Origin: a virus
IMG/VR virus record: IMGVR_UViG_3300045733_000243
Coordinates: 1-52,351 of that record
Direction: 5' to 3' (one strand)
DNA: 52,351 nucleotides
The position numbers and the translations under genes are program-made. This document shows positions 1 to 52,351 of this stretch, in pieces; positions within the stretch are counted from its first letter, which is position 1, and every line of letters starts with the position of its first letter. Under the pieces are notes generated by a model that worked only from the letters and a program-made list of their open reading frames with translations, ran no database searches and had not been told where the DNA came from.

Positions 1-525
1 TGCTGGTATGCCGTTCGCACGAAGGCCACGGGCCATTGGAACGGCGACCGCAAGCAATCCACCCTCTGGAAGATCGACAAGCCCCAGAAGTCCGAGACGG
101 GCCACAGCACGCAAAAGCCGGTCGAGTGCATGCTCCGCCCCATCCAGAACAACTCCAGCCCAGGACAGGCGGTGTACGAACCGTTCTCGGGATCAGGAAC
201 CACGATTGCTGCAGCCGAACTATCCGGGCGCTGCTGTCACGCTATCGAACTTAATCCGCAATATGTCGATGTCGCGGTTGAGCGCTGGCAGAACCTATCT
301 GGCCAAGATGCCATCCACGCCGATACCGGCAAGACCTTCGCCGCAATGAAGGCTGAACGGTTGGCCAATTCAGACACGCCACCCGCTAAGGAGATCGTGG
401 AGCCGAAGGCTGAGAAGCCCCAGCGGACCACATCGAAGCCGGGCGACGGCAAGCTAACGGAGACAAAGAACCATGGCGCCAAAAACAAGCGCCAAACCCC
501 AAACGAAGCCAAGCCAAAAGCGTAA
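1..525 (+). CDS. DNA (adenine/cytosine-N4) methyltransferase, C-terminal part
   Basis: The frame is open from base 1, so the 5' part lies outside the window; 174 residues are visible. HSTQKPVE (visible residues 35-42) followed by YEPFSGSGTT (59-68) is the classic end of class beta amino-methyltransferases: the second is the S-adenosylmethionine-binding FxGxG motif. Such enzymes methylate the exocyclic amino group of adenine or cytosine. In phages they are often ParB/methylase fusions beside the terminase and help evade restriction. The last 60 residues are charged and low complexity. The 3' end overlaps the terminase small subunit gene by 53 bases, which fits co-translation. The catalytic DPPY/SPPY motif and any ParB domain would be upstream and cannot be checked. 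Confidence 0.85.
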   Translation, partial: CWYAVRTKATGHWNGDRKQSTLWKIDKPQKSETGHSTQKPVECMLRPIQNNSSPGQAVYEPFSGSGTTIAAAELSGRCCHAIELNPQYVDVAVERWQNLSGQDAIHADTGKTFAAMKAERLANSDTPPAKEIVEPKAEKPQRTTSKPGDGKLTETKNHGAKNKRQTPNEAKPKA

Positions 526-958
526 GACTGGCGCTGGAGCCCCGAAAGGCAACAAGAACGCAGTCGGCAACAAAGGCGGTCGCCCCTACAAACTCGTATC
601 CAATGAAAAAACGCTCGAAACGCTTTCCGGGTTGGCCAAAATCCAATGCACCACAAAGGAAGCTGGCGCCGTTTTTAACGTTGACGAGAAAACATTCATT
701 GAGTTTCTCCAGCGAGATGAAAAGGCTAGGAGTGTTTGGGAGTTTGGTAAAGAGAACGGTAAATCGAGCCTTCGCCGTGCGCAGTTGAAGGCTGCGCTTG
801 AGGGCAACACGACCATGATGGTGTGGATGGGAAAGCAACTACTAGGCCAAAAGGATAGGCTAGATGTTGGTGGCGACCCGGATAGTCCGATAAAGAATGA
901 AATATCCTTTAAAATCGAATTTGTGAAGAGCAAAGAGTGCATGGATGCTGGCGATTAA
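473..958 (+). CDS. Putative terminase small subunit
   Basis: 161 residues: a basic, low-complexity N-terminus (to about 40) with GAPKGNKNAVGNKGGRP, typical of phage terminase small subunits, then a helical region that could be a helix-turn-helix (about 48-85). The C-terminus includes QLLGQKDRLDV and resembles the oligomerisation/large-subunit-binding tail of the family. The role would be recognition of packaging-site DNA and regulation of the large subunit. Position supports this: after the methyltransferase and just before the large subunit, separated from it only by an HNH gene. Assignment rests on composition and context more than on a strong motif. Confidence 0.7.
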   Translation: MAPKTSAKPQTKPSQKRKTGAGAPKGNKNAVGNKGGRPYKLVSNEKTLETLSGLAKIQCTTKEAGAVFNVDEKTFIEFLQRDEKARSVWEFGKENGKSSLRRAQLKAALEGNTTMMVWMGKQLLGQKDRLDVGGDPDSPIKNEISFKIEFVKSKECMDAGD

Positions 959-1028
959 TTCCAACAATGCTAGTTGCGGAAGGTTATCGTTCATGCAAAC
1001 ATAGTGTCGCAATCTAGGAAGTGGCGCT

Positions 1029-1739
1029 ATGAAATACAAATTGAAAAAGCTTCGCGGTCTTGTCGACTTAACTGGTCGGAGGTTTGGCCGACTCGTTGTC
1101 ACGTCCCTCGTTGAAAGGGATTGTAGCGGTCAGAATGACCACCTTTGGATGTTTCAATGCGACTGCGGAAAAGAAAAGGTAATACGCATCAAAAACGTTA
1201 AGTCAGGCAACACCCAATCGTGCGGATGTATCGCGCGGGAGGTGTTGATGAACCGAAGCATTACCCACGGCTTAACCATATCCCATCCAAGAGAATACCG
1301 CGCATGGAAGGAGATGAGATTGCGTTGCTCAAATGAGCACGATGTCGATTGGAAAGACTATGGCGGAAGGGGTATTTCGGTTTGCGATCGGTGGCAGCAT
1401 GGAGATGGGAAGATGTCTGCGCCGGAGTGTTTTGTTTTGGACATGGGCAGGAGACCTCCGCGCACAAGCCTTGATCGCATTGATGTTAACGGGAATTACG
1501 AGCCTGAAAATTGCCGATGGGCTGATGCCAAGCAGCAGGCGTCTAACAAGCGGACAAACGTTTTTATCGATTTTCGCGGCGAGACCCACACTATCACCGA
1601 GTGGTGCCGACGCTTATGCGTTGAACGAACCAGAGTGCAGTATCGCATGAAGGTGGGAATGTCTTTCGAGGAGGCGATAATTGAAACGGATCTGCGAAAA
1701 ACGAATACAAATCGCAGACGGCTTCTCGTTCCTGTTTGA
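1029..1739 (+). CDS. HNH-type putative homing endonuclease between the terminase genes
   Basis: 236 residues. The N-terminal part has the LTGRRFGRLVV motif, then paired cysteines (CDCG near 41 and SCGC near 62) that look like a small zinc-binding module. The C-terminal half has SLDRIDVNGNYEPENCRWAD, a hallmark of phage-borne HNH-like proteins. Such proteins cut or nick DNA at recognition sites and are commonly mobile. It sits between the small and large terminase genes and overlaps the large subunit start by 59 bases. AGGAAG about 10 bases upstream supports the ATG. Codon use is less GC-biased than in the terminase genes, consistent with recent arrival. Endonuclease activity is inferred from family resemblance. 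Confidence 0.75.
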   Translation: MKYKLKKLRGLVDLTGRRFGRLVVTSLVERDCSGQNDHLWMFQCDCGKEKVIRIKNVKSGNTQSCGCIAREVLMNRSITHGLTISHPREYRAWKEMRLRCSNEHDVDWKDYGGRGISVCDRWQHGDGKMSAPECFVLDMGRRPPRTSLDRIDVNGNYEPENCRWADAKQQASNKRTNVFIDFRGETHTITEWCRRLCVERTRVQYRMKVGMSFEEAIIETDLRKTNTNRRRLLVPV

Positions 1740-2985
1740 AAATAAGGCAAGATATCGTGCAGCATACGGGGGGCGCGGCAGTGGAAAATCCCATTCTTTT
1801 GCATCTGCCCTTGTTTTGATTGGGGCAACGCGCCCTATACGCGTCCTGTGTTGCCGAGAGATTCAGAAGTCAATCGCGGATTCTGTCAAAAAGCTACTTG
1901 ATGACTGCATCTCCGCGTTTGGCCTTGGGCCAGTCTACCGCTCCACGCAAACGAGCATCACCACACCAGCCGGGACGGAATTCATCTTCGCCGGGCTGCG
2001 GACGAACGCCGACTCCATCAAGTCCATGGAGGGCATTGACATTGCGTGGGTGGAGGAAGCGAACACCGTCTCACAGCGCTCGATGGATTTGCTCATTCCG
2101 ACCGTGCGCAAGCCGGGGTCTGAGTTGTGGTTCACCTGGAACCCTCGCGACGCGAAAGACCCGGTTGACGCGATGTTTCGCGGCGGCGAACCGCCGCCGA
2201 ACTCGATTGTCCGCAAGGTCAACTTCACGGACAACCCATGGTTTCCCGACGTGCTCCGGGAAGACATGGAGTGGGACAAGCGGCGCGATCCTGACAAGTA
2301 CGCCCATGTCTGGCTTGGGGAGTACCGACGCAACTCCGAAGCGCGGGTGTTCAAGAACTGGCGCATTGGCGTTCTGGAGGTTCCCGAAGATGCGCGGCCG
2401 TACTATGGGGCGGACTGGGGCTTTGCAACTGACCCGTCTGTGCTGGTGCGGTCTTACCTGCTTGACGAGCGCACGCTGTACATAGACCGGGAAGCCTACG
2501 CGGTGGGGTGCGAGATCGATCACACGCCAGCGCTGTTCGCGGGCGATGATACCGCCACGCCGCCACGGTGGGCAAACCCGAAGCGGTGGTCTGGAGTTCC
2601 GGGCGCCGCCAAGTGGCCCATAACTGCGGATAGCGCCCGCCCCGAGACGATTTCGTACATGGCAAAGCGCGGGTTCAGGATTACGGGCGCCCGCAAAGGT
2701 CCTGGCTCAGTTGAGGAGGGCGTCGCCTTCCTGCAATCGTGTGACATAGTTGTGCATCCTGACTGCAAGCATGTAATTGATGAGCTAACTTTGTACTCTC
2801 ACAAAGTAGATAAGCTTACCAATGAAGTGCTTCCTGTATTGGAAGACAAGAAAAATCACTGCATAGATGCAATCAGGTATTCACACGAAGGCTCGCGGAC
2901 CGTTTTCAAGGGCCAAGCTATGTTTGAGCTTGCCCGTCAACGTGCTGAACGGCAACCAACGCGTCAACTAGAGAAGATAATCTAA
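1681..2985 (+). CDS. terL: Terminase large subunit (packaging ATPase/nuclease)
   Basis: 434 residues, normal length. The ATPase Walker A is GGRGSGKS (residues 30-37) and the Walker B/catalytic region is IDIAWVEEAN (about 119-128), followed by the coupling motif FTWNP. The nuclease half starts near DWGFATDPS (about 245), an RNase H-fold aspartate, and ends with HCIDAIRY (about 391-398) supplying another metal-binding Asp. It is the motor that pumps DNA into the prohead and cuts the concatemer. The start is TTG at 1681, supported by GAGGAGG 6-13 bases upstream. It lies inside the end of the HNH gene, so the HNH gene may have replaced the original leader. The stop overlaps the portal ATG (taATG). 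Confidence 0.95.
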   Translation: MKRICEKRIQIADGFSFLFENKARYRAAYGGRGSGKSHSFASALVLIGATRPIRVLCCREIQKSIADSVKKLLDDCISAFGLGPVYRSTQTSITTPAGTEFIFAGLRTNADSIKSMEGIDIAWVEEANTVSQRSMDLLIPTVRKPGSELWFTWNPRDAKDPVDAMFRGGEPPPNSIVRKVNFTDNPWFPDVLREDMEWDKRRDPDKYAHVWLGEYRRNSEARVFKNWRIGVLEVPEDARPYYGADWGFATDPSVLVRSYLLDERTLYIDREAYAVGCEIDHTPALFAGDDTATPPRWANPKRWSGVPGAAKWPITADSARPETISYMAKRGFRITGARKGPGSVEEGVAFLQSCDIVVHPDCKHVIDELTLYSHKVDKLTNEVLPVLEDKKNHCIDAIRYSHEGSRTVFKGQAMFELARQRAERQPTRQLEKII

Positions 2986-4430
2986 TGCCCCCAAAAGGTG
3001 GAACGCGAACGCCGCTGAACGTTTCCTTTCAGCAGTCGTTTAGCCCCGCGTGGGGCGTATTCGGCCCTGGTGAGCCGCTGGTCCCGCCAGACCCACAACC
3101 GCCCCGCCGCATTGATTTCCCCGTTGGCGTCAACACGATCCAGACGCCACGGGCTTACGAGAGCTTTGGGTTTCCCGAGCTTCGCGCCTTCGCGAACGTG
3201 GAACTGGTGCGGCTCGCCATCGAGACGCGTAAGGATCAGCTTGAGCGCCTCCGCTGGACGGTCAAGCCCATTGAGGGGCGTCGCCTTCGTGCCGATGCGG
3301 AAGAGCGGGCGCGCAAGGTAAAGAAGTTTTTGCGCAAGCCGGACGGGACGACGCACTTTTCGGTGTGGTTGCGGCAGTCGCTTGAAGACTTGTTCGTGCT
3401 CGATGCACCTGCTTTTGAGTGTCGTCGAAATCGAAATGGCGAACTTATCGCGCTAGATTTAGTTCCTGGCGATACGGTGAAACTCCTTGTTGACCAGAAC
3501 GGCAGAACACCAATAGCGCCAGCCCCGGCATATCAGCAGATAATCAAGGGACGCGTCTGGGCAAACCTGACAACGCAAGATTTGCTGTACTTGCCTCGCA
3601 ATCCGCGCGCTGGTAAAATCTACGGGCTTAGCGTTGTTGAGCAGATTATCGTAACGATAAACACGGCGTTACAAAGGCAAGCCTCGCAACTTGCCTACTT
3701 TACTGCCGGAAATGTCCCCGCTGGACTTGCGACCGTCCCCGATGGATGGACCGTTGACCAGTTGAAGGCATGGCAAGAGTGGATGGACGACGCGCTATCC
3801 GGCAACCTTGCCGAACGGCGCAAAATCCTCTGGGCTCCGGCTGGCTCGAAATATCAGGCGTTCAAAGAAGCCCCGATCAAGGATGACTTCGACGAGTGGG
3901 TGGCGCGCATCGTCTGCTTTGCGTTCTCCCTTCCGCCGACGCCTTTCATTCGGCAGATGAACCGGGGGACGGCGACCGACGATAACGAGCGCGCGATGGA
4001 GGAGGGGTTAGCCCCTCTGATGGCGTGGGTGAAGCGCCTGGGCGATTACATCATCCAGGACGAATTCGGCTTTGCGGATCTGGAGTTTGCCCACGAGTCC
4101 GAGCGCGACGTTGATCCCGAGAAACAGGCGCGCTGCAATGACACCTACCTGAAGACGGGCGCTCTCACCATCAACGAGGTGCGCGACAGCGTTGGACGCG
4201 ACCCGATTGATGGCGGAGACAAGCCGCTGATCTACACGGCGACGGGCGTCCAGACCCTTGAGCGAGCGCTTGCCGAGCCTGAACCGGCGCAGATCGCGGC
4301 GCCCGGCAACGAACCGGCTTCCGAGCCATCCGACGCGGCGCCAGCCACCGACCCAGAGTCCGCGGTAAAGCTCGCGGCCGTGGTCGCCGAGCTATTGCGA
4401 ACACATCCCGCCCTTGCGGCGAAAAACTGA
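2985..4430 (+). CDS. Portal protein
   Basis: 481 residues, the usual portal length, directly after terL (stop/start overlap) and before the prohead protease. The sequence ELRAFANVELVRLAIETRKDQ near residue 60 and the stretch QMNRGTATDDNERAMEEGL near 320-340 fit phage portal proteins that form the dodecameric ring at the capsid vertex through which DNA passes. The C-terminus is a Pro/Ala/Glu-rich linker and a short helix. Function follows from family and gene order; no catalytic residues are expected. Confidence 0.9.
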   Translation: MPPKGGTRTPLNVSFQQSFSPAWGVFGPGEPLVPPDPQPPRRIDFPVGVNTIQTPRAYESFGFPELRAFANVELVRLAIETRKDQLERLRWTVKPIEGRRLRADAEERARKVKKFLRKPDGTTHFSVWLRQSLEDLFVLDAPAFECRRNRNGELIALDLVPGDTVKLLVDQNGRTPIAPAPAYQQIIKGRVWANLTTQDLLYLPRNPRAGKIYGLSVVEQIIVTINTALQRQASQLAYFTAGNVPAGLATVPDGWTVDQLKAWQEWMDDALSGNLAERRKILWAPAGSKYQAFKEAPIKDDFDEWVARIVCFAFSLPPTPFIRQMNRGTATDDNERAMEEGLAPLMAWVKRLGDYIIQDEFGFADLEFAHESERDVDPEKQARCNDTYLKTGALTINEVRDSVGRDPIDGGDKPLIYTATGVQTLERALAEPEPAQIAAPGNEPASEPSDAAPATDPESAVKLAAVVAELLRTHPALAAKN

Positions 4431-4438
4431 GGAAAATC

Positions 4439-5848
4439 ATGCGACTATATGGAGAGATTTCCAAAGTCGAGCCGCAGGACGACGGCACGATCAAGGTATA
4501 CGGCATTGCGTCGAGCCCCGCGCTTGACGCCCATGGCGAGGTGGTGACGAGCGCGGCCATGAAGGCCGCCATCCCGGACTATCTTGCGTTCCCAACCATC
4601 CGCGAGATGCACGACGCCACCAAAGCTGCCGGGCGCGCCATTGAAATCGGCGTTGATGACGACGGATCAACCTCCATCGTCGCCCATGTCGTTGACCCCA
4701 TCGCCATCACCAAGGTGAAGAACAGCGTTTACGCGGGGTTTTCCATCGGCGGGCGCATCAAGAAGCGGAACGCCGATGACCGCACGATCATTGAGGGGCT
4801 GGAGTTGGTGGAAATCTCGCTTGTGGATCGCCCAAGTTGCCCGGAAGCCGTGGTGAGCCTCTGGAAGAGCGACACGCCAGCTGAAGGCGACGATCCGGCC
4901 GACGAATTGGCCAAGACTGACGCCCCGACCCAAGTCGAGGAACCGGCTGAGACCGCCGAGGAAATCGCCAAGGTCGATCCGGTCGAAGATCTCACCGACG
5001 CGCAAAAGGCCGCATCCGAAGCTGACGCCATCATGAAGAGCGTCATGGCCACGCTGGAGCGCCTTGAGAAGGGCGCCGAAGTCGAGACTGCCCCGCGCCC
5101 AATCCCGCCCGCTCTTGTGGCTGGCCTGGAGTTGCGCAAAGGCATGTACGATCTGCGCAACCTTGGCTGCATCCTCAGCGATCTGGCCTATGCCATTTTC
5201 AACGCCGATTGGGAAACGAGCGACGAAGGCGACGCCTCGCCAGTCCCGGCAAAGCTCCGCACCGCATTCAATGCGCTCGTGGAAGCCTACCGAGCCATGT
5301 CGGATGAGGAAATCGCTGAACTGGTCGCGAGCGTCAACGGCACGGAGTTGACGAAAGCGGCGGTGATCAGCCTGGGTGATCTGGCCAAGGTGGAAGGCGA
5401 ACTCCCCGCAGAGCAGATCGAAGCCCTGACCGGCGCAATCAAGCCGCTGCTGGCCAAGGGCCTCGCCCTCGCCGACCCCGCAGACGATACCGATCGCTTG
5501 ACGAAGGTCGCGGAGGCTGACGACAGGCTGGCCAAGGCCGAAACCGCTGTCGAGCGCCTGACCACCGAAAACGCCACGCTGCACAAGTCGGTTGGCGACA
5601 TGACGGCCGGACTTGCGGCCCTTCGCGACCGCGTTGAGAAGCTGGCCACCGAGCCTCTGCCGTCAAAAACGGCGGGGAGTGTGCTGGCCCGCGCGGTGAG
5701 CAAGGAAGAGGACGTGGGACGGGCAATCGAGCGTCCGGCTTTCACAGAGGAAGACGTGCAGAAAGTTCTTGCAGCACTTCCGGCAGATGAGAGGGCAATG
5801 CTTCTAATTAAAGCTGCCCACAAGACGCCAAGAGCAGCAAACCGCTAA
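4439..5848 (+). CDS. Prohead maturation protease (XkdF-like) with C-terminal scaffold-like region
   Basis: 469 residues. The first 150 form an S78-type prohead protease domain: YGIASSPALDAHGEVV at the start, a candidate catalytic His at REMHDATK (H58), Ser at GFSIGGR (S102), and LVEISLVDRPS. The rest, about residues 160-469, is acidic, Ala/Glu/Lys-rich and strongly helical with coiled-coil character (about 330-420), as expected for an internal scaffold cleaved away after assembly. The protein probably combines protease and scaffold in one chain. A short ribosome site (GAGGA) precedes the ATG 8 bases after the portal stop. A hairpin with a T-run follows. Confidence 0.85.
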   Translation: MRLYGEISKVEPQDDGTIKVYGIASSPALDAHGEVVTSAAMKAAIPDYLAFPTIREMHDATKAAGRAIEIGVDDDGSTSIVAHVVDPIAITKVKNSVYAGFSIGGRIKKRNADDRTIIEGLELVEISLVDRPSCPEAVVSLWKSDTPAEGDDPADELAKTDAPTQVEEPAETAEEIAKVDPVEDLTDAQKAASEADAIMKSVMATLERLEKGAEVETAPRPIPPALVAGLELRKGMYDLRNLGCILSDLAYAIFNADWETSDEGDASPVPAKLRTAFNALVEAYRAMSDEEIAELVASVNGTELTKAAVISLGDLAKVEGELPAEQIEALTGAIKPLLAKGLALADPADDTDRLTKVAEADDRLAKAETAVERLTTENATLHKSVGDMTAGLAALRDRVEKLATEPLPSKTAGSVLARAVSKEEDVGRAIERPAFTEEDVQKVLAALPADERAMLLIKAAHKTPRAANR

Positions 5849-5887
5849 CACAACACAGTTTTCACGGCCAGCAAAAGGCCGAACCGC

Positions 5888-5917
5888 AAGCCGCCCTCGT
5901 TTTGAGGCGGCTTTTTT
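5888..5917 (+). terminator. Rho-independent terminator-like hairpin before the capsid gene
   Basis: AAGCCGCC pairs with GGCGGCTT around a short loop and is followed by a run of six T. It lies between the protease and capsid genes inside the late operon, so it is more likely a partial terminator or attenuator, or an mRNA-end stabiliser, than a full stop. Confidence 0.65.
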
Positions 5918-5939
5918 GTTGGCCAAAAGGAAAGCCAAA

Positions 5940-7466
5940 ATGAACGAAAACGATCTTATCATGAGCCTGATCCGTGATTCTCGCTCGAATCCGTCAGAAG
6001 ACATTGCCACAAAGGTGCTGTCGCTGGCTGGATACGGCGATGATCTGGCGAAGAGCATCACCACTGCTAGCGGACTGGTCGCCTATGACCTCCAGGCCCC
6101 GGCGAAGAACCTCTATCCGTTCGTAACCCCCATCCGCAACCGGCTTCCCCGCGTTGAAGGTGGTCGCGGTCTGGCCACCAACTGGCGTCAGGTTTCCGCG
6201 CTGACCGGCTCGGGCTTCGACAACAGCCCATGGGTGCCGGAAGGCCAGCGGGCGGGCAAGATGGCATACGCCACCGCGAACAAATCAGCTTCATATGTCA
6301 CTCTCGGCGAAGAGGACGACATCACATTTGAAGCCGATCACGCCGGGCGCACCTTCGAAGATCTCCGCGCGTCGATGACCTTCCGCCTGCTCCAGAAAGC
6401 GATGCTGAAGGAAGAGGCTGGCATCATCTGGGGCAATAACAGCCTGTCCGTCAGCGCTCCCGCTACACCGACGCTCTCGGCGTCCGGGTCCGGCGCAACT
6501 CTGCCAGCCGCCACATACTCGGTTATCGCTGTCGCCCTGACCGGCGAAGGCTATTTCAACTCCAGCCTCGTCAATGGCGTCGCCACCAGCGCGACCGTGA
6601 CTGGCGCCGATGGCCAGACTTTCACGCTCAATGGCGGTTCGTCCAACAAGTCGTCTGCCGGTTCTCAGGCCGTGACGCTTGGCCAGACGCTCTTCTGTAG
6701 CGTTCCGGTTGTGTCCGGCGCCGTGGCCTATGCATGGTATGTGGGCGTGTCCGGTTCCGAGAAGCTGGAGCGCATCACCACCATCAACAGCGCGGCTTTC
6801 TCGGCTCCTCTGGCGGCCACACATCAGGCCGCGACCGCGATCACCGCGAATTGCTCCACCAACAGCACTGCGTTCGATGGGCTGGTGTCCACGGCGGCCA
6901 ATTCTGCGAATGGCGCATCCGTGACCGCGTTGGCCACAGGCACAGCCGGAACCGGCACAGTGCTCACCGCGTCGGGTCGGGGTTCGGTCAACGAAATCGA
7001 CAACATGTTGCAGGCGATGTACGACACCTACCAGTTGTCGCCCACCGTGCTGTATGTCAACAGCCAGCAAATCAAGGACATTACCGCGAAGTGCCTGTCC
7101 TCTGGTTCGGGGCCGTTGCTCCAGTACTTCAAGGACGCCAACGCTGGCGAGTATGCGCTTACCGCTGGCGGCGTGATTGAGTACTACTTCAATCCGTTCT
7201 CCAATAACGGCGGGACTAAAATTCCGATCAAGATCCATCCTAAAGCAGTTCCCGGCACTATCTTTGGCTGGTGCGAAGATTTGCCAGCACAGTATCAGAG
7301 TAATAACGTGCCAAATGTTGCTGAAATGCGTATTAGGCAAGCTTTTTATCAGATTGATTGGCCTTTAGTTACTCGTAAGCGCGCTTCTGGCGTGTATATT
7401 GAGGAAGTATTGGCTGTATATGCTCCGTTTGCAATGGGACTTTTACAGAATGTTGCAGCAGGATAA
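5940..7466 (+). CDS. Major capsid protein with an inserted beta-rich domain
   Basis: 508 residues from the ATG at 5940, chosen over upstream in-frame starts because AAAGGAAAG lies just before it. The N-terminal 165 residues (VAYDLQAPAKNLYPFVTPIRNRLPR, split here only in naming, with an EGGRGLATNWR loop) and the C-terminal part fit an HK97-fold shell protein. Between about residues 170 and 340 is a Thr/Ser/Ala-rich stretch (APATPTLSASGSG onward) that looks like an Ig/fibronectin-type insertion, probably displayed on the capsid surface. Gene order (portal, protease, capsid) supports the call. The last 200 bases are more AT-rich than the rest. Confidence 0.88.
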   Translation: MNENDLIMSLIRDSRSNPSEDIATKVLSLAGYGDDLAKSITTASGLVAYDLQAPAKNLYPFVTPIRNRLPRVEGGRGLATNWRQVSALTGSGFDNSPWVPEGQRAGKMAYATANKSASYVTLGEEDDITFEADHAGRTFEDLRASMTFRLLQKAMLKEEAGIIWGNNSLSVSAPATPTLSASGSGATLPAATYSVIAVALTGEGYFNSSLVNGVATSATVTGADGQTFTLNGGSSNKSSAGSQAVTLGQTLFCSVPVVSGAVAYAWYVGVSGSEKLERITTINSAAFSAPLAATHQAATAITANCSTNSTAFDGLVSTAANSANGASVTALATGTAGTGTVLTASGRGSVNEIDNMLQAMYDTYQLSPTVLYVNSQQIKDITAKCLSSGSGPLLQYFKDANAGEYALTAGGVIEYYFNPFSNNGGTKIPIKIHPKAVPGTIFGWCEDLPAQYQSNNVPNVAEMRIRQAFYQIDWPLVTRKRASGVYIEEVLAVYAPFAMGLLQNVAAG

Positions 7467-7521
7467 TCTTTGACATCGCGAAATTAAGTTTCGCTTTTCA
7501 TCGATATTGTGCATACAAACA

Positions 7522-7554
7522 AGCATCGGCTCTGCTTTCAACAGTGCCGATGCT
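7522..7554 (+). other. Stem-loop after the capsid gene
   Basis: AGCATCGGC pairs with GCCGATGCT, with an inner CTG/CAG pair, giving a strong stem without a T-run. A smaller inverted repeat (GCGAAA/TTTCGC) lies at about 7478-7494. Such structures after a highly expressed gene may protect the mRNA 3' end. No promoter was convincing in this 118-base gap. Confidence 0.4.
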
Positions 7555-7584
7555 CTAACTGCCAACTGTTATTGGAGCCGCCCC

Positions 7585-7842
7585 ATGGCCGCAGTAAGAA
7601 GAAAAACCCCCGCTGCAAAGGCCACGACCAGCCAAGCGGCGCCCGAGCCTGAAACCATCGAAATCACCGACCCCGTCGAAGTCCCTCCCGGTTTCGTGGC
7701 CATCTGGACCGACAGCGGGGCCACCTGCATCAGCTTCGCTGGCGTCGTGCATGAGACGGTAGGCAACGGTGTTTTCCACGTCCCCGCCGCCGCTGTGGCT
7801 GATCTCGTGGGTTCCCACGGGTTCTTCCCGGTCGAGGGCTGA
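7585..7842 (+). CDS. Small conserved-position head/neck protein, unknown function
   Basis: 85 residues from the ATG at 7585, with GGAG 8 bases upstream; an in-frame ATG at 7507 runs through the hairpin and is less likely. The N-terminal 30 residues are basic/Ala-Pro rich and disordered. The rest is a compact beta-type stretch (PPGFVAIWTDSGATCISFAG). It is followed after 3 bases by the connector gene. I do not recognise the family. Position between capsid and connector suggests a head decoration or neck role, which is inference. Confidence 0.6.
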   Translation: MAAVRRKTPAAKATTSQAAPEPETIEITDPVEVPPGFVAIWTDSGATCISFAGVVHETVGNGVFHVPAAAVADLVGSHGFFPVEG

Positions 7843-7845
7843 GCG

Positions 7846-8427
7846 ATGGCGCTGGGCGACCTGACGACACTGGACACCGCGCTCGCGTGGCTCCACCTGG
7901 ACAACGACGAAAACGACACGATCACGCGGCTGATTTCGGCAATCTCCACGCAGACACAGCAGTTTGTGAGCTACGCGTTTGCCTCACAAGGCTACGACAG
8001 GTTTTTCAACGGGCGCGGCTCCCGGTCTGTGTCCCTGCCTGACAGCCCGATCACTGCGGTCGAGTTGGTCGAACTCTGGGGCCGCCCGGTTCCGCCGCGC
8101 GCCGGAACAATCCCCGGCTTCGTGTTCGACGAAAACCGCGTCATGGTCGATGCGCCCTATGTGTTCGACCGGGCGATGCAGAACGTCCGCATCAAATACA
8201 CGGCTGGGTATGCGACGACTCCCGCAGATGTTGAGCAGGCCGTCTTGATGTGGCTCAAGGCAACGCTGGACACGCAAGAAAACGGCGCAAACGTCTCCGA
8301 GCTTCGGGCAGGCGATCATCAGATCAAATACGCCAACACGGCGAACATAGGGCGCGGATTCATCGTCCCCATGCCCGTGCAGGTCTACGCAATATTGCAG
8401 CCGTACCAACGGGTTATTCCGGTGTAG
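7846..8427 (+). CDS. Head-tail connector (gp6-like adaptor)
   Basis: 193 residues. Features fit the gp6/gp15-type connector family: an N-terminal helix-rich segment LDTALAWLHLDNDENDTITRLISA, given here only by its start LDTALAWLHL (8-17), then a beta region SVSLPDSPITAVE and a late VKYTAGY-like IKYTAGYATTP, which is typical of these adaptors. They form the ring below the portal. It starts 3 bases after the preceding gene and is followed by two small neck genes. Confidence 0.75.
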   Translation: MALGDLTTLDTALAWLHLDNDENDTITRLISAISTQTQQFVSYAFASQGYDRFFNGRGSRSVSLPDSPITAVELVELWGRPVPPRAGTIPGFVFDENRVMVDAPYVFDRAMQNVRIKYTAGYATTPADVEQAVLMWLKATLDTQENGANVSELRAGDHQIKYANTANIGRGFIVPMPVQVYAILQPYQRVIPV

Positions 8428-8452
8428 CGCTGCACTCAGCACGAGAATTTCC

Positions 8453-8698
8453 TTGAGAGTCTATCTATTTGGGACAGTCGCAGCTCGCGCGCCCCGCACC
8501 ACGATGGCCGTCCGCCCTGGCACACGTCCCGCGTCCGATCCCGATGAGTGGCACAAAGACGGCAAGCCCGTGCAATTCACCGTCGAGTTTCGGTACGGCG
8601 AAGCTGAAGTTCCAGCCCCGCTCGCCAGATACATGATCCGCCACGGTATGGCGAAAGCAACACGGCTAGTTCTTCCGAGTAAAATCAGGGCGGCGTGA
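8453..8698 (+). CDS. Small neck-region protein, unknown
   Basis: 81 residues if started at TTG 8453; an alternative ATG at 8504 gives 64 residues. No clear ribosome site distinguishes them. Contains the stretch FTVEFRYGEAEVPAPLARYMIRHG. It ends 3 bases before the next gene, as expected for a tightly packed structural operon. No family recognised. Confidence 0.5.
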   Translation: MRVYLFGTVAARAPRTTMAVRPGTRPASDPDEWHKDGKPVQFTVEFRYGEAEVPAPLARYMIRHGMAKATRLVLPSKIRAA

Positions 8699-8701
8699 CC
8701 G

Positions 8702-9073
8702 ATGAGCTTTCTCTTTCCCCACAAAATCGACGTGCGGCGGCCAAACAGCCACGCAGCGCTCCCACGCGCTCCCGCTGTAGTTGCGACACTCGGTTATGGC
8801 GGCGTTGAGCCATCGGATGAGTCCACGGTGCTGCGGAGCATCCCCGCATCGATCCAACTCAAAGGCGGCGCGGGCGAACGTCACAACCCGCTCCCGGCGG
8901 ACACTGCCGCGATGGGGTCTTGGGACGTCTACATTCCGAGACGCGCGGTTGCGCAAGGCAAGATCAAGCCGCGCGATATCGTGGTTGATGAAGCTGGCGA
9001 GCGGTATCATGTGACGCATTCGTATTGGTCGCCTCTTGGACATAGACTTCGTTGCCGGTTGCTCGAAGTGTAG
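8702..9073 (+). CDS. Putative head-closure / head-tail joining protein
   Basis: 123 residues, beta-rich. Begins MSFLFPHKIDVRRP and ends with YWSPLGHRLRCRLLEV, a layout seen in SPP1 gp16-like head-closure proteins (strand, variable loop, then a D/V-rich barrel end such as IKPRDIVVDEAGERY). Located between the connector and the tail genes, where a stopper/closure protein is expected. A terminator-like hairpin follows at 9104. Confidence 0.55.
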   Translation: MSFLFPHKIDVRRPNSHAALPRAPAVVATLGYGGVEPSDESTVLRSIPASIQLKGGAGERHNPLPADTAAMGSWDVYIPRRAVAQGKIKPRDIVVDEAGERYHVTHSYWSPLGHRLRCRLLEV

Positions 9074-9103
9074 CACAGACTAACACCGCAAACATCAGAA
9101 TTC

Positions 9104-9127
9104 AGGCCGCCTCGTGCGGCCTTTTTT
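9104..9127 (+). terminator. Short terminator-like hairpin
   Basis: AGGCCGC pairs with GCGGCCT over a 5-base loop and runs into six T. It lies 13 bases before the next start codon in the late operon, so it probably attenuates rather than ends transcription. Confidence 0.65.
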
Positions 9128-9139
9128 ATTGGGTATCCC

Positions 9140-9946
9140 GTGCCTGATCTAGAAGAAGTGTCAGAAACGCTCGCGGCGAACATCGCGGCGCTTCTGGCGA
9201 ACGACGACGGGTCGCCCAAGAACGGCGCGCATACCGCCGTGTTCGCGGGATGGCCGGTTCCGAGCGATCTGAAAACGGCTCTCGCGGCCGGACACGTCTG
9301 CGTCTCGGTCTACCCCATGCCGGGCGCCACATCGAACGTCACACGGCACGCTCCCGAGTGGGTGCTGAAGACGCCATCCATCATCACGACCACGGCGGCG
9401 GTCACGGACAACACCATCACATTCGCCGGGGCGATCACATTGCCGCTGAACGTTGGCGTCCAGGTGGGGCCTATCCAAGCGGCATACGCGGCTCAAGTCG
9501 GCGGCACGCTTGAGACCCTGGCCACGGGCGTTGCGGTGGCGCTCCAGGCTGAGGGCATCCCTGCCACAGCAGCCGGACCAACGGTGGTCATCGGCAGTCC
9601 CGACGCGGCGCGCGTGACACTGGGAAGCCGCGCTGTGTTCTGGCGCGAGAGCGTCCAAGTCAAGCAGGTCTACAACATCGGCATTTGGGCTCCAAGCCCC
9701 GCGCTGCGCAAGGCAACTGCGGCGGCGTTTATTGGCAATCTCTTCGCCGATCCAAGAAAAACCCTCACGGATGGGACTACGGGAATACTCCTATACCAGC
9801 GTGAGACTGTGTCTGACCATAGCGAACTCGAAAATTTGTACAGGCGGGATGTGTTCGCCTCCGTTGAGTACCCCATCATGGAAACGACAGAGGCTTGGGA
9901 TGTGGTTGTAGCAACAAGAACCACTGAAGTTGTTGCTTCGATATAG
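9140..9946 (+). CDS. Putative tail terminator / neck protein
   Basis: 268 residues. Starts at ATG-like GTG 9140 right after the hairpin T-run. The C-terminal half (VKQVYNIGIWAPSPALRKA, then LYQRETVSDHSELENLYRRD) looks like a tail-completion protein; the middle (about 75-180) is a Thr/Ala/Val-rich stretch with TLATGVAVALQAEGI that resembles a repeat also found in the sheath gene downstream (DTMAALLVKLRA context). Placement directly before the sheath favours a tail terminator. Assignment is by context. Confidence 0.55.
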   Translation: MPDLEEVSETLAANIAALLANDDGSPKNGAHTAVFAGWPVPSDLKTALAAGHVCVSVYPMPGATSNVTRHAPEWVLKTPSIITTTAAVTDNTITFAGAITLPLNVGVQVGPIQAAYAAQVGGTLETLATGVAVALQAEGIPATAAGPTVVIGSPDAARVTLGSRAVFWRESVQVKQVYNIGIWAPSPALRKATAAAFIGNLFADPRKTLTDGTTGILLYQRETVSDHSELENLYRRDVFASVEYPIMETTEAWDVVVATRTTEVVASI

Positions 9947-9990
9947 CAATTAAGATGGCCGTTGCTACGGCTTAATAGAGGAATTCCACC

Positions 9991-11877
9991 ATGATTACGG
10001 CTTATGGGGACGTTAACAATAACGCCCTGAGTGTTCCTGGCGTTTATGTTGAGATTGTCCCGCCGCAGATTGCAAATCTGAACGGCGTGCCCACCAACAT
10101 CGGCGGCTTCGTCGGAACTGCAAGCTGGGGGCCGGTCAACGCTCCCATCTCCTTCAGCGACGCACAGGGCGGCTTCCGCGCGTTCGGGCCGATGGTCAAT
10201 CGCGCGCACGATCTGACCACAGCCATCAGCGTGGCGGCATTGCAGGGCAACGCAGGCGCATTCGTCGGCGTGCGTGTGACCGATGGCACCGACACCGTGG
10301 CGACCGGCACTATCGGCGATCACGGCAACTCCACGTTTTGGGCCACCATCCGCGACGCCATCAACTCCGGCGCTGGCGTGTCGCGCGGGCCGTCTCAGCT
10401 CATCACGGCTGTGGCGTCGTCCACCAACCTCACGCTCAACGCCAAATACTCGGGCTCCTACGGCGCGAACATCAGCGTCACGCTGGGCAAGGGATCGAAG
10501 GCGGGCAGCTACAAGGTCACCATTGGCGCTCCGGGCCTCACCCCCGAGGTGTTCGACAATCTCGCGGCTGGCGTCGGCGGCGCTGTGGCGGCAACGGGCG
10601 GCATCGCCTTCACGGTCAACCCAACGGCGACCAAAGTGGTCACGTTGAGTGGGACCACCATCACCTTTGTGGCTTCCGGCGCGACCGCGCTTCAGTGCAA
10701 CGTCGGCGCGACATTGGCCGACACCATGGCCGCATTGCTCGTGAAGCTGCGGGCATCGACGGACACCCAGCTCGTCAAGTTCAGCTATGCCACGAGCGGG
10801 AACACCCTGCTTCTGGAAGCTGTCACCGCAGGCACGGCGGGCAACTCCCTGACCACCGTTACTGACGTGGTTGGAGCCACCGCATCGGGCGCGACGCTGT
10901 CCGGTGGAGCCGCTGTCATGTCCGCCCCGACACTGGTGGCGACCACCACGCTCACAGGCGGCACAGACGGCGCTACGGGCGTCACTGGCACGCATCTGCT
11001 TGGCTCCGACACCGTCACCCCGCGCACGGGCATGTATGCCTTGCGCAAGAAAGGGTGCTCGGCGGCTTGCCTGGTGGATTGCAGCGACCAGACCACGTTT
11101 GGCGCACAGGCCTCGTTCGGCTTGGGCGAAGGCATCCTGATGTACATCTGCGGCCCGGCTGGCGACACCATCGCCAACGCGGTCTCGGTGAAAGAATCGG
11201 CGGGCATCGACACCTACGCGCTGGTCTACGCGTTCGGCGATTGGCCAACCTTCAACGACACCACCAACCAGATCCAGCGGAAGATTTCCCCGCAGGCGTA
11301 TTTGGTCGGCCGCAGGATCAACCTGTCGCCCAACAACTCAGCGCTGAACAAGCCAATCTTCGGCATCGTCTGCACTGAGAAGAGCGCGGCCAATCTCGTG
11401 TACTCCGATGCGGAGATCGGGGAACTGTACCGCGCGGGCTTCGAGCTGATCACCAACAACCAGCCGGGCGGGAACTACTTCGGAGCCAGGACCGGGCGCA
11501 ACTCCAGTTCGGACAACGGCACGCACAACGACAGCTACTCCAGCATGACCAACTACATCGCCCGGACTATCGACGCGGGCATGGGGCGGTTCATCGGCCG
11601 GTTGCAGTCGCGCCGTCCGGACGATCCGCTGCGCCGCGACGTGCGCGCCACACTGGATGGCTTCTTCTGGACGATGGCCGATATGAAGCCGACGCCCATG
11701 ATTGACGATTTCCTCGTGGTCTGCGACCGGACCAACAACTCAGACACCACCATCGGCAACGGCTACGTCTACGCGCGCATCCAGGTTGTGTTCATGAGCG
11801 TCGTGGAGTTCTTCGTGGCGACGATTGAGGGCGGGCAGACTGTGGTTATTGAGAAGCAGAGCACTACTGTGCAGTGA
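9991..11877 (+). CDS. Contractile tail sheath protein
   Basis: 628 residues. SVPGVYVEIVPP near residues 10-21 is the diagnostic N-terminus of sheath proteins. The C-terminal third (about 430-628) has the conserved NLVYSDAEIGELYRAGFE region and a PDDPLRRDVRATLDGFFW block. The middle (about 140-330) is an expanded, Thr/Gly-rich, surface-exposed domain. Sheath contraction drives DNA delivery, so this gene defines the phage as a myovirus. GAGGAATTCCACC precedes the ATG. It is followed by the tube gene as usual. Confidence 0.95.
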   Translation: MITAYGDVNNNALSVPGVYVEIVPPQIANLNGVPTNIGGFVGTASWGPVNAPISFSDAQGGFRAFGPMVNRAHDLTTAISVAALQGNAGAFVGVRVTDGTDTVATGTIGDHGNSTFWATIRDAINSGAGVSRGPSQLITAVASSTNLTLNAKYSGSYGANISVTLGKGSKAGSYKVTIGAPGLTPEVFDNLAAGVGGAVAATGGIAFTVNPTATKVVTLSGTTITFVASGATALQCNVGATLADTMAALLVKLRASTDTQLVKFSYATSGNTLLLEAVTAGTAGNSLTTVTDVVGATASGATLSGGAAVMSAPTLVATTTLTGGTDGATGVTGTHLLGSDTVTPRTGMYALRKKGCSAACLVDCSDQTTFGAQASFGLGEGILMYICGPAGDTIANAVSVKESAGIDTYALVYAFGDWPTFNDTTNQIQRKISPQAYLVGRRINLSPNNSALNKPIFGIVCTEKSAANLVYSDAEIGELYRAGFELITNNQPGGNYFGARTGRNSSSDNGTHNDSYSSMTNYIARTIDAGMGRFIGRLQSRRPDDPLRRDVRATLDGFFWTMADMKPTPMIDDFLVVCDRTNNSDTTIGNGYVYARIQVVFMSVVEFFVATIEGGQTVVIEKQSTTVQ

Positions 11878-11926
11878 TATCCGGCCAACACTAGCAATAT
11901 CATCCGCTGATAGAAAGTTTTGAGCG

Positions 11927-12361
11927 ATGACGATCAATTATTTAAATGTTGGCAAGGATCTGACCGTTGACCTTGTTGACCCCATGACAGGTGGAGCGCA
12001 AAGCTTCGCCATCATCACATCATTCGAATCCAAGGCGCTAACCAACAAACTTAAGTCAGTTAGTCTTGACGGTATTAGTCGGTATGGGACGGAATACAAC
12101 GGGTTCGAAGGAACTATTACGCTAGACCGCGCAACACCAGCAATGGACAACTTCTTTGCTGAGCGTGAGCGTCTTTATCATTCTGGCGTAAATATGATCC
12201 CGATGACGCTCACTGAAACTATCCAAGAGCAAGATGGCTCATTTACAACGTGGCGCTATTACGGCGTTGACTGTGAATTTCCCGAGCACGGGACTTGGAA
12301 GAACGGCGGACTGATTGTCCAGAAGCTTAGCTTTCGTGCTTCTGGACGGCTTAAAGTCTAA
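11927..12361 (+). CDS. Tail tube protein
   Basis: 144 residues, typical size. GFEGTITLDRATPAMDNFF in the middle and KNGGLIVQKLSFRASGRLKV at the C-terminus match the two-sheet fold of contractile-tail inner tube proteins. It sits directly after the sheath gene. AT content is higher than in the sheath gene. Confidence 0.85.
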   Translation: MTINYLNVGKDLTVDLVDPMTGGAQSFAIITSFESKALTNKLKSVSLDGISRYGTEYNGFEGTITLDRATPAMDNFFAERERLYHSGVNMIPMTLTETIQEQDGSFTTWRYYGVDCEFPEHGTWKNGGLIVQKLSFRASGRLKV

Positions 12362-12412
12362 GGTTTTCGCCGAATATACTTGAGAATTTAGCGAAAATTG
12401 CGTAGAAATAAC

Positions 12413-12447
12413 GAAGCCGCACAGCGCTATCAACACTGTGCGGCTTC
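12413..12447 (+). other. 12-bp perfect stem-loop
   Basis: GAAGCCGCACAG pairs perfectly with CTGTGCGGCTTC over an 11-base loop, 28 bases before the HNH/AP2 gene. There is no T-run, so it is either a terminator without a tail, an mRNA stabiliser after the abundant tube protein, or part of the mobile HNH unit. Confidence 0.5.
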
Positions 12448-12474
12448 TGACACACAACGAGATGGAGCCTCGCC

Positions 12475-13029
12475 ATGGCTAGGAAAAAACGTACTTCGCC
12501 CGAAACTTTTGTCAAGCCAGTCCTCACGCAAGCGCGCGTCCGGGAGCTTTTTTGCTACAACCCTTATACAGGGGAACTCACCAGAAGGACCAGTAGGGGC
12601 GGAAAGGCAGCCGGTAGCGTTGCTGGCACACTTCGCAAAGACGGTTACATCGGTATCGCTATAGATGAGGCTGAATACCTCATACACCGGGTGATGTTTC
12701 TCTATGTACATGGATACATGCCAGCAGAAGTTGACCATAGAGATCTAGATAAGACCAACAACTGCATTGGCAACCTCAGAGCGTCGAGCCGCCAGCAGAA
12801 TATGGAAAATGTAGGCATTAGGAAAAACAATACAAGTGGGTTTAGGAAAAACAATACAAGTGGGTTTAAGGGTGTAACTTGGCACAACGTTAATTTACAA
12901 TGGCAAGCCAGAATTGCTGTTGGTGGCAAGAGAAAATCTCTTGGTTATTTTAATACCCCTGAGGAAGCCCACAAGGCATACTGCAAAGCAGCAAAGGCCC
13001 ACTTCGGAGAATTCGCGCGAGTAGCATAA
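12475..13029 (+). CDS. HNH endonuclease with AP2 DNA-binding domain
   Basis: 184 residues. The HNH_3-type core is seen as YLIHRVMFLYVHGYMPAEVD then HRDLDKTNNCIGNLRASSRQ (about residues 62-103): the D/H/N pattern of phage HNH homing enzymes. The C-terminus (FKGVTWHNVNLQWQARIAV, YFNTPEEAHKAY) is an AP2 domain that binds DNA. It is inserted between the tail tube and the tail-assembly chaperone, genes that are normally adjacent, which marks it as a mobile gene. It carries an exact 24-base tandem duplication (KNNTSGFR repeated) in the linker joining the two domains. GAGATGGAGCC precedes the ATG. Confidence 0.85.
   Translation: MARKKRTSPETFVKPVLTQARVRELFCYNPYTGELTRRTSRGGKAAGSVAGTLRKDGYIGIAIDEAEYLIHRVMFLYVHGYMPAEVDHRDLDKTNNCIGNLRASSRQQNMENVGIRKNNTSGFRKNNTSGFKGVTWHNVNLQWQARIAVGGKRKSLGYFNTPEEAHKAYCKAAKAHFGEFARVA
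12820..12867 (+). repeat. 24-bp in-frame tandem duplication
   Basis: The unit at 12820-12843 is repeated exactly at 12844-12867 and adds eight residues to the HNH/AP2 linker without changing the frame. Exact identity suggests a recent slippage event. Confidence 0.9.
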
Positions 13030-13071
13030 GCCCCACCCCACCCGAAACCAAAGCAACACAGAGCGACATCG

Positions 13072-13098
13072 AAACCCGACCGAGAGGCCGGGTTTTTT
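13072..13098 (+). terminator. Terminator-like hairpin before the chaperone gene
   Basis: AAACCCG pairs with CGGGTTT and is followed by six T. It is the third hairpin of this kind placed just ahead of a late structural gene. Confidence 0.65.
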
Positions 13099-13126
13099 GT
13101 TGCGCGCAACACCACGGAGCAAAATC

Positions 13127-13519
13127 ATGGCCGGATTAAAGGTCAGAGACAACGTCGCCCCAGAGGCCCCCGCAGAGACTACCACACCCGCCCCCAAGGA
13201 TGAGAATAGGACCGAGGTTGCCACCGACAGCAAGGGCAGGCGCATCGGCGTTCGCCCCACAGACCCGGTCGGCCTCTTCGACATCACGCTGATGCTGGGC
13301 GAAAACGCCAGCAATTCCGCCGCACTCAACCAAGCGTTGGTCGCGTGCAGCGTCGTTTCCATCAACGGCGAAGACGTGCGCCCCCCGGTCACGATGCTCC
13401 AGCTTCGCGCCCGGATGGCATTGCTCGGCTTCCACGGATACTCGGCGGTAAAAGAGGCGCTGGACCGCTTCGTTAGCGATGAGGAAGAAGTCGCGGGAGT
13501 TGAAGCCGCAAAAAACTGA
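13127..13519 (+). CDS. Tail-assembly chaperone (gpG-like, unshifted product)
   Basis: 130 residues from ATG 13127, with CGGAGC 8 bases upstream. The first 40 residues are a charged, Pro/Thr-rich leader. The folded part (about 45-130) contains PVTMLQLRARMALLGFHGYSA. The gene ends GCA AAA AAC TGA, placing the stop immediately after a slippery heptamer. Tail-assembly chaperones coat the tape measure protein during tail assembly and are produced as a short form and a frameshifted long form. Position before the tape measure, though now separated by a TnpB element and two genes, fits. Confidence 0.8.
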   Translation: MAGLKVRDNVAPEAPAETTTPAPKDENRTEVATDSKGRRIGVRPTDPVGLFDITLMLGENASNSAALNQALVACSVVSINGEDVRPPVTMLQLRARMALLGFHGYSAVKEALDRFVSDEEEVAGVEAAKN

Positions 13520-13689
13520 GCCGCGCGTCGGGCTTCAGGGATTTCTGCGCTCTCCTGAAGAACGGCGTGCCATGGGAACATGCTTACGGGATGAACCCTT
13601 ACAAGCGGATGGCGTTTTTGATTACCTTCGGGGAGCTGGAGGGGCGCAAATTCGACTGGCACTCTATGTCTTGGCTGGAAGAAAAGTAA
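13127..13689 (+). CDS. Tail-assembly chaperone, -1 frameshift product (gpGT-like)
   Basis: A -1 shift at A-AAA-AAC (13510-13516) bypasses the TGA at 13517 and continues from CTG 13516 for 57 more codons to TAA 13687-13689, giving about 187 residues. The added part contains DFCALLKNGVPWEHAYGMNP, then MAFLITFGELEG and a final WHSMSWLEEK. That Trp/acid-rich end resembles the T part of gpGT proteins. The -1 frame has no start codon of its own at the junction, so frameshifting is the simplest way to express it. The stop lies only a few bases before the TnpB element. Confidence 0.8.
13510..13560 (+). promoter_or_regulatory. Programmed -1 frameshift site with downstream hairpin
   Basis: The slippery heptamer A-AAA-AAC (13510-13516) is in the correct phase: zero-frame codons GCA AAA AAC TGA. 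Downstream, CTTCAGG (13533-13539) pairs with CCTGAAG (13554-13560). The 16-base spacer is longer than the usual 5-9, so the hairpin's stimulatory role is uncertain; the slippery site itself is not. Confidence 0.75.
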
Positions 13690-14945
13690 ACCACCCCACG
13701 GCTAAAGCCGGGGGCTTTGTCCCTGTACTAGGCGGCGGATTTTAGACCGCAATGCCGTTCCGAGACTTGAGGCCAGTTTACTTTGGCCTTGGCGCTGATA
13801 TTCCGCGCCGCGTTAAGATCAGCGTGGGCTTCATGCCCGCAATGCCGACATTTGAACTCTGATTGACTGCGGCGGTTGGCTTTGTCAACTACGCCGCAGG
13901 CGTTGCACATCCGAGATGTATTTCGCGGATCAACGGCAAACACTTCAACACCCGCCAGTTGGGACTTGTACTCTATGAACTGGCGAAGCTGAAAGAAGGA
14001 CCATCCGTGTATACGAGCCCGCTGACGCTTATGAAGCCGTATTCTGTCGCGAATTCCGCTCAAGTCTTCGAGCGCAATCCCGCGTCCAGTGCCTTTGGCT
14101 GTCTCAACGAGATGCTTGGAAATGCAATGATTAGTGTGCGCCCGGAACCGGGCTTCCTTTTTGGACTGGCGTTTAAGCTTGCGTCTGATGCTTTTCGGCC
14201 GCTTTCCCTTGGCCTTGACTGCTGCGGCGGCCTTCTGAAGCGCGCGGCGCGCGGTAGCGAAACGCTGGCGGCAAGCCTCAATGGCGTCGCCAGACAAGAG
14301 ATCGCCGTCGCTCGTGGCTGCAATGTTGGCCACTCCGAGATCAACGCCGAGAAAATCCGTAGTTGGCGTCTTGGTCCCGTCCGGCAACGTCACTGTAACG
14401 AGCAAGAACCACAGCCCGTCCTTGCGCCGGACAAGATCGCATTGACCTTTGGCGGCGGTAAACCGCTCAGACTGATACTGCCCCATGACGAACGGAACAA
14501 TGATGCGACCCTTGAGCGTCAGCAACGACACACGGTCAACGCCCTTGAACGACATCATGCGCTGGTCAAACGGCATGGATGCAAATGGTCGGAAGCTTAC
14601 GCGCTTCGTCTTGTCGCGCTTGTACGCCTCACATGTCTGCGCGATACAGCGAACAGCCATCTGAGAGGAAAGGCTGAAATTGGCGCGAAGCTCAGCATAA
14701 TGAAGCTTCTGAAGCTCAATCTTATTCGTGCATCGGATATCGAACGCCTTACCTGCAAGCCAGTCGGCAGCGCGGTTAAACGCGCGCAACGTCGCCTCAA
14801 GATCGGCGATCTGCTCTTTCGATGGCAACAGTTGTGTTTGCAGGGTCATTTTCATTCCTCATGCATAGGCTGAAAACGTCACAATGTCAATCTTAAAACA
14901 ACAAGACGCGCATTCCTCCCCACGCATAAATGCGGGGGCTTCCAG
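13690..14945 (-). mobile_element. IS605-type element with tnpB only
   Basis: A single minus-strand tnpB is flanked by two related hairpins: ACCCCACGGC...GGGGGCTT at 13693-13717 (3' side of the gene) and CCCCACGCAT...GGGGGCTT at 14918-14941 (5' side). Subterminal imperfect palindromes, not inverted repeats, are how IS200/IS605 ends look. No tnpA is present, so it would need a transposase in trans. It starts within a few bases of the chaperone stop codon and leaves the next gene intact. Exact boundaries are estimates. Confidence 0.75.
13728..14855 (-). CDS. tnpB: TnpB RNA-guided nuclease (IS605 OrfB family)
   Basis: 375 residues, full length. The RuvC active site appears complete: GVDLGVANIA (D172), ALEDLSGIRD (E263) and HADLNAARN (D346). 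The zinc ribbon is MCNACG (C317, C320) and KCRHCG (C336, C339). TnpB proteins use a right-end-derived omega RNA to cut double-stranded DNA next to a target-adjacent motif, and help retain the element by cutting empty sites. It is antisense to the late operon. The guide would be read from the flank beyond 13690, that is, from the 3' end of the chaperone gene. The intact motifs suggest an active enzyme. Confidence 0.92.
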   Translation of the reverse strand: MKMTLQTQLLPSKEQIADLEATLRAFNRAADWLAGKAFDIRCTNKIELQKLHYAELRANFSLSSQMAVRCIAQTCEAYKRDKTKRVSFRPFASMPFDQRMMSFKGVDRVSLLTLKGRIIVPFVMGQYQSERFTAAKGQCDLVRRKDGLWFLLVTVTLPDGTKTPTTDFLGVDLGVANIAATSDGDLLSGDAIEACRQRFATARRALQKAAAAVKAKGKRPKSIRRKLKRQSKKEARFRAHTNHCISKHLVETAKGTGRGIALEDLSGIRDRIRLHKRQRARIHGWSFFQLRQFIEYKSQLAGVEVFAVDPRNTSRMCNACGVVDKANRRSQSEFKCRHCGHEAHADLNAARNISAKAKVNWPQVSERHCGLKSAA

Positions 14946-14986
14946 CGCAAGCGGATTTGCTTCGGTGACGATTTGCGAGGCTACCA

Positions 14987-15397
14987 ATGTCAACCCCAGG
15001 TGTGTTTGCGTCATTCCTTGTTGGTGTCGTCGCAGGGTTGCGGCATGATAGGGCATGCATTCTTGACGCTGCGGCCGAGATTATTGAGCGAGACGCCAAA
15101 GCGATCATAGGTACGCATGATGCTGGCTGGCCTCCGCTCCTGACAGAGACTATTGCCAAGAAGAAGACCGGCGACAGCCCCCTGCTTGAGACCGGCGAAC
15201 TGCGCGAAAGCATCCAACACACCGTTGTCGGAGATCACGCTTACGTCGGAAGCAACAGCGACAAGGCCGTGCACAACTTCCTCGGAACGGTGCACATCCC
15301 GGCGCGCGATCCGCTCGTGCCAGCGGCGATGCGGTGTGAGGCGGAGGTGACTGCGAAGGTGGGGAAGATTGTATTCTCGGGTCTGACGAAGGGTTAA
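14987..15397 (+). CDS. HK97 gp10-like tail protein / virion morphogenesis protein
   Basis: 136 residues. DSPLLETGELRESIQHTVVG followed by VGSNSDKAVHNFLGTVHIPARDPLVPAA is the signature of the gp10/gpG-type tail-completion family. GCGAGG precedes the ATG at 14987. It normally sits with the neck genes; here it lies between the TnpB element and the tape measure. Confidence 0.8.
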   Translation: MSTPGVFASFLVGVVAGLRHDRACILDAAAEIIERDAKAIIGTHDAGWPPLLTETIAKKKTGDSPLLETGELRESIQHTVVGDHAYVGSNSDKAVHNFLGTVHIPARDPLVPAAMRCEAEVTAKVGKIVFSGLTKG

Positions 15398-15544
15398 CGG
15401 CGTATTGTCACCGAATATTTCGCATTTTCGCGCCAAGTTTAAGCTTTGTTCTAATAACTCAACTCGCATTTCTCGCCATCTGATGTTATTCCCGAAAGAT
15501 GATTCGCCCAACCTTGGCGACAAACAATAGGGGATCGATGGCAG

Positions 15545-15883
15545 ATGGCGATAATTCAAAGGTTTGCGGCTTGCTCTTTTATGGGAATGTTTGCGGTTGC
15601 TTTGTGCGCGGGTGGTGCGGCGGCTGGGCCTGCGGACGCCCGCCCGGACCTGTCGAAACCGCTCCGTACTCGCGTTGGGGCGCCCATCTGTGTGTCTCGT
15701 GAGGAATTGCAGGTTCTGATTGGCGGCGGAGAGAGCGACTCGTGCCTTCAAGCCGCGAAGGAGGTCACGGTCACCGTGTCCGAGCGGCCTGCTGTGTTTT
15801 CCGACATTATGCGCATTAGATTCAGAAGTTATGACGGAAAGCTCCTTGATGTATGGACTTTGCACAATGCCCTACAGAATTAG
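15545..15883 (+). CDS. Small secreted protein, probable moron
   Basis: 112 residues with a signal peptide: basic start, hydrophobic core and an Ala-rich cleavage region near CAGGAAAGPADA (about 21-32). The mature part has two cysteines (about 50 and 68) that could form a disulphide. It has its own strong terminator at 15912 and a 147-base AT-rich leader, and is embedded in the tail operon. That arrangement is typical of morons, lysogen-expressed extra genes. Family not recognised; a role at the host envelope is inference. Confidence 0.6.
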   Translation: MAIIQRFAACSFMGMFAVALCAGGAAAGPADARPDLSKPLRTRVGAPICVSREELQVLIGGGESDSCLQAAKEVTVTVSERPAVFSDIMRIRFRSYDGKLLDVWTLHNALQN

Positions 15884-15911
15884 CTGAGATAAAAAACAAG
15901 AATAGTTTGAA

Positions 15912-15942
15912 AAAGGCCCGGCGATGAACCGGGCCTTTTGCG
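15912..15942 (+). terminator. Rho-independent terminator
   Basis: AAAGGCCCGG pairs with CCGGGCCTTT over a 7-base loop, followed by a T-rich tail. Ends the small secreted-protein unit 37 bases before the tape measure start. Confidence 0.8.
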
Positions 15943-15978
15943 TTTTCCCCTCATAGACTACTTCAAGGCTATTTAAAA

Positions 15979-18900
15979 ATGAGCAGTCCTTATCATATAG
16001 CCTTGGAGATCGCTCTTCACGACGGCGCGTCATCTGGTATCGCGGGCATTGCCAGACAAATGCTCGGCCTACAGGGTTCCGTCGATAAAGTCACCAAAGG
16101 GTTCGACGCCATTAAAATCGGCATCCTTGGCGTTGCCTCAGTGATGGCTGGCGGCGCCATCCTGCATGGGATGGGCGGCATCGTGGACAAGGGCAACGAG
16201 CTAGTCCGCGTCCAGCAAGCCATGAAGCTGGCTGGCGTGGACGCCCTCCAGGTGCAGGAAGCCACGAACAAGGCGTGGGAGCAGACCGGCAAGTACCTGA
16301 ACGTCAGTTCAGTCGATGTGCTGAAAATGATCAACGACAGCAGAATGATCTATGGTGATCAAGTTGAAGCCACCCACAAGATTGAGCCATTTGTCCGAAG
16401 TGCAGCCATTCTGAAAGCTATCAACCCTGAGAAAGGTGGCGAGCACGCGGACGCCATACGCGGCGAAATGTTTGCAGCCATAAAGAGTGGTGAACTTGCT
16501 GGCAAACTGACGACCAAGGAGATGGGGGAACATGTTGATCATCTGACAGCTATGAAAGTAGCGTTTGGCGAACAGATCAGCATTTCACAGTATTTGACTG
16601 CGCAAAGGGCTGCTGGCGTCTCCATGCGCAATGTTGATGATAATTTTCGATATGGTGTTTTTCCCGCTTTGGTCCAGGAGAATGGAGTCAACGCTGGCAC
16701 TATGCTCATGTCTGCATACAATAAGGTTGTGGCTGGGGTTGGATGGCGCACTAAAGCCGCTGAAGAGGGTGTGAATTTTGGACTGATCGACCCCAAGCAA
16801 GTAGAGTATGCCAAAAGCGGCCATATCAAGGGACTGACCAGCGCTGACGCCATACGAGGCAATAAGCTTGCCGCCGTCAATCCGCTCACGTGGACTGACC
16901 AAGTTTTGGCTCCACTTATGGCCAATTACATAAAGAAAAGGAAGATTCATGATCCTCTGCATAAAAAAATTGCAGAGGGCCAAGAGATATCAAGGCTATT
17001 TCCGGATCGGAATGTGGCCAAAACATACACTGAGCTTCTCCAACAGTCAAAAAAATTGCACAAGGACGAGAGCTATTCAAACTTAGCCTACAAAAGCGTT
17101 GCATCTGGCGGAGATGAATACCTTCAGAAAAACCTCGATTATCAGCAGCAGGCATTTCATGCGCAATGGAAGGGCTTCTTGGTCGCCCTTGGCTCGCCAC
17201 TTGTCCCAGCGGCAGCGGCGTCTCTCGCCAGCATCAACAAGGCCATGGCGGGTGTTACCGCTTGGGCTTCTGTGCATCCTGACGCTATCCAGGCCATTGG
17301 TATCGGGCTTGCGTCGCTGGCGACAGGTCTCGTAAGCGCTGGAGCAATCATGGTCGGCGGTGTTGTGGTCTCAGCCCTCGCCATGGCCGGGCCTCTCGTT
17401 CTGGCAATCGGTGGCATAGCGTCGGCCGTCGTTGGTCTCGGGGCCGTGCTATGGAGCGCGCTACCGGGCGAAGGCTACACCGGGGATGGAACCAAGGGCG
17501 AAAAGTGGCTGGAGCGTCGCCGGTCGGCCATGCGCCACGGTGACGGCATCCTTGCGCAGATGTGGAACGGCCTCAGCGACAAGGTGGCTTCTGTCCCGGA
17601 CATCGCTTCGGGCGCCGTTGCGCGCATCGCTACCACCTTTCAGCATATCGGCGGTGGCCTTTCAGCGGCGGTTGATGGCGTCATCAACGCGGGCACAGTG
17701 GTCGCGGGAAGGATCTCCGCCGCATTCCCGCAGATCATGGCGTCCATCATTGGCGGCATTCAGGCGGTTCCTGACCTCGCTGGCGGGGCGCTCCAGCGCG
17801 CCACGTCTATGCTGCAAGCTATTCGGGAGGGCATCCCTGCGGCCATCGGTGGCCTTGCGGACGGTGGCGGGAACGCCATCAGCGCGGTTGTGGCCTCCGT
17901 CTCTCGGGTTGCAACGGGCGTCTGGCAGACTATCGAAACGCTTGGGGCGGAGATTGCCAAGGCCGTCCCGCAACTCGCCACCAACGTTGCCAAAGCGCTT
18001 CCTGCCCTGGCCAGCGAATTGGTTGCAACTGGCGCGGCGCTGGCGACAGCCATCGGGGCGGTGATCGGGCGTATCGACTTCGCGTCGATCTGGGATGCTG
18101 TCGCGGCCACAGCGAAGGCAGGTGCAGAGGCCGTAAAGGGCCAGATTGCGGGCGCATGGGACTTCGCGAAAACGCTTCCTGCGATGCTCGCGACGTCAAT
18201 AGCCGCTGTCGGCGATGGGATTGCGGTGGCGGTTCAGAACCTTCCTGCGGTGATCGCCGGGGCTTCTGGCATTGTCGGGCGCTTGATTTCGAGCGGCCTC
18301 GCCACCCTTTGGGATGCTGCAAAATCTGCGGCGGAGAGTGGCGCGGGCCTTGTGCGCGGGATTGCGATGGACGCATGGGGTTTCATAAAGACGCTCCCTG
18401 CCACCATCGCGACGTCGATAGGCTCAATCGGGGAAGGTTTGGCCGCCTCTATGCAGGGACTTCGCGGGCGTGCTGTCGCCGCGATCTCCGGGATGATGCA
18501 GTTCGCCCTTGAAGGCGCGAAAGGGGCGCTGGCGGGCGCTAAAGACTGGGCCGTGGGCATGTTTCCGGGGCTTGGGGGCATGTTCGAGAATATCCAGAAG
18601 CAGATAACGGCGGGGCTATCTCACGTCCAGGGCTTGGCCATGACTGGCTTGTCTTGGGTGCAAGACGGCATGCCCGGACTTGGCGAGGGCATCCTTGCGG
18701 CGTTCGATGGTGTCAGAGGCTTCCTGTCCAATGCCGTTGGCGGGCTTTATCAGTGGTTTACTGGGATGGCTCCGAACCTATCCGGCGCGTTTGCGTCATT
18801 CGGCGGCATTGCTTCGCAGGTTGCAGCGGCGCTGGGCGCGGTCAAGGATCGGCTGCTTGATGGTTTGGTCGCTCTTCCCGGCTTCATCGGGCGGGCGATA

Positions 18901-20265
18901 CCTCACGTTTTAAACACGCTACAGGGAGCTCTCACCGGGCTCATCCGGGCGGTGCCTGTCGTTATCCCAAGGCTGATCGGGGGCATCACTCAAGGCGTTG
19001 CGCTTATCAATCAGTACATCCCTGTCGTGGTTGACAAGATCGTGTCACTGCTTCCCAAGGTTGTTGGGTTCATTGCTACGGCTATGCCCAAGATTATGGC
19101 GGTGGTGATTGGCGCAATCCCCGGCATTGTTGCTGGCTTTGCCAAGATTGCCGGGCCGCTTGCTGTGGGGCTAGTCAAAATTGGCGCCGTCCTGGCGTGG
19201 GAGATTGCGAAGGCGGTCCCGCAAATCGTGTGGGGCGTCGGCAAGGAACTCGCCAAGCTTGGGATTGAACTGGCGAAGACTGGACCAGCGATTGTCGCCG
19301 CAGCCATATCATCGGCAGGGGCGCAGACTTGGGAGGCGGTGAAAGGCGCTTGGGCGTGGACGAAGGATATTGGCACTCAGGCAGGGAACGCCATCAAAAG
19401 CATTGGGGCTGAGTTTATCAGCGCCATCCAATCGCTTCCTGGTCAGGTAGCGGGGGCAATTTCTAGCGCAATCTCGGGAATTGGCGCGAAGATTTCGGCG
19501 GCGCTGGCCAGCCTCAACCCGTTCGGGGCGGCGGCTCCGGCTCCGGCTGCGCCTGCGGCTGGGGTCCAACAACAGTCCGCCCCGGTCGCCCCGGCAGTGC
19601 CGAACGTGACGAAAGCCAGCTTCGTTCCGCAGGTGGCTCCCGTTATGCCCAAGGTCACGAACGTATCGAATGTGACCAAGCAGGCGGTGACGCCAGCGGC
19701 GCCCTCCGTGCCGAAGATCACGAATGTCGTGCCGTTTGCACCACGTCCGCCCATTGTTGCGCCGCAGGTTCTGCCCGTGGCGTATCGCGATAAGCAGCCT
19801 GTGGCGCCCGTGAAGGTTCCGCAAGCGCCTGCCTCAATCGTCAACGTGGTCAACAAAACCCAGGCGTCTCCGGTCAAAGTTGCATCTCCACAGGTGAAGG
19901 TGGTCCCTGAAATCCCGCAGGTTGCTCCGAAGGTGACGAACGTCTCCTACATCACCCAGGGGAAGCAACCGGCGTCGGTCGTTGTCCCGGAAATGCCCCG
20001 GCAACAGCAACAGTCTGTGACGAACGTGCTCAACACCACGCCAAGGCAGCAGATTAGCCCGGTGGATGGCGTCACGACGCGCCAGCCAAGGCCACAGACT
20101 GTCACGGTCAACACGACTGTGGTGAGCATGCTGGACGGGCGGAAGGTGGCCCAGTCGGTCACGCAAAGGCAGGTGGATGCGATGCGGTATCAGTCCAGCG
20201 TTGGGCCGCAAGATAATAGAGGAACTTGGGCTAGTCCTTCGGCACAAACGGGAGTGGCGGTCTGA
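15979..20265 (+). CDS. Tail tape measure protein
   Basis: 1428 residues, the longest gene in the window and of typical tape measure character: helical N-terminus, several hydrophobic segments (for example about 430-505), long Ala/Gly-rich repeats, and a C-terminal region (about 1180-1420) with repeats built on PxVTNV (KVTNVSNVTK, KITNVVPFAP, KVTNVSYITQ). It sets tail length; at roughly 1.5 angstroms per residue the tail would be near 200 nm, an inference from known tape measures. Part of the gene (16.3-17.2 kb) is noticeably more AT-rich than the rest, suggesting a mosaic join. Its stop overlaps the next start. Confidence 0.92.
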   Translation: MSSPYHIALEIALHDGASSGIAGIARQMLGLQGSVDKVTKGFDAIKIGILGVASVMAGGAILHGMGGIVDKGNELVRVQQAMKLAGVDALQVQEATNKAWEQTGKYLNVSSVDVLKMINDSRMIYGDQVEATHKIEPFVRSAAILKAINPEKGGEHADAIRGEMFAAIKSGELAGKLTTKEMGEHVDHLTAMKVAFGEQISISQYLTAQRAAGVSMRNVDDNFRYGVFPALVQENGVNAGTMLMSAYNKVVAGVGWRTKAAEEGVNFGLIDPKQVEYAKSGHIKGLTSADAIRGNKLAAVNPLTWTDQVLAPLMANYIKKRKIHDPLHKKIAEGQEISRLFPDRNVAKTYTELLQQSKKLHKDESYSNLAYKSVASGGDEYLQKNLDYQQQAFHAQWKGFLVALGSPLVPAAAASLASINKAMAGVTAWASVHPDAIQAIGIGLASLATGLVSAGAIMVGGVVVSALAMAGPLVLAIGGIASAVVGLGAVLWSALPGEGYTGDGTKGEKWLERRRSAMRHGDGILAQMWNGLSDKVASVPDIASGAVARIATTFQHIGGGLSAAVDGVINAGTVVAGRISAAFPQIMASIIGGIQAVPDLAGGALQRATSMLQAIREGIPAAIGGLADGGGNAISAVVASVSRVATGVWQTIETLGAEIAKAVPQLATNVAKALPALASELVATGAALATAIGAVIGRIDFASIWDAVAATAKAGAEAVKGQIAGAWDFAKTLPAMLATSIAAVGDGIAVAVQNLPAVIAGASGIVGRLISSGLATLWDAAKSAAESGAGLVRGIAMDAWGFIKTLPATIATSIGSIGEGLAASMQGLRGRAVAAISGMMQFALEGAKGALAGAKDWAVGMFPGLGGMFENIQKQITAGLSHVQGLAMTGLSWVQDGMPGLGEGILAAFDGVRGFLSNAVGGLYQWFTGMAPNLSGAFASFGGIASQVAAALGAVKDRLLDGLVALPGFIGRAIPHVLNTLQGALTGLIRAVPVVIPRLIGGITQGVALINQYIPVVVDKIVSLLPKVVGFIATAMPKIMAVVIGAIPGIVAGFAKIAGPLAVGLVKIGAVLAWEIAKAVPQIVWGVGKELAKLGIELAKTGPAIVAAAISSAGAQTWEAVKGAWAWTKDIGTQAGNAIKSIGAEFISAIQSLPGQVAGAISSAISGIGAKISAALASLNPFGAAAPAPAAPAAGVQQQSAPVAPAVPNVTKASFVPQVAPVMPKVTNVSNVTKQAVTPAAPSVPKITNVVPFAPRPPIVAPQVLPVAYRDKQPVAPVKVPQAPASIVNVVNKTQASPVKVASPQVKVVPEIPQVAPKVTNVSYITQGKQPASVVVPEMPRQQQQSVTNVLNTTPRQQISPVDGVTTRQPRPQTVTVNTTVVSMLDGRKVAQSVTQRQVDAMRYQSSVGPQDNRGTWASPSAQTGVAV

Positions 20266-21014
20266 TGGCGGTTCTCACTCTCGGTGGAATAGTCTTCGAA
20301 GAGTGGGAACTCCCCGAAGAAGTTCCACTCGGCGGCAAGCAGGCCGGGAAGGCTCACAAGCTCCCCGGTGGCGTCCGCATCTTCGACGCGCAAGGGCCGG
20401 ACGATGATGATCCAAGTTGGAAGGGGCGTTTCCGTTCCAACTCCGCTCTTGGACGGGCGCAGCAAATAGACGCCATGCGGCGTGAAGGGTTGCCGCATGA
20501 TCTCGAAGTGCTTGGACTAAGTTACACAGTAGTTATATCTCAGTTCAAGTTCATCATTCGTAGAGCATACGAGGTGGACTATGAAATTACTCTGTTTATC
20601 CTTGAAGACAACTCCCAGGGCCTAGACTTCCTGGATATCTTCGGCGCTCTCGATGATCTTGTGGGCGGCGATCTATCCGTAGGGCTCGGCGCGCTCGCGG
20701 GGCTGAGCGATGTAATCGACGCCGCATCCTACGGGATCAACACCGCAATCAGCGTGACTCCTCTGGCTGGGGCCTCGCTTTCGGCCTTGGCTCCCGTGAA
20801 GACGGCGGCGCACACGCTGAACCGGGCGATTGACTCCGCGATCGATCTCACCGACGCGGCGATCATGGGCGACCCCTACGGCGCTGACCCTCTGGAAACC
20901 GGCGCGGCTGGTCTGGCCTCCACGCTGGCGGCCATGTCCCGGCAGTCATCCTTGCTGGACGGCTCGGCCTATGTCGGGCGGGCCATCGTCAACATAGACA
21001 ACGATCCAGGCTAA
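20265..21014 (+). CDS. Tail protein, gpU-like N-terminus with helical C-terminal extension
   Basis: 249 residues. The first 115 fit P2 gpU-type proteins: LPGGVRIFDAQGPDDDDPSW (the G..v...G.....i...G pattern), then AQQIDAMRREGLPHDLEV and a YEVDYEITLFIL ending. The C-terminal 130 residues are helical and Ala-rich, resembling extensions that pair with the tape measure. Overlaps the tape measure stop by 1 base and is followed after 3 bases by the gpX-like gene. Confidence 0.7.
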   Translation: MAVLTLGGIVFEEWELPEEVPLGGKQAGKAHKLPGGVRIFDAQGPDDDDPSWKGRFRSNSALGRAQQIDAMRREGLPHDLEVLGLSYTVVISQFKFIIRRAYEVDYEITLFILEDNSQGLDFLDIFGALDDLVGGDLSVGLGALAGLSDVIDAASYGINTAISVTPLAGASLSALAPVKTAAHTLNRAIDSAIDLTDAAIMGDPYGADPLETGAAGLASTLAAMSRQSSLLDGSAYVGRAIVNIDNDPG

Positions 21015-21017
21015 GAC

Positions 21018-21251
21018 ATGTCAGCAAACGTCCAAATTCCGGCGCCGCAGACGCTCCGAAAGGTCATCGTCTGCGGCGGCAACCTCTTTGACTTGGCTCT
21101 CGCCCACCTTGGCGACCCGCTTCAGTGGACACGCATCGCCGCGCTGAACGGGCTCGGGCCTGACCCGTGGTTGCCTGCTAACGTGATGCTCGAATTGGCC
21201 ATCCCGCCGACGAACACCAAGTTGCAGGCAAACGGAATATTGGGGGCATGA
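21018..21251 (+). CDS. gpX-like tail protein (LysM-type)
   Basis: 77 residues. GNLFDLALAHLGDPLQWTRI then AALNGLGPDPWL is the single LysM-like unit of the phage gpX tail family, which helps tail tip assembly. It is located between the gpU-like and gpD-like genes, the order seen in P2-like phages. Confidence 0.8.
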   Translation: MSANVQIPAPQTLRKVIVCGGNLFDLALAHLGDPLQWTRIAALNGLGPDPWLPANVMLELAIPPTNTKLQANGILGA

Positions 21252-21252
21252 G

Positions 21253-22392
21253 TTGGCTTTCGAAACATCGATGGTGCGCAAACCGCGCGCCTATCTTGTG
21301 TTGGAGGGCGTGCGGCTACTCTGTTCATCCGCATCGGTCACCAACTCATCGACCCGGAACAGCGACACCTTCAACGCGGAAATCTCGCTCGGCTATTCAG
21401 AGGGCGAAGGTTTCGACGCGGCATGGTGGTCCGAGCAAGACGACATGCCCGCCGATGTGATTTTCACGGTGGATGGCACGGGCGGCGAACGCGTGATGAT
21501 CACCGGGCAGGCCGACGAGATCGATATTGATTTCGTCAGCCGGACGGTGACTGTCACAGGCCGCGACAAGTCCGCGAAATTGAGTGAAAAACGCCGCAAT
21601 CAGAAATTCAACAACCAGAAGGCCAGCGACATCGTTTCGCAAATCGCCTCTGACAACGGCCTGACGCCAGTAATCGACACAACGGACGACGACGCGGGCA
21701 AGGAATACAACCAGGACACCGCGCACCTTGCTTTGAACGCCACGGACTTTGAGACGCTGTCCGCCCTGGCTGAGCGCGAAGGTTGCCGCTGGTATGTCCA
21801 GGGTGACGAGCTTCACTTCGAACCGAAGGATATCGACGGCGATGTGTACGAGATACACTATCGCCCCCCGTCTGAATTTGAATACATGTCCGCCAACTTC
21901 GTCAGCCTCAAAGCAAAACGCAATCTCCGCGCGTCAAAGACGGCCAAGGTCAAGGTGAAGTCCTGGCATCCGAAAGACGCCAAGACCTACGAGCACGAAG
22001 AAGAGGCGGCTGGCGGCGGTTCAGAAGCGCTCGAATACCAACACCAAATCCCGATGCTCGATCAGGCGCAGTGTGAGAAGGTCGCCAAGTCAAAGCTGAA
22101 GGACGTGATCCGCCACGAGATGTCGATAACCGTGAACATGCCCGGCGATCTCGACATTGACGTGACGCAGAAAATCTTGCTGACGGGAACCGAGACGGCT
22201 TTCGATCAGGAATACGCGATTGATCACATCGAGTTTTCCATTCATGACGACGGCGCTTTCGATATGACCATCAGCAACAAGGCTCCCAAGAAGGGGCGCG
22301 GCAAGAAGGGCGGCTCCGGCTCCAGCACGTCCAAGGCGGACGCGGAAAAAGCTTGGGCTGACGGCACCAAAGCCATTGAGGACGCGAAATGA
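21253..22392 (+). CDS. Baseplate hub protein (gpD / late control D-like)
   Basis: 379 residues, starting at TTG 21253 (the gene before ends two bases earlier). Recognisable gpD/gp27-like features: VTVTGRDKSAKLSEK (about 96-110), a domain with FETLSALAEREGCRWYVQGD (about 170-190) and the ITVNMPGDLDIDVTQK strand region (about 290). It forms the trimeric hub above the spike. The C-terminus is a Lys/Ser/Gly-rich tail. It overlaps the spike gene by 4 bases. Confidence 0.85.
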   Translation: MAFETSMVRKPRAYLVLEGVRLLCSSASVTNSSTRNSDTFNAEISLGYSEGEGFDAAWWSEQDDMPADVIFTVDGTGGERVMITGQADEIDIDFVSRTVTVTGRDKSAKLSEKRRNQKFNNQKASDIVSQIASDNGLTPVIDTTDDDAGKEYNQDTAHLALNATDFETLSALAEREGCRWYVQGDELHFEPKDIDGDVYEIHYRPPSEFEYMSANFVSLKAKRNLRASKTAKVKVKSWHPKDAKTYEHEEEAAGGGSEALEYQHQIPMLDQAQCEKVAKSKLKDVIRHEMSITVNMPGDLDIDVTQKILLTGTETAFDQEYAIDHIEFSIHDDGAFDMTISNKAPKKGRGKKGGSGSSTSKADAEKAWADGTKAIEDAK

Positions 22393-23000
22393 TTGCCACA
22401 GCAGAGTTGCTGGAAATGATCCGGCGAGAAGCCGCAGCGGCGGCCCAACGCCAGCACGGCGCTGTCATGTCCGTCACGAGCTACGATCCGGACCGCCACG
22501 CGGTGAAAGGCACGCTCCACCCGCACGACGTGGAAACCGGCTGGGTGCCTGTTGGGACACTCGGTGTGGGGGATGGCTTCGGCGTCGTGGTCGGCCCATG
22601 CATCGGCGATCAGCTATCCGTGGAGTTTCAGAACGGCGACCACAACACGCCCATCATCAAGCAGCGGTTGTTCAGCGACAAGGCCAAGCCTCCCAGGGTT
22701 GAGAGTGGCGAGGTGATGATCATCACCAAGTTCGGCCATAGGATTTTGCTGACCAAAGACGGCAAAATGGTGATTGAGGCTAAGAACGACACGCAGTTCA
22801 ATGTCACTGAGGGCAAGCTTGACATCACCATTAAAGGCGACACCACGATAAAGACTGACGGCAAGCTTGACATCGAAGCCAAGGGCGCAACAACGCTGAA
22901 GTCTGACAGTACTCTTGACATCAGTAGCGTTGGTGAGATGAATATTACTTCAACCGGCCCAATCAATATCATTGGTATGCCCACAACTATCGTCAGCTAA
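22389..23000 (+). CDS. Baseplate spike (gpV / gp45-like)
   Basis: 203 residues. The N-terminus is an OB-type domain (VKGTLHPHDVETGWVPVGTL, LSVEFQNGDHNTPIIKQRLF). From about 105 onwards there is a triple beta-helix of short repeats (KLDITIKGDTTIKTDG, KLDIEAKGATTLKSDS, TLDISSVGEMNITSTG). This is the membrane-piercing spike on which the hub sits. The apex metal-binding HxH motif seen in some relatives is not evident. Confidence 0.85.
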   Translation: MIATAELLEMIRREAAAAAQRQHGAVMSVTSYDPDRHAVKGTLHPHDVETGWVPVGTLGVGDGFGVVVGPCIGDQLSVEFQNGDHNTPIIKQRLFSDKAKPPRVESGEVMIITKFGHRILLTKDGKMVIEAKNDTQFNVTEGKLDITIKGDTTIKTDGKLDIEAKGATTLKSDSTLDISSVGEMNITSTGPINIIGMPTTIVS

Positions 23001-23023
23001 ATTCACCTCGCGAGGAAGCAACC

Positions 23024-23386
23024 GTGGACATAGACCATCTGTGGGGTGGAGACCTTGCTGTCTCCGCCACTGGCGACCTTGCGCTTGTTGACGGCTCAGA
23101 CCTCACACGGCAACGAATTCTCCGCCGTCTCATGACCGCGCGCCACGGCTACATCTGGCACCCGGAATACGGCGCGGGCGTCCCGCAAATGATCGGCTCA
23201 CCTCTCGATCCGGCCTCGGTTCGGGCTACGGTCCGCGCTCAAATCATGATGGAACGGGCGGTCGCACGCAATCCTCTGCCGCAGATTGAAATAAGCAAGA
23301 TCACATCCGGGCTGTATTGCCACATTACTTTCTGGAACGCTGACACGGGCGCGCAAGAAGTGCTCCAATTCGACTATTCACTATAG
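23024..23386 (+). CDS. Baseplate wedge protein (gpW / gp25-like)
   Basis: 120 residues from GTG 23024, with GAGGAAG about 9 bases upstream. GSDLTRQRILRRLMTARHGY then IWHPEYGAGVPQ is the strongest hallmark of the gp25/gpW family, which nucleates sheath polymerisation at the baseplate. Confidence 0.85.
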   Translation: MDIDHLWGGDLAVSATGDLALVDGSDLTRQRILRRLMTARHGYIWHPEYGAGVPQMIGSPLDPASVRATVRAQIMMERAVARNPLPQIEISKITSGLYCHITFWNADTGAQEVLQFDYSL

Positions 23387-23397
23387 GGCGCGCATCC

Positions 23398-24522
23398 ATG
23401 GCTTTACAGTTGAAGAACTTCAAGCGGCTGGTGCAAGACCAAGCCGCTGCTATACAGGCGCGTGCGTCCAATCTCCTCAACTTCACGAAGGGCTCGATCC
23501 TCCGGGCTGTCATTGAGAGCAACGCGGCCATCGTCCTTTGGCTGGAAAGCCTCGTGCTCTACGTGCTGTCCCTGACGCGGGCCTCAACATCGGTCGGGCC
23601 GGACCTCGATAGCTGGATGGCGGATTACAACTTCGAGCGGCTCGGGGCCGGGACCGCTGCGGGCTTCGTGACATTCTCACGCCTCACGCCAACTGCGGCG
23701 GGCTTCGTCCCAACCGGCGCGATCGTCATGACGCAGGACCGGGCGCAACGATATACGGTACTCGCGGACACGACTAAACCCACATATAGCGTCGCACTCG
23801 GCGGATACACCATCGCCCCCTCCATCGCAGACATCACAGTCCCTATCCAGGCGCAGACAGCCGGATCAGCGGCCAACGTGGTCACTGGCGCCATCACAAC
23901 GATATTCGGCGCAATGCCCGGCATCGATAGCGTGGCCAACGACGAAGCGATCACGGGCGGGGCGGACGCGGAGACTGACGAGCAATACCGGGAGCGGTTC
24001 CATCTCTACGTTGCGTCGTTTTCCAAAGCAACACCACCCGCTGTCGGTGAAGCCATCGACAAGATGCGGCTCGGCATCAGCTACACGATCACGGAGAACA
24101 AGACCCCGTCCGGCGTGGCGCGTGAGGGATACTTCTATGTCGTGGTAGACGACGGCTCAGGCGCGCCATCTGACGACATTTTAACCGCCGCGTCCAAGGC
24201 GGTTGAGCGCGTTCGACCTCTCGGGATTACATACGGCGTATTCAAGCCGGAAATTGTCAATGTCTACATTGATATGACGCTCGAAATCAAGGCGGGCTAT
24301 GACGCTAACGCGGTCAAGGCAAGTGTTGGCACGGCCATAGCGGCACACGTCAACGGCCTCACGCTCGGGAATAGTCTGTATTTCAACAAGCTTTCTCAGG
24401 TTGCATTTGATGCTTCAAACGGCGTCAAGAACGTTACTGACCTGTCTCTGAATAACGGCATGTCTGATATTTCAGTTACGCCTCGTCAAGTCATAAAAAC
24501 ATCGGCTGTTACAGTCAACTGA
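23398..24522 (+). CDS. Baseplate J-like protein
   Basis: 374 residues. The region GGADAETDEQYRERFHLYVA (about 184-203) is the conserved core of gpJ/gp47-like baseplate wedge proteins, followed by a domain with GYFYVVVDDGSGAPSDDIL. Directly follows the gp25-like gene as in other contractile systems. Confidence 0.9.
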   Translation: MALQLKNFKRLVQDQAAAIQARASNLLNFTKGSILRAVIESNAAIVLWLESLVLYVLSLTRASTSVGPDLDSWMADYNFERLGAGTAAGFVTFSRLTPTAAGFVPTGAIVMTQDRAQRYTVLADTTKPTYSVALGGYTIAPSIADITVPIQAQTAGSAANVVTGAITTIFGAMPGIDSVANDEAITGGADAETDEQYRERFHLYVASFSKATPPAVGEAIDKMRLGISYTITENKTPSGVAREGYFYVVVDDGSGAPSDDILTAASKAVERVRPLGITYGVFKPEIVNVYIDMTLEIKAGYDANAVKASVGTAIAAHVNGLTLGNSLYFNKLSQVAFDASNGVKNVTDLSLNNGMSDISVTPRQVIKTSAVTVN

Positions 24523-24534
24523 GGGTTTCCCGAC

Positions 24535-27500
24535 ATGACGACGGCGACGGAAATCCTCGCTCGGCTCAAAGCCGTGGCGCCGAAGTGGTTCGGCTATGCC
24601 GACACGCCAATCATTGACGCGGTGCTTTCCGGCGCTGCTGTGGGCGCGGCGGATATCACAGGCCAGCTTGACGACGTGCATCTACAGACGCGCATCCGGA
24701 CGGCGACCGGCGCTAACCTCGACATGATCGCGGCTGACTTTTTTGGCCGGCGCATCCGGCGCAACCGCAATGAAACGGACGGCAGCTTTCGGCGGCGCAT
24801 CCTGGCGGAGATTTTCCGCGAGCGAGCAACCTTGGCTGGGATGAAGAAGGCGCTTCTCGACCTCACCACGTTCGACGCGCGCATCTGGGAACCGGCCAAG
24901 CCCGCGAACGGCGGCGGCTATTCGACGGGCCGGGGCGGTTACAACTACGCGGGGGCCTATGCCTCGCTGCAATACCCATCGCAGGCGTTCATCACGGTTT
25001 ACAGGCCACTCAACGTCACCAGTGTGCCCGGAATTAACGGATATTCCGGGGTAATCGGTGGCTATGGCGTCGGGCGCAGCCAGTATGCGCGCATTGAAGA
25101 CTCCATCGGGGCCATCGAAGACGCAACCATTCATGACACCGTGGTCAACGTTGCTCCTGCGGGCGTCCGTTGCTGGGTGAACATCCTCAGTTCGGCGGCG
25201 CTACGGAACATTGAACTGCCGTGCAACTGGGCGTCTCGGCTGGACTCCTTGATCACCATTCAGACCACGCGCAGCTTTGCGGCTGGCTGGACGGCGGGCG
25301 GAAGTGCTTCCCTCACCATGCTGGTCGGCAACCTGTTCGCGGTCTCTTGGTCGGCTGGCACGGACGTTTATGTCAACATCGGCGCAGGCAACCTCCCCCA
25401 GGGCGATTGGTCAGCGATTGGCAACGTCAGCGCCAGCGTCCAGACCTCGTGGAGCCCGGCTGTTGCATGGGGCGCACAGGGCAACGCAACTGCGGGCCTC
25501 GATGTGGAGCGCCTGCTGTCGGCTGCATGGACGCCGCAGGGCAATGCAAGCGCAACACTGGCGTCTTCGCTGGATATGGCCAACGCGTGGACATTGGCCG
25601 GAAACACGACCGTCAACGTCTCCTTCGAGCGCCTGGTCATCAACGGATGGGCGGCGTCGGGCAACGCAACGGGCAATATCCAGGTAACCCGCAATCTCGC
25701 GAGCGCCATGACTGCGGGCGGCAATGCGACGGCCGTCATTCCTGACTTCATCGGGAGTGATTGGGCGGTCGGCGGCGATACATCCATCGCCATGACTTAC
25801 GGCACAGCGACGATCATCACGTCGGGCGCCACGACCACATGGACTGTCCCGGCTGGGGCAACGGGCCTCCAGGTTGAGGCTCTCGGGGCAGGCTCGGACG
25901 GCATCAGTAGCGCCTACGCTGGCGGCGGCGCGGCTTATGCCCGGTCGAACAACATCCCGGTTACCCCAGGATCAACGGTTTACCTGTCCATCGGGCAAAC
26001 ACCGATTGCGGCCATGCCCGGATATGCTGGCCAGATGGGCGGCGGTGGCGGCGGCGGCGGCGCAGGCAACCAGAGCGCGGGCGGGGTCGGCAGTTCTGAC
26101 GCGACTTTTGACAGCAGCCACGGTTGCGGCTCAGGCGGCGGCGGCGGCGGCGGGTCAGGCTACGGCGGCGGCGGCGGCAACGGCGGAACTGGCGGCGGAT
26201 ATGGCGGCGGTGGCGGCGGGCGAGGTGGCAACACTTCGACCGGCAGCGGCACGGCTGGTGCGGGCACGGCTGGTCTCATTGTTGCGACATACAGCGGCGC
26301 GCAGCACTTCTACGCGTCCGGAGCGGGGAACTTCGTTGTCCCGGCTGGCGTCACGGCCATCCAGTTTGAGTGTCTTGGTGGCGGCGGTAATGGCTCTACG
26401 GGCAGTTCAGCCATCAACGGCGGCGCGGGCGGCGGCGGCGGCGCGTACTCGATCACGAACAGCGTCACAGTCGTTCCGGGCGGCACGGTTTACTACTCGG
26501 TCGGCGGCGCCGGGACGCAGTCATGGGCGCGATACGCCACGAACGGCGCGCCAACAGGCACATCCGATGGCTGCTTGGCTAAAGGTGGAAGTCCGGCGTC
26601 CAATTACACGGGCGGTGCGGGCGGCCTCGCCTCGACCAGCATCGGCGACACGAAATACGATGGCGGCGCGGGTGGCGCGGGAACTAACAGTTCTGGCGGC
26701 GTAGGCGGCGCGGGCGGCGGCGGTGGGTCGGCCGGGCCTTCGGGCGTTGGCCAAGCTGGCGGCGCGGGAACGTTCGGCCTCACGGCATCCCATTACAATG
26801 CGGGCGGCGGCGGCGGCGGCGGCGCGAACGGAGGATCGTCAACCGCAGGCGCGGCATCAACGACCGGCTCTACAAACGGTGGTCGCGGCGGCGTCGGTGG
26901 CGCTGGAAACAGCGGCGTCGGCGGCGGCTTTGGCGGTTGGGTTGGAGGTCACTCCACCTGGGTCAACGTCAACCGCAACAACTGGCCAACGGCGGCGTCT
27001 GAGGGCTGCTTGGCTGACGGTGGCATCGGCTACAACCCAGCGTCTTCGGGTGGCTTGGCTGCCAAATGCATCGGCGACGTTGCCTACTCAGGTGGCGGCG
27101 GCGCTGCATACAGCGGTTCCGGATATGGCGGCGGTGGCGGCGCGGGCGGGCCATCGGGCACGGGCAAGGACGGCGCTACGGGCCACACCACGTATGGCGG
27201 CGGCGGTGGCGGCGGCGCGAACGGAGGATCGTCAACCGCAGGCTCGGTTGCTGTCTCCGGCGCGGGCGGCGCAGGCGGCGCAGGCACGGCCGGAACCGGC
27301 GCAGGCTCGGGCGGCACATCGGCTGCGCATGCGGGCGGAACCGGCTCCAGTGGCGGCGGTGGCGGTGGCGCGTATCCGTCCGGCGCGGGCGGTGCAGGTG
27401 GCTCCGATACAGCGTTTGACGCAACCCACGGGTGCGGCGCGGGCGGCGGCGGTGGCTCCAGCGGTAACGGCGGCGCGGGTGGCGCTTACGGCGGTGGCGG

Positions 27501-27576
27501 CGGCGCAGGCACCACGGCAGGCGTAGGCGGTAACGGCATTGTTGTTCTGACCAGTCTCAAGACAATCACGAATTAA
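24535..27576 (+). CDS. Baseplate-linked tail fibre with repeat stalk and glycine-rich adhesin domains
   Basis: 1013 residues in three parts. Residues 1-220 form a baseplate attachment domain (NLDMIAADFFGRRIRRNRNE, then FRRRILAEIFRERATLAGMK), a family common in alphaproteobacterial phages in the gpI position. Residues 230-430 hold about seven imperfect 26-residue units with a W..xGNx core (WGAQGNATAG, WTPQGNASAT, WTLAGNTTVN, WAASGNATGN). From about 430 there are glycine-rich domains, each starting with a strand (TTTWTVPAGATGLQVEALGA) and continuing into runs of GGGG/GGAGG. Polyglycine-type sandwiches serve as receptor-binding adhesins in other phages; that role is inferred here. A 36-base direct repeat lies inside the gene. 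Confidence 0.8.
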   Translation: MTTATEILARLKAVAPKWFGYADTPIIDAVLSGAAVGAADITGQLDDVHLQTRIRTATGANLDMIAADFFGRRIRRNRNETDGSFRRRILAEIFRERATLAGMKKALLDLTTFDARIWEPAKPANGGGYSTGRGGYNYAGAYASLQYPSQAFITVYRPLNVTSVPGINGYSGVIGGYGVGRSQYARIEDSIGAIEDATIHDTVVNVAPAGVRCWVNILSSAALRNIELPCNWASRLDSLITIQTTRSFAAGWTAGGSASLTMLVGNLFAVSWSAGTDVYVNIGAGNLPQGDWSAIGNVSASVQTSWSPAVAWGAQGNATAGLDVERLLSAAWTPQGNASATLASSLDMANAWTLAGNTTVNVSFERLVINGWAASGNATGNIQVTRNLASAMTAGGNATAVIPDFIGSDWAVGGDTSIAMTYGTATIITSGATTTWTVPAGATGLQVEALGAGSDGISSAYAGGGAAYARSNNIPVTPGSTVYLSIGQTPIAAMPGYAGQMGGGGGGGGAGNQSAGGVGSSDATFDSSHGCGSGGGGGGGSGYGGGGGNGGTGGGYGGGGGGRGGNTSTGSGTAGAGTAGLIVATYSGAQHFYASGAGNFVVPAGVTAIQFECLGGGGNGSTGSSAINGGAGGGGGAYSITNSVTVVPGGTVYYSVGGAGTQSWARYATNGAPTGTSDGCLAKGGSPASNYTGGAGGLASTSIGDTKYDGGAGGAGTNSSGGVGGAGGGGGSAGPSGVGQAGGAGTFGLTASHYNAGGGGGGGANGGSSTAGAASTTGSTNGGRGGVGGAGNSGVGGGFGGWVGGHSTWVNVNRNNWPTAASEGCLADGGIGYNPASSGGLAAKCIGDVAYSGGGGAAYSGSGYGGGGGAGGPSGTGKDGATGHTTYGGGGGGGANGGSSTAGSVAVSGAGGAGGAGTAGTGAGSGGTSAAHAGGTGSSGGGGGGAYPSGAGGAGGSDTAFDATHGCGAGGGGGSSGNGGAGGAYGGGGGAGTTAGVGGNGIVVLTSLKTITN
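26815..27243 (+). repeat. 36-bp direct repeat inside the adhesin gene
   Basis: Bases 26815-26850 recur at 27208-27243, 393 bases (131 codons) away and in the same frame. Both encode GGANGGSSTAG. Recombination between them would remove or add a module of the glycine-rich domain without breaking the frame. Confidence 0.8.
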
Positions 27577-27594
27577 TCAAACAAACGGGAAAGG

Positions 27595-27634
27595 GCAATC
27601 ACTCGCCTGTCTTAACTGACGGGCGGGTGATTGC
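27595..27634 (+). other. 17-bp stem-loop between tail fibre genes
   Basis: GCAATCACTCGCCTGTC pairs with GACGGGCGGGTGATTGC (two G-U pairs in RNA) over a six-base loop. No T-run follows. It occludes an alternative GTG at 27627, favouring the ATG at 27645, and may protect or separate the fibre transcripts. Confidence 0.55.
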
Positions 27635-27644
27635 GCGCGAGCCG

Positions 27645-28424
27645 ATGGCAAATCTATCACTTTACTCACAGAATAAGCTTGTTGACTGGATCACCGGCAA
27701 GGCAAACATGCCAGCCAGCGCAACGACGTACTTGGCGCTGTTCAATGGCGACCCGTCCGGCGCGGGCTCGGAAGTCACGCTGACGATCTGCTCGGCGCGC
27801 ATCGCGATCTCGTCCGCCATGAGTAGCAGCACGGGCGGCGCGGGATCATCGTCGAACGCCTCCGATCTCACATGGACCACGTCGGCGCTTGCGGGCGCGA
27901 CCGTGTCCTACGTGGCGGCCTATGACGCTGTGACCGCCGGAAATCTGCTCTGGTATCGCTCCGTGACCAGCAACGCAGTGTCGGCGGGCAACATGGTCAA
28001 GATCCTGGCTGGCCAGCTCTCTGTGACCGCGAGCGGCGATCTGAGCGGCTACAGCAAGGATTACCTCGTCAACTGGATGACCGGCAAGGCGTCGTTCCCC
28101 AGCGCCACGACCCGGTATTACGCGCTCTACAACGGCGATCCGCAGGGTGCCGGTTCTGAAGTCACATCGACCATCCGGCCAGCCGGGCGCGTCGCCTTCA
28201 CAACCCTCATGTCTACAGCCAGCGGTGGCTCATCGTCCGATACCACCATGATTGACTTCGGCAACGCATCGGGCGCGGCGACCATCAGCTACACGGGCGG
28301 ATACGACGCCAGCACGGCGGGTAACTGCATTTGCTCGCATGCAATCACAGGCGGGGCGCAGTCAATCACGTCTGGAAACCCGGTCCGTGTGCCCGTGAGC
28401 AGTCAAACTGTGACAGCGTCCTAA
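27645..28424 (+). CDS. Tail fibre-associated protein with duplicated domain
   Basis: 259 residues from ATG 27645. Two similar halves: LVDWITGKANMPASATTYLA with LFNGDPSGAGSEVT, and LVNWMTGKASFPSATTRYYA with LYNGDPQGAGSEVT, each about 125 residues. This domain is common in phage tail tip and fibre regions. It sits between the two large fibre genes, so it is likely a virion component. The in-frame upstream GTG lies inside a hairpin and is disfavoured. Confidence 0.65.
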   Translation: MANLSLYSQNKLVDWITGKANMPASATTYLALFNGDPSGAGSEVTLTICSARIAISSAMSSSTGGAGSSSNASDLTWTTSALAGATVSYVAAYDAVTAGNLLWYRSVTSNAVSAGNMVKILAGQLSVTASGDLSGYSKDYLVNWMTGKASFPSATTRYYALYNGDPQGAGSEVTSTIRPAGRVAFTTLMSTASGGSSSDTTMIDFGNASGAATISYTGGYDASTAGNCICSHAITGGAQSITSGNPVRVPVSSQTVTAS

Positions 28425-28462
28425 TCACCATAAAGTATACACCAAGATTTATGAGGTGATCT

Positions 28463-29794
28463 GTGGACAGAGCAATAGTATACGCGGGCGCATTGCCGCT
28501 CGATACAGACTTACTGCACACTCAGCGTTTCACAATGATTGCGCTGGGTAAACTAATGGAAGCTTTCATCGGCACAGACACGCTGATCGACGGCTTCACT
28601 TGCATTCCGACCGTTCCCGCGAGTCTTGTTGTTCAAGTCACTCCGGGATCGATAACCACTCTTGACGTGGTTGACGACAGTTCATTCGCATCATTGGCTC
28701 CCGACAGCACGCCCCTCATGAAGATGGGCATCTTGCTCGAAACGCTGATGTTCACGATCACGCCTCCAACAACGAGCGGCTATGCGCAGAATTACCTGAT
28801 CCAGATCGGGTTTTCTGAGGACAGCGACGTTCCGGTATTGCTGCCCTACTACAATCAGGCAGACCCGGAGCATCCGTTCGAAGGACCAGCCGACTCCGGC
28901 GTTGAGCAGGACACGCGGCGCGCGCAAAACGCCGTGGTCAACCTTAAACCCGGCATGGCGGCTCCGGCGGGGACGCAGACCACGCCCGGCGCGGACATCG
29001 GCTATGTTCCGGCGTTCTATGTGACAGTCGCTCAGGGCCAGACCACGATCACAAGCGCCGACATCCATACATGCGGAAATGCTCCGTTCATCCCGCTGAA
29101 GCTTCCCCAGGTCGCCACGGCGACACAGGGGAACGCCTGGAATTGGACGGGGATCGCTGGCGGCACGGCCAATGCCCTCACAGCGTCCATCGGCCCAACG
29201 ATTACGGCATATGGCTCGGGCGGAATGCGCATTGACGGGCTTGGAGCCTACGACAACACGGCGGCGGCAACGATCAACGTGTGCGGCGTCGGCGCGGTTG
29301 CCATCAAGAAATACGGCTCCTACGACCTCGATCCGGGCGACATCCTGGCCGGTGGCGTGTTCAACGTCGAATTCGACGGCTCGGTGTTTCAGCTGCTCAA
29401 CCCGGCAACCGAGAATAGCCGCATTGATTTGCTGGCAACTTCGGAACTCACCTTCGCAAAAGACAATGGCGGCGTGGTTCTTCCGACTGGCGTAATGGGC
29501 GAACTCAAAGTTGATATCGATTGCACTATTGTTGGCGTCTGGGTTCTCGCGGACCAAGTCGGTAGTTGCGTAATCGATATCTGGAAAGACACGTTCGCGA
29601 ACTTCCCGCCGACTATCGCGGACACTATCTGCGCATCCGCAAAACCCACAATCTCCAGTGACGCTAAGTGCTCAAACATAACACTGACCGGATGGACAAC
29701 ACACATCTCGGCTGGCGACGTGCTTCGGTTCAATCTTGACAGCGTTACCTCGATTTCCCGCCTCTCGATCTCCATAAAAGTTGCACGTTACTAA
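28463..29794 (+). CDS. Phage tail/baseplate-associated structural protein
   Basis: 443 residues from GTG 28463, preceded by GAGGTGATCT. The N-terminus (YAGALPLDTDLLHTQRFTMI) resembles tail fibre/baseplate proteins with a short helical anchor. The middle (about 215-310) is a beta-rich domain, and the end (about 320-443) looks like a carbohydrate-binding-type jelly roll (VDIDCTIVGVWVLADQVGS). Position among the fibres suggests a receptor-binding or fibre-network role. No catalytic residues recognised. Confidence 0.6.
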   Translation: MDRAIVYAGALPLDTDLLHTQRFTMIALGKLMEAFIGTDTLIDGFTCIPTVPASLVVQVTPGSITTLDVVDDSSFASLAPDSTPLMKMGILLETLMFTITPPTTSGYAQNYLIQIGFSEDSDVPVLLPYYNQADPEHPFEGPADSGVEQDTRRAQNAVVNLKPGMAAPAGTQTTPGADIGYVPAFYVTVAQGQTTITSADIHTCGNAPFIPLKLPQVATATQGNAWNWTGIAGGTANALTASIGPTITAYGSGGMRIDGLGAYDNTAAATINVCGVGAVAIKKYGSYDLDPGDILAGGVFNVEFDGSVFQLLNPATENSRIDLLATSELTFAKDNGGVVLPTGVMGELKVDIDCTIVGVWVLADQVGSCVIDIWKDTFANFPPTIADTICASAKPTISSDAKCSNITLTGWTTHISAGDVLRFNLDSVTSISRLSISIKVARY

Positions 29795-29812
29795 CGGACA
29801 GGCTCTATAACC

Positions 29813-32029
29813 ATGGCTCAAATCAAGGTATTCATTACCGCCGCTGGTGCGAGTACATGGGTAGTCCCCAGCGATTGCATGTCTGCACAGGTTGAGGCGC
29901 TCGGGGCGGGCGGGAATGGGCGCCCGTTTGGGTTTGCCTCCCCTTCTGCCGGTGGAGGTGGAGGCGGGGCCTATGCCCGGACCGCTTATCTCGAACTCAC
30001 GCCTGGAAGCACAGTTTATGTGAACGTCGGGACGTCAACCGGCGATAGCTGGCTGAACAAGTCGGCGAACGCAGCGCCCACGCTGACAACTCAGGGCTGT
30101 CTCGCCAAGGGAGGCAAGACGGCCACGAGCAATGCGGGGGCTGCGGGCGGCGCATCATCGGCGTGCATAGGCGACATCGTCTATTCAGGCGGCAACGGCG
30201 GAACCGACACCAGCGATGGCGGCGGCGGCGGAGGCGGCGCGGCGGGACCATCCGGGGCGGGCCGCGATGGCGGGAATGGCTCGGGGCCATCGTCCGGCCG
30301 TCAGCATGGAGGCGGCGGAGGCGGCGCAAACGGCGGCCTTGCCACAAATGGAAGCGCCGGGTCCACATATGGCGGCAACGGCGGTTCAGGAAGTGGCGGG
30401 ACGGGCGGCGGCGTGGGCGACCAAGGATCTGGGGTCGGCGGCAATGGAACTTTAGGTGGCGGAGGGGGCGGAGGCTACAACACGCCCAATTCGCTCGGCG
30501 GGAACGGTGGCTCCGACACGGCCTTTGACGCGAGTCATGGTTGCGGCGGCGGTGGTGGTGGCGGCGGCTTTGAAACCACCACGACTTCTTACGGTGGTGA
30601 AGGCGGCATTTACGGCGGTGGCGGCGCGGGCGGCGGCGACGGAACCAGGGGTAAGGGCGCCCAAGGCATCGTTGTCATCACATATCAATCGAACTATGTG
30701 CGTTCGCGCCCTGCGAAAACCATCGTCCTTGATGGCGTTGGCTTTGCGCAATGGACTGTGCCGTCTGACTGGTCATCGCCCGACAGCTATGTCGAAGTCA
30801 TCGGCGGCGGGGCCATGGGTGGCGGGGGTAACAAAGCCTCACTCACGGCGTTGTGGCTGAACTTCTTCTGGGGCGTCACTGGCTTCCCGTGGTCTGGCCT
30901 CTCGGGAAAGACCATTCCCGGCGCGGGCGGCGGCGGCGGCGGCGGATACAGCCGGACCAACACGCTCTCGCTCACGCCTGGCGGAACGATCAACTACGCC
31001 ATCGCGCCGGGCGGAACCGATAGCGTCAACGCATCAGGCGGAAACACTTGGTTCGGCGGCTCCAGCTATTCGACGGCATTGGCGGCGGCTGAAGGTGGGT
31101 TTCCTCCGCCTCCGATAAGACCTGCAACGCAAAAGCTCCCGGTAAATATGCTGGCGGGCGCCGCGAACTGCTTTGGCGGCATGGGCGGCAGCGCTGGCAG
31201 CGGTATCGGGGATATCCGTTATTCAGGCGGCAACGGCGGAATTGACCTGTGGCCACATCCGCAATCTGTGGGTGGCTCGGGCGGCGGCGGCGCGGCCGGG
31301 CCTCTCGGCGATGGATCAAGCGGCGGCTCCCTGCCTTCGGACCCATGCGGCGCAAGCGCGGGATCGGGCGGCGGCGGGGCCAACAGCGGCCAAAGCGGAA
31401 GCGCACCTGCATATGCGGCGTCCGGAGGCTGGACGTTCCCAGTGGGTGGCGTGGGTGGCGGCGGTCGCCTCGGCGGCGGCGGCGGAACCACGAACGGCGG
31501 AACTGGCTCAAACGGCGGCGGAGGTGGAGGCGGAAGCTACCGCACCACGGGTAGTGCTGGCGGGGCAGGAGGCGGCGATAGTTCGTTCATCGACACCACG
31601 AGCGGCCGGATTTATGGCTGTGGTGGAGGCGGCGGCGGCGGTTCTGGCGCCACGACGGGCAACTACGGAGGCAACGGCGGAGACGGCGGGCTCTACGGAG
31701 CTGGCGGCGGAGCTGCGGGCGCTGGCTACCAATGCAACGACATCTATCCGTTTGGCGTCGGTGGACGTGGGGCTCAAGGGCTCATCGTGATCACCTATCA
31801 GCCGGATTTAAAAACACCATGGACTGTCGGCGGGGCCGCTACGCTCGGATCGGGCGGGATCGACGTCACCAGCCAAATGGCCAATGCATGGGCGGCGGGC
31901 GGAAACGTCAGCATCAACCTGTCGTGCATCGGCGTTATCGTCAATACGTGGTCGGCTTTGACGAGCGGCGGAAGCTGTTCGGTCAGCGCAATCCATCATA
32001 CGAGATCGGTGTCTACCAATGTTCTCTGA
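29813..32029 (+). CDS. Glycine-rich adhesin-like tail fibre protein
   Basis: 738 residues. Two glycine-rich domains (about 1-295 and 300-660) each begin with a beta strand (STWVVPSDCMSAQVEALGAG; QWTVPSDWSSPDSYVEVIGG) and continue with long GGGG runs and repeated CLAKGGK/CIGDIVYSGGNGG-type units. The C-terminal 60 residues have the same W..GGN unit (WAAGGNVSINLS) found in the stalk of the fibre at 24535. The two genes thus share modules in a different order. Probably a receptor-binding protein. The end overlaps the acyl carrier protein gene by 11 bases. Confidence 0.75.
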   Translation: MAQIKVFITAAGASTWVVPSDCMSAQVEALGAGGNGRPFGFASPSAGGGGGGAYARTAYLELTPGSTVYVNVGTSTGDSWLNKSANAAPTLTTQGCLAKGGKTATSNAGAAGGASSACIGDIVYSGGNGGTDTSDGGGGGGGAAGPSGAGRDGGNGSGPSSGRQHGGGGGGANGGLATNGSAGSTYGGNGGSGSGGTGGGVGDQGSGVGGNGTLGGGGGGGYNTPNSLGGNGGSDTAFDASHGCGGGGGGGGFETTTTSYGGEGGIYGGGGAGGGDGTRGKGAQGIVVITYQSNYVRSRPAKTIVLDGVGFAQWTVPSDWSSPDSYVEVIGGGAMGGGGNKASLTALWLNFFWGVTGFPWSGLSGKTIPGAGGGGGGGYSRTNTLSLTPGGTINYAIAPGGTDSVNASGGNTWFGGSSYSTALAAAEGGFPPPPIRPATQKLPVNMLAGAANCFGGMGGSAGSGIGDIRYSGGNGGIDLWPHPQSVGGSGGGGAAGPLGDGSSGGSLPSDPCGASAGSGGGGANSGQSGSAPAYAASGGWTFPVGGVGGGGRLGGGGGTTNGGTGSNGGGGGGGSYRTTGSAGGAGGGDSSFIDTTSGRIYGCGGGGGGGSGATTGNYGGNGGDGGLYGAGGGAAGAGYQCNDIYPFGVGGRGAQGLIVITYQPDLKTPWTVGGAATLGSGGIDVTSQMANAWAAGGNVSINLSCIGVIVNTWSALTSGGSCSVSAIHHTRSVSTNVL

Positions 32030-32270
32030 TAAAATGCGAGCTGAAGTCCGCGCGTACATCGTGCGGAACTTCCTCGTTGGGGGAAACGACGAGTTCAACG
32101 ATGAAACATCTCTCGTGGATAACGGTATCGTTGACTCCACGGGGGCGCTGGAGATTGTTGAGTTTCTGGAGAAATCGTTCGGTGTGAGGGTTGAGGATTG
32201 CGAGATTACGCCGGATAATCTGGATAGTGTGGTGAGGATTTGTGAACTGGTGGGGCGGAAGTTGGCGTGA
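32019..32270 (+). CDS. Acyl carrier protein (phosphopantetheine-binding)
   Basis: 83 residues, normal ACP size. NGIVDSTGALEIVEFLEKSF contains the 4'-phosphopantetheine attachment serine (S39 in VDST), followed by the usual FGVRVED.EITPDN.DSV pattern. The DST form resembles carrier proteins in surface-polysaccharide or aminoacyl transfer clusters more than fatty-acid AcpP. It overlaps the adhesin gene by 11 bases and ends at a strong terminator, so it is the last gene of the late operon. No ligase, transferase or phosphopantetheinyl transferase is nearby, so it must use host enzymes. A second ATG at 32034 is possible. An ACP in a tail operon is unexpected. Confidence 0.85.
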   Translation: MFSDKMRAEVRAYIVRNFLVGGNDEFNDETSLVDNGIVDSTGALEIVEFLEKSFGVRVEDCEITPDNLDSVVRICELVGRKLA

Positions 32271-32275
32271 TGCGA

Positions 32276-32312
32276 AAAACGGCCGCCTGAGCGTGAACTC
32301 GGCGGCCGTTTT
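32276..32312. terminator. Strong bidirectional terminator at the end of the late operon
   Basis: AAAACGGCCGCC pairs with GGCGGCCGTTTT (12 bp) over 13 bases. A-run and T-run flank the stem, so it can stop transcription from both the late operon (+) and the convergent SPOR gene (-). Confidence 0.9.
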
Positions 32313-32330
32313 GCGTATTGGTGTGGCGCA

Positions 32331-32786
32331 TTAGTTCTTCGCGTCTCGGATATGCTTGCGCCGGTTGGCGTCAGCGCCCCATACGAAGCACACGCGTCCG
32401 GTAATCGCCACTAAAGCCACGTCAGACAGCTTCCCACACATGGCGTCCGCCTCGTCGCGGCTCTTGAACGGGCCAGCCATCACCCGCATCCACTTGCCGC
32501 GACGTGTCCCATCCAGATCAGAGTTGGTGGCAAACACCAGCGATCCGCCGAGTTGCTTCGCGAATTTCGCCCGGATCTCGACGACCGCCCGGCTGGCACG
32601 CCCCGCGTCCTTGTACGCGCCGACCTGGACGAAATACCCGGCCAACGCTGGATCTTGTGCGGCCTTCTGGCTGGCCTTGGCCACATGATGTTGAGGCGCA
32701 TACTCAGGCGCTCCCGCCATTGCATCGGTAGTCGCAACAATAACAAACGCCAACGCAATCGCAGCTGTCGCAAGTTTGTGGTTCAT
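32331..32786 (-). CDS. SPOR-domain periplasmic protein
   Basis: 151 residues with an N-terminal signal peptide (hydrophobic core TAAIALAFVIVATTDAMAG). Residues 50-130 match a SPOR domain: YFVQVGAYKDAGRASRAV and WMRVMAGPFKSRDEADAMCG. SPOR domains bind denuded peptidoglycan at division sites. It lies next to a SleB-like hydrolase, so it may target or regulate cell-wall cleavage. Last gene of the minus-strand unit. Confidence 0.8.
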   Translation of the reverse strand: MNHKLATAAIALAFVIVATTDAMAGAPEYAPQHHVAKASQKAAQDPALAGYFVQVGAYKDAGRASRAVVEIRAKFAKQLGGSLVFATNSDLDGTRRGKWMRVMAGPFKSRDEADAMCGKLSDVALVAITGRVCFVWGADANRRKHIRDAKN

Positions 32787-32803
32787 GTCGCTCAGTCCTT
32801 CTG

Positions 32804-33508
32804 TTAAAATGACGCCCTATAGCGCCGGTTATTTCCGTGACCTTGCTGTGGTCCGCTCATGCAGTCGCCATCCGACACTTCCCGACCGCGCGGCAAGCCA
32901 TCAAGAAAACATGCATCATCTTGCTGCTGTGGCTCAGGAGGCGCTCGCCGGTGTCTGGATCGCGTCGCAGCAACCTGTTGAGGCTCGGGCGCTGATGCCG
33001 GGGCGTCGGCTGCGCGATACCCCGAGCGGCACGGGCCGCGATAAAAAACGTGGTGCCTAAAGCGGGTGGTCTGCCGATATTGGTGCGCCCAACTCGGGTC
33101 GCGTCGTCCAAAACCCGCCTGTGCGCTGGGCGACCAGAAGTGCGTCGCCCCTCCTGTTGGGTCGCTCTGCTTGCCGGACCAAATCGCATCCGCTAGCCGC
33201 AGCGCGGTCTGATAGCTCTGATTGCTCGGCGATAGGGCCATGATCGCGCCTCGCTTCGTGCACCATGGCTCGAACGCGCATGTATTTCCGCGCCGGTGGG
33301 TGACCACGCTCCGGGCTGTTTCCCCGTATCCGCACTTCATCCTGTTGTAGATGGCCCACAGGACAAATCTAATTCCATCTTTTCCATCGATTTTTGCTTC
33401 ATATACGGCAGTCTTCGCGGCATATTCTCGGTCTGACATAACTGCCTGCACTTGCGTCGGGCATGCGGCTACAATCGCCGCGAACACCGCGAGTCGGGAA
33501 ATACGCAT
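32804..33508 (-). CDS. SleB-like cell wall hydrolase with signal peptide
   Basis: 234 residues from ATG 33508; upstream in-frame starts run into the neighbouring gene. A signal peptide (MRISRLAVFAAIVAACPTQV) leads to a domain with RFVLWAIYNRMKCGYGETAR, then DPTGGATHFWSPSAQAG and WAHQYRQTTRFRHHVFYR. This layout (acidic/Asn-Arg core, G.THFW, ..H.FY end) fits hydrolase family 2/SleB enzymes that cleave peptidoglycan. The C-terminal 60 residues are Pro/Arg/Gln-rich. A second lysis-type enzyme besides the cassette at 38.3 kb. Which residue is the catalytic acid is unclear. Confidence 0.7.
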   Translation of the reverse strand: MRISRLAVFAAIVAACPTQVQAVMSDREYAAKTAVYEAKIDGKDGIRFVLWAIYNRMKCGYGETARSVVTHRRGNTCAFEPWCTKRGAIMALSPSNQSYQTALRLADAIWSGKQSDPTGGATHFWSPSAQAGFGRRDPSWAHQYRQTTRFRHHVFYRGPCRSGYRAADAPASAPEPQQVAATRSRHRRAPPEPQQQDDACFLDGLPRGREVSDGDCMSGPQQGHGNNRRYRASF

Positions 33509-33542
33509 GACAAAACCTGATGTTGGGGAATTGGTTCGGAGG

Positions 33543-33833
33543 TTAGGCGGCTTTACGCGCAGGAAGGACGGCCCAAGTCTCGGCGTCGTCCGGCTCAACG
33601 CCGTAGCGCTCGGCGAACTCCAGGCGAACGGCTTCCTCAATCTCCCAGCGCTCGGCTTTGAGGACGATCCAGACTTTGTGCTTGGTGTTGCTGGCGCTCC
33701 AGGCAATCCCGCCGCGAATGTCGAATGCCTCGGTGGATGCCGAAGTTTTGGGTGGAATGTGATGGACTTCCATGGCGTTATCCTTGGTGGCGTCTGCGGG
33801 TATGGTGTGAGCGAGGTTCATCGGGGTCTCCAT
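33543..33833 (-). CDS. Small hypothetical protein
   Basis: 96 residues; start overlaps the stop of the gene at 33833-34162, suggesting translational coupling. Centre contains WSASNTKHKVWIVLKAERWE, then an acidic helical end. No family recognised. Confidence 0.6.
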   Translation of the reverse strand: METPMNLAHTIPADATKDNAMEVHHIPPKTSASTEAFDIRGGIAWSASNTKHKVWIVLKAERWEIEEAVRLEFAERYGVEPDDAETWAVLPARKAA

Positions 33834-34162
33834 CAGGCAGCGAGTTTCATGGCTTCAGCGGCGGGCGCCACCTTCGCCCGGAGAGCTGCGATCTGCGCAA
33901 ACAGCTCGCTGCGATTTTCGCCGGTGCGCTGGTTGAGGATCGTCGCATCGTAGCGCGCGTCAAGGTGGGCGAGCATGTTGGCGTCGTTGAGCCAGAGCCA
34001 AGCCTGCGTCTCGCCGGTGCGGGCCTCGGACCAAGCCATCTTCAGCCACTTAGCGGTCATGCGAACCTTCACATTGGCGGACTTACGGTTCATGCGGGCA
34101 AGCTCCCAGGCGCGGCGCATAACGTCGGAGCGGGAGACCGTGTTGTTGAAAAGCTTGCCCAT
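33833..34162 (-). CDS. Small helical protein, unknown function
   Basis: 109 residues from ATG 34162, with AGGGG about 10 bases upstream; a longer in-frame start at 34240 would lie upstream of the -10 box. Predicted helical (RSDVMRRAWELARMNRKSAN). First gene downstream of the promoter at 34206-34234. Resembles small phage/plasmid proteins of unknown role. Confidence 0.65.
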   Translation of the reverse strand: MGKLFNNTVSRSDVMRRAWELARMNRKSANVKVRMTAKWLKMAWSEARTGETQAWLWLNDANMLAHLDARYDATILNQRTGENRSELFAQIAALRAKVAPAAEAMKLAA

Positions 34163-34205
34163 TTTGCTGCCCCTGTGGTTTGTTGCTGCGCCGTCCTTGA
34201 GACAA

Positions 34206-34234
34206 GTGATACCCGCTCCAGCCGGGTATGTCAA
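34206..34234 (-). promoter_or_regulatory. Promoter with inverted-repeat operator
   Basis: Read on the minus strand: TTGACA (34234-34229), a 17-base spacer, TATCAC (34211-34206). The inverted repeat ATACCCG (34209-34215) / CGGGTAT (34223-34229) covers the spacer and part of the -10. It would drive the 34162-33833-33508-32786 unit. The divergent HTH gene at 34353 is a plausible regulator. Confidence 0.65.
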
Positions 34235-34352
34235 ACGCAAAGTGCAGCAAAATCAGATATTTATATCCAGTGCAATGTAATTCTTGCTGCTGCTCGATTC
34301 CTTCGCTGCACGGGGGCTTGCATTTGTGTTGCGCTGGTGTTAACCACGCCTG

Positions 34353-34646
34353 ATGAAAGAACCAACTCCCACACAGAAGAAAGTCACAGCGCTGATGGCG
34401 CGCTACGACGTTTCGCGCGCCACCTTCGCCGCAATGCTTGGCGTCGATGACACGACGGTTGATGCCTGGGTTGACGGCAAGCGCGAGTTGTTCGGGCTAT
34501 CATTGATCGTGATCGACATGCTGACCGACTGCCCGCCAGACCATGAGTTTTGGCTGGCGGAGCGGCATAAGCAGATGTATGGCGTGGCGCCCAAGAAAAA
34601 GGGTTATCAGCGGGGGGGCAGGAAGCGGAAGGCTGTGGTGGATTGA
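34353..34646 (+). CDS. Small HTH transcriptional regulator
   Basis: 97 residues. VTALMARYDVSRATFAAMLG then VDDTTVDAWVDGKRELFGLS is a helix-turn-helix of the Cro/XRE kind (about 10-50). A Lys/Gly-rich C-terminus may contact DNA. Divergent from the minus-strand unit that has a palindromic promoter, so it may control it. Its 3' end lies close to the IS607 boundary. Confidence 0.65.
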   Translation: MKEPTPTQKKVTALMARYDVSRATFAAMLGVDDTTVDAWVDGKRELFGLSLIVIDMLTDCPPDHEFWLAERHKQMYGVAPKKKGYQRGGRKRKAVVD

Positions 34647-34663
34647 GATGGGTGGGGCCGCTC

Positions 34664-36352
34664 CTAAAACCCTGCACATCTCTGCTCATCCCTGAGTAAA
34701 GTTGCGCATGGACGTCCACCGAGCAGTTTTGTGGACGGTTCGCGTGACGGGATCGCACCGTCATGCGTCCGTGGCGGAAACGTCGGGTTCGCAAGGAACG
34801 CGGCGTCTTCCTCCAGAGACCTGTCCCAAGCCGGGGCGGCTTGCGCCGTCCTCGCCTGGGAAGGTCCAGCAGCCTTGCGGCGGCCGGTCGGACGCAGCCC
34901 TTTGAGGGCCGCTTTCCAGGCGCCCATCGCTCTCGCCCATTGGTCCCGCACATGCCTACGGCCGATCCTTGCAGGTCGGGCGAGGGTGACACGGGACTGG
35001 TTGCGCTTCCTGGTGGCGGGGATGTCCCCGGCCGGGAGCGCAAGCGAGAGCGGCAGACGCTCGGAATAATTCATTGCGCGCCTGCCGATAACGACGGCGG
35101 CTGCGTGATGCACGGAAAGGCCGTAGCGCACCATGAAGCGGGCGCGACCTTGGAATGAGGTGTAAGCCGGATCAACGGCAAGCACGGCGACGCCTTCGCG
35201 AGCTGCGCGGCGCTCCAGCATCGTGCGGAAGCCGTTGAAGGCGAAGGCCGAAAGCATGCGCGCCATACGCGGCCGTGCTTCCTCGCGCAGACGGGTTTTC
35301 TTCGCCTCGAAGTCCAGATCCTCGATCACGATAGGCACGCCCCGGCGCTTGGCCAGCGCGACCAGCCGGGCAGCGGCGTTGCCGATGGACGCCTCAACCT
35401 GATCCGTGCGGCGATGCTGCGTCAGCATCGGGACCGTGAACCGGCCTTTGGGATTGCCGTGGGCGTCAAGAAACGCGGCGGCGAGGAAACCGGCGTTCAT
35501 GTCCACCGCGAGACATCCGCGCGCAAAGTCCGGCGCAGCGTCGGGGAGTTCCTGAAAGAGGCTGACGAACACGCGCCAGCCCTTGGCGTCGCGGACAAAG
35601 CGCCAGGACAGCGCTTCGCCTTGGTCCGTGGCGTGCGCCTGGATCGCGGCCGTCACGACGTCGTGGCCGTAACCAAAGCGCACGGGGCCGAGTTCGATGT
35701 ATTTCTTGGAGCCAAGCTCGCGCCATACCGCGTCGGGCAGGCGCAGGCGCAGCATAACCACGCCGTCGGCGGTCAACGTCGCGGTGCAAGTCTGGTTGCC
35801 GGACGCCTCGTCCTTGGAGCCGAGACAAAAGAACTGGCTGGCGCGCCGCTCGCGCCACACGCCTTGCCATTCGGCATGATCGGAGAAGCCGTTCTCTTCC
35901 AAATGATGCTGCGCGTTGAACAACTTGGCTGAGCCGAAGCAGAGCGCGGGAGCTGGGCGCTTTATCTCTGCGCGGATTGCGGTCTGCCGGTCACGCAAAA
36001 TGCCGAGGCGGCGCTTTTTCTGATGCAGCTTCGCGGCGGACGCTTTGCGCTTCTCCAGTTTACGGATGGTCTTGAGCGTCACCTTGATGCGGGCGTCCAG
36101 CTCACGCAACCGAAGCTTGCCGATTTCCTTCAGGCTCGACGCCTTGCCCTTCGCCGCAACCGCCAGCGCGTTGAACTGGCGAGCCGTGATCCCAAACCGG
36201 CGCAAGAATTCGCTCTTGCAGTCGTTGGGTTTACGGCCTTTCGCCATCTCAGCCCACAAGCAGCGCTCCGCACGAGAAAGCAGAGCCGCAGTCGCGTCAA
36301 GAGCAGGATGGCCGTCAATTCGAGCTTGGAAGGTGCTGGCTTGATTGATCAT
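34664..36352 (-). CDS. tnpB: TnpB-like protein of an IS607-type element
   Basis: 562 residues, longer than typical TnpB. RuvC-I is LAVDMNAGFLAAAF (D284) and RuvC-II is IVIEDLDFEAKK (E344). RuvC-III is not canonical: GLSVHHAAAVVIGRRAM (His 415-416) replaces the usual D.NAA. No C..C zinc ribbon is present. The N-terminus (60-135) is a Lys-rich helical bundle. This fits the large TnpB-related proteins that accompany IS607 recombinases. Its start overlaps tnpA's stop (ATGA). The last 11 residues are read past the 12-bp end repeat into flanking DNA, so the native C-terminus may be altered. Nuclease activity cannot be assumed. Confidence 0.8.
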   Translation of the reverse strand: MINQASTFQARIDGHPALDATAALLSRAERCLWAEMAKGRKPNDCKSEFLRRFGITARQFNALAVAAKGKASSLKEIGKLRLRELDARIKVTLKTIRKLEKRKASAAKLHQKKRRLGILRDRQTAIRAEIKRPAPALCFGSAKLFNAQHHLEENGFSDHAEWQGVWRERRASQFFCLGSKDEASGNQTCTATLTADGVVMLRLRLPDAVWRELGSKKYIELGPVRFGYGHDVVTAAIQAHATDQGEALSWRFVRDAKGWRVFVSLFQELPDAAPDFARGCLAVDMNAGFLAAAFLDAHGNPKGRFTVPMLTQHRRTDQVEASIGNAAARLVALAKRRGVPIVIEDLDFEAKKTRLREEARPRMARMLSAFAFNGFRTMLERRAAREGVAVLAVDPAYTSFQGRARFMVRYGLSVHHAAAVVIGRRAMNYSERLPLSLALPAGDIPATRKRNQSRVTLARPARIGRRHVRDQWARAMGAWKAALKGLRPTGRRKAAGPSQARTAQAAPAWDRSLEEDAAFLANPTFPPRTHDGAIPSREPSTKLLGGRPCATLLRDEQRCAGF

Positions 36353-37001
36353 GACTCGCCAGCCTCTTCAACTGCACGCTTTACGCCTTCGAGAAGCTTC
36401 TTATTCTTCTTTGAGCGTGCACCGTAAAGTCTAGCGGAAAAAACTGTAATTATTTCAAGAACATCTGTGGCGAGGTCTTGTTCAAACGTGGTGTCTTCGC
36501 CCTTATTCAGGATGACAACCTCAACATTCCGAGCCTCGCAGATGGCGAACACTAACTCAGCGCCAAAGCGTAAGAGTCTATCCTTATGCGTCAAGACAAG
36601 TCGGCCAATGTTGTTGTCAATGATGTTTTCAATTAGGCGCTTTAAGCCCTTTTTATGATAGTTCATCCCCGAGCCGAGATCGGAGACGACTTCGAACGTC
36701 CAGCCTTGGGCGGCGCAATACGCCTCAAGAACCTGCTTCTGACGCTCTAAATCGGCTTTTTGATCGTGGCTTGACACGCGAGCATAGGCGATGGTCTTGC
36801 GCTCGGCATCGTCGGCGGCGCGGAACAACTCCGGGCGCAGCGCGGAAATATCATACCGCCGTTGTCCGCCCTTCGTGCGCTGGGGTATGAGTTTCCCTTC
36901 GCGCTCCCAACGGCGAAGCGTCTGAGGAGATACCCTCAGAGCTTCCGCCGCTTCGCTTATGGTCAATAACTTGTTCATGGCGTATATGTATGCGCAACTT
37001 T
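34698..37001 (-). mobile_element. IS607-type transposon
   Basis: The serine recombinase and TnpB-like genes are bounded by AAAGTTGCGCAT (34698-34709) and ATGCGCAACTTT (36990-37001), a 12-bp inverted repeat 2.3 kb apart. IS607 elements usually insert at GG dinucleotides without target duplication; GGG lies just outside both repeats, so true ends could be about 10-25 bases further out. The right end abuts a truncated Rha gene. Confidence 0.75.
36349..36978 (-). CDS. tnpA: IS607-family serine recombinase/transposase
   Basis: 209 residues, complete. N-terminal MerR-like helix-turn-helix LTISEAAEALRVSPQTLRRW then EREGKLIPQRT (1-35), then a small serine recombinase domain: IAYARVSSHDQKADLERQ (catalytic Ser in RVSS, about residue 69), LVLTHKDRLLRFG and a C-terminal helical stretch. 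This order (HTH first, catalytic domain second) is specific to IS607 transposases. Overlaps tnpB by 4 bases and the truncated Rha frame by 4 bases. Confidence 0.95.
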   Translation of the reverse strand: MNKLLTISEAAEALRVSPQTLRRWEREGKLIPQRTKGGQRRYDISALRPELFRAADDAERKTIAYARVSSHDQKADLERQKQVLEAYCAAQGWTFEVVSDLGSGMNYHKKGLKRLIENIIDNNIGRLVLTHKDRLLRFGAELVFAICEARNVEVVILNKGEDTTFEQDLATDVLEIITVFSARLYGARSKKNKKLLEGVKRAVEEAGES

Positions 37002-37355
37002 GAGCAATGTCAATGGATCAGTTACTGAACCCTTGAGCGAGCGGCAGAGAGCCATGAACCCAGGCTCAGTCATAAAAACGTGCGACGTTGACTCCCCTGT
37101 AGGCTTGGTTAAGTCATTGATTTTAAAGTCCCGAAAATTACGTGCTTTGAAATCATTGGACAAATCAAGGCCACGAATGGCTTGCAGCACGTGGTCGTGC
37201 CGCCTTTTCAACTTCTTCGCCACCTCCCGGCTATCAGCCAGCGGCTCCCCATCGTCTCCGCTGGATAGTTCGACGATAGGTGTGGAAACAGAGGGCAGGT
37301 TCGGCGTATGATCGTTAACCAAATTGGCGTTAGGCTTGCTGTTAGCCTGATGCAT
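36975..37355 (-). pseudogene. Phage regulatory protein Rha, truncated at the IS607 end
   Basis: 126 residues from ATG 37355, with GAGGA 9 bases upstream. PLADSREVAKKLKRRHDHVL, then QAIRGLD and STSHVFMTEPGFMALCRSLK, match the N-terminal Rha domain of phage regulators that interfere with growth when integration host factor is absent. After SLKG the frame runs into the IS607 end and stops at TGA overlapping tnpA's ATG. The expected C-terminal helix (usually K..AL..K..YI.AFN) is absent, and no matching fragment was found on the other side of the element, so a deletion probably accompanied insertion. Confidence 0.7.
36985..37013 (-). promoter_or_regulatory. Promoter reading into IS607 tnpA
   Basis: On the minus strand: TTGACA (37013-37008), 17 bases, TACATA (36990-36985), 7 bases before the tnpA ATG. 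If the element ends at the 12-bp repeat, the -35 box comes from the flank, making a junction promoter. The distance to ATG is very short, so leaderless or coupled translation would be needed. Confidence 0.45.
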
Positions 37356-37443
37356 GAGATTGTCCTCATGGTTGATGGTTAGGTCCGGTCCAGAGGTTGA
37401 GCCCTCTCGGCCGGGCTGCTGACTGTCGTCATTGACATCCGTG

Positions 37444-37458
37444 TTGCAATGTGTGCAA
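37444..37458 (+). promoter_or_regulatory. Inverted repeat near possible promoter of the RHH gene
   Basis: TTGCA-5-TGCAA, 42 bases upstream of the RHH start. A TTGACA box lies at 37432-37437 but the -10 is poor. Possible operator in the intergenic space shared with the divergent Rha gene. Confidence 0.35.
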
Positions 37459-37499
37459 ATGTTATCGCCCACAACGAACGCAACACGACGGAACACACA

Positions 37500-37694
37500 A
37501 TGACACAGCATAACGCACCAAGCAAGACCGTTGTCGTGCATATTCGCATTCCGAGCGAGACTAAAGACGTACTTGAGGGGCTTGCTGCGAAGGACCACCG
37601 CACGCTCACATCCATGGTTAACAAGATCATTGCGGAATATTTGGAGGTGGCTAACGCCGTGTCGGAAGGTGGCTCGAATGCATCTGGGGCGTAG
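37500..37694 (+). CDS. Ribbon-helix-helix DNA-binding protein (Arc-like)
   Basis: 64 residues from ATG 37500. KTVVVHIRIPSETKDVLEGL then AAKDHRTLTSMVNKIIAEYL is the strand-helix-helix of the Arc/MetJ fold. It probably represses its own promoter or the divergent rha. Terminated at 37733-37762. Confidence 0.75.
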   Translation: MTQHNAPSKTVVVHIRIPSETKDVLEGLAAKDHRTLTSMVNKIIAEYLEVANAVSEGGSNASGA

Positions 37695-37732
37695 ATCAAG
37701 CAGCTATCGGGACTTCGTGGCCCACGCAGAAT

Positions 37733-37762
37733 AAAAGCCGCCCATCTCGGAGCGGCTTTTTT
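37733..37762. terminator. Terminator between RHH and MucR genes
   Basis: AAAAGCCGC pairs with GCGGCTTTT over 10 bases with a T-run on the + side. Serves the RHH gene and could also end the convergent MucR transcript. Confidence 0.8.
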
Positions 37763-37800
37763 GTTGCCTTGAGTATTGGTCTTCGCTTTAAGCCGCCATA

Positions 37801-38211
37801 CTAAGCCGCCCTACGCTGGCCCAATCCCATTTTCTTGGCGAGTTCTGAGCGCTGTGCAGCATATGCCGGGGAAACCATCGGGTAATCCATCGGTAGTCCC
37901 CACTTTGCGCGATACTCTTCTGGGCTAAGATCGTAGTTGGTGCGGATATGCCTTTTAAGACTGCGGAACTTCTTGCCGTCCTCCAAGCAAATGATGAATT
38001 CAGGCGTTACCGACTTCTTGATAGAGACAGCCGGAACCAGTTCCACCTTCGGCTGAGCGGCACCGTTCAACGCCACATCACTCAACATCGTGTGCACCGA
38101 CGTGATTAAATCGGGCACCTTGTCCGCCTGAATGGTGTTGTGCGAAACATACGCGGCAACAATCCTACCGGTAAGTTCAAGGATATTCTCTTCCATTCCA
38201 ATATCTTCCAT
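37801..38211 (-). CDS. MucR/Ros-family transcriptional regulator
   Basis: 136 residues. FIICLEDGKKFRSLKRHIRT, then YDLSPEEYRAKWGLPMDYPM and YAAQRSELAKKMGLG, is the conserved C-terminal zinc-finger-like domain of MucR/Ros regulators, which are essentially alphaproteobacterial. The metal ligands appear as Cys (CLED), Asp and His (KRH), with Asn where a second His can occur. The N-terminus (LELTGRIVAAYVSHNTIQ) is the oligomerisation part. Start at 38211 or 38196; both have weak ribosome sites. Host MucR silences foreign AT-rich DNA and surface genes, so a phage copy could re-tune them. Confidence 0.9.
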   Translation of the reverse strand: MEDIGMEENILELTGRIVAAYVSHNTIQADKVPDLITSVHTMLSDVALNGAAQPKVELVPAVSIKKSVTPEFIICLEDGKKFRSLKRHIRTNYDLSPEEYRAKWGLPMDYPMVSPAYAAQRSELAKKMGLGQRRAA

Positions 38212-38326
38212 CTGAATTCCATATTAACTGTGTGTTTCTTCGCTGTTACGCACAGTAAACCGCATCATTTCGCGGTGTCAACAATTATTCCAACTTTAGC
38301 AAACAAATCTCAAATGGAGGCTGGCA

Positions 38327-38854
38327 ATGACGGCTCTTCCTGCTGAATACGCATGGCTGGCGCATGAAGGCGCGCCACGCATGCTCGTGGAAGCTCTCAA
38401 GCTATACGGCATAAAAGAGGTGATCGGGAGCGGCGACAATCACGTAATTGTCGATTGGGCCAAGGAGATCGGCGTCTCGTACTCTCACGATGAAACGCCG
38501 TGGTGTGGACTGATGATGGCTGTTGTCGCGAGGCGGGCCGGAAAAGAACTTCCTCCGTGTCCTCTTTGGGCTCTCGACTGGAAAGATCATTTTGGCCACG
38601 CAGTTGCTCAGCCAATGCTTGGCGATGTGATGGTTTTCTCGCGCGCTGGCGGTGGGCATGTCTCGCTATACGTGGGGGAGGACTCTGCCTGCTGGCACTG
38701 TCTTGGAGGCAACCAAGGCGACCGGGTGTCGTTCACGCGCATCCCCAAGACCCGCCAGCACTGGGCGCGCCGCCCGGACTACACCATTCAGCCCGCGAAT
38801 GTCCGCGTGGTTCATCTCGCCGCATCTGGCGCAATATCATCCAAGGAGACCTGA
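38327..38854 (+). CDS. Endolysin (CHAP/NlpC-P60-like, TIGR02594 type)
   Basis: 175 residues. SHDETPWCGLMMAVVARRAG has the nucleophile Cys (about residue 58), GGGHVSLYVGEDSACWHCLG provides the His (about 108), and GGNQGDRVSF the polar third residue. This is the papain-like peptidase layout of TIGR02594 phage endolysins. No signal peptide, so release needs the holin-like genes that follow. GGAGG lies 12 bases before the ATG. First gene of the lysis cassette, divergent from mucR. Confidence 0.85.
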   Translation: MTALPAEYAWLAHEGAPRMLVEALKLYGIKEVIGSGDNHVIVDWAKEIGVSYSHDETPWCGLMMAVVARRAGKELPPCPLWALDWKDHFGHAVAQPMLGDVMVFSRAGGGHVSLYVGEDSACWHCLGGNQGDRVSFTRIPKTRQHWARRPDYTIQPANVRVVHLAASGAISSKET

Positions 38855-38855
38855 A

Positions 38856-39341
38856 ATGACGCGAATTTTCGCAACTCTCGCCGCACTGGTGCTCGTGCTG
38901 GGCGCGCCTGCTCTGGCCGCCGACGTTGTCCCCGTGTCCGTGGTGGTCCCGTATGGCGACTGGATCGGGGCGGCTCTACCATATGTTGGGTATGCTCTGG
39001 CTGCTGTCGCTATATGGGGCGTCCGCATGCTCCCGCCGCAGTTCTCGGCCCTCGCCCACATCATGCAGGCCGAAAGCCTGATCACCGCGGGGATCTCCTA
39101 CGGGATCAACACCACCGCGGGCGCGACACGCGACAAAACGCTTACGCTGCACGTCGCTAATCCTGTGCTTGCCGCGGCGCTGGAGTACGTGCTGACCATC
39201 GCCAAGCCGTCTGTCCTGGCCCAACTCGGAGAGCCCGCGGTTATCGCTCGGATGATTTGGGCTCGCCTCAATCTGCCGGCCGAGTCCGCGGCGCCGGACT
39301 TTGACGCGGTCGTTATCGCGGTCCAGCAACGGGCCGCCTAA
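38856..39341 (+). CDS. Membrane protein of the lysis cassette, possible holin
   Basis: 161 residues from ATG 38856, with AAGGAGA 7 bases upstream; it starts 1 base after the endolysin stop. N-terminal hydrophobic segment (FATLAALVLVLGAPALAA, either a signal peptide or TM1) and a second (LPYVGYALAAVAIWGVRML) within 60 residues. The rest is a soluble helical domain. Two segments plus position suggest a holin-like protein, but the long C-terminus is atypical. Stop overlaps the next ATG. Confidence 0.55.
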   Translation: MTRIFATLAALVLVLGAPALAADVVPVSVVVPYGDWIGAALPYVGYALAAVAIWGVRMLPPQFSALAHIMQAESLITAGISYGINTTAGATRDKTLTLHVANPVLAAALEYVLTIAKPSVLAQLGEPAVIARMIWARLNLPAESAAPDFDAVVIAVQQRAA

Positions 39342-39586
39342 TGTGGTCCATCTGCCTCGCGCTCGCCGAACCCATCATCCAGGCGTTCGCCGCGGCGTTT
39401 GGCCGGGCCCTGGTGGACATGGTGGCCGACTGGCGGAGCGACCAAGCCATTGCTGAGGCTGCGACAGCGACCCAGGCTTTGGCCGCCAGCGAGGCCGCAC
39501 GGGCAGCGGAGCGGGCCATGTCTGCAGCCGCCCAGCCGATAACCGACGCCGAGTTGCTCACCGCCCTGGACGGAGGCGCCGCATGA
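39341..39586 (+). CDS. Rz-like (i-spanin-like) helical protein
   Basis: 81 residues: a short hydrophobic N-terminus (WSICLALAEPIIQAFAAAF), then an Ala-rich helix (AEAATATQALAASEAARAAE) and an acidic end ITDAELLTALDGG. Anchor plus long helix before an Rz1-like gene is how inner-membrane spanins look. It overlaps the following gene by 4 bases (ATGA). Family call is tentative. Confidence 0.45.
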   Translation: MWSICLALAEPIIQAFAAAFGRALVDMVADWRSDQAIAEAATATQALAASEAARAAERAMSAAAQPITDAELLTALDGGAA

Positions 39587-39831
39587 ACCCGCTATGCCTT
39601 GGCGTCGAACTGATGCTGCTCGGCGCACGCGTGTGCCTCGGGGATGCCGCCAAGCCGCCGCCGATGGCTGAGATCGTATGCCCGACGCTTGAGGATTGGC
39701 CAGCGGCCGAACAGCGGGCGCTGGCGGCCGAGATGCGGGCGCATCCAGGCCTAGCAACCACAGCGGCGGTCAAGAAGCTGGCGCGCATCCGGGCACAGGT
39801 CCGGGCGTGCCTGAAAGCCCAGAAGAAATAG
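39583..39831 (+). CDS. Rz1-like / lysis accessory protein
   Basis: 82 residues. The stretch VCPTLEDWPAAEQRALAAEM followed by a KKLARIRAQVRACLKAQ end matches the CP.L..Y....A.EL...LR.Q.RAC pattern of small proteins ending lysis cassettes in alphaproteobacterial phages. A hydrophobic N-terminus (LGVELMLLGARVCLG) is present but without a clean lipobox, so outer-membrane lipoprotein status is doubtful. Confidence 0.5.
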   Translation: MNPLCLGVELMLLGARVCLGDAAKPPPMAEIVCPTLEDWPAAEQRALAAEMRAHPGLATTAAVKKLARIRAQVRACLKAQKK

Positions 39832-39898
39832 CGGCCGATCCAAAGCTTTGGGTGCCAAGGATCGGCCTAACATCGCCAGCCAGTTGAGGGGCTGCACA

Positions 39899-40336
39899 AT
39901 GCTGCACGATGATATACCACTGAATAACCACAAACCAAATAGTCATGAAATGCCCACTGAACATAATGCAAATGGCAGAGAATCGAAGTGGGAACAACAA
40001 CATGCAAATGAGGCAAGAGCGTATCTTCCCTGGCGAAGCCCCGTGTTTTGGGCTGGGGTGACAACAACGGCTGGTCTTTCTGGAGCAATTCTATGGTTCA
40101 TATGGACGGGGATTGCTGGACTCGCGAAGTCCGATTGGATCGAGAAGCCGGTCAAGGACTCCGAATTCAGAACAGAGGTTCGCGGTCTTCGCGAGTCCAT
40201 TACCCGCGTCGAACAGCGGATGGAACGAGTGGAGAAGCATGTGGAGACAAGCGCGGCTAAAGTGGACGCCAAGCTGGATCACATCACAGATTTACTGATC
40301 CAAGGCGGCGCAGCAAAGGGCGGCGCGCCGAAATAG
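39899..40336 (+). CDS. Membrane protein with C-terminal coiled coil
   Basis: 145 residues from ATG 39899, with GAGGGG 8 bases upstream. Hydrophilic N-terminus (1-45), one membrane segment (FWAGVTTTAGLSGAILWFIW, about 52-72), then a coiled coil (RGLRESITRVEQRMERVEKH, about 98-118). Resembles holin-associated XhlA-type proteins in composition, though order differs. Last gene of the lysis cassette, ended by the terminator at 40364. Confidence 0.6.
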   Translation: MLHDDIPLNNHKPNSHEMPTEHNANGRESKWEQQHANEARAYLPWRSPVFWAGVTTTAGLSGAILWFIWTGIAGLAKSDWIEKPVKDSEFRTEVRGLRESITRVEQRMERVEKHVETSAAKVDAKLDHITDLLIQGGAAKGGAPK

Positions 40337-40363
40337 GTTCCTAAAACCATAGGCCAGAACGCA

Positions 40364-40403
40364 AAAAGCCCGGCCGGAGAAATCCGCGCCGGGCTTTTCT
40401 TTT
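40364..40403. terminator. Terminator between convergent genes
   Basis: AAAAGCCCGGC pairs with GCCGGGCTTTT (11 bp) and continues TCTTTT. Ends the lysis cassette and, in reverse, the minus-strand gene at 40409. Confidence 0.85.
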
Positions 40404-40408
40404 GTGTT

Positions 40409-41698
40409 TCAGGCGACGCCGTATTGCTTGGCAAGCGCCTCATTCAGTGTTTTGGACCGCTTGGCGACCTCGACGCCGGGCCGCGACCGGAACCTGATCA
40501 CTGTGGCAGCCGATGCCGTTGGCGGCGTCTTTATCGCCTTGGGCGCGGTCTTCTTTTTGGCCTTGGGCTTTACCGCAGGCTTGCCGCCCTTGGGGCCGGG
40601 AGGTGTCGCCACGGCGATTTCGGTTCCTGTCGCGGATGCCTCTGGTTCACTGGCAACCGCGAGAGTGGCTCCCGTTGTGTCTGACATTTCTTCTGCCATT
40701 TTTCCTCCGAACTCCATGAACTCGCTCCACATTTCTTCCACTGTGGCCTCAAGGATCGCTTGGGCCAAGGGATCGGTTTCAGGTTCCGCCTCAACAGCTA
40801 CGAACTGCGGGGCGGCTTCGATCTTCGGAGTAGCCAGCTCCACGCGTTCGGCTTCAGCCTGGCGGGCGGCCTCAATGCGGGCCGTCTCTAGTGCTTCAGC
40901 AGCCGCGCGGCGACCGGCTATCCCATTGTTAATGGTCCGCCCAGCGTAGCCGCCGAGCATTTGCAGGATCAGCAGCGTCACGATAAGCATCCCAGTGCGT
41001 CCGACAGTGGACCACTGGGTGGCTGCCGTCTCATCCCAGCCATACGCTACGAAAAATGCTGTGGCTCCGTCTGACTTGGCGGGGCCGCCGATTTGTGCGC
41101 GTTCGGCCTCGGCTCTCTCTGCCTTGGCGTCGGCGCGCGTGGCATCGCCGTCGAATTGACGGGCGCGGCCGTCGTCCTGCGTCGCTTGCGCGAACAGGGA
41201 AACGCGGCTATGGGCTTGCGATAGAGCGTTTTTAGCGGCAGCGGAGGAGTCTAGCGCTGCCTGGCAACCTTCTGCGTCCCTGCACGCCTTCTTTGCCTTC
41301 CCTGCGGCCTTGAGCGCGGTGTCCGCCTTCCCGCTGGCGCGCCTCATGGCGGCTTCTAGGTCGGAGGGAGTTCCGTGCTCGGTGATCGAAGATGCTGCGT
41401 GACGAGCCGTTTCGGCATGGTTGCGGGCAATGACCGCTTGATTGCGCGCCGTCTTGGCTTCGTTCTTGGCCTCTTCAATCTTCCCTAACGCCCTTGCGAG
41501 CGCTTGGTTCTGCGAACTGGCCAACTCAATCGCGTGGCCGGCGTTGCTCATGTGTGCGCCGATCTGACACGACAGCGACAGCAGCGCGCAGGCGATAATC
41601 GCCACACGCGAGATCATGACGTGCCCATTAATCGACGCGGCGAGGGCGATCACCACCAAGGCGATGTCCGCCAATCCGTAAATCCATGGCGGCCTCAA
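40409..41698 (-). CDS. Large membrane-anchored Ala-rich coiled-coil protein
   Basis: 429 residues starting at TTG 41698, strongly supported by GGAGG 6 bases upstream. Two N-terminal membrane segments (LADIALVVIALAASINGHVM; ISRVAIIACALLSLSCQIGA), a long Ala/Glu/Lys helical region (about 60-195), a third membrane segment (TGMLIVTLLILQMLGGYAG, about 233-251), a second Ala-rich helix, and a basic Lys/Pro tail. Topology suggests a periplasmic coil between membrane segments. Not recognised; could be a superinfection-exclusion or envelope-stress type protein, which is speculation. Confidence 0.65.
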   Translation of the reverse strand: MRPPWIYGLADIALVVIALAASINGHVMISRVAIIACALLSLSCQIGAHMSNAGHAIELASSQNQALARALGKIEEAKNEAKTARNQAVIARNHAETARHAASSITEHGTPSDLEAAMRRASGKADTALKAAGKAKKACRDAEGCQAALDSSAAAKNALSQAHSRVSLFAQATQDDGRARQFDGDATRADAKAERAEAERAQIGGPAKSDGATAFFVAYGWDETAATQWSTVGRTGMLIVTLLILQMLGGYAGRTINNGIAGRRAAAEALETARIEAARQAEAERVELATPKIEAAPQFVAVEAEPETDPLAQAILEATVEEMWSEFMEFGGKMAEEMSDTTGATLAVASEPEASATGTEIAVATPPGPKGGKPAVKPKAKKKTAPKAIKTPPTASAATVIRFRSRPGVEVAKRSKTLNEALAKQYGVA

Positions 41699-41822
41699 TG
41701 GAGACCTCCAATCCAGCCCTCACGTTAAGGGCGAGGGCCACGATGGTTGCAATGACAACGACGAGCAGCAGCGATCTGCCTACCCGCAGTTGCGCTTTCC
41801 AGTTGTGGGTTGTATCGTGCAT
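41628..41822 (-). CDS. Small single-span membrane protein
   Basis: 64 residues from ATG 41822, overlapping the start of the large membrane protein gene by 71 bases in another frame. One membrane segment (VGRSLLLVVVIATIVALALN) followed by a short basic end. GGAAG lies upstream. The overlap suggests coupled expression with the next gene. Confidence 0.5.
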   Translation of the reverse strand: MHDTTHNWKAQLRVGRSLLLVVVIATIVALALNVRAGLEVSIEAAMDLRIGGHRLGGDRPRRVD

Positions 41823-41934
41823 AGCGCACCATCTTCCTATCCAGGGTTGATATTGCCTACGCCGCCGAGGGCCGCAATCCCTCGGCGGCGTGTTTCTCGC
41901 CGCTGATCGGCTGGATGGTGGGCGTCCAGGCCGA

Positions 41935-42150
41935 TCAGTCTTCGAGCAGTTTGCATCCTCCATGAAGAATTGTCGGGCCGCTTATCACGTAGGAGATCTG
42001 AACATCATCAGTTGAGACCATGATCTCTGTACCATCCTCTTGAAATATTATTTTTGCAAAAGGGGTTTGGTCTCTCTTGATAATATCAGACGCCAAACAG
42101 TCAATGGCGTTACGGAATTCAACTGGAAGATGCTCTGAAGCTAACTGCAT
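41935..42150 (-). CDS. Small hypothetical protein
   Basis: 71 residues, mixed alpha/beta (FAKIIFQEDGTEIMVSTDDV). More AT-rich than its neighbours. No family recognised. Confidence 0.5.
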   Translation of the reverse strand: MQLASEHLPVEFRNAIDCLASDIIKRDQTPFAKIIFQEDGTEIMVSTDDVQISYVISGPTILHGGCKLLED

Positions 42151-42254
42151 TTTACTTGCTCCACGCTTTCAGGCTGCACGATTGCCGCCTGCCTCAACGC
42201 TCGGAAAGCACTGAGGAAGGGGGCAAGGGCGGGACTTCGGTCCCGCCGATGGCC

Positions 42255-42545
42255 TCAAGCCGCCCGCGTCAGCCCGTACTCATGGGCGTCGAGCCGATGC
42301 TCATCCGCTTCAAAGGCAGCCACATCGCGCTCAACGGCGGCGTAATGTTCTTCCGTCTTTGCGACCCACTCATCGACGTTCGCGAGCGTCTCTGTGGCGG
42401 CGATGAACAGCAGGTTGCCGCGAAGCCGCGCAATGTCGTCCTTGCGGTGCTCGCCGCCCGACACATAATCGGGGGCCAGGCGGTCGAAGGCGTCCAAAAA
42501 CGCGTCCAGGGCTTGCGAGTCGATGTTCCGTAGTGATACGTTCAT
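42255..42545 (-). CDS. Small helical protein, unknown function
   Basis: 96 residues from ATG 42545. Mostly helical and acidic (SQALDAFLDAFDRLAPDYVS, TEEHYAAVERDVAAFEADEH). Typical of accessory phage genes. Upstream in-frame extension crosses repeat-like DNA and is unlikely. Confidence 0.55.
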   Translation of the reverse strand: MNVSLRNIDSQALDAFLDAFDRLAPDYVSGGEHRKDDIARLRGNLLFIAATETLANVDEWVAKTEEHYAAVERDVAAFEADEHRLDAHEYGLTRAA

Positions 42546-42969
42546 TGTGCTGCCTATCCGGTTGGTCCTGGGTGGTTGGCCTCTACCGGCCTCGGGGTTG
42601 TCGCCCTGGGGCCGTTTGTGTTCGGACTGTCGTCCGCTAAGTGGGCCGCCGAAGCAGCCCACGAAAGCATAATTCATTGGGTTAACCCCTTTCTGTCTTC
42701 GCTTGCGCGAGTAATGTTTGCCTCGCCCGGTGTAAAAGGCTTGTCATATCCGAGACCTTCGATGCATCCCCAGACACATCTTCATGATTTCGAACGATAG
42801 AGCGTCAGACTGGCACGCATCCGACGGTATCGTGACCTTCTAAACGTCTCCTCTTGCGAGGGGGCTGGTCAGTAATTGGGGCCTCTACAAGCCCCCGGCT
42901 TTAGCCGTGGGGTTACTGACGGCCCGAAATGGCCTCTGTGTAGGGGTCGGGAGCGCGAATGTCGCCGGA
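42546..42969. other. 424-base gap containing an IS605-end relic
   Basis: No convincing gene. It holds a palindrome GGGTTAACCC at about 42680-42689 and the copy of an IS605-type end listed separately (42889-42913). The stretch 42815-42890 may be a leftover guide-RNA scaffold. Confidence 0.5.
42889..42913 (+). repeat. Solo IS605-type end, inverted copy of 13693-13717
   Basis: All 25 bases match, in reverse orientation, the end hairpin of the TnpB element at 13.7 kb (pieces AAGCCCCCGGC and TTTAGCCGTGGGGT). No tnpB or second end was found within 1 kb, so it is a relic or a miniature element. Confidence 0.8.
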
Positions 42970-43419
42970 TCATGGCGCCTCTCGCGCTCTGAACCGTGGC
43001 GACGCCTCAACGTCAACCGTTGCTGGCGGGGGCGGCAACTCGTGCCAATGTGTTGGAGCCATATCGCCTTCGAGGCGCTCAGCCCCATGCTCACCTATTG
43101 ACCACCAGTCTTCGGCCCAAAATGCTTCCTCTTCGTATTCGTCAACCTCTGGGCTGTTACCATCCACAAGCCAATCGGCGACGCATCCATAATGCCCCAT
43201 AAACACGCCAGCATCTTCGCGATACACGAGCACATCTTGGTGGTGTGGTGCTGTCTCTATTGGTTTCCAGTCATTATCGCCACAAAAGGGGCAACGCTTT
43301 AACGGTGTAACTTCTAGGATAGCGAGCGCCATACTCTGCTTTATGTCATGTTTACGCTTCACATCTTCGAAGTGGGCGTGGCCTGCTGCCATTTCTTCAT
43401 CATAGGGGTCGTTTGTCAT
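42970..43419 (-). CDS. DUF551-type protein with a CPFCG zinc motif
   Basis: 149 residues from ATG 43419. A zinc-knuckle-like LKRCPFCGDN (about 56-65) runs into WKPIETAPHHQDVLVYREDA, GVFMGHYGC and a THWHELPPPP end; the latter set is the DUF551 signature. CPFCG is typical of Lar-type restriction-alleviation proteins. The joining of both in one chain is seen in some phage accessory proteins. Function unknown. Confidence 0.7.
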   Translation of the reverse strand: MTNDPYDEEMAAGHAHFEDVKRKHDIKQSMALAILEVTPLKRCPFCGDNDWKPIETAPHHQDVLVYREDAGVFMGHYGCVADWLVDGNSPEVDEYEEEAFWAEDWWSIGEHGAERLEGDMAPTHWHELPPPPATVDVEASPRFRAREAP

Positions 43420-43472
43420 CGGCGTGCTCTGTGTTTGACGCTGCGGTGGAAGGAGGGGCCGAGGCCCCTGGG

Positions 43473-43766
43473 TTAGGCGGCCAGCTTCCGGCCCCTGTTG
43501 ATCCAGCGATACGCTTTCTGCGCCCACTTGCGAGCATCCTCAATCGTCTCGAAATTTCCCTCGCTGGCGGATTGTGGCTCGCCTTGGACGAATTCCTCGG
43601 GCTGATATTCGAAAACCTGGATGTATTCGCCGGTTTCCTCGTCCCGAGCCCAAGCTTTGACGCCCTCGCGGATTGACTTTGTGTCTGTCATTCCGATGGG
43701 GCTTGTGAACTTTGCTGAGAAGCGGCGGCGGGCTCCGAGAGTGTATGTGGTGGTGTATGCGGTCAT
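43473..43766 (-). CDS. Small hypothetical protein behind a shared-operator promoter
   Basis: 97 residues from ATG 43766, with GGAG 7 bases upstream. Begins with a beta-type stretch (YTTTYTLGARRRFSAKFTSP) and ends with ARKWAQKAYRWINRGRK. Lies 40 bases downstream of the -10 of the promoter at 43806-43848. Not recognised. Confidence 0.6.
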   Translation of the reverse strand: MTAYTTTYTLGARRRFSAKFTSPIGMTDTKSIREGVKAWARDEETGEYIQVFEYQPEEFVQGEPQSASEGNFETIEDARKWAQKAYRWINRGRKLAA

Positions 43767-43805
43767 GCTCGGCTCCATCTGGCTGTGTGCTTGTCTCTGA
43801 TTGAG

Positions 43806-43848
43806 AATGTAGCGCCATCCCGTATTTTTGGCAATACCAAAAATGCAT
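43806..43848 (-). promoter_or_regulatory. Promoter with operator, copy 1
   Basis: On the minus strand: TTGCCA (43834-43829), a 17-base spacer, TACATT (43811-43806). The -35 is inside the inverted repeat TTTTTGG-5-CCAAAAA (43825-43843). The 24 bases 43825-43848 are identical to 45084-45107. Drives the gene at 43766. Confidence 0.75.
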
Positions 43849-43849
43849 C

Positions 43850-44059
43850 TCAGCCGGTTTTTTTCTTCTCCAGCTCCTCGCTGTACCACGCGAGAGCTAT
43901 CCGCACGGCAGAGCACCTGTCAACGTTGCCATGCGCCACCTGGATGGCTTGCAGCGCAGCCAAAGACGCATCATCCAGGCGGAGGGGAACCGAATGTGGA
44001 TAGGCCCTGCCTGCGGGCCTGCCGCGCTCGCGTTTCTTGGGTGTGGGGGTGTCTGTCAT
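43850..44059 (-). CDS. Putative ribbon-helix-helix-like protein
   Basis: 69 residues. YPHSVPLRLDDASLAALQAI then a helix DRCSAVRIALAWYSEELEKK fits a small strand-helix-helix DNA-binding protein. It overlaps the gene at 44056 by 4 bases. It could bind the twin operators next to it, but this is only position-based. Confidence 0.55.
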   Translation of the reverse strand: MTDTPTPKKRERGRPAGRAYPHSVPLRLDDASLAALQAIQVAHGNVDRCSAVRIALAWYSEELEKKKTG

Positions 44060-44340
44060 CTGGCGGCCTTTGGCTTGGGATAGCGCGAAAAGCCAGTGTC
44101 GTTGCCGATGATGGTGACGTAAACGCCAATACCCGATGTGTCGCAGCCAATATACCCCTCATCAAGGAAATGCTTGGCCGCTTCGAATGTTGGGGCCGCA
44201 TGTGCATGCCCCCATGCTTCAGCAGTATAGTAGTCGGTATATACGGCGTTGTTATTGTAGCTATCGCGCCATCCAGGGGAAAGTTCAGCTTCGCCAAACT
44301 TCGCCATGTCAGCGATATAAAAATCAAATCCGATTTCCAT
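44056..44340 (-). CDS. Small hypothetical protein
   Basis: 94 residues, Tyr/Trp/Gly-rich (YNNNAVYTDYYTAEAWGHAH; GYIGCDTSGIGVYVTIIGND). Coupled by a 4-base overlap to the RHH-like gene. No family recognised. Confidence 0.55.
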   Translation of the reverse strand: MEIGFDFYIADMAKFGEAELSPGWRDSYNNNAVYTDYYTAEAWGHAHAAPTFEAAKHFLDEGYIGCDTSGIGVYVTIIGNDTGFSRYPKPKAAR

Positions 44341-44393
44341 GGTTTTTGCTCCTTAAGTGGATGGCCGCCGAGCACGACCATCCTTTTCTAACA

Positions 44394-45023
44394 TTACGCC
44401 GCAATCTTGGGGCGCTGGATGAATGTCTGCTTGATGCCGTTATGCTCGGCGTGACTCTTGACCGTGGCGACGATCTTCAGCGTGTCTCCCTTTGCGATAC
44501 CAACCCCGAGCACCTTCGAGCCTTTGTAAACGAAGATGTTTCCGTCCTCAGAGCGGAGGACGTGGAAATATGTGAAGCCGTACACGCCCTCGAAAGCCTT
44601 CACGATACAGACGCACACGCGGACTGTGATGCGATCCTTGACGGAGCCGATATGCTTGGAATTTGCTGCGTCGGCCACGTTCGTCTGGCGCTTCAGCTCG
44701 TCGGTAACCGCCTGGATTTGGGCTTTTGAGCCTTCCCAGCCGACGACCTCTCCGTTGTGCAGCGCCGCAACAGTCCGAATGGAGGAACTGCCGCAGCTAC
44801 CGCGCTCTTCGAGTTCTTCATCGCTCAGTTCCGGCAGGTATTCGCCAGCGCGGAACAGCTTGAACGTGAGCGGGCATTCGTAACCGTCATACGGCGCATG
44901 GTAACGTCCATTGCAGTCAGGCGTAGCCTCTGGGTAAATTTCAAGCATAACATCATTCATTTGGCGGGGAGCCTTGGCAATGTGGATGGCCTCGACTGCG
45001 GCGAAATCGGTGCAAATGTACAT
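44394..45023 (-). CDS. Phage accessory protein with OB-like C-terminus
   Basis: 209 residues. The C-terminal 80 residues (KDRITVRVCVCIVKAFEGVY, SEDGNIFVYKGSKVLGVGIA, KIVATVKSHAEHNGIKQTFI) match a motif set common in phage early proteins, probably a nucleic-acid-binding OB-like module. The N-terminal half is acidic. It is the first gene after the promoter at 45065-45107. Confidence 0.6.
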   Translation of the reverse strand: MYICTDFAAVEAIHIAKAPRQMNDVMLEIYPEATPDCNGRYHAPYDGYECPLTFKLFRAGEYLPELSDEELEERGSCGSSSIRTVAALHNGEVVGWEGSKAQIQAVTDELKRQTNVADAANSKHIGSVKDRITVRVCVCIVKAFEGVYGFTYFHVLRSEDGNIFVYKGSKVLGVGIAKGDTLKIVATVKSHAEHNGIKQTFIQRPKIAA

Positions 45024-45064
45024 GGCTGGCTCCCTCTGTTGGCTGTGCCCGTCCTGATGTCTTT

Positions 45065-45107
45065 CTTATACCTCGCACCAATGTTTTTGGCAATACCAAA
45101 AATGCAT
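45065..45107 (-). promoter_or_regulatory. Promoter with operator, copy 2
   Basis: Minus strand: TTGCCA (45093-45088), a 17-base spacer, TATAAG (45070-45065), a good sigma-70 promoter. The inverted repeat TTTTTGG-5-CCAAAAA (45084-45102) overlaps the -35. Same geometry and identical 24 bases as copy 1. Drives the gene at 45023 and probably those beyond. Confidence 0.8.
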
Positions 45108-45328
45108 TCGGGGTGAAAAATCTCGGAAGGCGACACCAGAGCGATAGCCGCTCCCCGGCGTCTCTTCGGCGCGAAACTGGAGCGTTTCCGGCGTGAACCT
45201 GGCGGGAGAAGGAGGGGAGAGGGGCGGGGGTCGCCCTCTCTGTGCCTGCGGGTCAGGCGGTCTTGCGGCGGTCTCAGCGTCAGCGCCTGGAGGCAACGCC
45301 GATATCCGGCGCCGCCAGCTCTGTGCGG
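45108..45328. other. GC-rich spacer without a supported gene
   Basis: Contains the short repeats GGCGTGAACC/GGCGAAAC-like and a purine-rich run. A possible 76-codon minus-strand frame here has no ribosome site and unusual composition, so it is not called. Confidence 0.4.
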
Positions 45329-46021
45329 TCAGCCCGTCTTCCTGCGCAGATATTCCACAAGATTTCCGTTCTCCATCGCGTCAAACAGCTTTATCTTGGC
45401 GTCATCCTCTGTGCTAAATTGGAGCTTACCACGAACACCATTTACTTTTATTCGATATCCACCATCAAAAAGTGCAATATCAACTATTGAGTTCAGAGTT
45501 TTTATCTGAAGAACTCCCCCATCTGTGCGCTTCCACCTCTTGGAGTTAAGAAACGTCTTTAGTCTTCGGTCCTGCTTTTTGACTTCGTCCATGTATTCGC
45601 TAGCGAATGTAGTCCCTGTTAAATGGTCGCAGCATATCGTGCCCACATCCATTGGATGCCAATCTTCATGCTCGATGGTGAATACGTAGCGGATTGCCGT
45701 TCCGCACAACTCACACGACCCAACTAGTTCCTCAAGATCGTGCGTGTCAGTGTGCTCCCAGCCGCTACTTGGCATTCCCATATCGCGCGGGTGGATTACC
45801 CCGAGTATCCCGTGATGCCTGGCGTGGCATCCTTTGCATAGGGTCACGCAATCGTTGAGGGCGTATTCCCACGGCATCCTCCCCTTGATGTATCTTTTGT
45901 GGTGCACCTGGAGCACGACGCCGTCTTCCCTGCCGCGTCCGCATTGGGAACAGCATCCGCCGTCGAACTCGATCACCTCTTCTCGGAACGTGTTCCAGGC
46001 GGCTTTTCGATAGTTTTTCAT
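45329..46021 (-). CDS. HNH endonuclease
   Basis: 230 residues. N-terminal CSQCGRGREDGVVLQVHHKR then LNDCVTLCKGCHARHHG is a full Cys4-HNH site (about 24-70): the two C..C pairs bind zinc and the HH...N...H residues form the nuclease centre. A second zinc-knuckle-like CELCG (about 101) and ICCDHL follow. The C-terminal 90 residues are unassigned. Located between the accessory genes and the repeat region next to the primase-helicase. May be involved in packaging or homing. Confidence 0.8.
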   Translation of the reverse strand: MKNYRKAAWNTFREEVIEFDGGCCSQCGRGREDGVVLQVHHKRYIKGRMPWEYALNDCVTLCKGCHARHHGILGVIHPRDMGMPSSGWEHTDTHDLEELVGSCELCGTAIRYVFTIEHEDWHPMDVGTICCDHLTGTTFASEYMDEVKKQDRRLKTFLNSKRWKRTDGGVLQIKTLNSIVDIALFDGGYRIKVNGVRGKLQFSTEDDAKIKLFDAMENGNLVEYLRRKTG

Positions 46022-46437
46022 GGCGCGTCCGTGATCAGCTTTTTTCGTCCCGCCGAGAGGAAAGCGAACCTTTTTCCCTGTCTAGAGACAGGGGAAAAAG
46101 ATCGCTTTTCCCTCTCAGCGCAGTGGATTTTTTGGCAAAGTTTTGGCAGATCGCAGGTTCGCATTCGGGTTCGCTAATATTCAAAATTACGTTATTTCTC
46201 AACGTATTAACTGCGAAAAACTTGCCATATCTCATGCCAGTTCGCTGGTTCGCTTTTGGATCGCTTTGCATCGTAAAGTGCTCCGTTTTTCTGCCAAACC
46301 CGGCAAATATTAGAGGTTCGCTAATGTTTGAAATGTGATTTATAATCAACTGCTTAACCCCAAATATTCTGGTTTGCGAATAAGGTTCGCTTTTGGCTAA
46401 AACGAACCTCTGTTTTTGCCAAAAAAACCCGCCACTT
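46022..46437. other. Iteron-like repeat region, possible replication origin
   Basis: An AT-rich 416-base gap beside the primase-helicase. GGTTCGCT occurs on the + strand at 46168, 46247, 46315 and 46384 (spacing 79, 68, 69), and inverted at 46063-46070; variants are at 46156, 46239 and 46402-46409. Two copies extend to GGTTCGCTTTTGG, two to GGTTCGCTAATRTT. A near-perfect hairpin (CTTTTTCCC..TGTC with GACAGGGGAAAAAG) is at 46069-46102. Origins with initiator-binding iterons look like this; an operator array is the alternative. Confidence 0.55.
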
Positions 46438-48537
46438 TTACCCCCCTGAGGACCACACTTTCTTGTCCTTGACGCCCACCATTTTTGCCGCTTGGAGCTT
46501 GGATCTGAGCTTCCTGAACAAGGCCCCCGACGATTTGTCGTCCTTGCACTCCTCGAACATGCCGATTGACCGGCATTCCTCTTTCCACGCGTCCATGGTG
46601 GTGACCATGTTGACGTGCCTCGGAATGCCTTCGTCGCGCCTTGGGGCCGCCCCTGAGGCGATCAGGGCCTCTCTAAGGGCTCTTAGAGCCAGTCCCTCCT
46701 GCCCTCCAGGGTCGCGCTGTCTCTTCTGTGCGGGGCCGTCCTTTGGTTCCAGAACGCACGAAGTGATGGCGTCGCCGTCTTCGTCAATTCCAACCTCAAC
46801 GATTTTCAAGGTGCTGCTGATGGTGGCGCCGTCCTCTCCGTCCTTCATGTACTCGACGGTGCTGATGATGTTTTTGTATTCATCCTTGGTAACGCCTATC
46901 TGAGTGTCAGCAGCTCCTAGAAGAGACGTGTGTCCTCTCGCTCTTCCTGCTTCAAGGCCGCTGTGGTGGACGACTATCACCACGCAGTTGAACGCCTCTT
47001 TGATGGCGTCGCACGCTGCAATGTATGCAGTCATGTCCGTGTCGCTGCTCTCTGAGCCTGTAAAGGACCGATTAAGAGTATCTAGTATAACAACATTTGG
47101 AGTTTCGCTGCACATCTTTTCTTTGATGCTTTCGATTAGCCTTGCATGATCTGCGACAATGGCAATTTTTGTTGCCATTAAGTAGAATGGCACGGTTCCT
47201 TCGTGGTCTTGCAAAAACTCTTTTTCATATGCCGCTTTCCTGGCCTGAAACCCAGACTGGCCTTCAAACAAGCAGTAAAGAATTTTCCCACTGCGAACCC
47301 TGTGCCCACGGTACTCTCTGCCGAGGGCAACGTGCATAACAAGATCAAAAACCCAGAATGTCTTCCCGCATTTTGGGGGGCCGTACACAACCGCCAGTCC
47401 TGTTGATGGCAATATGTTTTTAACAAGATATTTCGGGTCTTTCGTTACCTTTATATCCGCCCAGTCTATAATGGGTAGAGGCTTTTTGTCTTTAGGCTTC
47501 AGGGCTGTGTGGTGGTCGTTTCGGGGAGGGAAGTTGATTACGGTGTCATCCATCATGGACAATTCTTTCGATGCATTGGCAACCGCATCATTTATGATTG
47601 ACGAGACTGCATCAATGCCCAGTTCTGACGCCATGTCGTTAAAGTCGGAGCCGCCTGTGCGAGTTGGGATGGCCAACGCGCCGCCAACCGCTGTGGCGGC
47701 GTCCCGCCCTGCTTTCATCCCGGCATTGCCTTTGTCAGCAGCCTCCTTCGCATGATCGTCGTCAGCACATATGCAGATGCTGGCGTCTGGGTACCGCTCC
47801 CGTATCGCGCGGGCGACCCTGGGAAGGTTTCCACTATTGAAGGCGCATACTGACGGATGCCCAGTCCCTTCGTGGCATGTCGCCATCGTGGCAAATCCTT
47901 CGCCAATTAGAATGACGCCACTTGGGTCTATGGAGCCGATGATGAACATGCCGCCAGCCGTGCGGCCGTCCTTGAGGAAGAGTTTCGAGCTATCGCTCTT
48001 CTCGTCATCTTGGATGCGTTGCAGGGACATCCATCGGCCGTCAATGTCCATGACGGGAATAAGCAGCGTCACGCCGTCTGTGTCGATTCTGACGCCGTGT
48101 GGGCCTATTCCCTTGTTTTCCAGGTATCTGTGGTCAGTGGCTGGTGGCGCCGCAGCGAAGCGCCTCTCGGCGTCCTGGGAGACTGCTGCTTGCTTAGCCG
48201 CGCGCCTCTCGTCAGCTTCTTTTCGTTCACGCTCAGCATTCAGCTTGGCGTCGAGCTTTTCGGCCTCTGTGCGGGTGTCTGGGGCGTCTGAGAACCATAG
48301 CTGGGCGTCCTCGCCGGTTTCCCAGTTTTGGATCATCCCGCAGCGGCTCTCTGGCCTGAACCAGTATGCTCCGTTGCTGCTGCTGGGGTGATCTGCGGTC
48401 CCGCACCTGTGAATTTCGCCGTCCGTATCGAGCTTACCAATGCGAAGCCCAGCCGCCGTCGCAGCCGTGAGGAAGCCAAGATCTATTCCGTGTGCGTCGC
48501 CGTTGACTTTGGCGCGCGTTTTTTCTACGATGGCCAT
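46438..48537 (-). CDS. Phage DNA primase-helicase (Toprim plus RecA-like)
   Basis: 699 residues. A Toprim domain spans about 150-310: ILIGEGFATM (Glu 213) and CICADDDHAK (Asp 259-261) bind metal for primer synthesis or topology of the active site. A RecA-like helicase ATPase follows from about 370: VVYGPPKCGKTFW (Walker A 386-393), VVILDTLNRSF (Walker B, about 475), and IVVHHSG. N-terminal part (1-80) looks like a CHC2-like reader but has few paired Cys. The C-terminus has a winged-helix-like stretch. The central replication enzyme of the phage; GGAGGGG is 11 bases upstream of the ATG. Confidence 0.88.
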   Translation of the reverse strand: MAIVEKTRAKVNGDAHGIDLGFLTAATAAGLRIGKLDTDGEIHRCGTADHPSSSNGAYWFRPESRCGMIQNWETGEDAQLWFSDAPDTRTEAEKLDAKLNAERERKEADERRAAKQAAVSQDAERRFAAAPPATDHRYLENKGIGPHGVRIDTDGVTLLIPVMDIDGRWMSLQRIQDDEKSDSSKLFLKDGRTAGGMFIIGSIDPSGVILIGEGFATMATCHEGTGHPSVCAFNSGNLPRVARAIRERYPDASICICADDDHAKEAADKGNAGMKAGRDAATAVGGALAIPTRTGGSDFNDMASELGIDAVSSIINDAVANASKELSMMDDTVINFPPRNDHHTALKPKDKKPLPIIDWADIKVTKDPKYLVKNILPSTGLAVVYGPPKCGKTFWVFDLVMHVALGREYRGHRVRSGKILYCLFEGQSGFQARKAAYEKEFLQDHEGTVPFYLMATKIAIVADHARLIESIKEKMCSETPNVVILDTLNRSFTGSESSDTDMTAYIAACDAIKEAFNCVVIVVHHSGLEAGRARGHTSLLGAADTQIGVTKDEYKNIISTVEYMKDGEDGATISSTLKIVEVGIDEDGDAITSCVLEPKDGPAQKRQRDPGGQEGLALRALREALIASGAAPRRDEGIPRHVNMVTTMDAWKEECRSIGMFEECKDDKSSGALFRKLRSKLQAAKMVGVKDKKVWSSGG

Positions 48538-48670
48538 AGATGACAGGCCCCTCCAGGCCGGTTGTTGTGTGCGCAGCCCTCCTAAGGCCGCTAATCGTTG
48601 AGAAGGCCCCTCCCAAAGGCCCTCAAAATCGAATTTCTTGCGTGCAAGTCTTCTGAAAAAGCAAAAACTT

Positions 48671-48713
48671 AAAAGCTCGGCGCCCGCGAACCACCACTTC
48701 GCGCCGAGCTTTT
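48671..48713. terminator. Strong terminator after the repressor gene
   Basis: AAAAGCTCGGCGC pairs with GCGCCGAGCTTTT (13 bp) over 17 bases. The repressor stop codon overlaps one arm. Confidence 0.85.
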
Positions 48714-48924
48714 AGGCTGCCTGCTTCCTGATTTCCAAATCCTCAAGAAAATCATTTGGCGTGACCTCGCCGTTCGTTGCCTCTCGGATGCGGCCCATCA
48801 TCTTGAGGGATGGGCGACGCGCGCCCGTGCAGAACTGGGATAGGGTTGATTGCCCGATGCCGGTTTCCACCGCGAACTGGTCTTGCTTCACCCCATTCCT
48901 CTTCATCCAATCACGCAGTTTCAT
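48712..48924 (-). CDS. Cro/CI-type repressor
   Basis: 70 residues from ATG 48924, with GGAAGGA 5 bases upstream; 48945 is an alternative start with AGAGAG upstream. KLRDWMKRNGVKQDQFAVET then GIGQSTLSQFCTGARRPSLK is a clear XRE helix-turn-helix. A short C-terminal tail means no cleavage or dimerisation domain, so Cro-like. Its promoter contains a perfect inverted repeat, suggesting autoregulation. Confidence 0.8.
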   Translation of the reverse strand: MKLRDWMKRNGVKQDQFAVETGIGQSTLSQFCTGARRPSLKMMGRIREATNGEVTPNDFLEDLEIRKQAA

Positions 48925-48963
48925 GTCCTTCCTTCCCGTCGTCATGCAGCTCTCTCTGTGAGC

Positions 48964-48992
48964 AATATTGCAAAATGCAATTGAAAAGTCAA
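48964..48992 (-). promoter_or_regulatory. Autoregulated-looking promoter of the repressor
   Basis: On the minus strand: TTGACT (48992-48987), a 17-base spacer, AATATT (48969-48964). The repeat ATTGCA-3-TGCAAT (48967-48981) fills the spacer and touches the -10. Confidence 0.7.
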
Positions 48993-49391
48993 CCCTCCGC
49001 CCAAAGGCGTAAACGCCAATCCGCACCGAGGGGGCGTTTTAACCCCCCGGTTTGGTTCTTGCGTAGAGCGAACGAGAGTGCTATGAATTACCTGCTACTC
49101 AAGCAAGCGCGCATACGCTGTCTCTCGTTCAATCTCAGAACGCTAAGATACGGTTTTTGTGTCGCTACTATACTGTGCGCCCACCAGTCTCTTTCGTAGA
49201 GAGGCTGGTGAGCCACATACAGGAAACCCGCAGCTCACAAGCTCGCGGGTTTCTGTGCGTCTGGAGAAGACGATCAAATGGCGATCAAGAAAGAAAGCCG
49301 TTGCGCGTCAACGCGTTAGCCGATATCTGAGCGGGAAAGCGGGCGGGCGGTCAAATAGGCAACCCGCAAGGATTGCTTGCAGGTTGCTCTG
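48993..49391. other. About 400 bases without a supported gene
   Basis: Holds a stem-loop GAAACCCGC/GCGGGTTTC at 49223-49253 that lacks a T-run, and short repeats such as CGAACGAGAGTGCT and TCTCTCGTTC. I see no convincing coding frame. Confidence 0.4.
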
Positions 49392-49763
49392 TTACGCCGT
49401 AACGCCCACGCGGCGGACGATGCGGACGATGCGGACGGCGCGACGCAGCACAGCGCCGACGCCAGCAAGCGCTTGCTCGGCTGGTGCAGGCTGCTCCTTC
49501 GTCTCGCAGGGGATACCCGAACGCCAAGCCACAATGGCCTCCCACAGCGGCTTTTCCGCGATATTTGTCCGCCCATACCGGCCGACAAGCTTGGCGACGC
49601 GGCTCCAGTCCGGGCCGGGCCGGTCGAACGGACGCCGGTTACATCGCGGGTTGCGCTCGACGGCCGCATAAGGCACGCCGCGAACGAATGCGAGGGCGAC
49701 CAAGGCGGCGCGCTGCTCACGGGCGACAACTTCGCGGCGGTGATGCTGAAGGTTGCGCAACAG
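49392..49763 (-). pseudogene. C-terminal part of a split phage protein
   Basis: The frame reads LRNLQHHRREVV then AREQRAALVALAFVRGVPYA and WSRVAKLVGRYG to TAA at 49392. These are the last 122 codons of a small phage protein whose first 35 codons lie at 51234-51338. The ALVALAFVRGVPY..VE core is typical of small phage proteins of unknown function. Interrupted by the RHH-TnpB element; the two parts join in frame at a shared CTG codon (CAG on the + strand at 49761-49763 and 51234-51236). The fragment also has an in-frame ATG at 49781 inside the element. Confidence 0.8.
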
Positions 49764-49814
49764 TAGGCAAAATCCTGCCAAATTCTAACTGAAGTTACCG
49801 AATGCGCTTTCCGG

Positions 49815-49849
49815 TTGACAGTGCCGCTTATCGAGTGCATAAATGCACC
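49815..49849 (+). promoter_or_regulatory. Promoter and operator of the RHH-tnpB operon
   Basis: TTGACA (49815-49820), a 17-base spacer, CATAAA (49838-49843). The palindrome GTGCAT-AA-ATGCAC (49836-49849) covers the -10. It ends 2 bases before the RHH start codon, an ideal position for autorepression. Confidence 0.8.
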
Positions 49850-49851
49850 TC

Positions 49852-49989
49852 ATGAGCACAACCAAACGACAGTCTGTAGTTCTCACCGAACCACAGCTCA
49901 AGTTTCTGAAGGCTGAGGCTAAGAAGCTTGGAATAAGCATGTCGGATTTGATCCGGCGCATCATTGATCAATACCGGGAAGGCAAATAA
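49852..49989 (+). CDS. 45-residue ribbon-helix-helix protein, tnpB partner
   Basis: Small gene from ATG 49852 (ATG 49843 in frame lies inside the operator). RQSVVLTEPQLKFLKAEAKK is the strand and first helix, and LGISMSDLIRRIIDQYREGK the second helix of an RHH fold. It ends 3 bases before tnpB, so the two are almost certainly co-transcribed and coupled. Probably represses its own operon through the palindrome at 49836-49849, limiting TnpB levels. Minimal length for RHH proteins. Confidence 0.8.
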   Translation: MSTTKRQSVVLTEPQLKFLKAEAKKLGISMSDLIRRIIDQYREGK

Positions 49990-49992
49990 AGC

Positions 49993-51198
49993 ATGCTCCT
50001 CGTCCACAAAATAGCGCTGAACCCTAACAACAGACAGGCTGGCCTTATGGCCAAGTCTGCCGGTGTTGCACGGTTTGCCTATAACTGGGCGTTAGGAGAA
50101 TGGAACCGGCAGTACGAAGCTGGCGGCAAGCCATCTGAAGTATCTTTGCGCAAGCAGTTCAACGCACTGAAGAAGTCAAATTTCCCATGGTGCTATGAGG
50201 TGACAAAGAACGCCCCACAGCAAGCCATCAAGAACTTGGGGAAGGCGTTCGAGCGCTTCTTCAAGAAGCAAGGCAAATACCCACGGTTTAAGCGCAAAGG
50301 CGTCCACGACAGCTTCCGCGCTGACGATGGAACTGGGAAAACGAAACCGCAGGCTGTCCAGATCGAAGGCAAGCGCGTCAAACTCCCGGTCATCGGCTGG
50401 GTGAGGATGCGTGAAGAACTCCGGTTCAGCGGCCAAGTCCGCTCCGCAGTCGTGTCAAAGACTGCCGGACGCTGGTTCGTTGCATTGAGCGTAGATACTG
50501 AAGACCAACCCGAGACGTGCGAAAACCAAGGCGTCATCGGTGTCGATCTTGGAATAAAGACTATGGCGGTTTGCTCAAACGGAATGAAGTTTGAAGCCCC
50601 GAATGCTCTGCGCAAGCGTCTGAAGAAGCTTGCAAAGCTTCAGAGGATTGTTGCACGGCGCAAGAAGGGATCGAAGAACCGGCGCAAAGCTGTGGCGAAA
50701 GTGGCGAGACTGCACGCGAAGATCGCGAATATTCGCTCCGACGCGCTGCACAAGGCCACCACGGCAATCTGCAAGAGCGGAAGTCTTATCGTCCTTGAAG
50801 ACCTCAATGTCAAAGGAATGATGAAGAACGGCAAGCTTTCGCGCGCCATATCCGACGTTGGGCTGTACGAATTCCGCCGCCAGTCCGAGTACAAGACAGC
50901 TTTATTCGGCTCGGACATCATGTTTGCGCCAAGGTTTGAGCCGACAAGCAAGCGCTGTTCACGTTGCAAAGTCGTCCGCAAGACTTTGCTTTTGAGCGAG
51001 CGCGAGTGGACATGCGACAACTGCGGCGCACATCACGACCGCGACGAGAACGCCGCACAGAATTTAGAAGACTATGGTACCGCCAGATCGGCGGGAACTT
51101 ACGCCTGTGGAGAATTCAGCGCTGACGGCTTGCTTGCGCAAGTCGTGAAACTGAACTCAGTGAAGCAGGAAATATTCACAGGAGCTACGCAATGTTAG
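49993..51198 (+). CDS. tnpB: TnpB RNA-guided nuclease
   Basis: 401 residues, complete. RuvC: VIGVDLGIKTMAV (D185), LIVLEDLNVKGM (E269), HHDRDENAAQN (D351). Zinc ribbon: RCSRCK (C322, C325) and CDNCG (C341, C344). N-terminal helical part with FAYNWALGEWNRQY as in other TnpB. Closest in style to ISDra2-type TnpB. Immediately follows the RHH gene. The omega RNA probably overlaps its 3' end and the following 35 bases, with the guide beginning at the element's right boundary. Confidence 0.93.
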   Translation: MLLVHKIALNPNNRQAGLMAKSAGVARFAYNWALGEWNRQYEAGGKPSEVSLRKQFNALKKSNFPWCYEVTKNAPQQAIKNLGKAFERFFKKQGKYPRFKRKGVHDSFRADDGTGKTKPQAVQIEGKRVKLPVIGWVRMREELRFSGQVRSAVVSKTAGRWFVALSVDTEDQPETCENQGVIGVDLGIKTMAVCSNGMKFEAPNALRKRLKKLAKLQRIVARRKKGSKNRRKAVAKVARLHAKIANIRSDALHKATTAICKSGSLIVLEDLNVKGMMKNGKLSRAISDVGLYEFRRQSEYKTALFGSDIMFAPRFEPTSKRCSRCKVVRKTLLLSEREWTCDNCGAHHDRDENAAQNLEDYGTARSAGTYACGEFSADGLLAQVVKLNSVKQEIFTGATQC

Positions 51199-51233
51199 CA
51201 AATGGTAAGAAATATGGATCGGCGCCACCAGTC
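51100..51233 (+). ncRNA. Probable omega RNA scaffold of the RHH-TnpB element
   Basis: In TnpB systems the guide RNA scaffold comes from the 3' end of tnpB through the right end. That region here is 51100-51233; the guide would then be the bases from 51234 onward, antisense to the interrupted gene. Extent inferred from family, no structure solved here. Confidence 0.4.
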
Positions 51234-51338
51234 CAGTGACGAACGCGGATGCCGCGCTTCTTCCGCGCGGATGATGCGGGCTTCGGCGGCGAGGGACTTG
51301 ATTTTAACGCGGAGTTCAGGGAATTTCGTTGACTTCAT
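51234..51338 (-). pseudogene. N-terminal part of the split phage protein
   Basis: From ATG 51338 (GGAGA 8 bases upstream): KFPELRVKIKSLAAEARIIR then a short run to RHPRSSL, 35 codons up to the element boundary. KIKSLAAEARIIR..E is the usual start of small phage proteins whose C-terminal half has LAFVRG.PY, as seen at 49392-49763. Reading on into the element loses the family pattern at once. Confidence 0.8.
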
Positions 51339-51434
51339 TGGAATGTCTCCAGATTTCGCAAGTGGGATTGGCGATTTACCTGAAGGTGTTTTGGCGGGCT
51401 ATGTGCATGTAATCTATAACATTTTTATCTCAGT

Positions 51435-51505
51435 TGGCGAACCACTCCGGGATCGAACCGGACGCCGCTGGGTTAGAAGCCGGGGCGCGCGCCAGCAAGT
51501 GGCTC
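51435..51505 (-). tRNA. tRNA-like sequence, degenerate (anticodon position UCU)
   Basis: Read on the minus strand: GAGCCAC pairs with GTGGTTC (acceptor, one G-U), a perfect T-arm TCCGG-TTCGATC-CCGGA, and a 3' G-CCA. The anticodon loop would be CTTCTAA (UCU, Arg) but its stem has only three of five pairs, and the D-arm is short. Total 71 bases. Either a decayed phage tRNA-Arg or an att-type remnant. Confidence 0.4.
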
Positions 51506-51615
51506 GTGGCGAAGATATACTGCGGAGCTGGGCGGAGATCAAGGGGCGGGCGTCAAAACGCTTGACTCTCAGCGCTCCCTGGTCCAATGTGTCCCTGCAC
51601 ACAATCTGTTGAGAT

Positions 51616-51653
51616 GGCCGGGGCGAATGAAATCGCCATCCGGCCTTTTCTTT
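51616..51653 (+). terminator. Terminator
   Basis: GGCCGG-GGCGA pairs with TCGCC-(AT)-CCGGCC and is followed by TTTTCTTT. No clear plus-strand gene ends here, so it may serve readthrough from the TnpB element. Confidence 0.75.
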
Positions 51654-51756
51654 GCGTGCTTAGCTCATCGGCGACGAAGCGCCAGCCAGATCGCGGATGA
51701 CCTGCGCCGCGCTCGCGACGCCCATCGGTTTCCGGCTCTGCGCGATCGTGAATACT

Positions 51757-51788
51757 CCCCAACTAAGCGCAGAGCGCTGTAGTTGGGG
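51757..51788 (-). repeat. IS605-type end hairpin at the 3' end of the partial tnpB
   Basis: CCCCAACTA-AGCGC pairs with GCGCT-(G)-TAGTTGGGG, followed by CTT as in the other elements here. The tnpB stop codon (51765-51763, minus) lies inside it. Confidence 0.7.
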
Positions 51789-52351
51789 CTTCTCGGTTCG
51801 CGGAGCATTGCGCACCACTCTTGCGAGTTTTGCGGCTTACAGGCTCTCCCCGAGCGTTGGGATTACTCCCGGTTCCGACCATCCCGGCCGTACCTTCCTT
51901 ACGGATATTGGCGCGCTTGCGTTCTTTTGGCGACCATTGACCAGACAGGATAATATCCACGCCCCTGTTCGCAACATTGCGCGAGGCGTTTCTGTCGGCA
52001 TTCTCAATGGCTCCGCAGTCTTGGCAAACAAACAGGCTTTGGCTGACCCGGTTGTTAGGATGTGTGCAGCCACAAAAGCTGCAATCCTGCGAGGAACGAT
52101 AGGGCGTTACGGATATGCTAAGCTTGTGAAGTCTCCGCGCTTTGTACGCGGTGTAGGTTTTAGTCTGGCTCCAGGCGGACGCGAGGATGGAACGATTGAG
52201 GCCAGCTTTCTGGCGGACGTTGCGGCCGGGAGCGTCGGCGGTCCCTTTTGCCGACGCCGTCATGTTCTTGACCTTGAGGTCTTCGAAGACGATCAGCGCA
52301 ACGCGCGGGTCGTTGGCGAGGGCGTGGCTGGCCTTGTGGGCGAAGTCCCGG
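51763..52351 (-). CDS. tnpB: TnpB RNA-guided nuclease, partial (5' end outside window)
   Basis: The frame is open to the window end; 195 residues visible. RuvC-II is ALIVFEDLKVKNM (visible E23), the zinc ribbon is DCSFCG (90, 93) and VCQDCG (109, 112), and RuvC-III is NADRNASRNVA (D119). It is followed by about 75 residues rich in Arg/Gly/Ser. The sequence differs clearly from the other three. A hairpin end includes the stop codon. A complete enzyme is likely but unproven. Confidence 0.88.
   Translation of the reverse strand, partial: RDFAHKASHALANDPRVALIVFEDLKVKNMTASAKGTADAPGRNVRQKAGLNRSILASAWSQTKTYTAYKARRLHKLSISVTPYRSSQDCSFCGCTHPNNRVSQSLFVCQDCGAIENADRNASRNVANRGVDIILSGQWSPKERKRANIRKEGTAGMVGTGSNPNARGEPVSRKTRKSGAQCSANREAPTTALCA

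What the first reader, a model, noticed from the sequence alone, without database searches (positions are those of the whole stretch)
49392..51338. RHH-TnpB element splits a phage gene; removal restores a 157-codon frame
N-terminal 35 codons (51338-51234) and C-terminal 122 codons (49763-49392) meet at a CTG codon present at both junctions. Rejoined, they read RHPRSSL then LRNLQHHRREVV with no frame break. This gives element ends to within three bases without outside data. The omega RNA guide would match the uninterrupted gene, the behaviour expected of TnpB homing.
Basis: seen in the sequence. Interest (0 to 1): 0.85.

Follow-up and report, generated by a model that had tools for sequence, protein, structure and literature searches.

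The report
TnpB insertion splitting a phage gene
A small mobile DNA element carrying an RNA-guided nuclease (TnpB) and a short DNA-binding protein has landed inside a small phage gene and split it in two; elements of this general kind are known, but this one has lost its own transposase and carries an unusual companion gene in its place.

Summary
The core observation holds. A tnpB gene (49993-51198, +), preceded by a 48-codon ribbon-helix-helix (RHH) gene, splits a minus-strand phage gene. A profile built only from 48 intact phage homologues finds both halves in the window, in order and without overlap (E 3e-7 and 7e-13; next best 2). Three insertions at unrelated sites (window, L084, L236) all end ...GATCGG, so the right end is 51222, not 51234. 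A covariance model built only from relatives also ends at 51222 (E 3e-14). Removing 49768-51222 between GG dinucleotides, the IS607 crossover, restores a 163-codon frame, not 157. The left end rests on this frame and a single GG, and is weaker (an in-frame GG is expected by chance about 68% of the time). The TnpB belongs to the IS607 lineage and keeps its D-E-D triad, but the element has no transposase. The same phage carries an intact IS607 TnpA (36349-36978) that could move it in trans. The RHH sits directly behind a palindrome, suggesting autorepression. The 89% identical copy L084 lacks RHH; RHH relatives occur in front of an HNH/endonuclease VII-like gene. Verdict: new variant of a known kind, moderate interest.

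The parts
51223..51338 (-). 5' part of the split phage gene (38 codons plus 2 bases, conserved N-terminal motif ELRVKIKSLAAEARIIRAEE)
   Evidence: HMM of 48 intact homologues, E 2.8e-7, profile 4-26; blastn 95% over 43 bp to DSS3_MAL1 MAL1_00030
49392..49767 (-). 3' part of the split phage gene, stop codon at 49392-49394
   Evidence: HMM E 7.1e-13, profile 45-121
49768..51222 (+). inserted element, 1455 bp, IS607-type ends; GG at 49766-67 and at 51221-22, so the end assignment is ambiguous by 2 bp
   Evidence: right end: three independent insertions and CM end; left end: only GG in the admissible stretch and frame restoration, weaker
49835..49848 (.). palindrome GTGCATAAATGCAC just before the likely RHH start (49852), candidate operator
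   Evidence: only exact copy in the window; palindromes of other sequence sit at the same place before RHH relatives in L238, L240, L241
49843..49989 (+). RHH (CopG-type) protein, 48 codons from first ATG; likely true start at 49852
   Evidence: Pfam RHH_1 26.3 bits over cut-off 20.5; relatives
49993..51198 (+). TnpB, 401 aa, putative RuvC triad D185, E269, D351 and zinc ribbon
   Evidence: Pfam OrfB_IS605, Cas12f1-like_TNB, HTH_OrfB_IS605; NCBIfam guided_TnpB 322 bits over 100; aligned to solved ISDra2 TnpB 8bf8; positions
51104..51222 (+). omega RNA (reRNA) scaffold overlapping the 3' end of tnpB and ending at the element end
   Evidence: CM R1 built only from relatives: 74.6 bits, E 2.6e-14, model 1-120 of 120; weak Rfam RAGATH-18 match 51104-51171
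51223..51242 (+). predicted guide segment CGCCACCAGTCCAGTGACGA, part of the split gene
   Evidence: follows the scaffold end; inferred, no RNA data
36349..36978 (-). intact IS607 TnpA (serine recombinase) elsewhere in the same phage, candidate helper in trans
   Evidence: NCBIfam NF033518 219 bits over 110; 72-77% identical to TnpA next to TnpB relatives in L004, L007, L086

Best explanation
It is an IS607-lineage insertion element of about 1.46 kb (49768-51222) that has lost its own transposase and keeps tnpB and its omega RNA, with an RHH gene where tnpA would sit. It inserted by GG crossover into a small phage gene of the SIELKIK family and interrupted it. Shown: the gene is split; the right end; the omega RNA scaffold; intact nuclease motifs; absence of tnpA in the element. 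Inferred: a TnpA with the same end preference moved it in trans, plausibly the one in the same phage; TnpB loaded with the RNA whose guide starts at 51223 cuts an uninterrupted allele next to the left flank (..AGTAGG) and so keeps or copies the element by repair; RHH binds the palindrome before its own start and holds the operon low.
For: Both halves match one family profile independently, and intact homologues are many. The right end is identical in three unrelated sites and then diverges, with CGG ends also in IS607-type relatives. The omega RNA model made without the window ends at 51222. Close TnpB relatives sit behind serine-recombinase TnpA. IS607 elements insert at GG without target duplication (PMC6188088; PMC10711439). 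The D-E-D triad is intact. A TnpA of the matching clade lies in the same phage. The GG join reopens a 163-codon frame. A palindrome precedes the RHH start.
Against: The left end has no independent support: L084 shares nothing upstream of tnpB, an exact search for the left end found no other copy, and an in-frame GG is likely by chance. NCBIfam scores the protein higher with the IS200 model (345 bits) than the IS607 model (251), both below cut-off. RHH is absent from L084. No sigma-70-like promoter passed the scan before RHH. No empty allele of the same phage was found.
Confidence: 0.78

Rival explanations
1. Two nested events: an RHH gene, perhaps the remnant of an RHH-HNH cassette, was already in the split gene, and a TnpB element with its left end just before tnpB (around the GAAGG at the end of RHH) inserted behind it.
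For: The 89% identical L084 copy has no RHH, and its DNA identity starts at the tnpB start. RHH relatives occur without TnpB, in front of an HNH/endonuclease VII-like gene (L240, L241) or in a replication operon (L238).
Against: It needs an earlier RHH insertion that left no nuclease. The end of RHH and its stop are conserved with L238, so no break inside RHH is visible. A GG next to tnpB is close to chance.
Confidence: 0.18
2. The element is dead: TnpB and RHH are leftovers with no mobility and no homing.
For: No own transposase; only one copy with RHH found in the collections searched.
Against: Intact tnpB frame with catalytic residues, and a conserved omega RNA in three copies at three sites.
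Confidence: 0.15
3. The insertion is a self-splicing IStron or other intron, so the split gene still works.
For: IStrons combine group I introns with tnpB-bearing elements (PMC4227781).
Against: No group I or II intron match in Rfam in this stretch. The tnpB strand is opposite to the split gene, and the element has only about 75 bp before RHH and 24 bp after tnpB.
Confidence: 0.02
4. The two minus-strand pieces are unrelated open frames and nothing was split.
For: Frame restoration alone is weak; the pieces and the rejoined protein have no Pfam or PHROG match.
Against: Both pieces hit different, successive parts of one family profile.
Confidence: 0.01

Closest known systems
IS607 family elements (e.g. 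IS607, ISXfa1) with TnpB and reRNA
   Same: TnpB lineage, GG/CGG right end, omega RNA at the 3' end of tnpB ending at the element end
   Different: no tnpA in the element; an RHH gene stands in its place
tnpB-only elements (IS1341-like; name from own knowledge)
   Same: tnpB without transposase
   Different: IS607-type end and reRNA, RHH companion, possible helper TnpA in the same phage
ISFba1-type TnpB with RAGATH-18 reRNA (PMC11061315)
   Same: outer CCUGUGGAG...GAAGCAGGAA stem and position overlapping the end of tnpB
   Different: RAGATH-18 score 25 bits, below Rfam's gathering score of 44.9; TAM not known
Free-standing phage HNH homing endonucleases
   Same: RHH relatives directly precede an HNH/endonuclease VII-like gene in L240 and L241; selfish nuclease on the strand opposite to its neighbours
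   Different: protein-guided nuclease, not RNA-guided; sits between genes in L240

Membership tests
TnpB RNA-guided nuclease | OrfB/RuvC and zinc-ribbon domains | tested here: met
TnpB RNA-guided nuclease | catalytic D-E-D triad | tested here: met
   aligned to 8bf8; residues 185, 269, 351
TnpB RNA-guided nuclease | omega RNA at the right end running into the flank | tested here: met
   for the scaffold; expression not testable
TnpB RNA-guided nuclease | RNA-guided cleavage next to a TAM | not testable with these tools
   needs bench work
IS607 family | serine recombinase TnpA in the element | tested here: not met
   no tnpA between 49768 and 51222; one lies at 36349-36978
IS607 family | GG at both ends, no target duplication | tested here: inconclusive
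   right end met by three copies; left end only inferred
IS607 family | TnpB of the IS607 lineage | tested here: met
   close relatives sit behind TnpA of IS607 type, although the NCBIfam IS200 model scores higher
IS200/IS605 family | Y1 TnpA and hairpin ends | tested here: inconclusive
   no other gene in the element than RHH and tnpB; end hairpins not specifically tested
IStron | group I intron part | tested here: not met
   no Rfam intron match
RHH/CopG proteins | ribbon-helix-helix domain | tested here: met
   by sequence only: Pfam RHH_1 above cut-off

The most novel reading that the evidence does not exclude
Small RHH genes with a palindromic operator are portable autorepressors of selfish phage nucleases, shared between protein-guided HNH and RNA-guided TnpB cassettes; here the RHH-TnpB cassette is mobilised in trans by an IS607 TnpA of the same phage.
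Probability: 0.2. Interest if true: 0.6.

Novelty: new variant of a known kind. Interest (0 to 1): 0.42.

Why it matters
It gives a TnpB locus with an exact right end, a known split target and a possible helper transposase in one phage genome, so both homing (cutting of the uninterrupted allele) and trans-mobilisation become directly testable. If the RHH part holds up, it would show how phages keep a resident RNA-guided nuclease under control and link two unrelated kinds of selfish nuclease through one regulator.

Tried and rejected
Host-gene searches with the C-terminal piece or the rejoined protein found nothing in phages, plasmids, viral contigs, genome contigs or PHROGs; the family was reached only through a 43-bp DNA match to DSS3_MAL1. 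Primase search in viral contigs was empty. Exact left-end search found no other copy. The left end against L084 upstream DNA was no better than shuffles. End repeats between left and right ends were not significant, nor was similarity of these ends to those of the TnpA element. 385 genomes drawn from the class of the L010 genome gave no close copy. Records of portal relatives gave no intact allele. The joined-by-CTG and joined-by-GG proteins score about alike on the family profile (67.8 and 70.4 bits), so the profile does not choose the junction. A group I intron was considered and rejected.

Full report
What is there. The window is a whole IMG/VR virus record. At 49843-49989 (+) lies a short RHH gene and at 49993-51198 (+) a tnpB gene. 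The TnpB has the OrfB, zinc-ribbon and N-terminal HTH domains, scores 322 bits on NCBIfam guided_TnpB, and aligns to the solved ISDra2 TnpB with its active-site residues present, D185, E269 and D351 here. On the minus strand, open frames run from 51338 to 51195 and from 49781 to 49392.

Is one gene split? Searches with either piece or the rejoined protein found nothing at first. A 43-bp DNA match led to gene MAL1_00030 of phage DSS3_MAL1, an uninterrupted 115-aa protein that aligns with both pieces. Its relatives are common in viral contigs (74 loci). A profile from 48 sequences of this family, built without the window, finds the upstream piece (E 2.8e-7, profile 4-26) and the downstream piece (E 7.1e-13, profile 45-121), and nothing else in the window below E 2. 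The split lies in the variable linker, so the family proves the split but cannot place the junction.

Right end. L084 carries an 89% identical TnpB; its DNA matches the window up to GATCGG (51222) plus two chance bases. L236 carries the same end at a third site, where the end abuts a 201-codon open frame that reads like a phage gene. All three go ...AAATATRGATCGG and then differ. Most relatives end in CGG as well. A covariance model from nine relatives, without the window, matches 51104-51222 from first to last position (74.6 bits, E 2.6e-14), and L084 and L236 likewise.

Left end. IS607 elements recombine at GG and make no target duplication (PMC6188088; PMC10711439). In the stretch allowed by the stop codon at 49785-49787 and the conserved LQHHR region there is one GG, 49766-49767; joining it to 51223 gives a 163-codon frame. 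By chance an in-frame GG occurs in about 68% of shuffles, so this is consistent rather than proof. L084 has no similar DNA upstream of tnpB, and no other copy of the left end was found.

Family. The closest TnpBs lie behind IS607-type serine recombinases. The element here has none. The same phage, however, has an intact IS607 TnpA at 36349-36978, 72-77% identical to TnpAs that sit next to TnpBs of this group. Helper action in trans is therefore plausible but untested.

RHH. It is found with TnpB only here. L084 lacks it, and no small ORF upstream of tnpB in 157 related loci is a clear RHH (judged by eye except L092, which was scanned). Relatives of the RHH stand in a replication operon (L238) and directly before an HNH/endonuclease VII-like gene (L240; shortened in L241). 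Each of these, and the window's, has a palindrome just before its start, with different sequences, which suggests autoregulation.

How it most likely works. Shown: split gene, right end, scaffold RNA, intact nuclease motifs. Inferred: the guide begins at 51223 and matches the intact gene; the TAM is the left flank ending TAGG; cutting of empty alleles favours the element; RHH limits expression. That TnpB is a programmable RNA-guided nuclease which may help keep its transposon is known from IS200/IS605 and IS607 work (PMC8612924, PMC11061315, PMC10711439), so the finding is a variant of a known kind. Papers naming both TnpB and ribbon-helix-helix are few, and judging by titles and abstracts none describes such a pair (not read in full), and the library is partial.

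Noticed in passing
34664-36978 minus: An IS607 element: intact TnpA followed by a divergent 562-aa OrfB with only a partial TnpB match; a GAGCGG end-like motif lies at the orfB stop, and the upstream Rha-like gene overlaps the tnpA start and looks truncated.
   Followed up: partly
51763-52351 minus: C-terminal part of another TnpB cut by the record end, with a weak omega RNA match at 51733-51854 (21 bits, E 0.008); the frame after its end may be a second split gene.
   Followed up: partly
13731-14855 minus: A further TnpB, 375 aa, about 29% identical to the one studied.
   Followed up: no
42711-42920 minus: HEARO RNA (IscB omega RNA), 107.8 bits over cut-off 83, with no IscB found in the ORFs tested beside it: a possible stand-alone guide RNA.
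   Followed up: partly
51435-51506 minus: tRNA-like stretch ending TTCGATCCCGGAGTGGTTCGCCA, below the Rfam cut-off and not called by ARAGORN; could be an attachment site or a decayed tRNA.
   Followed up: partly
37801-38211 minus: Phage-borne ROS/MucR regulator (163 bits), which hints at an alphaproteobacterial host.
   Followed up: no
L240 2492-3198; L241 2492-2844: RHH gene directly before an HNH/endonuclease VII-like gene, whole in L240 and shortened in L241, between minus-strand phage genes.
   Followed up: partly
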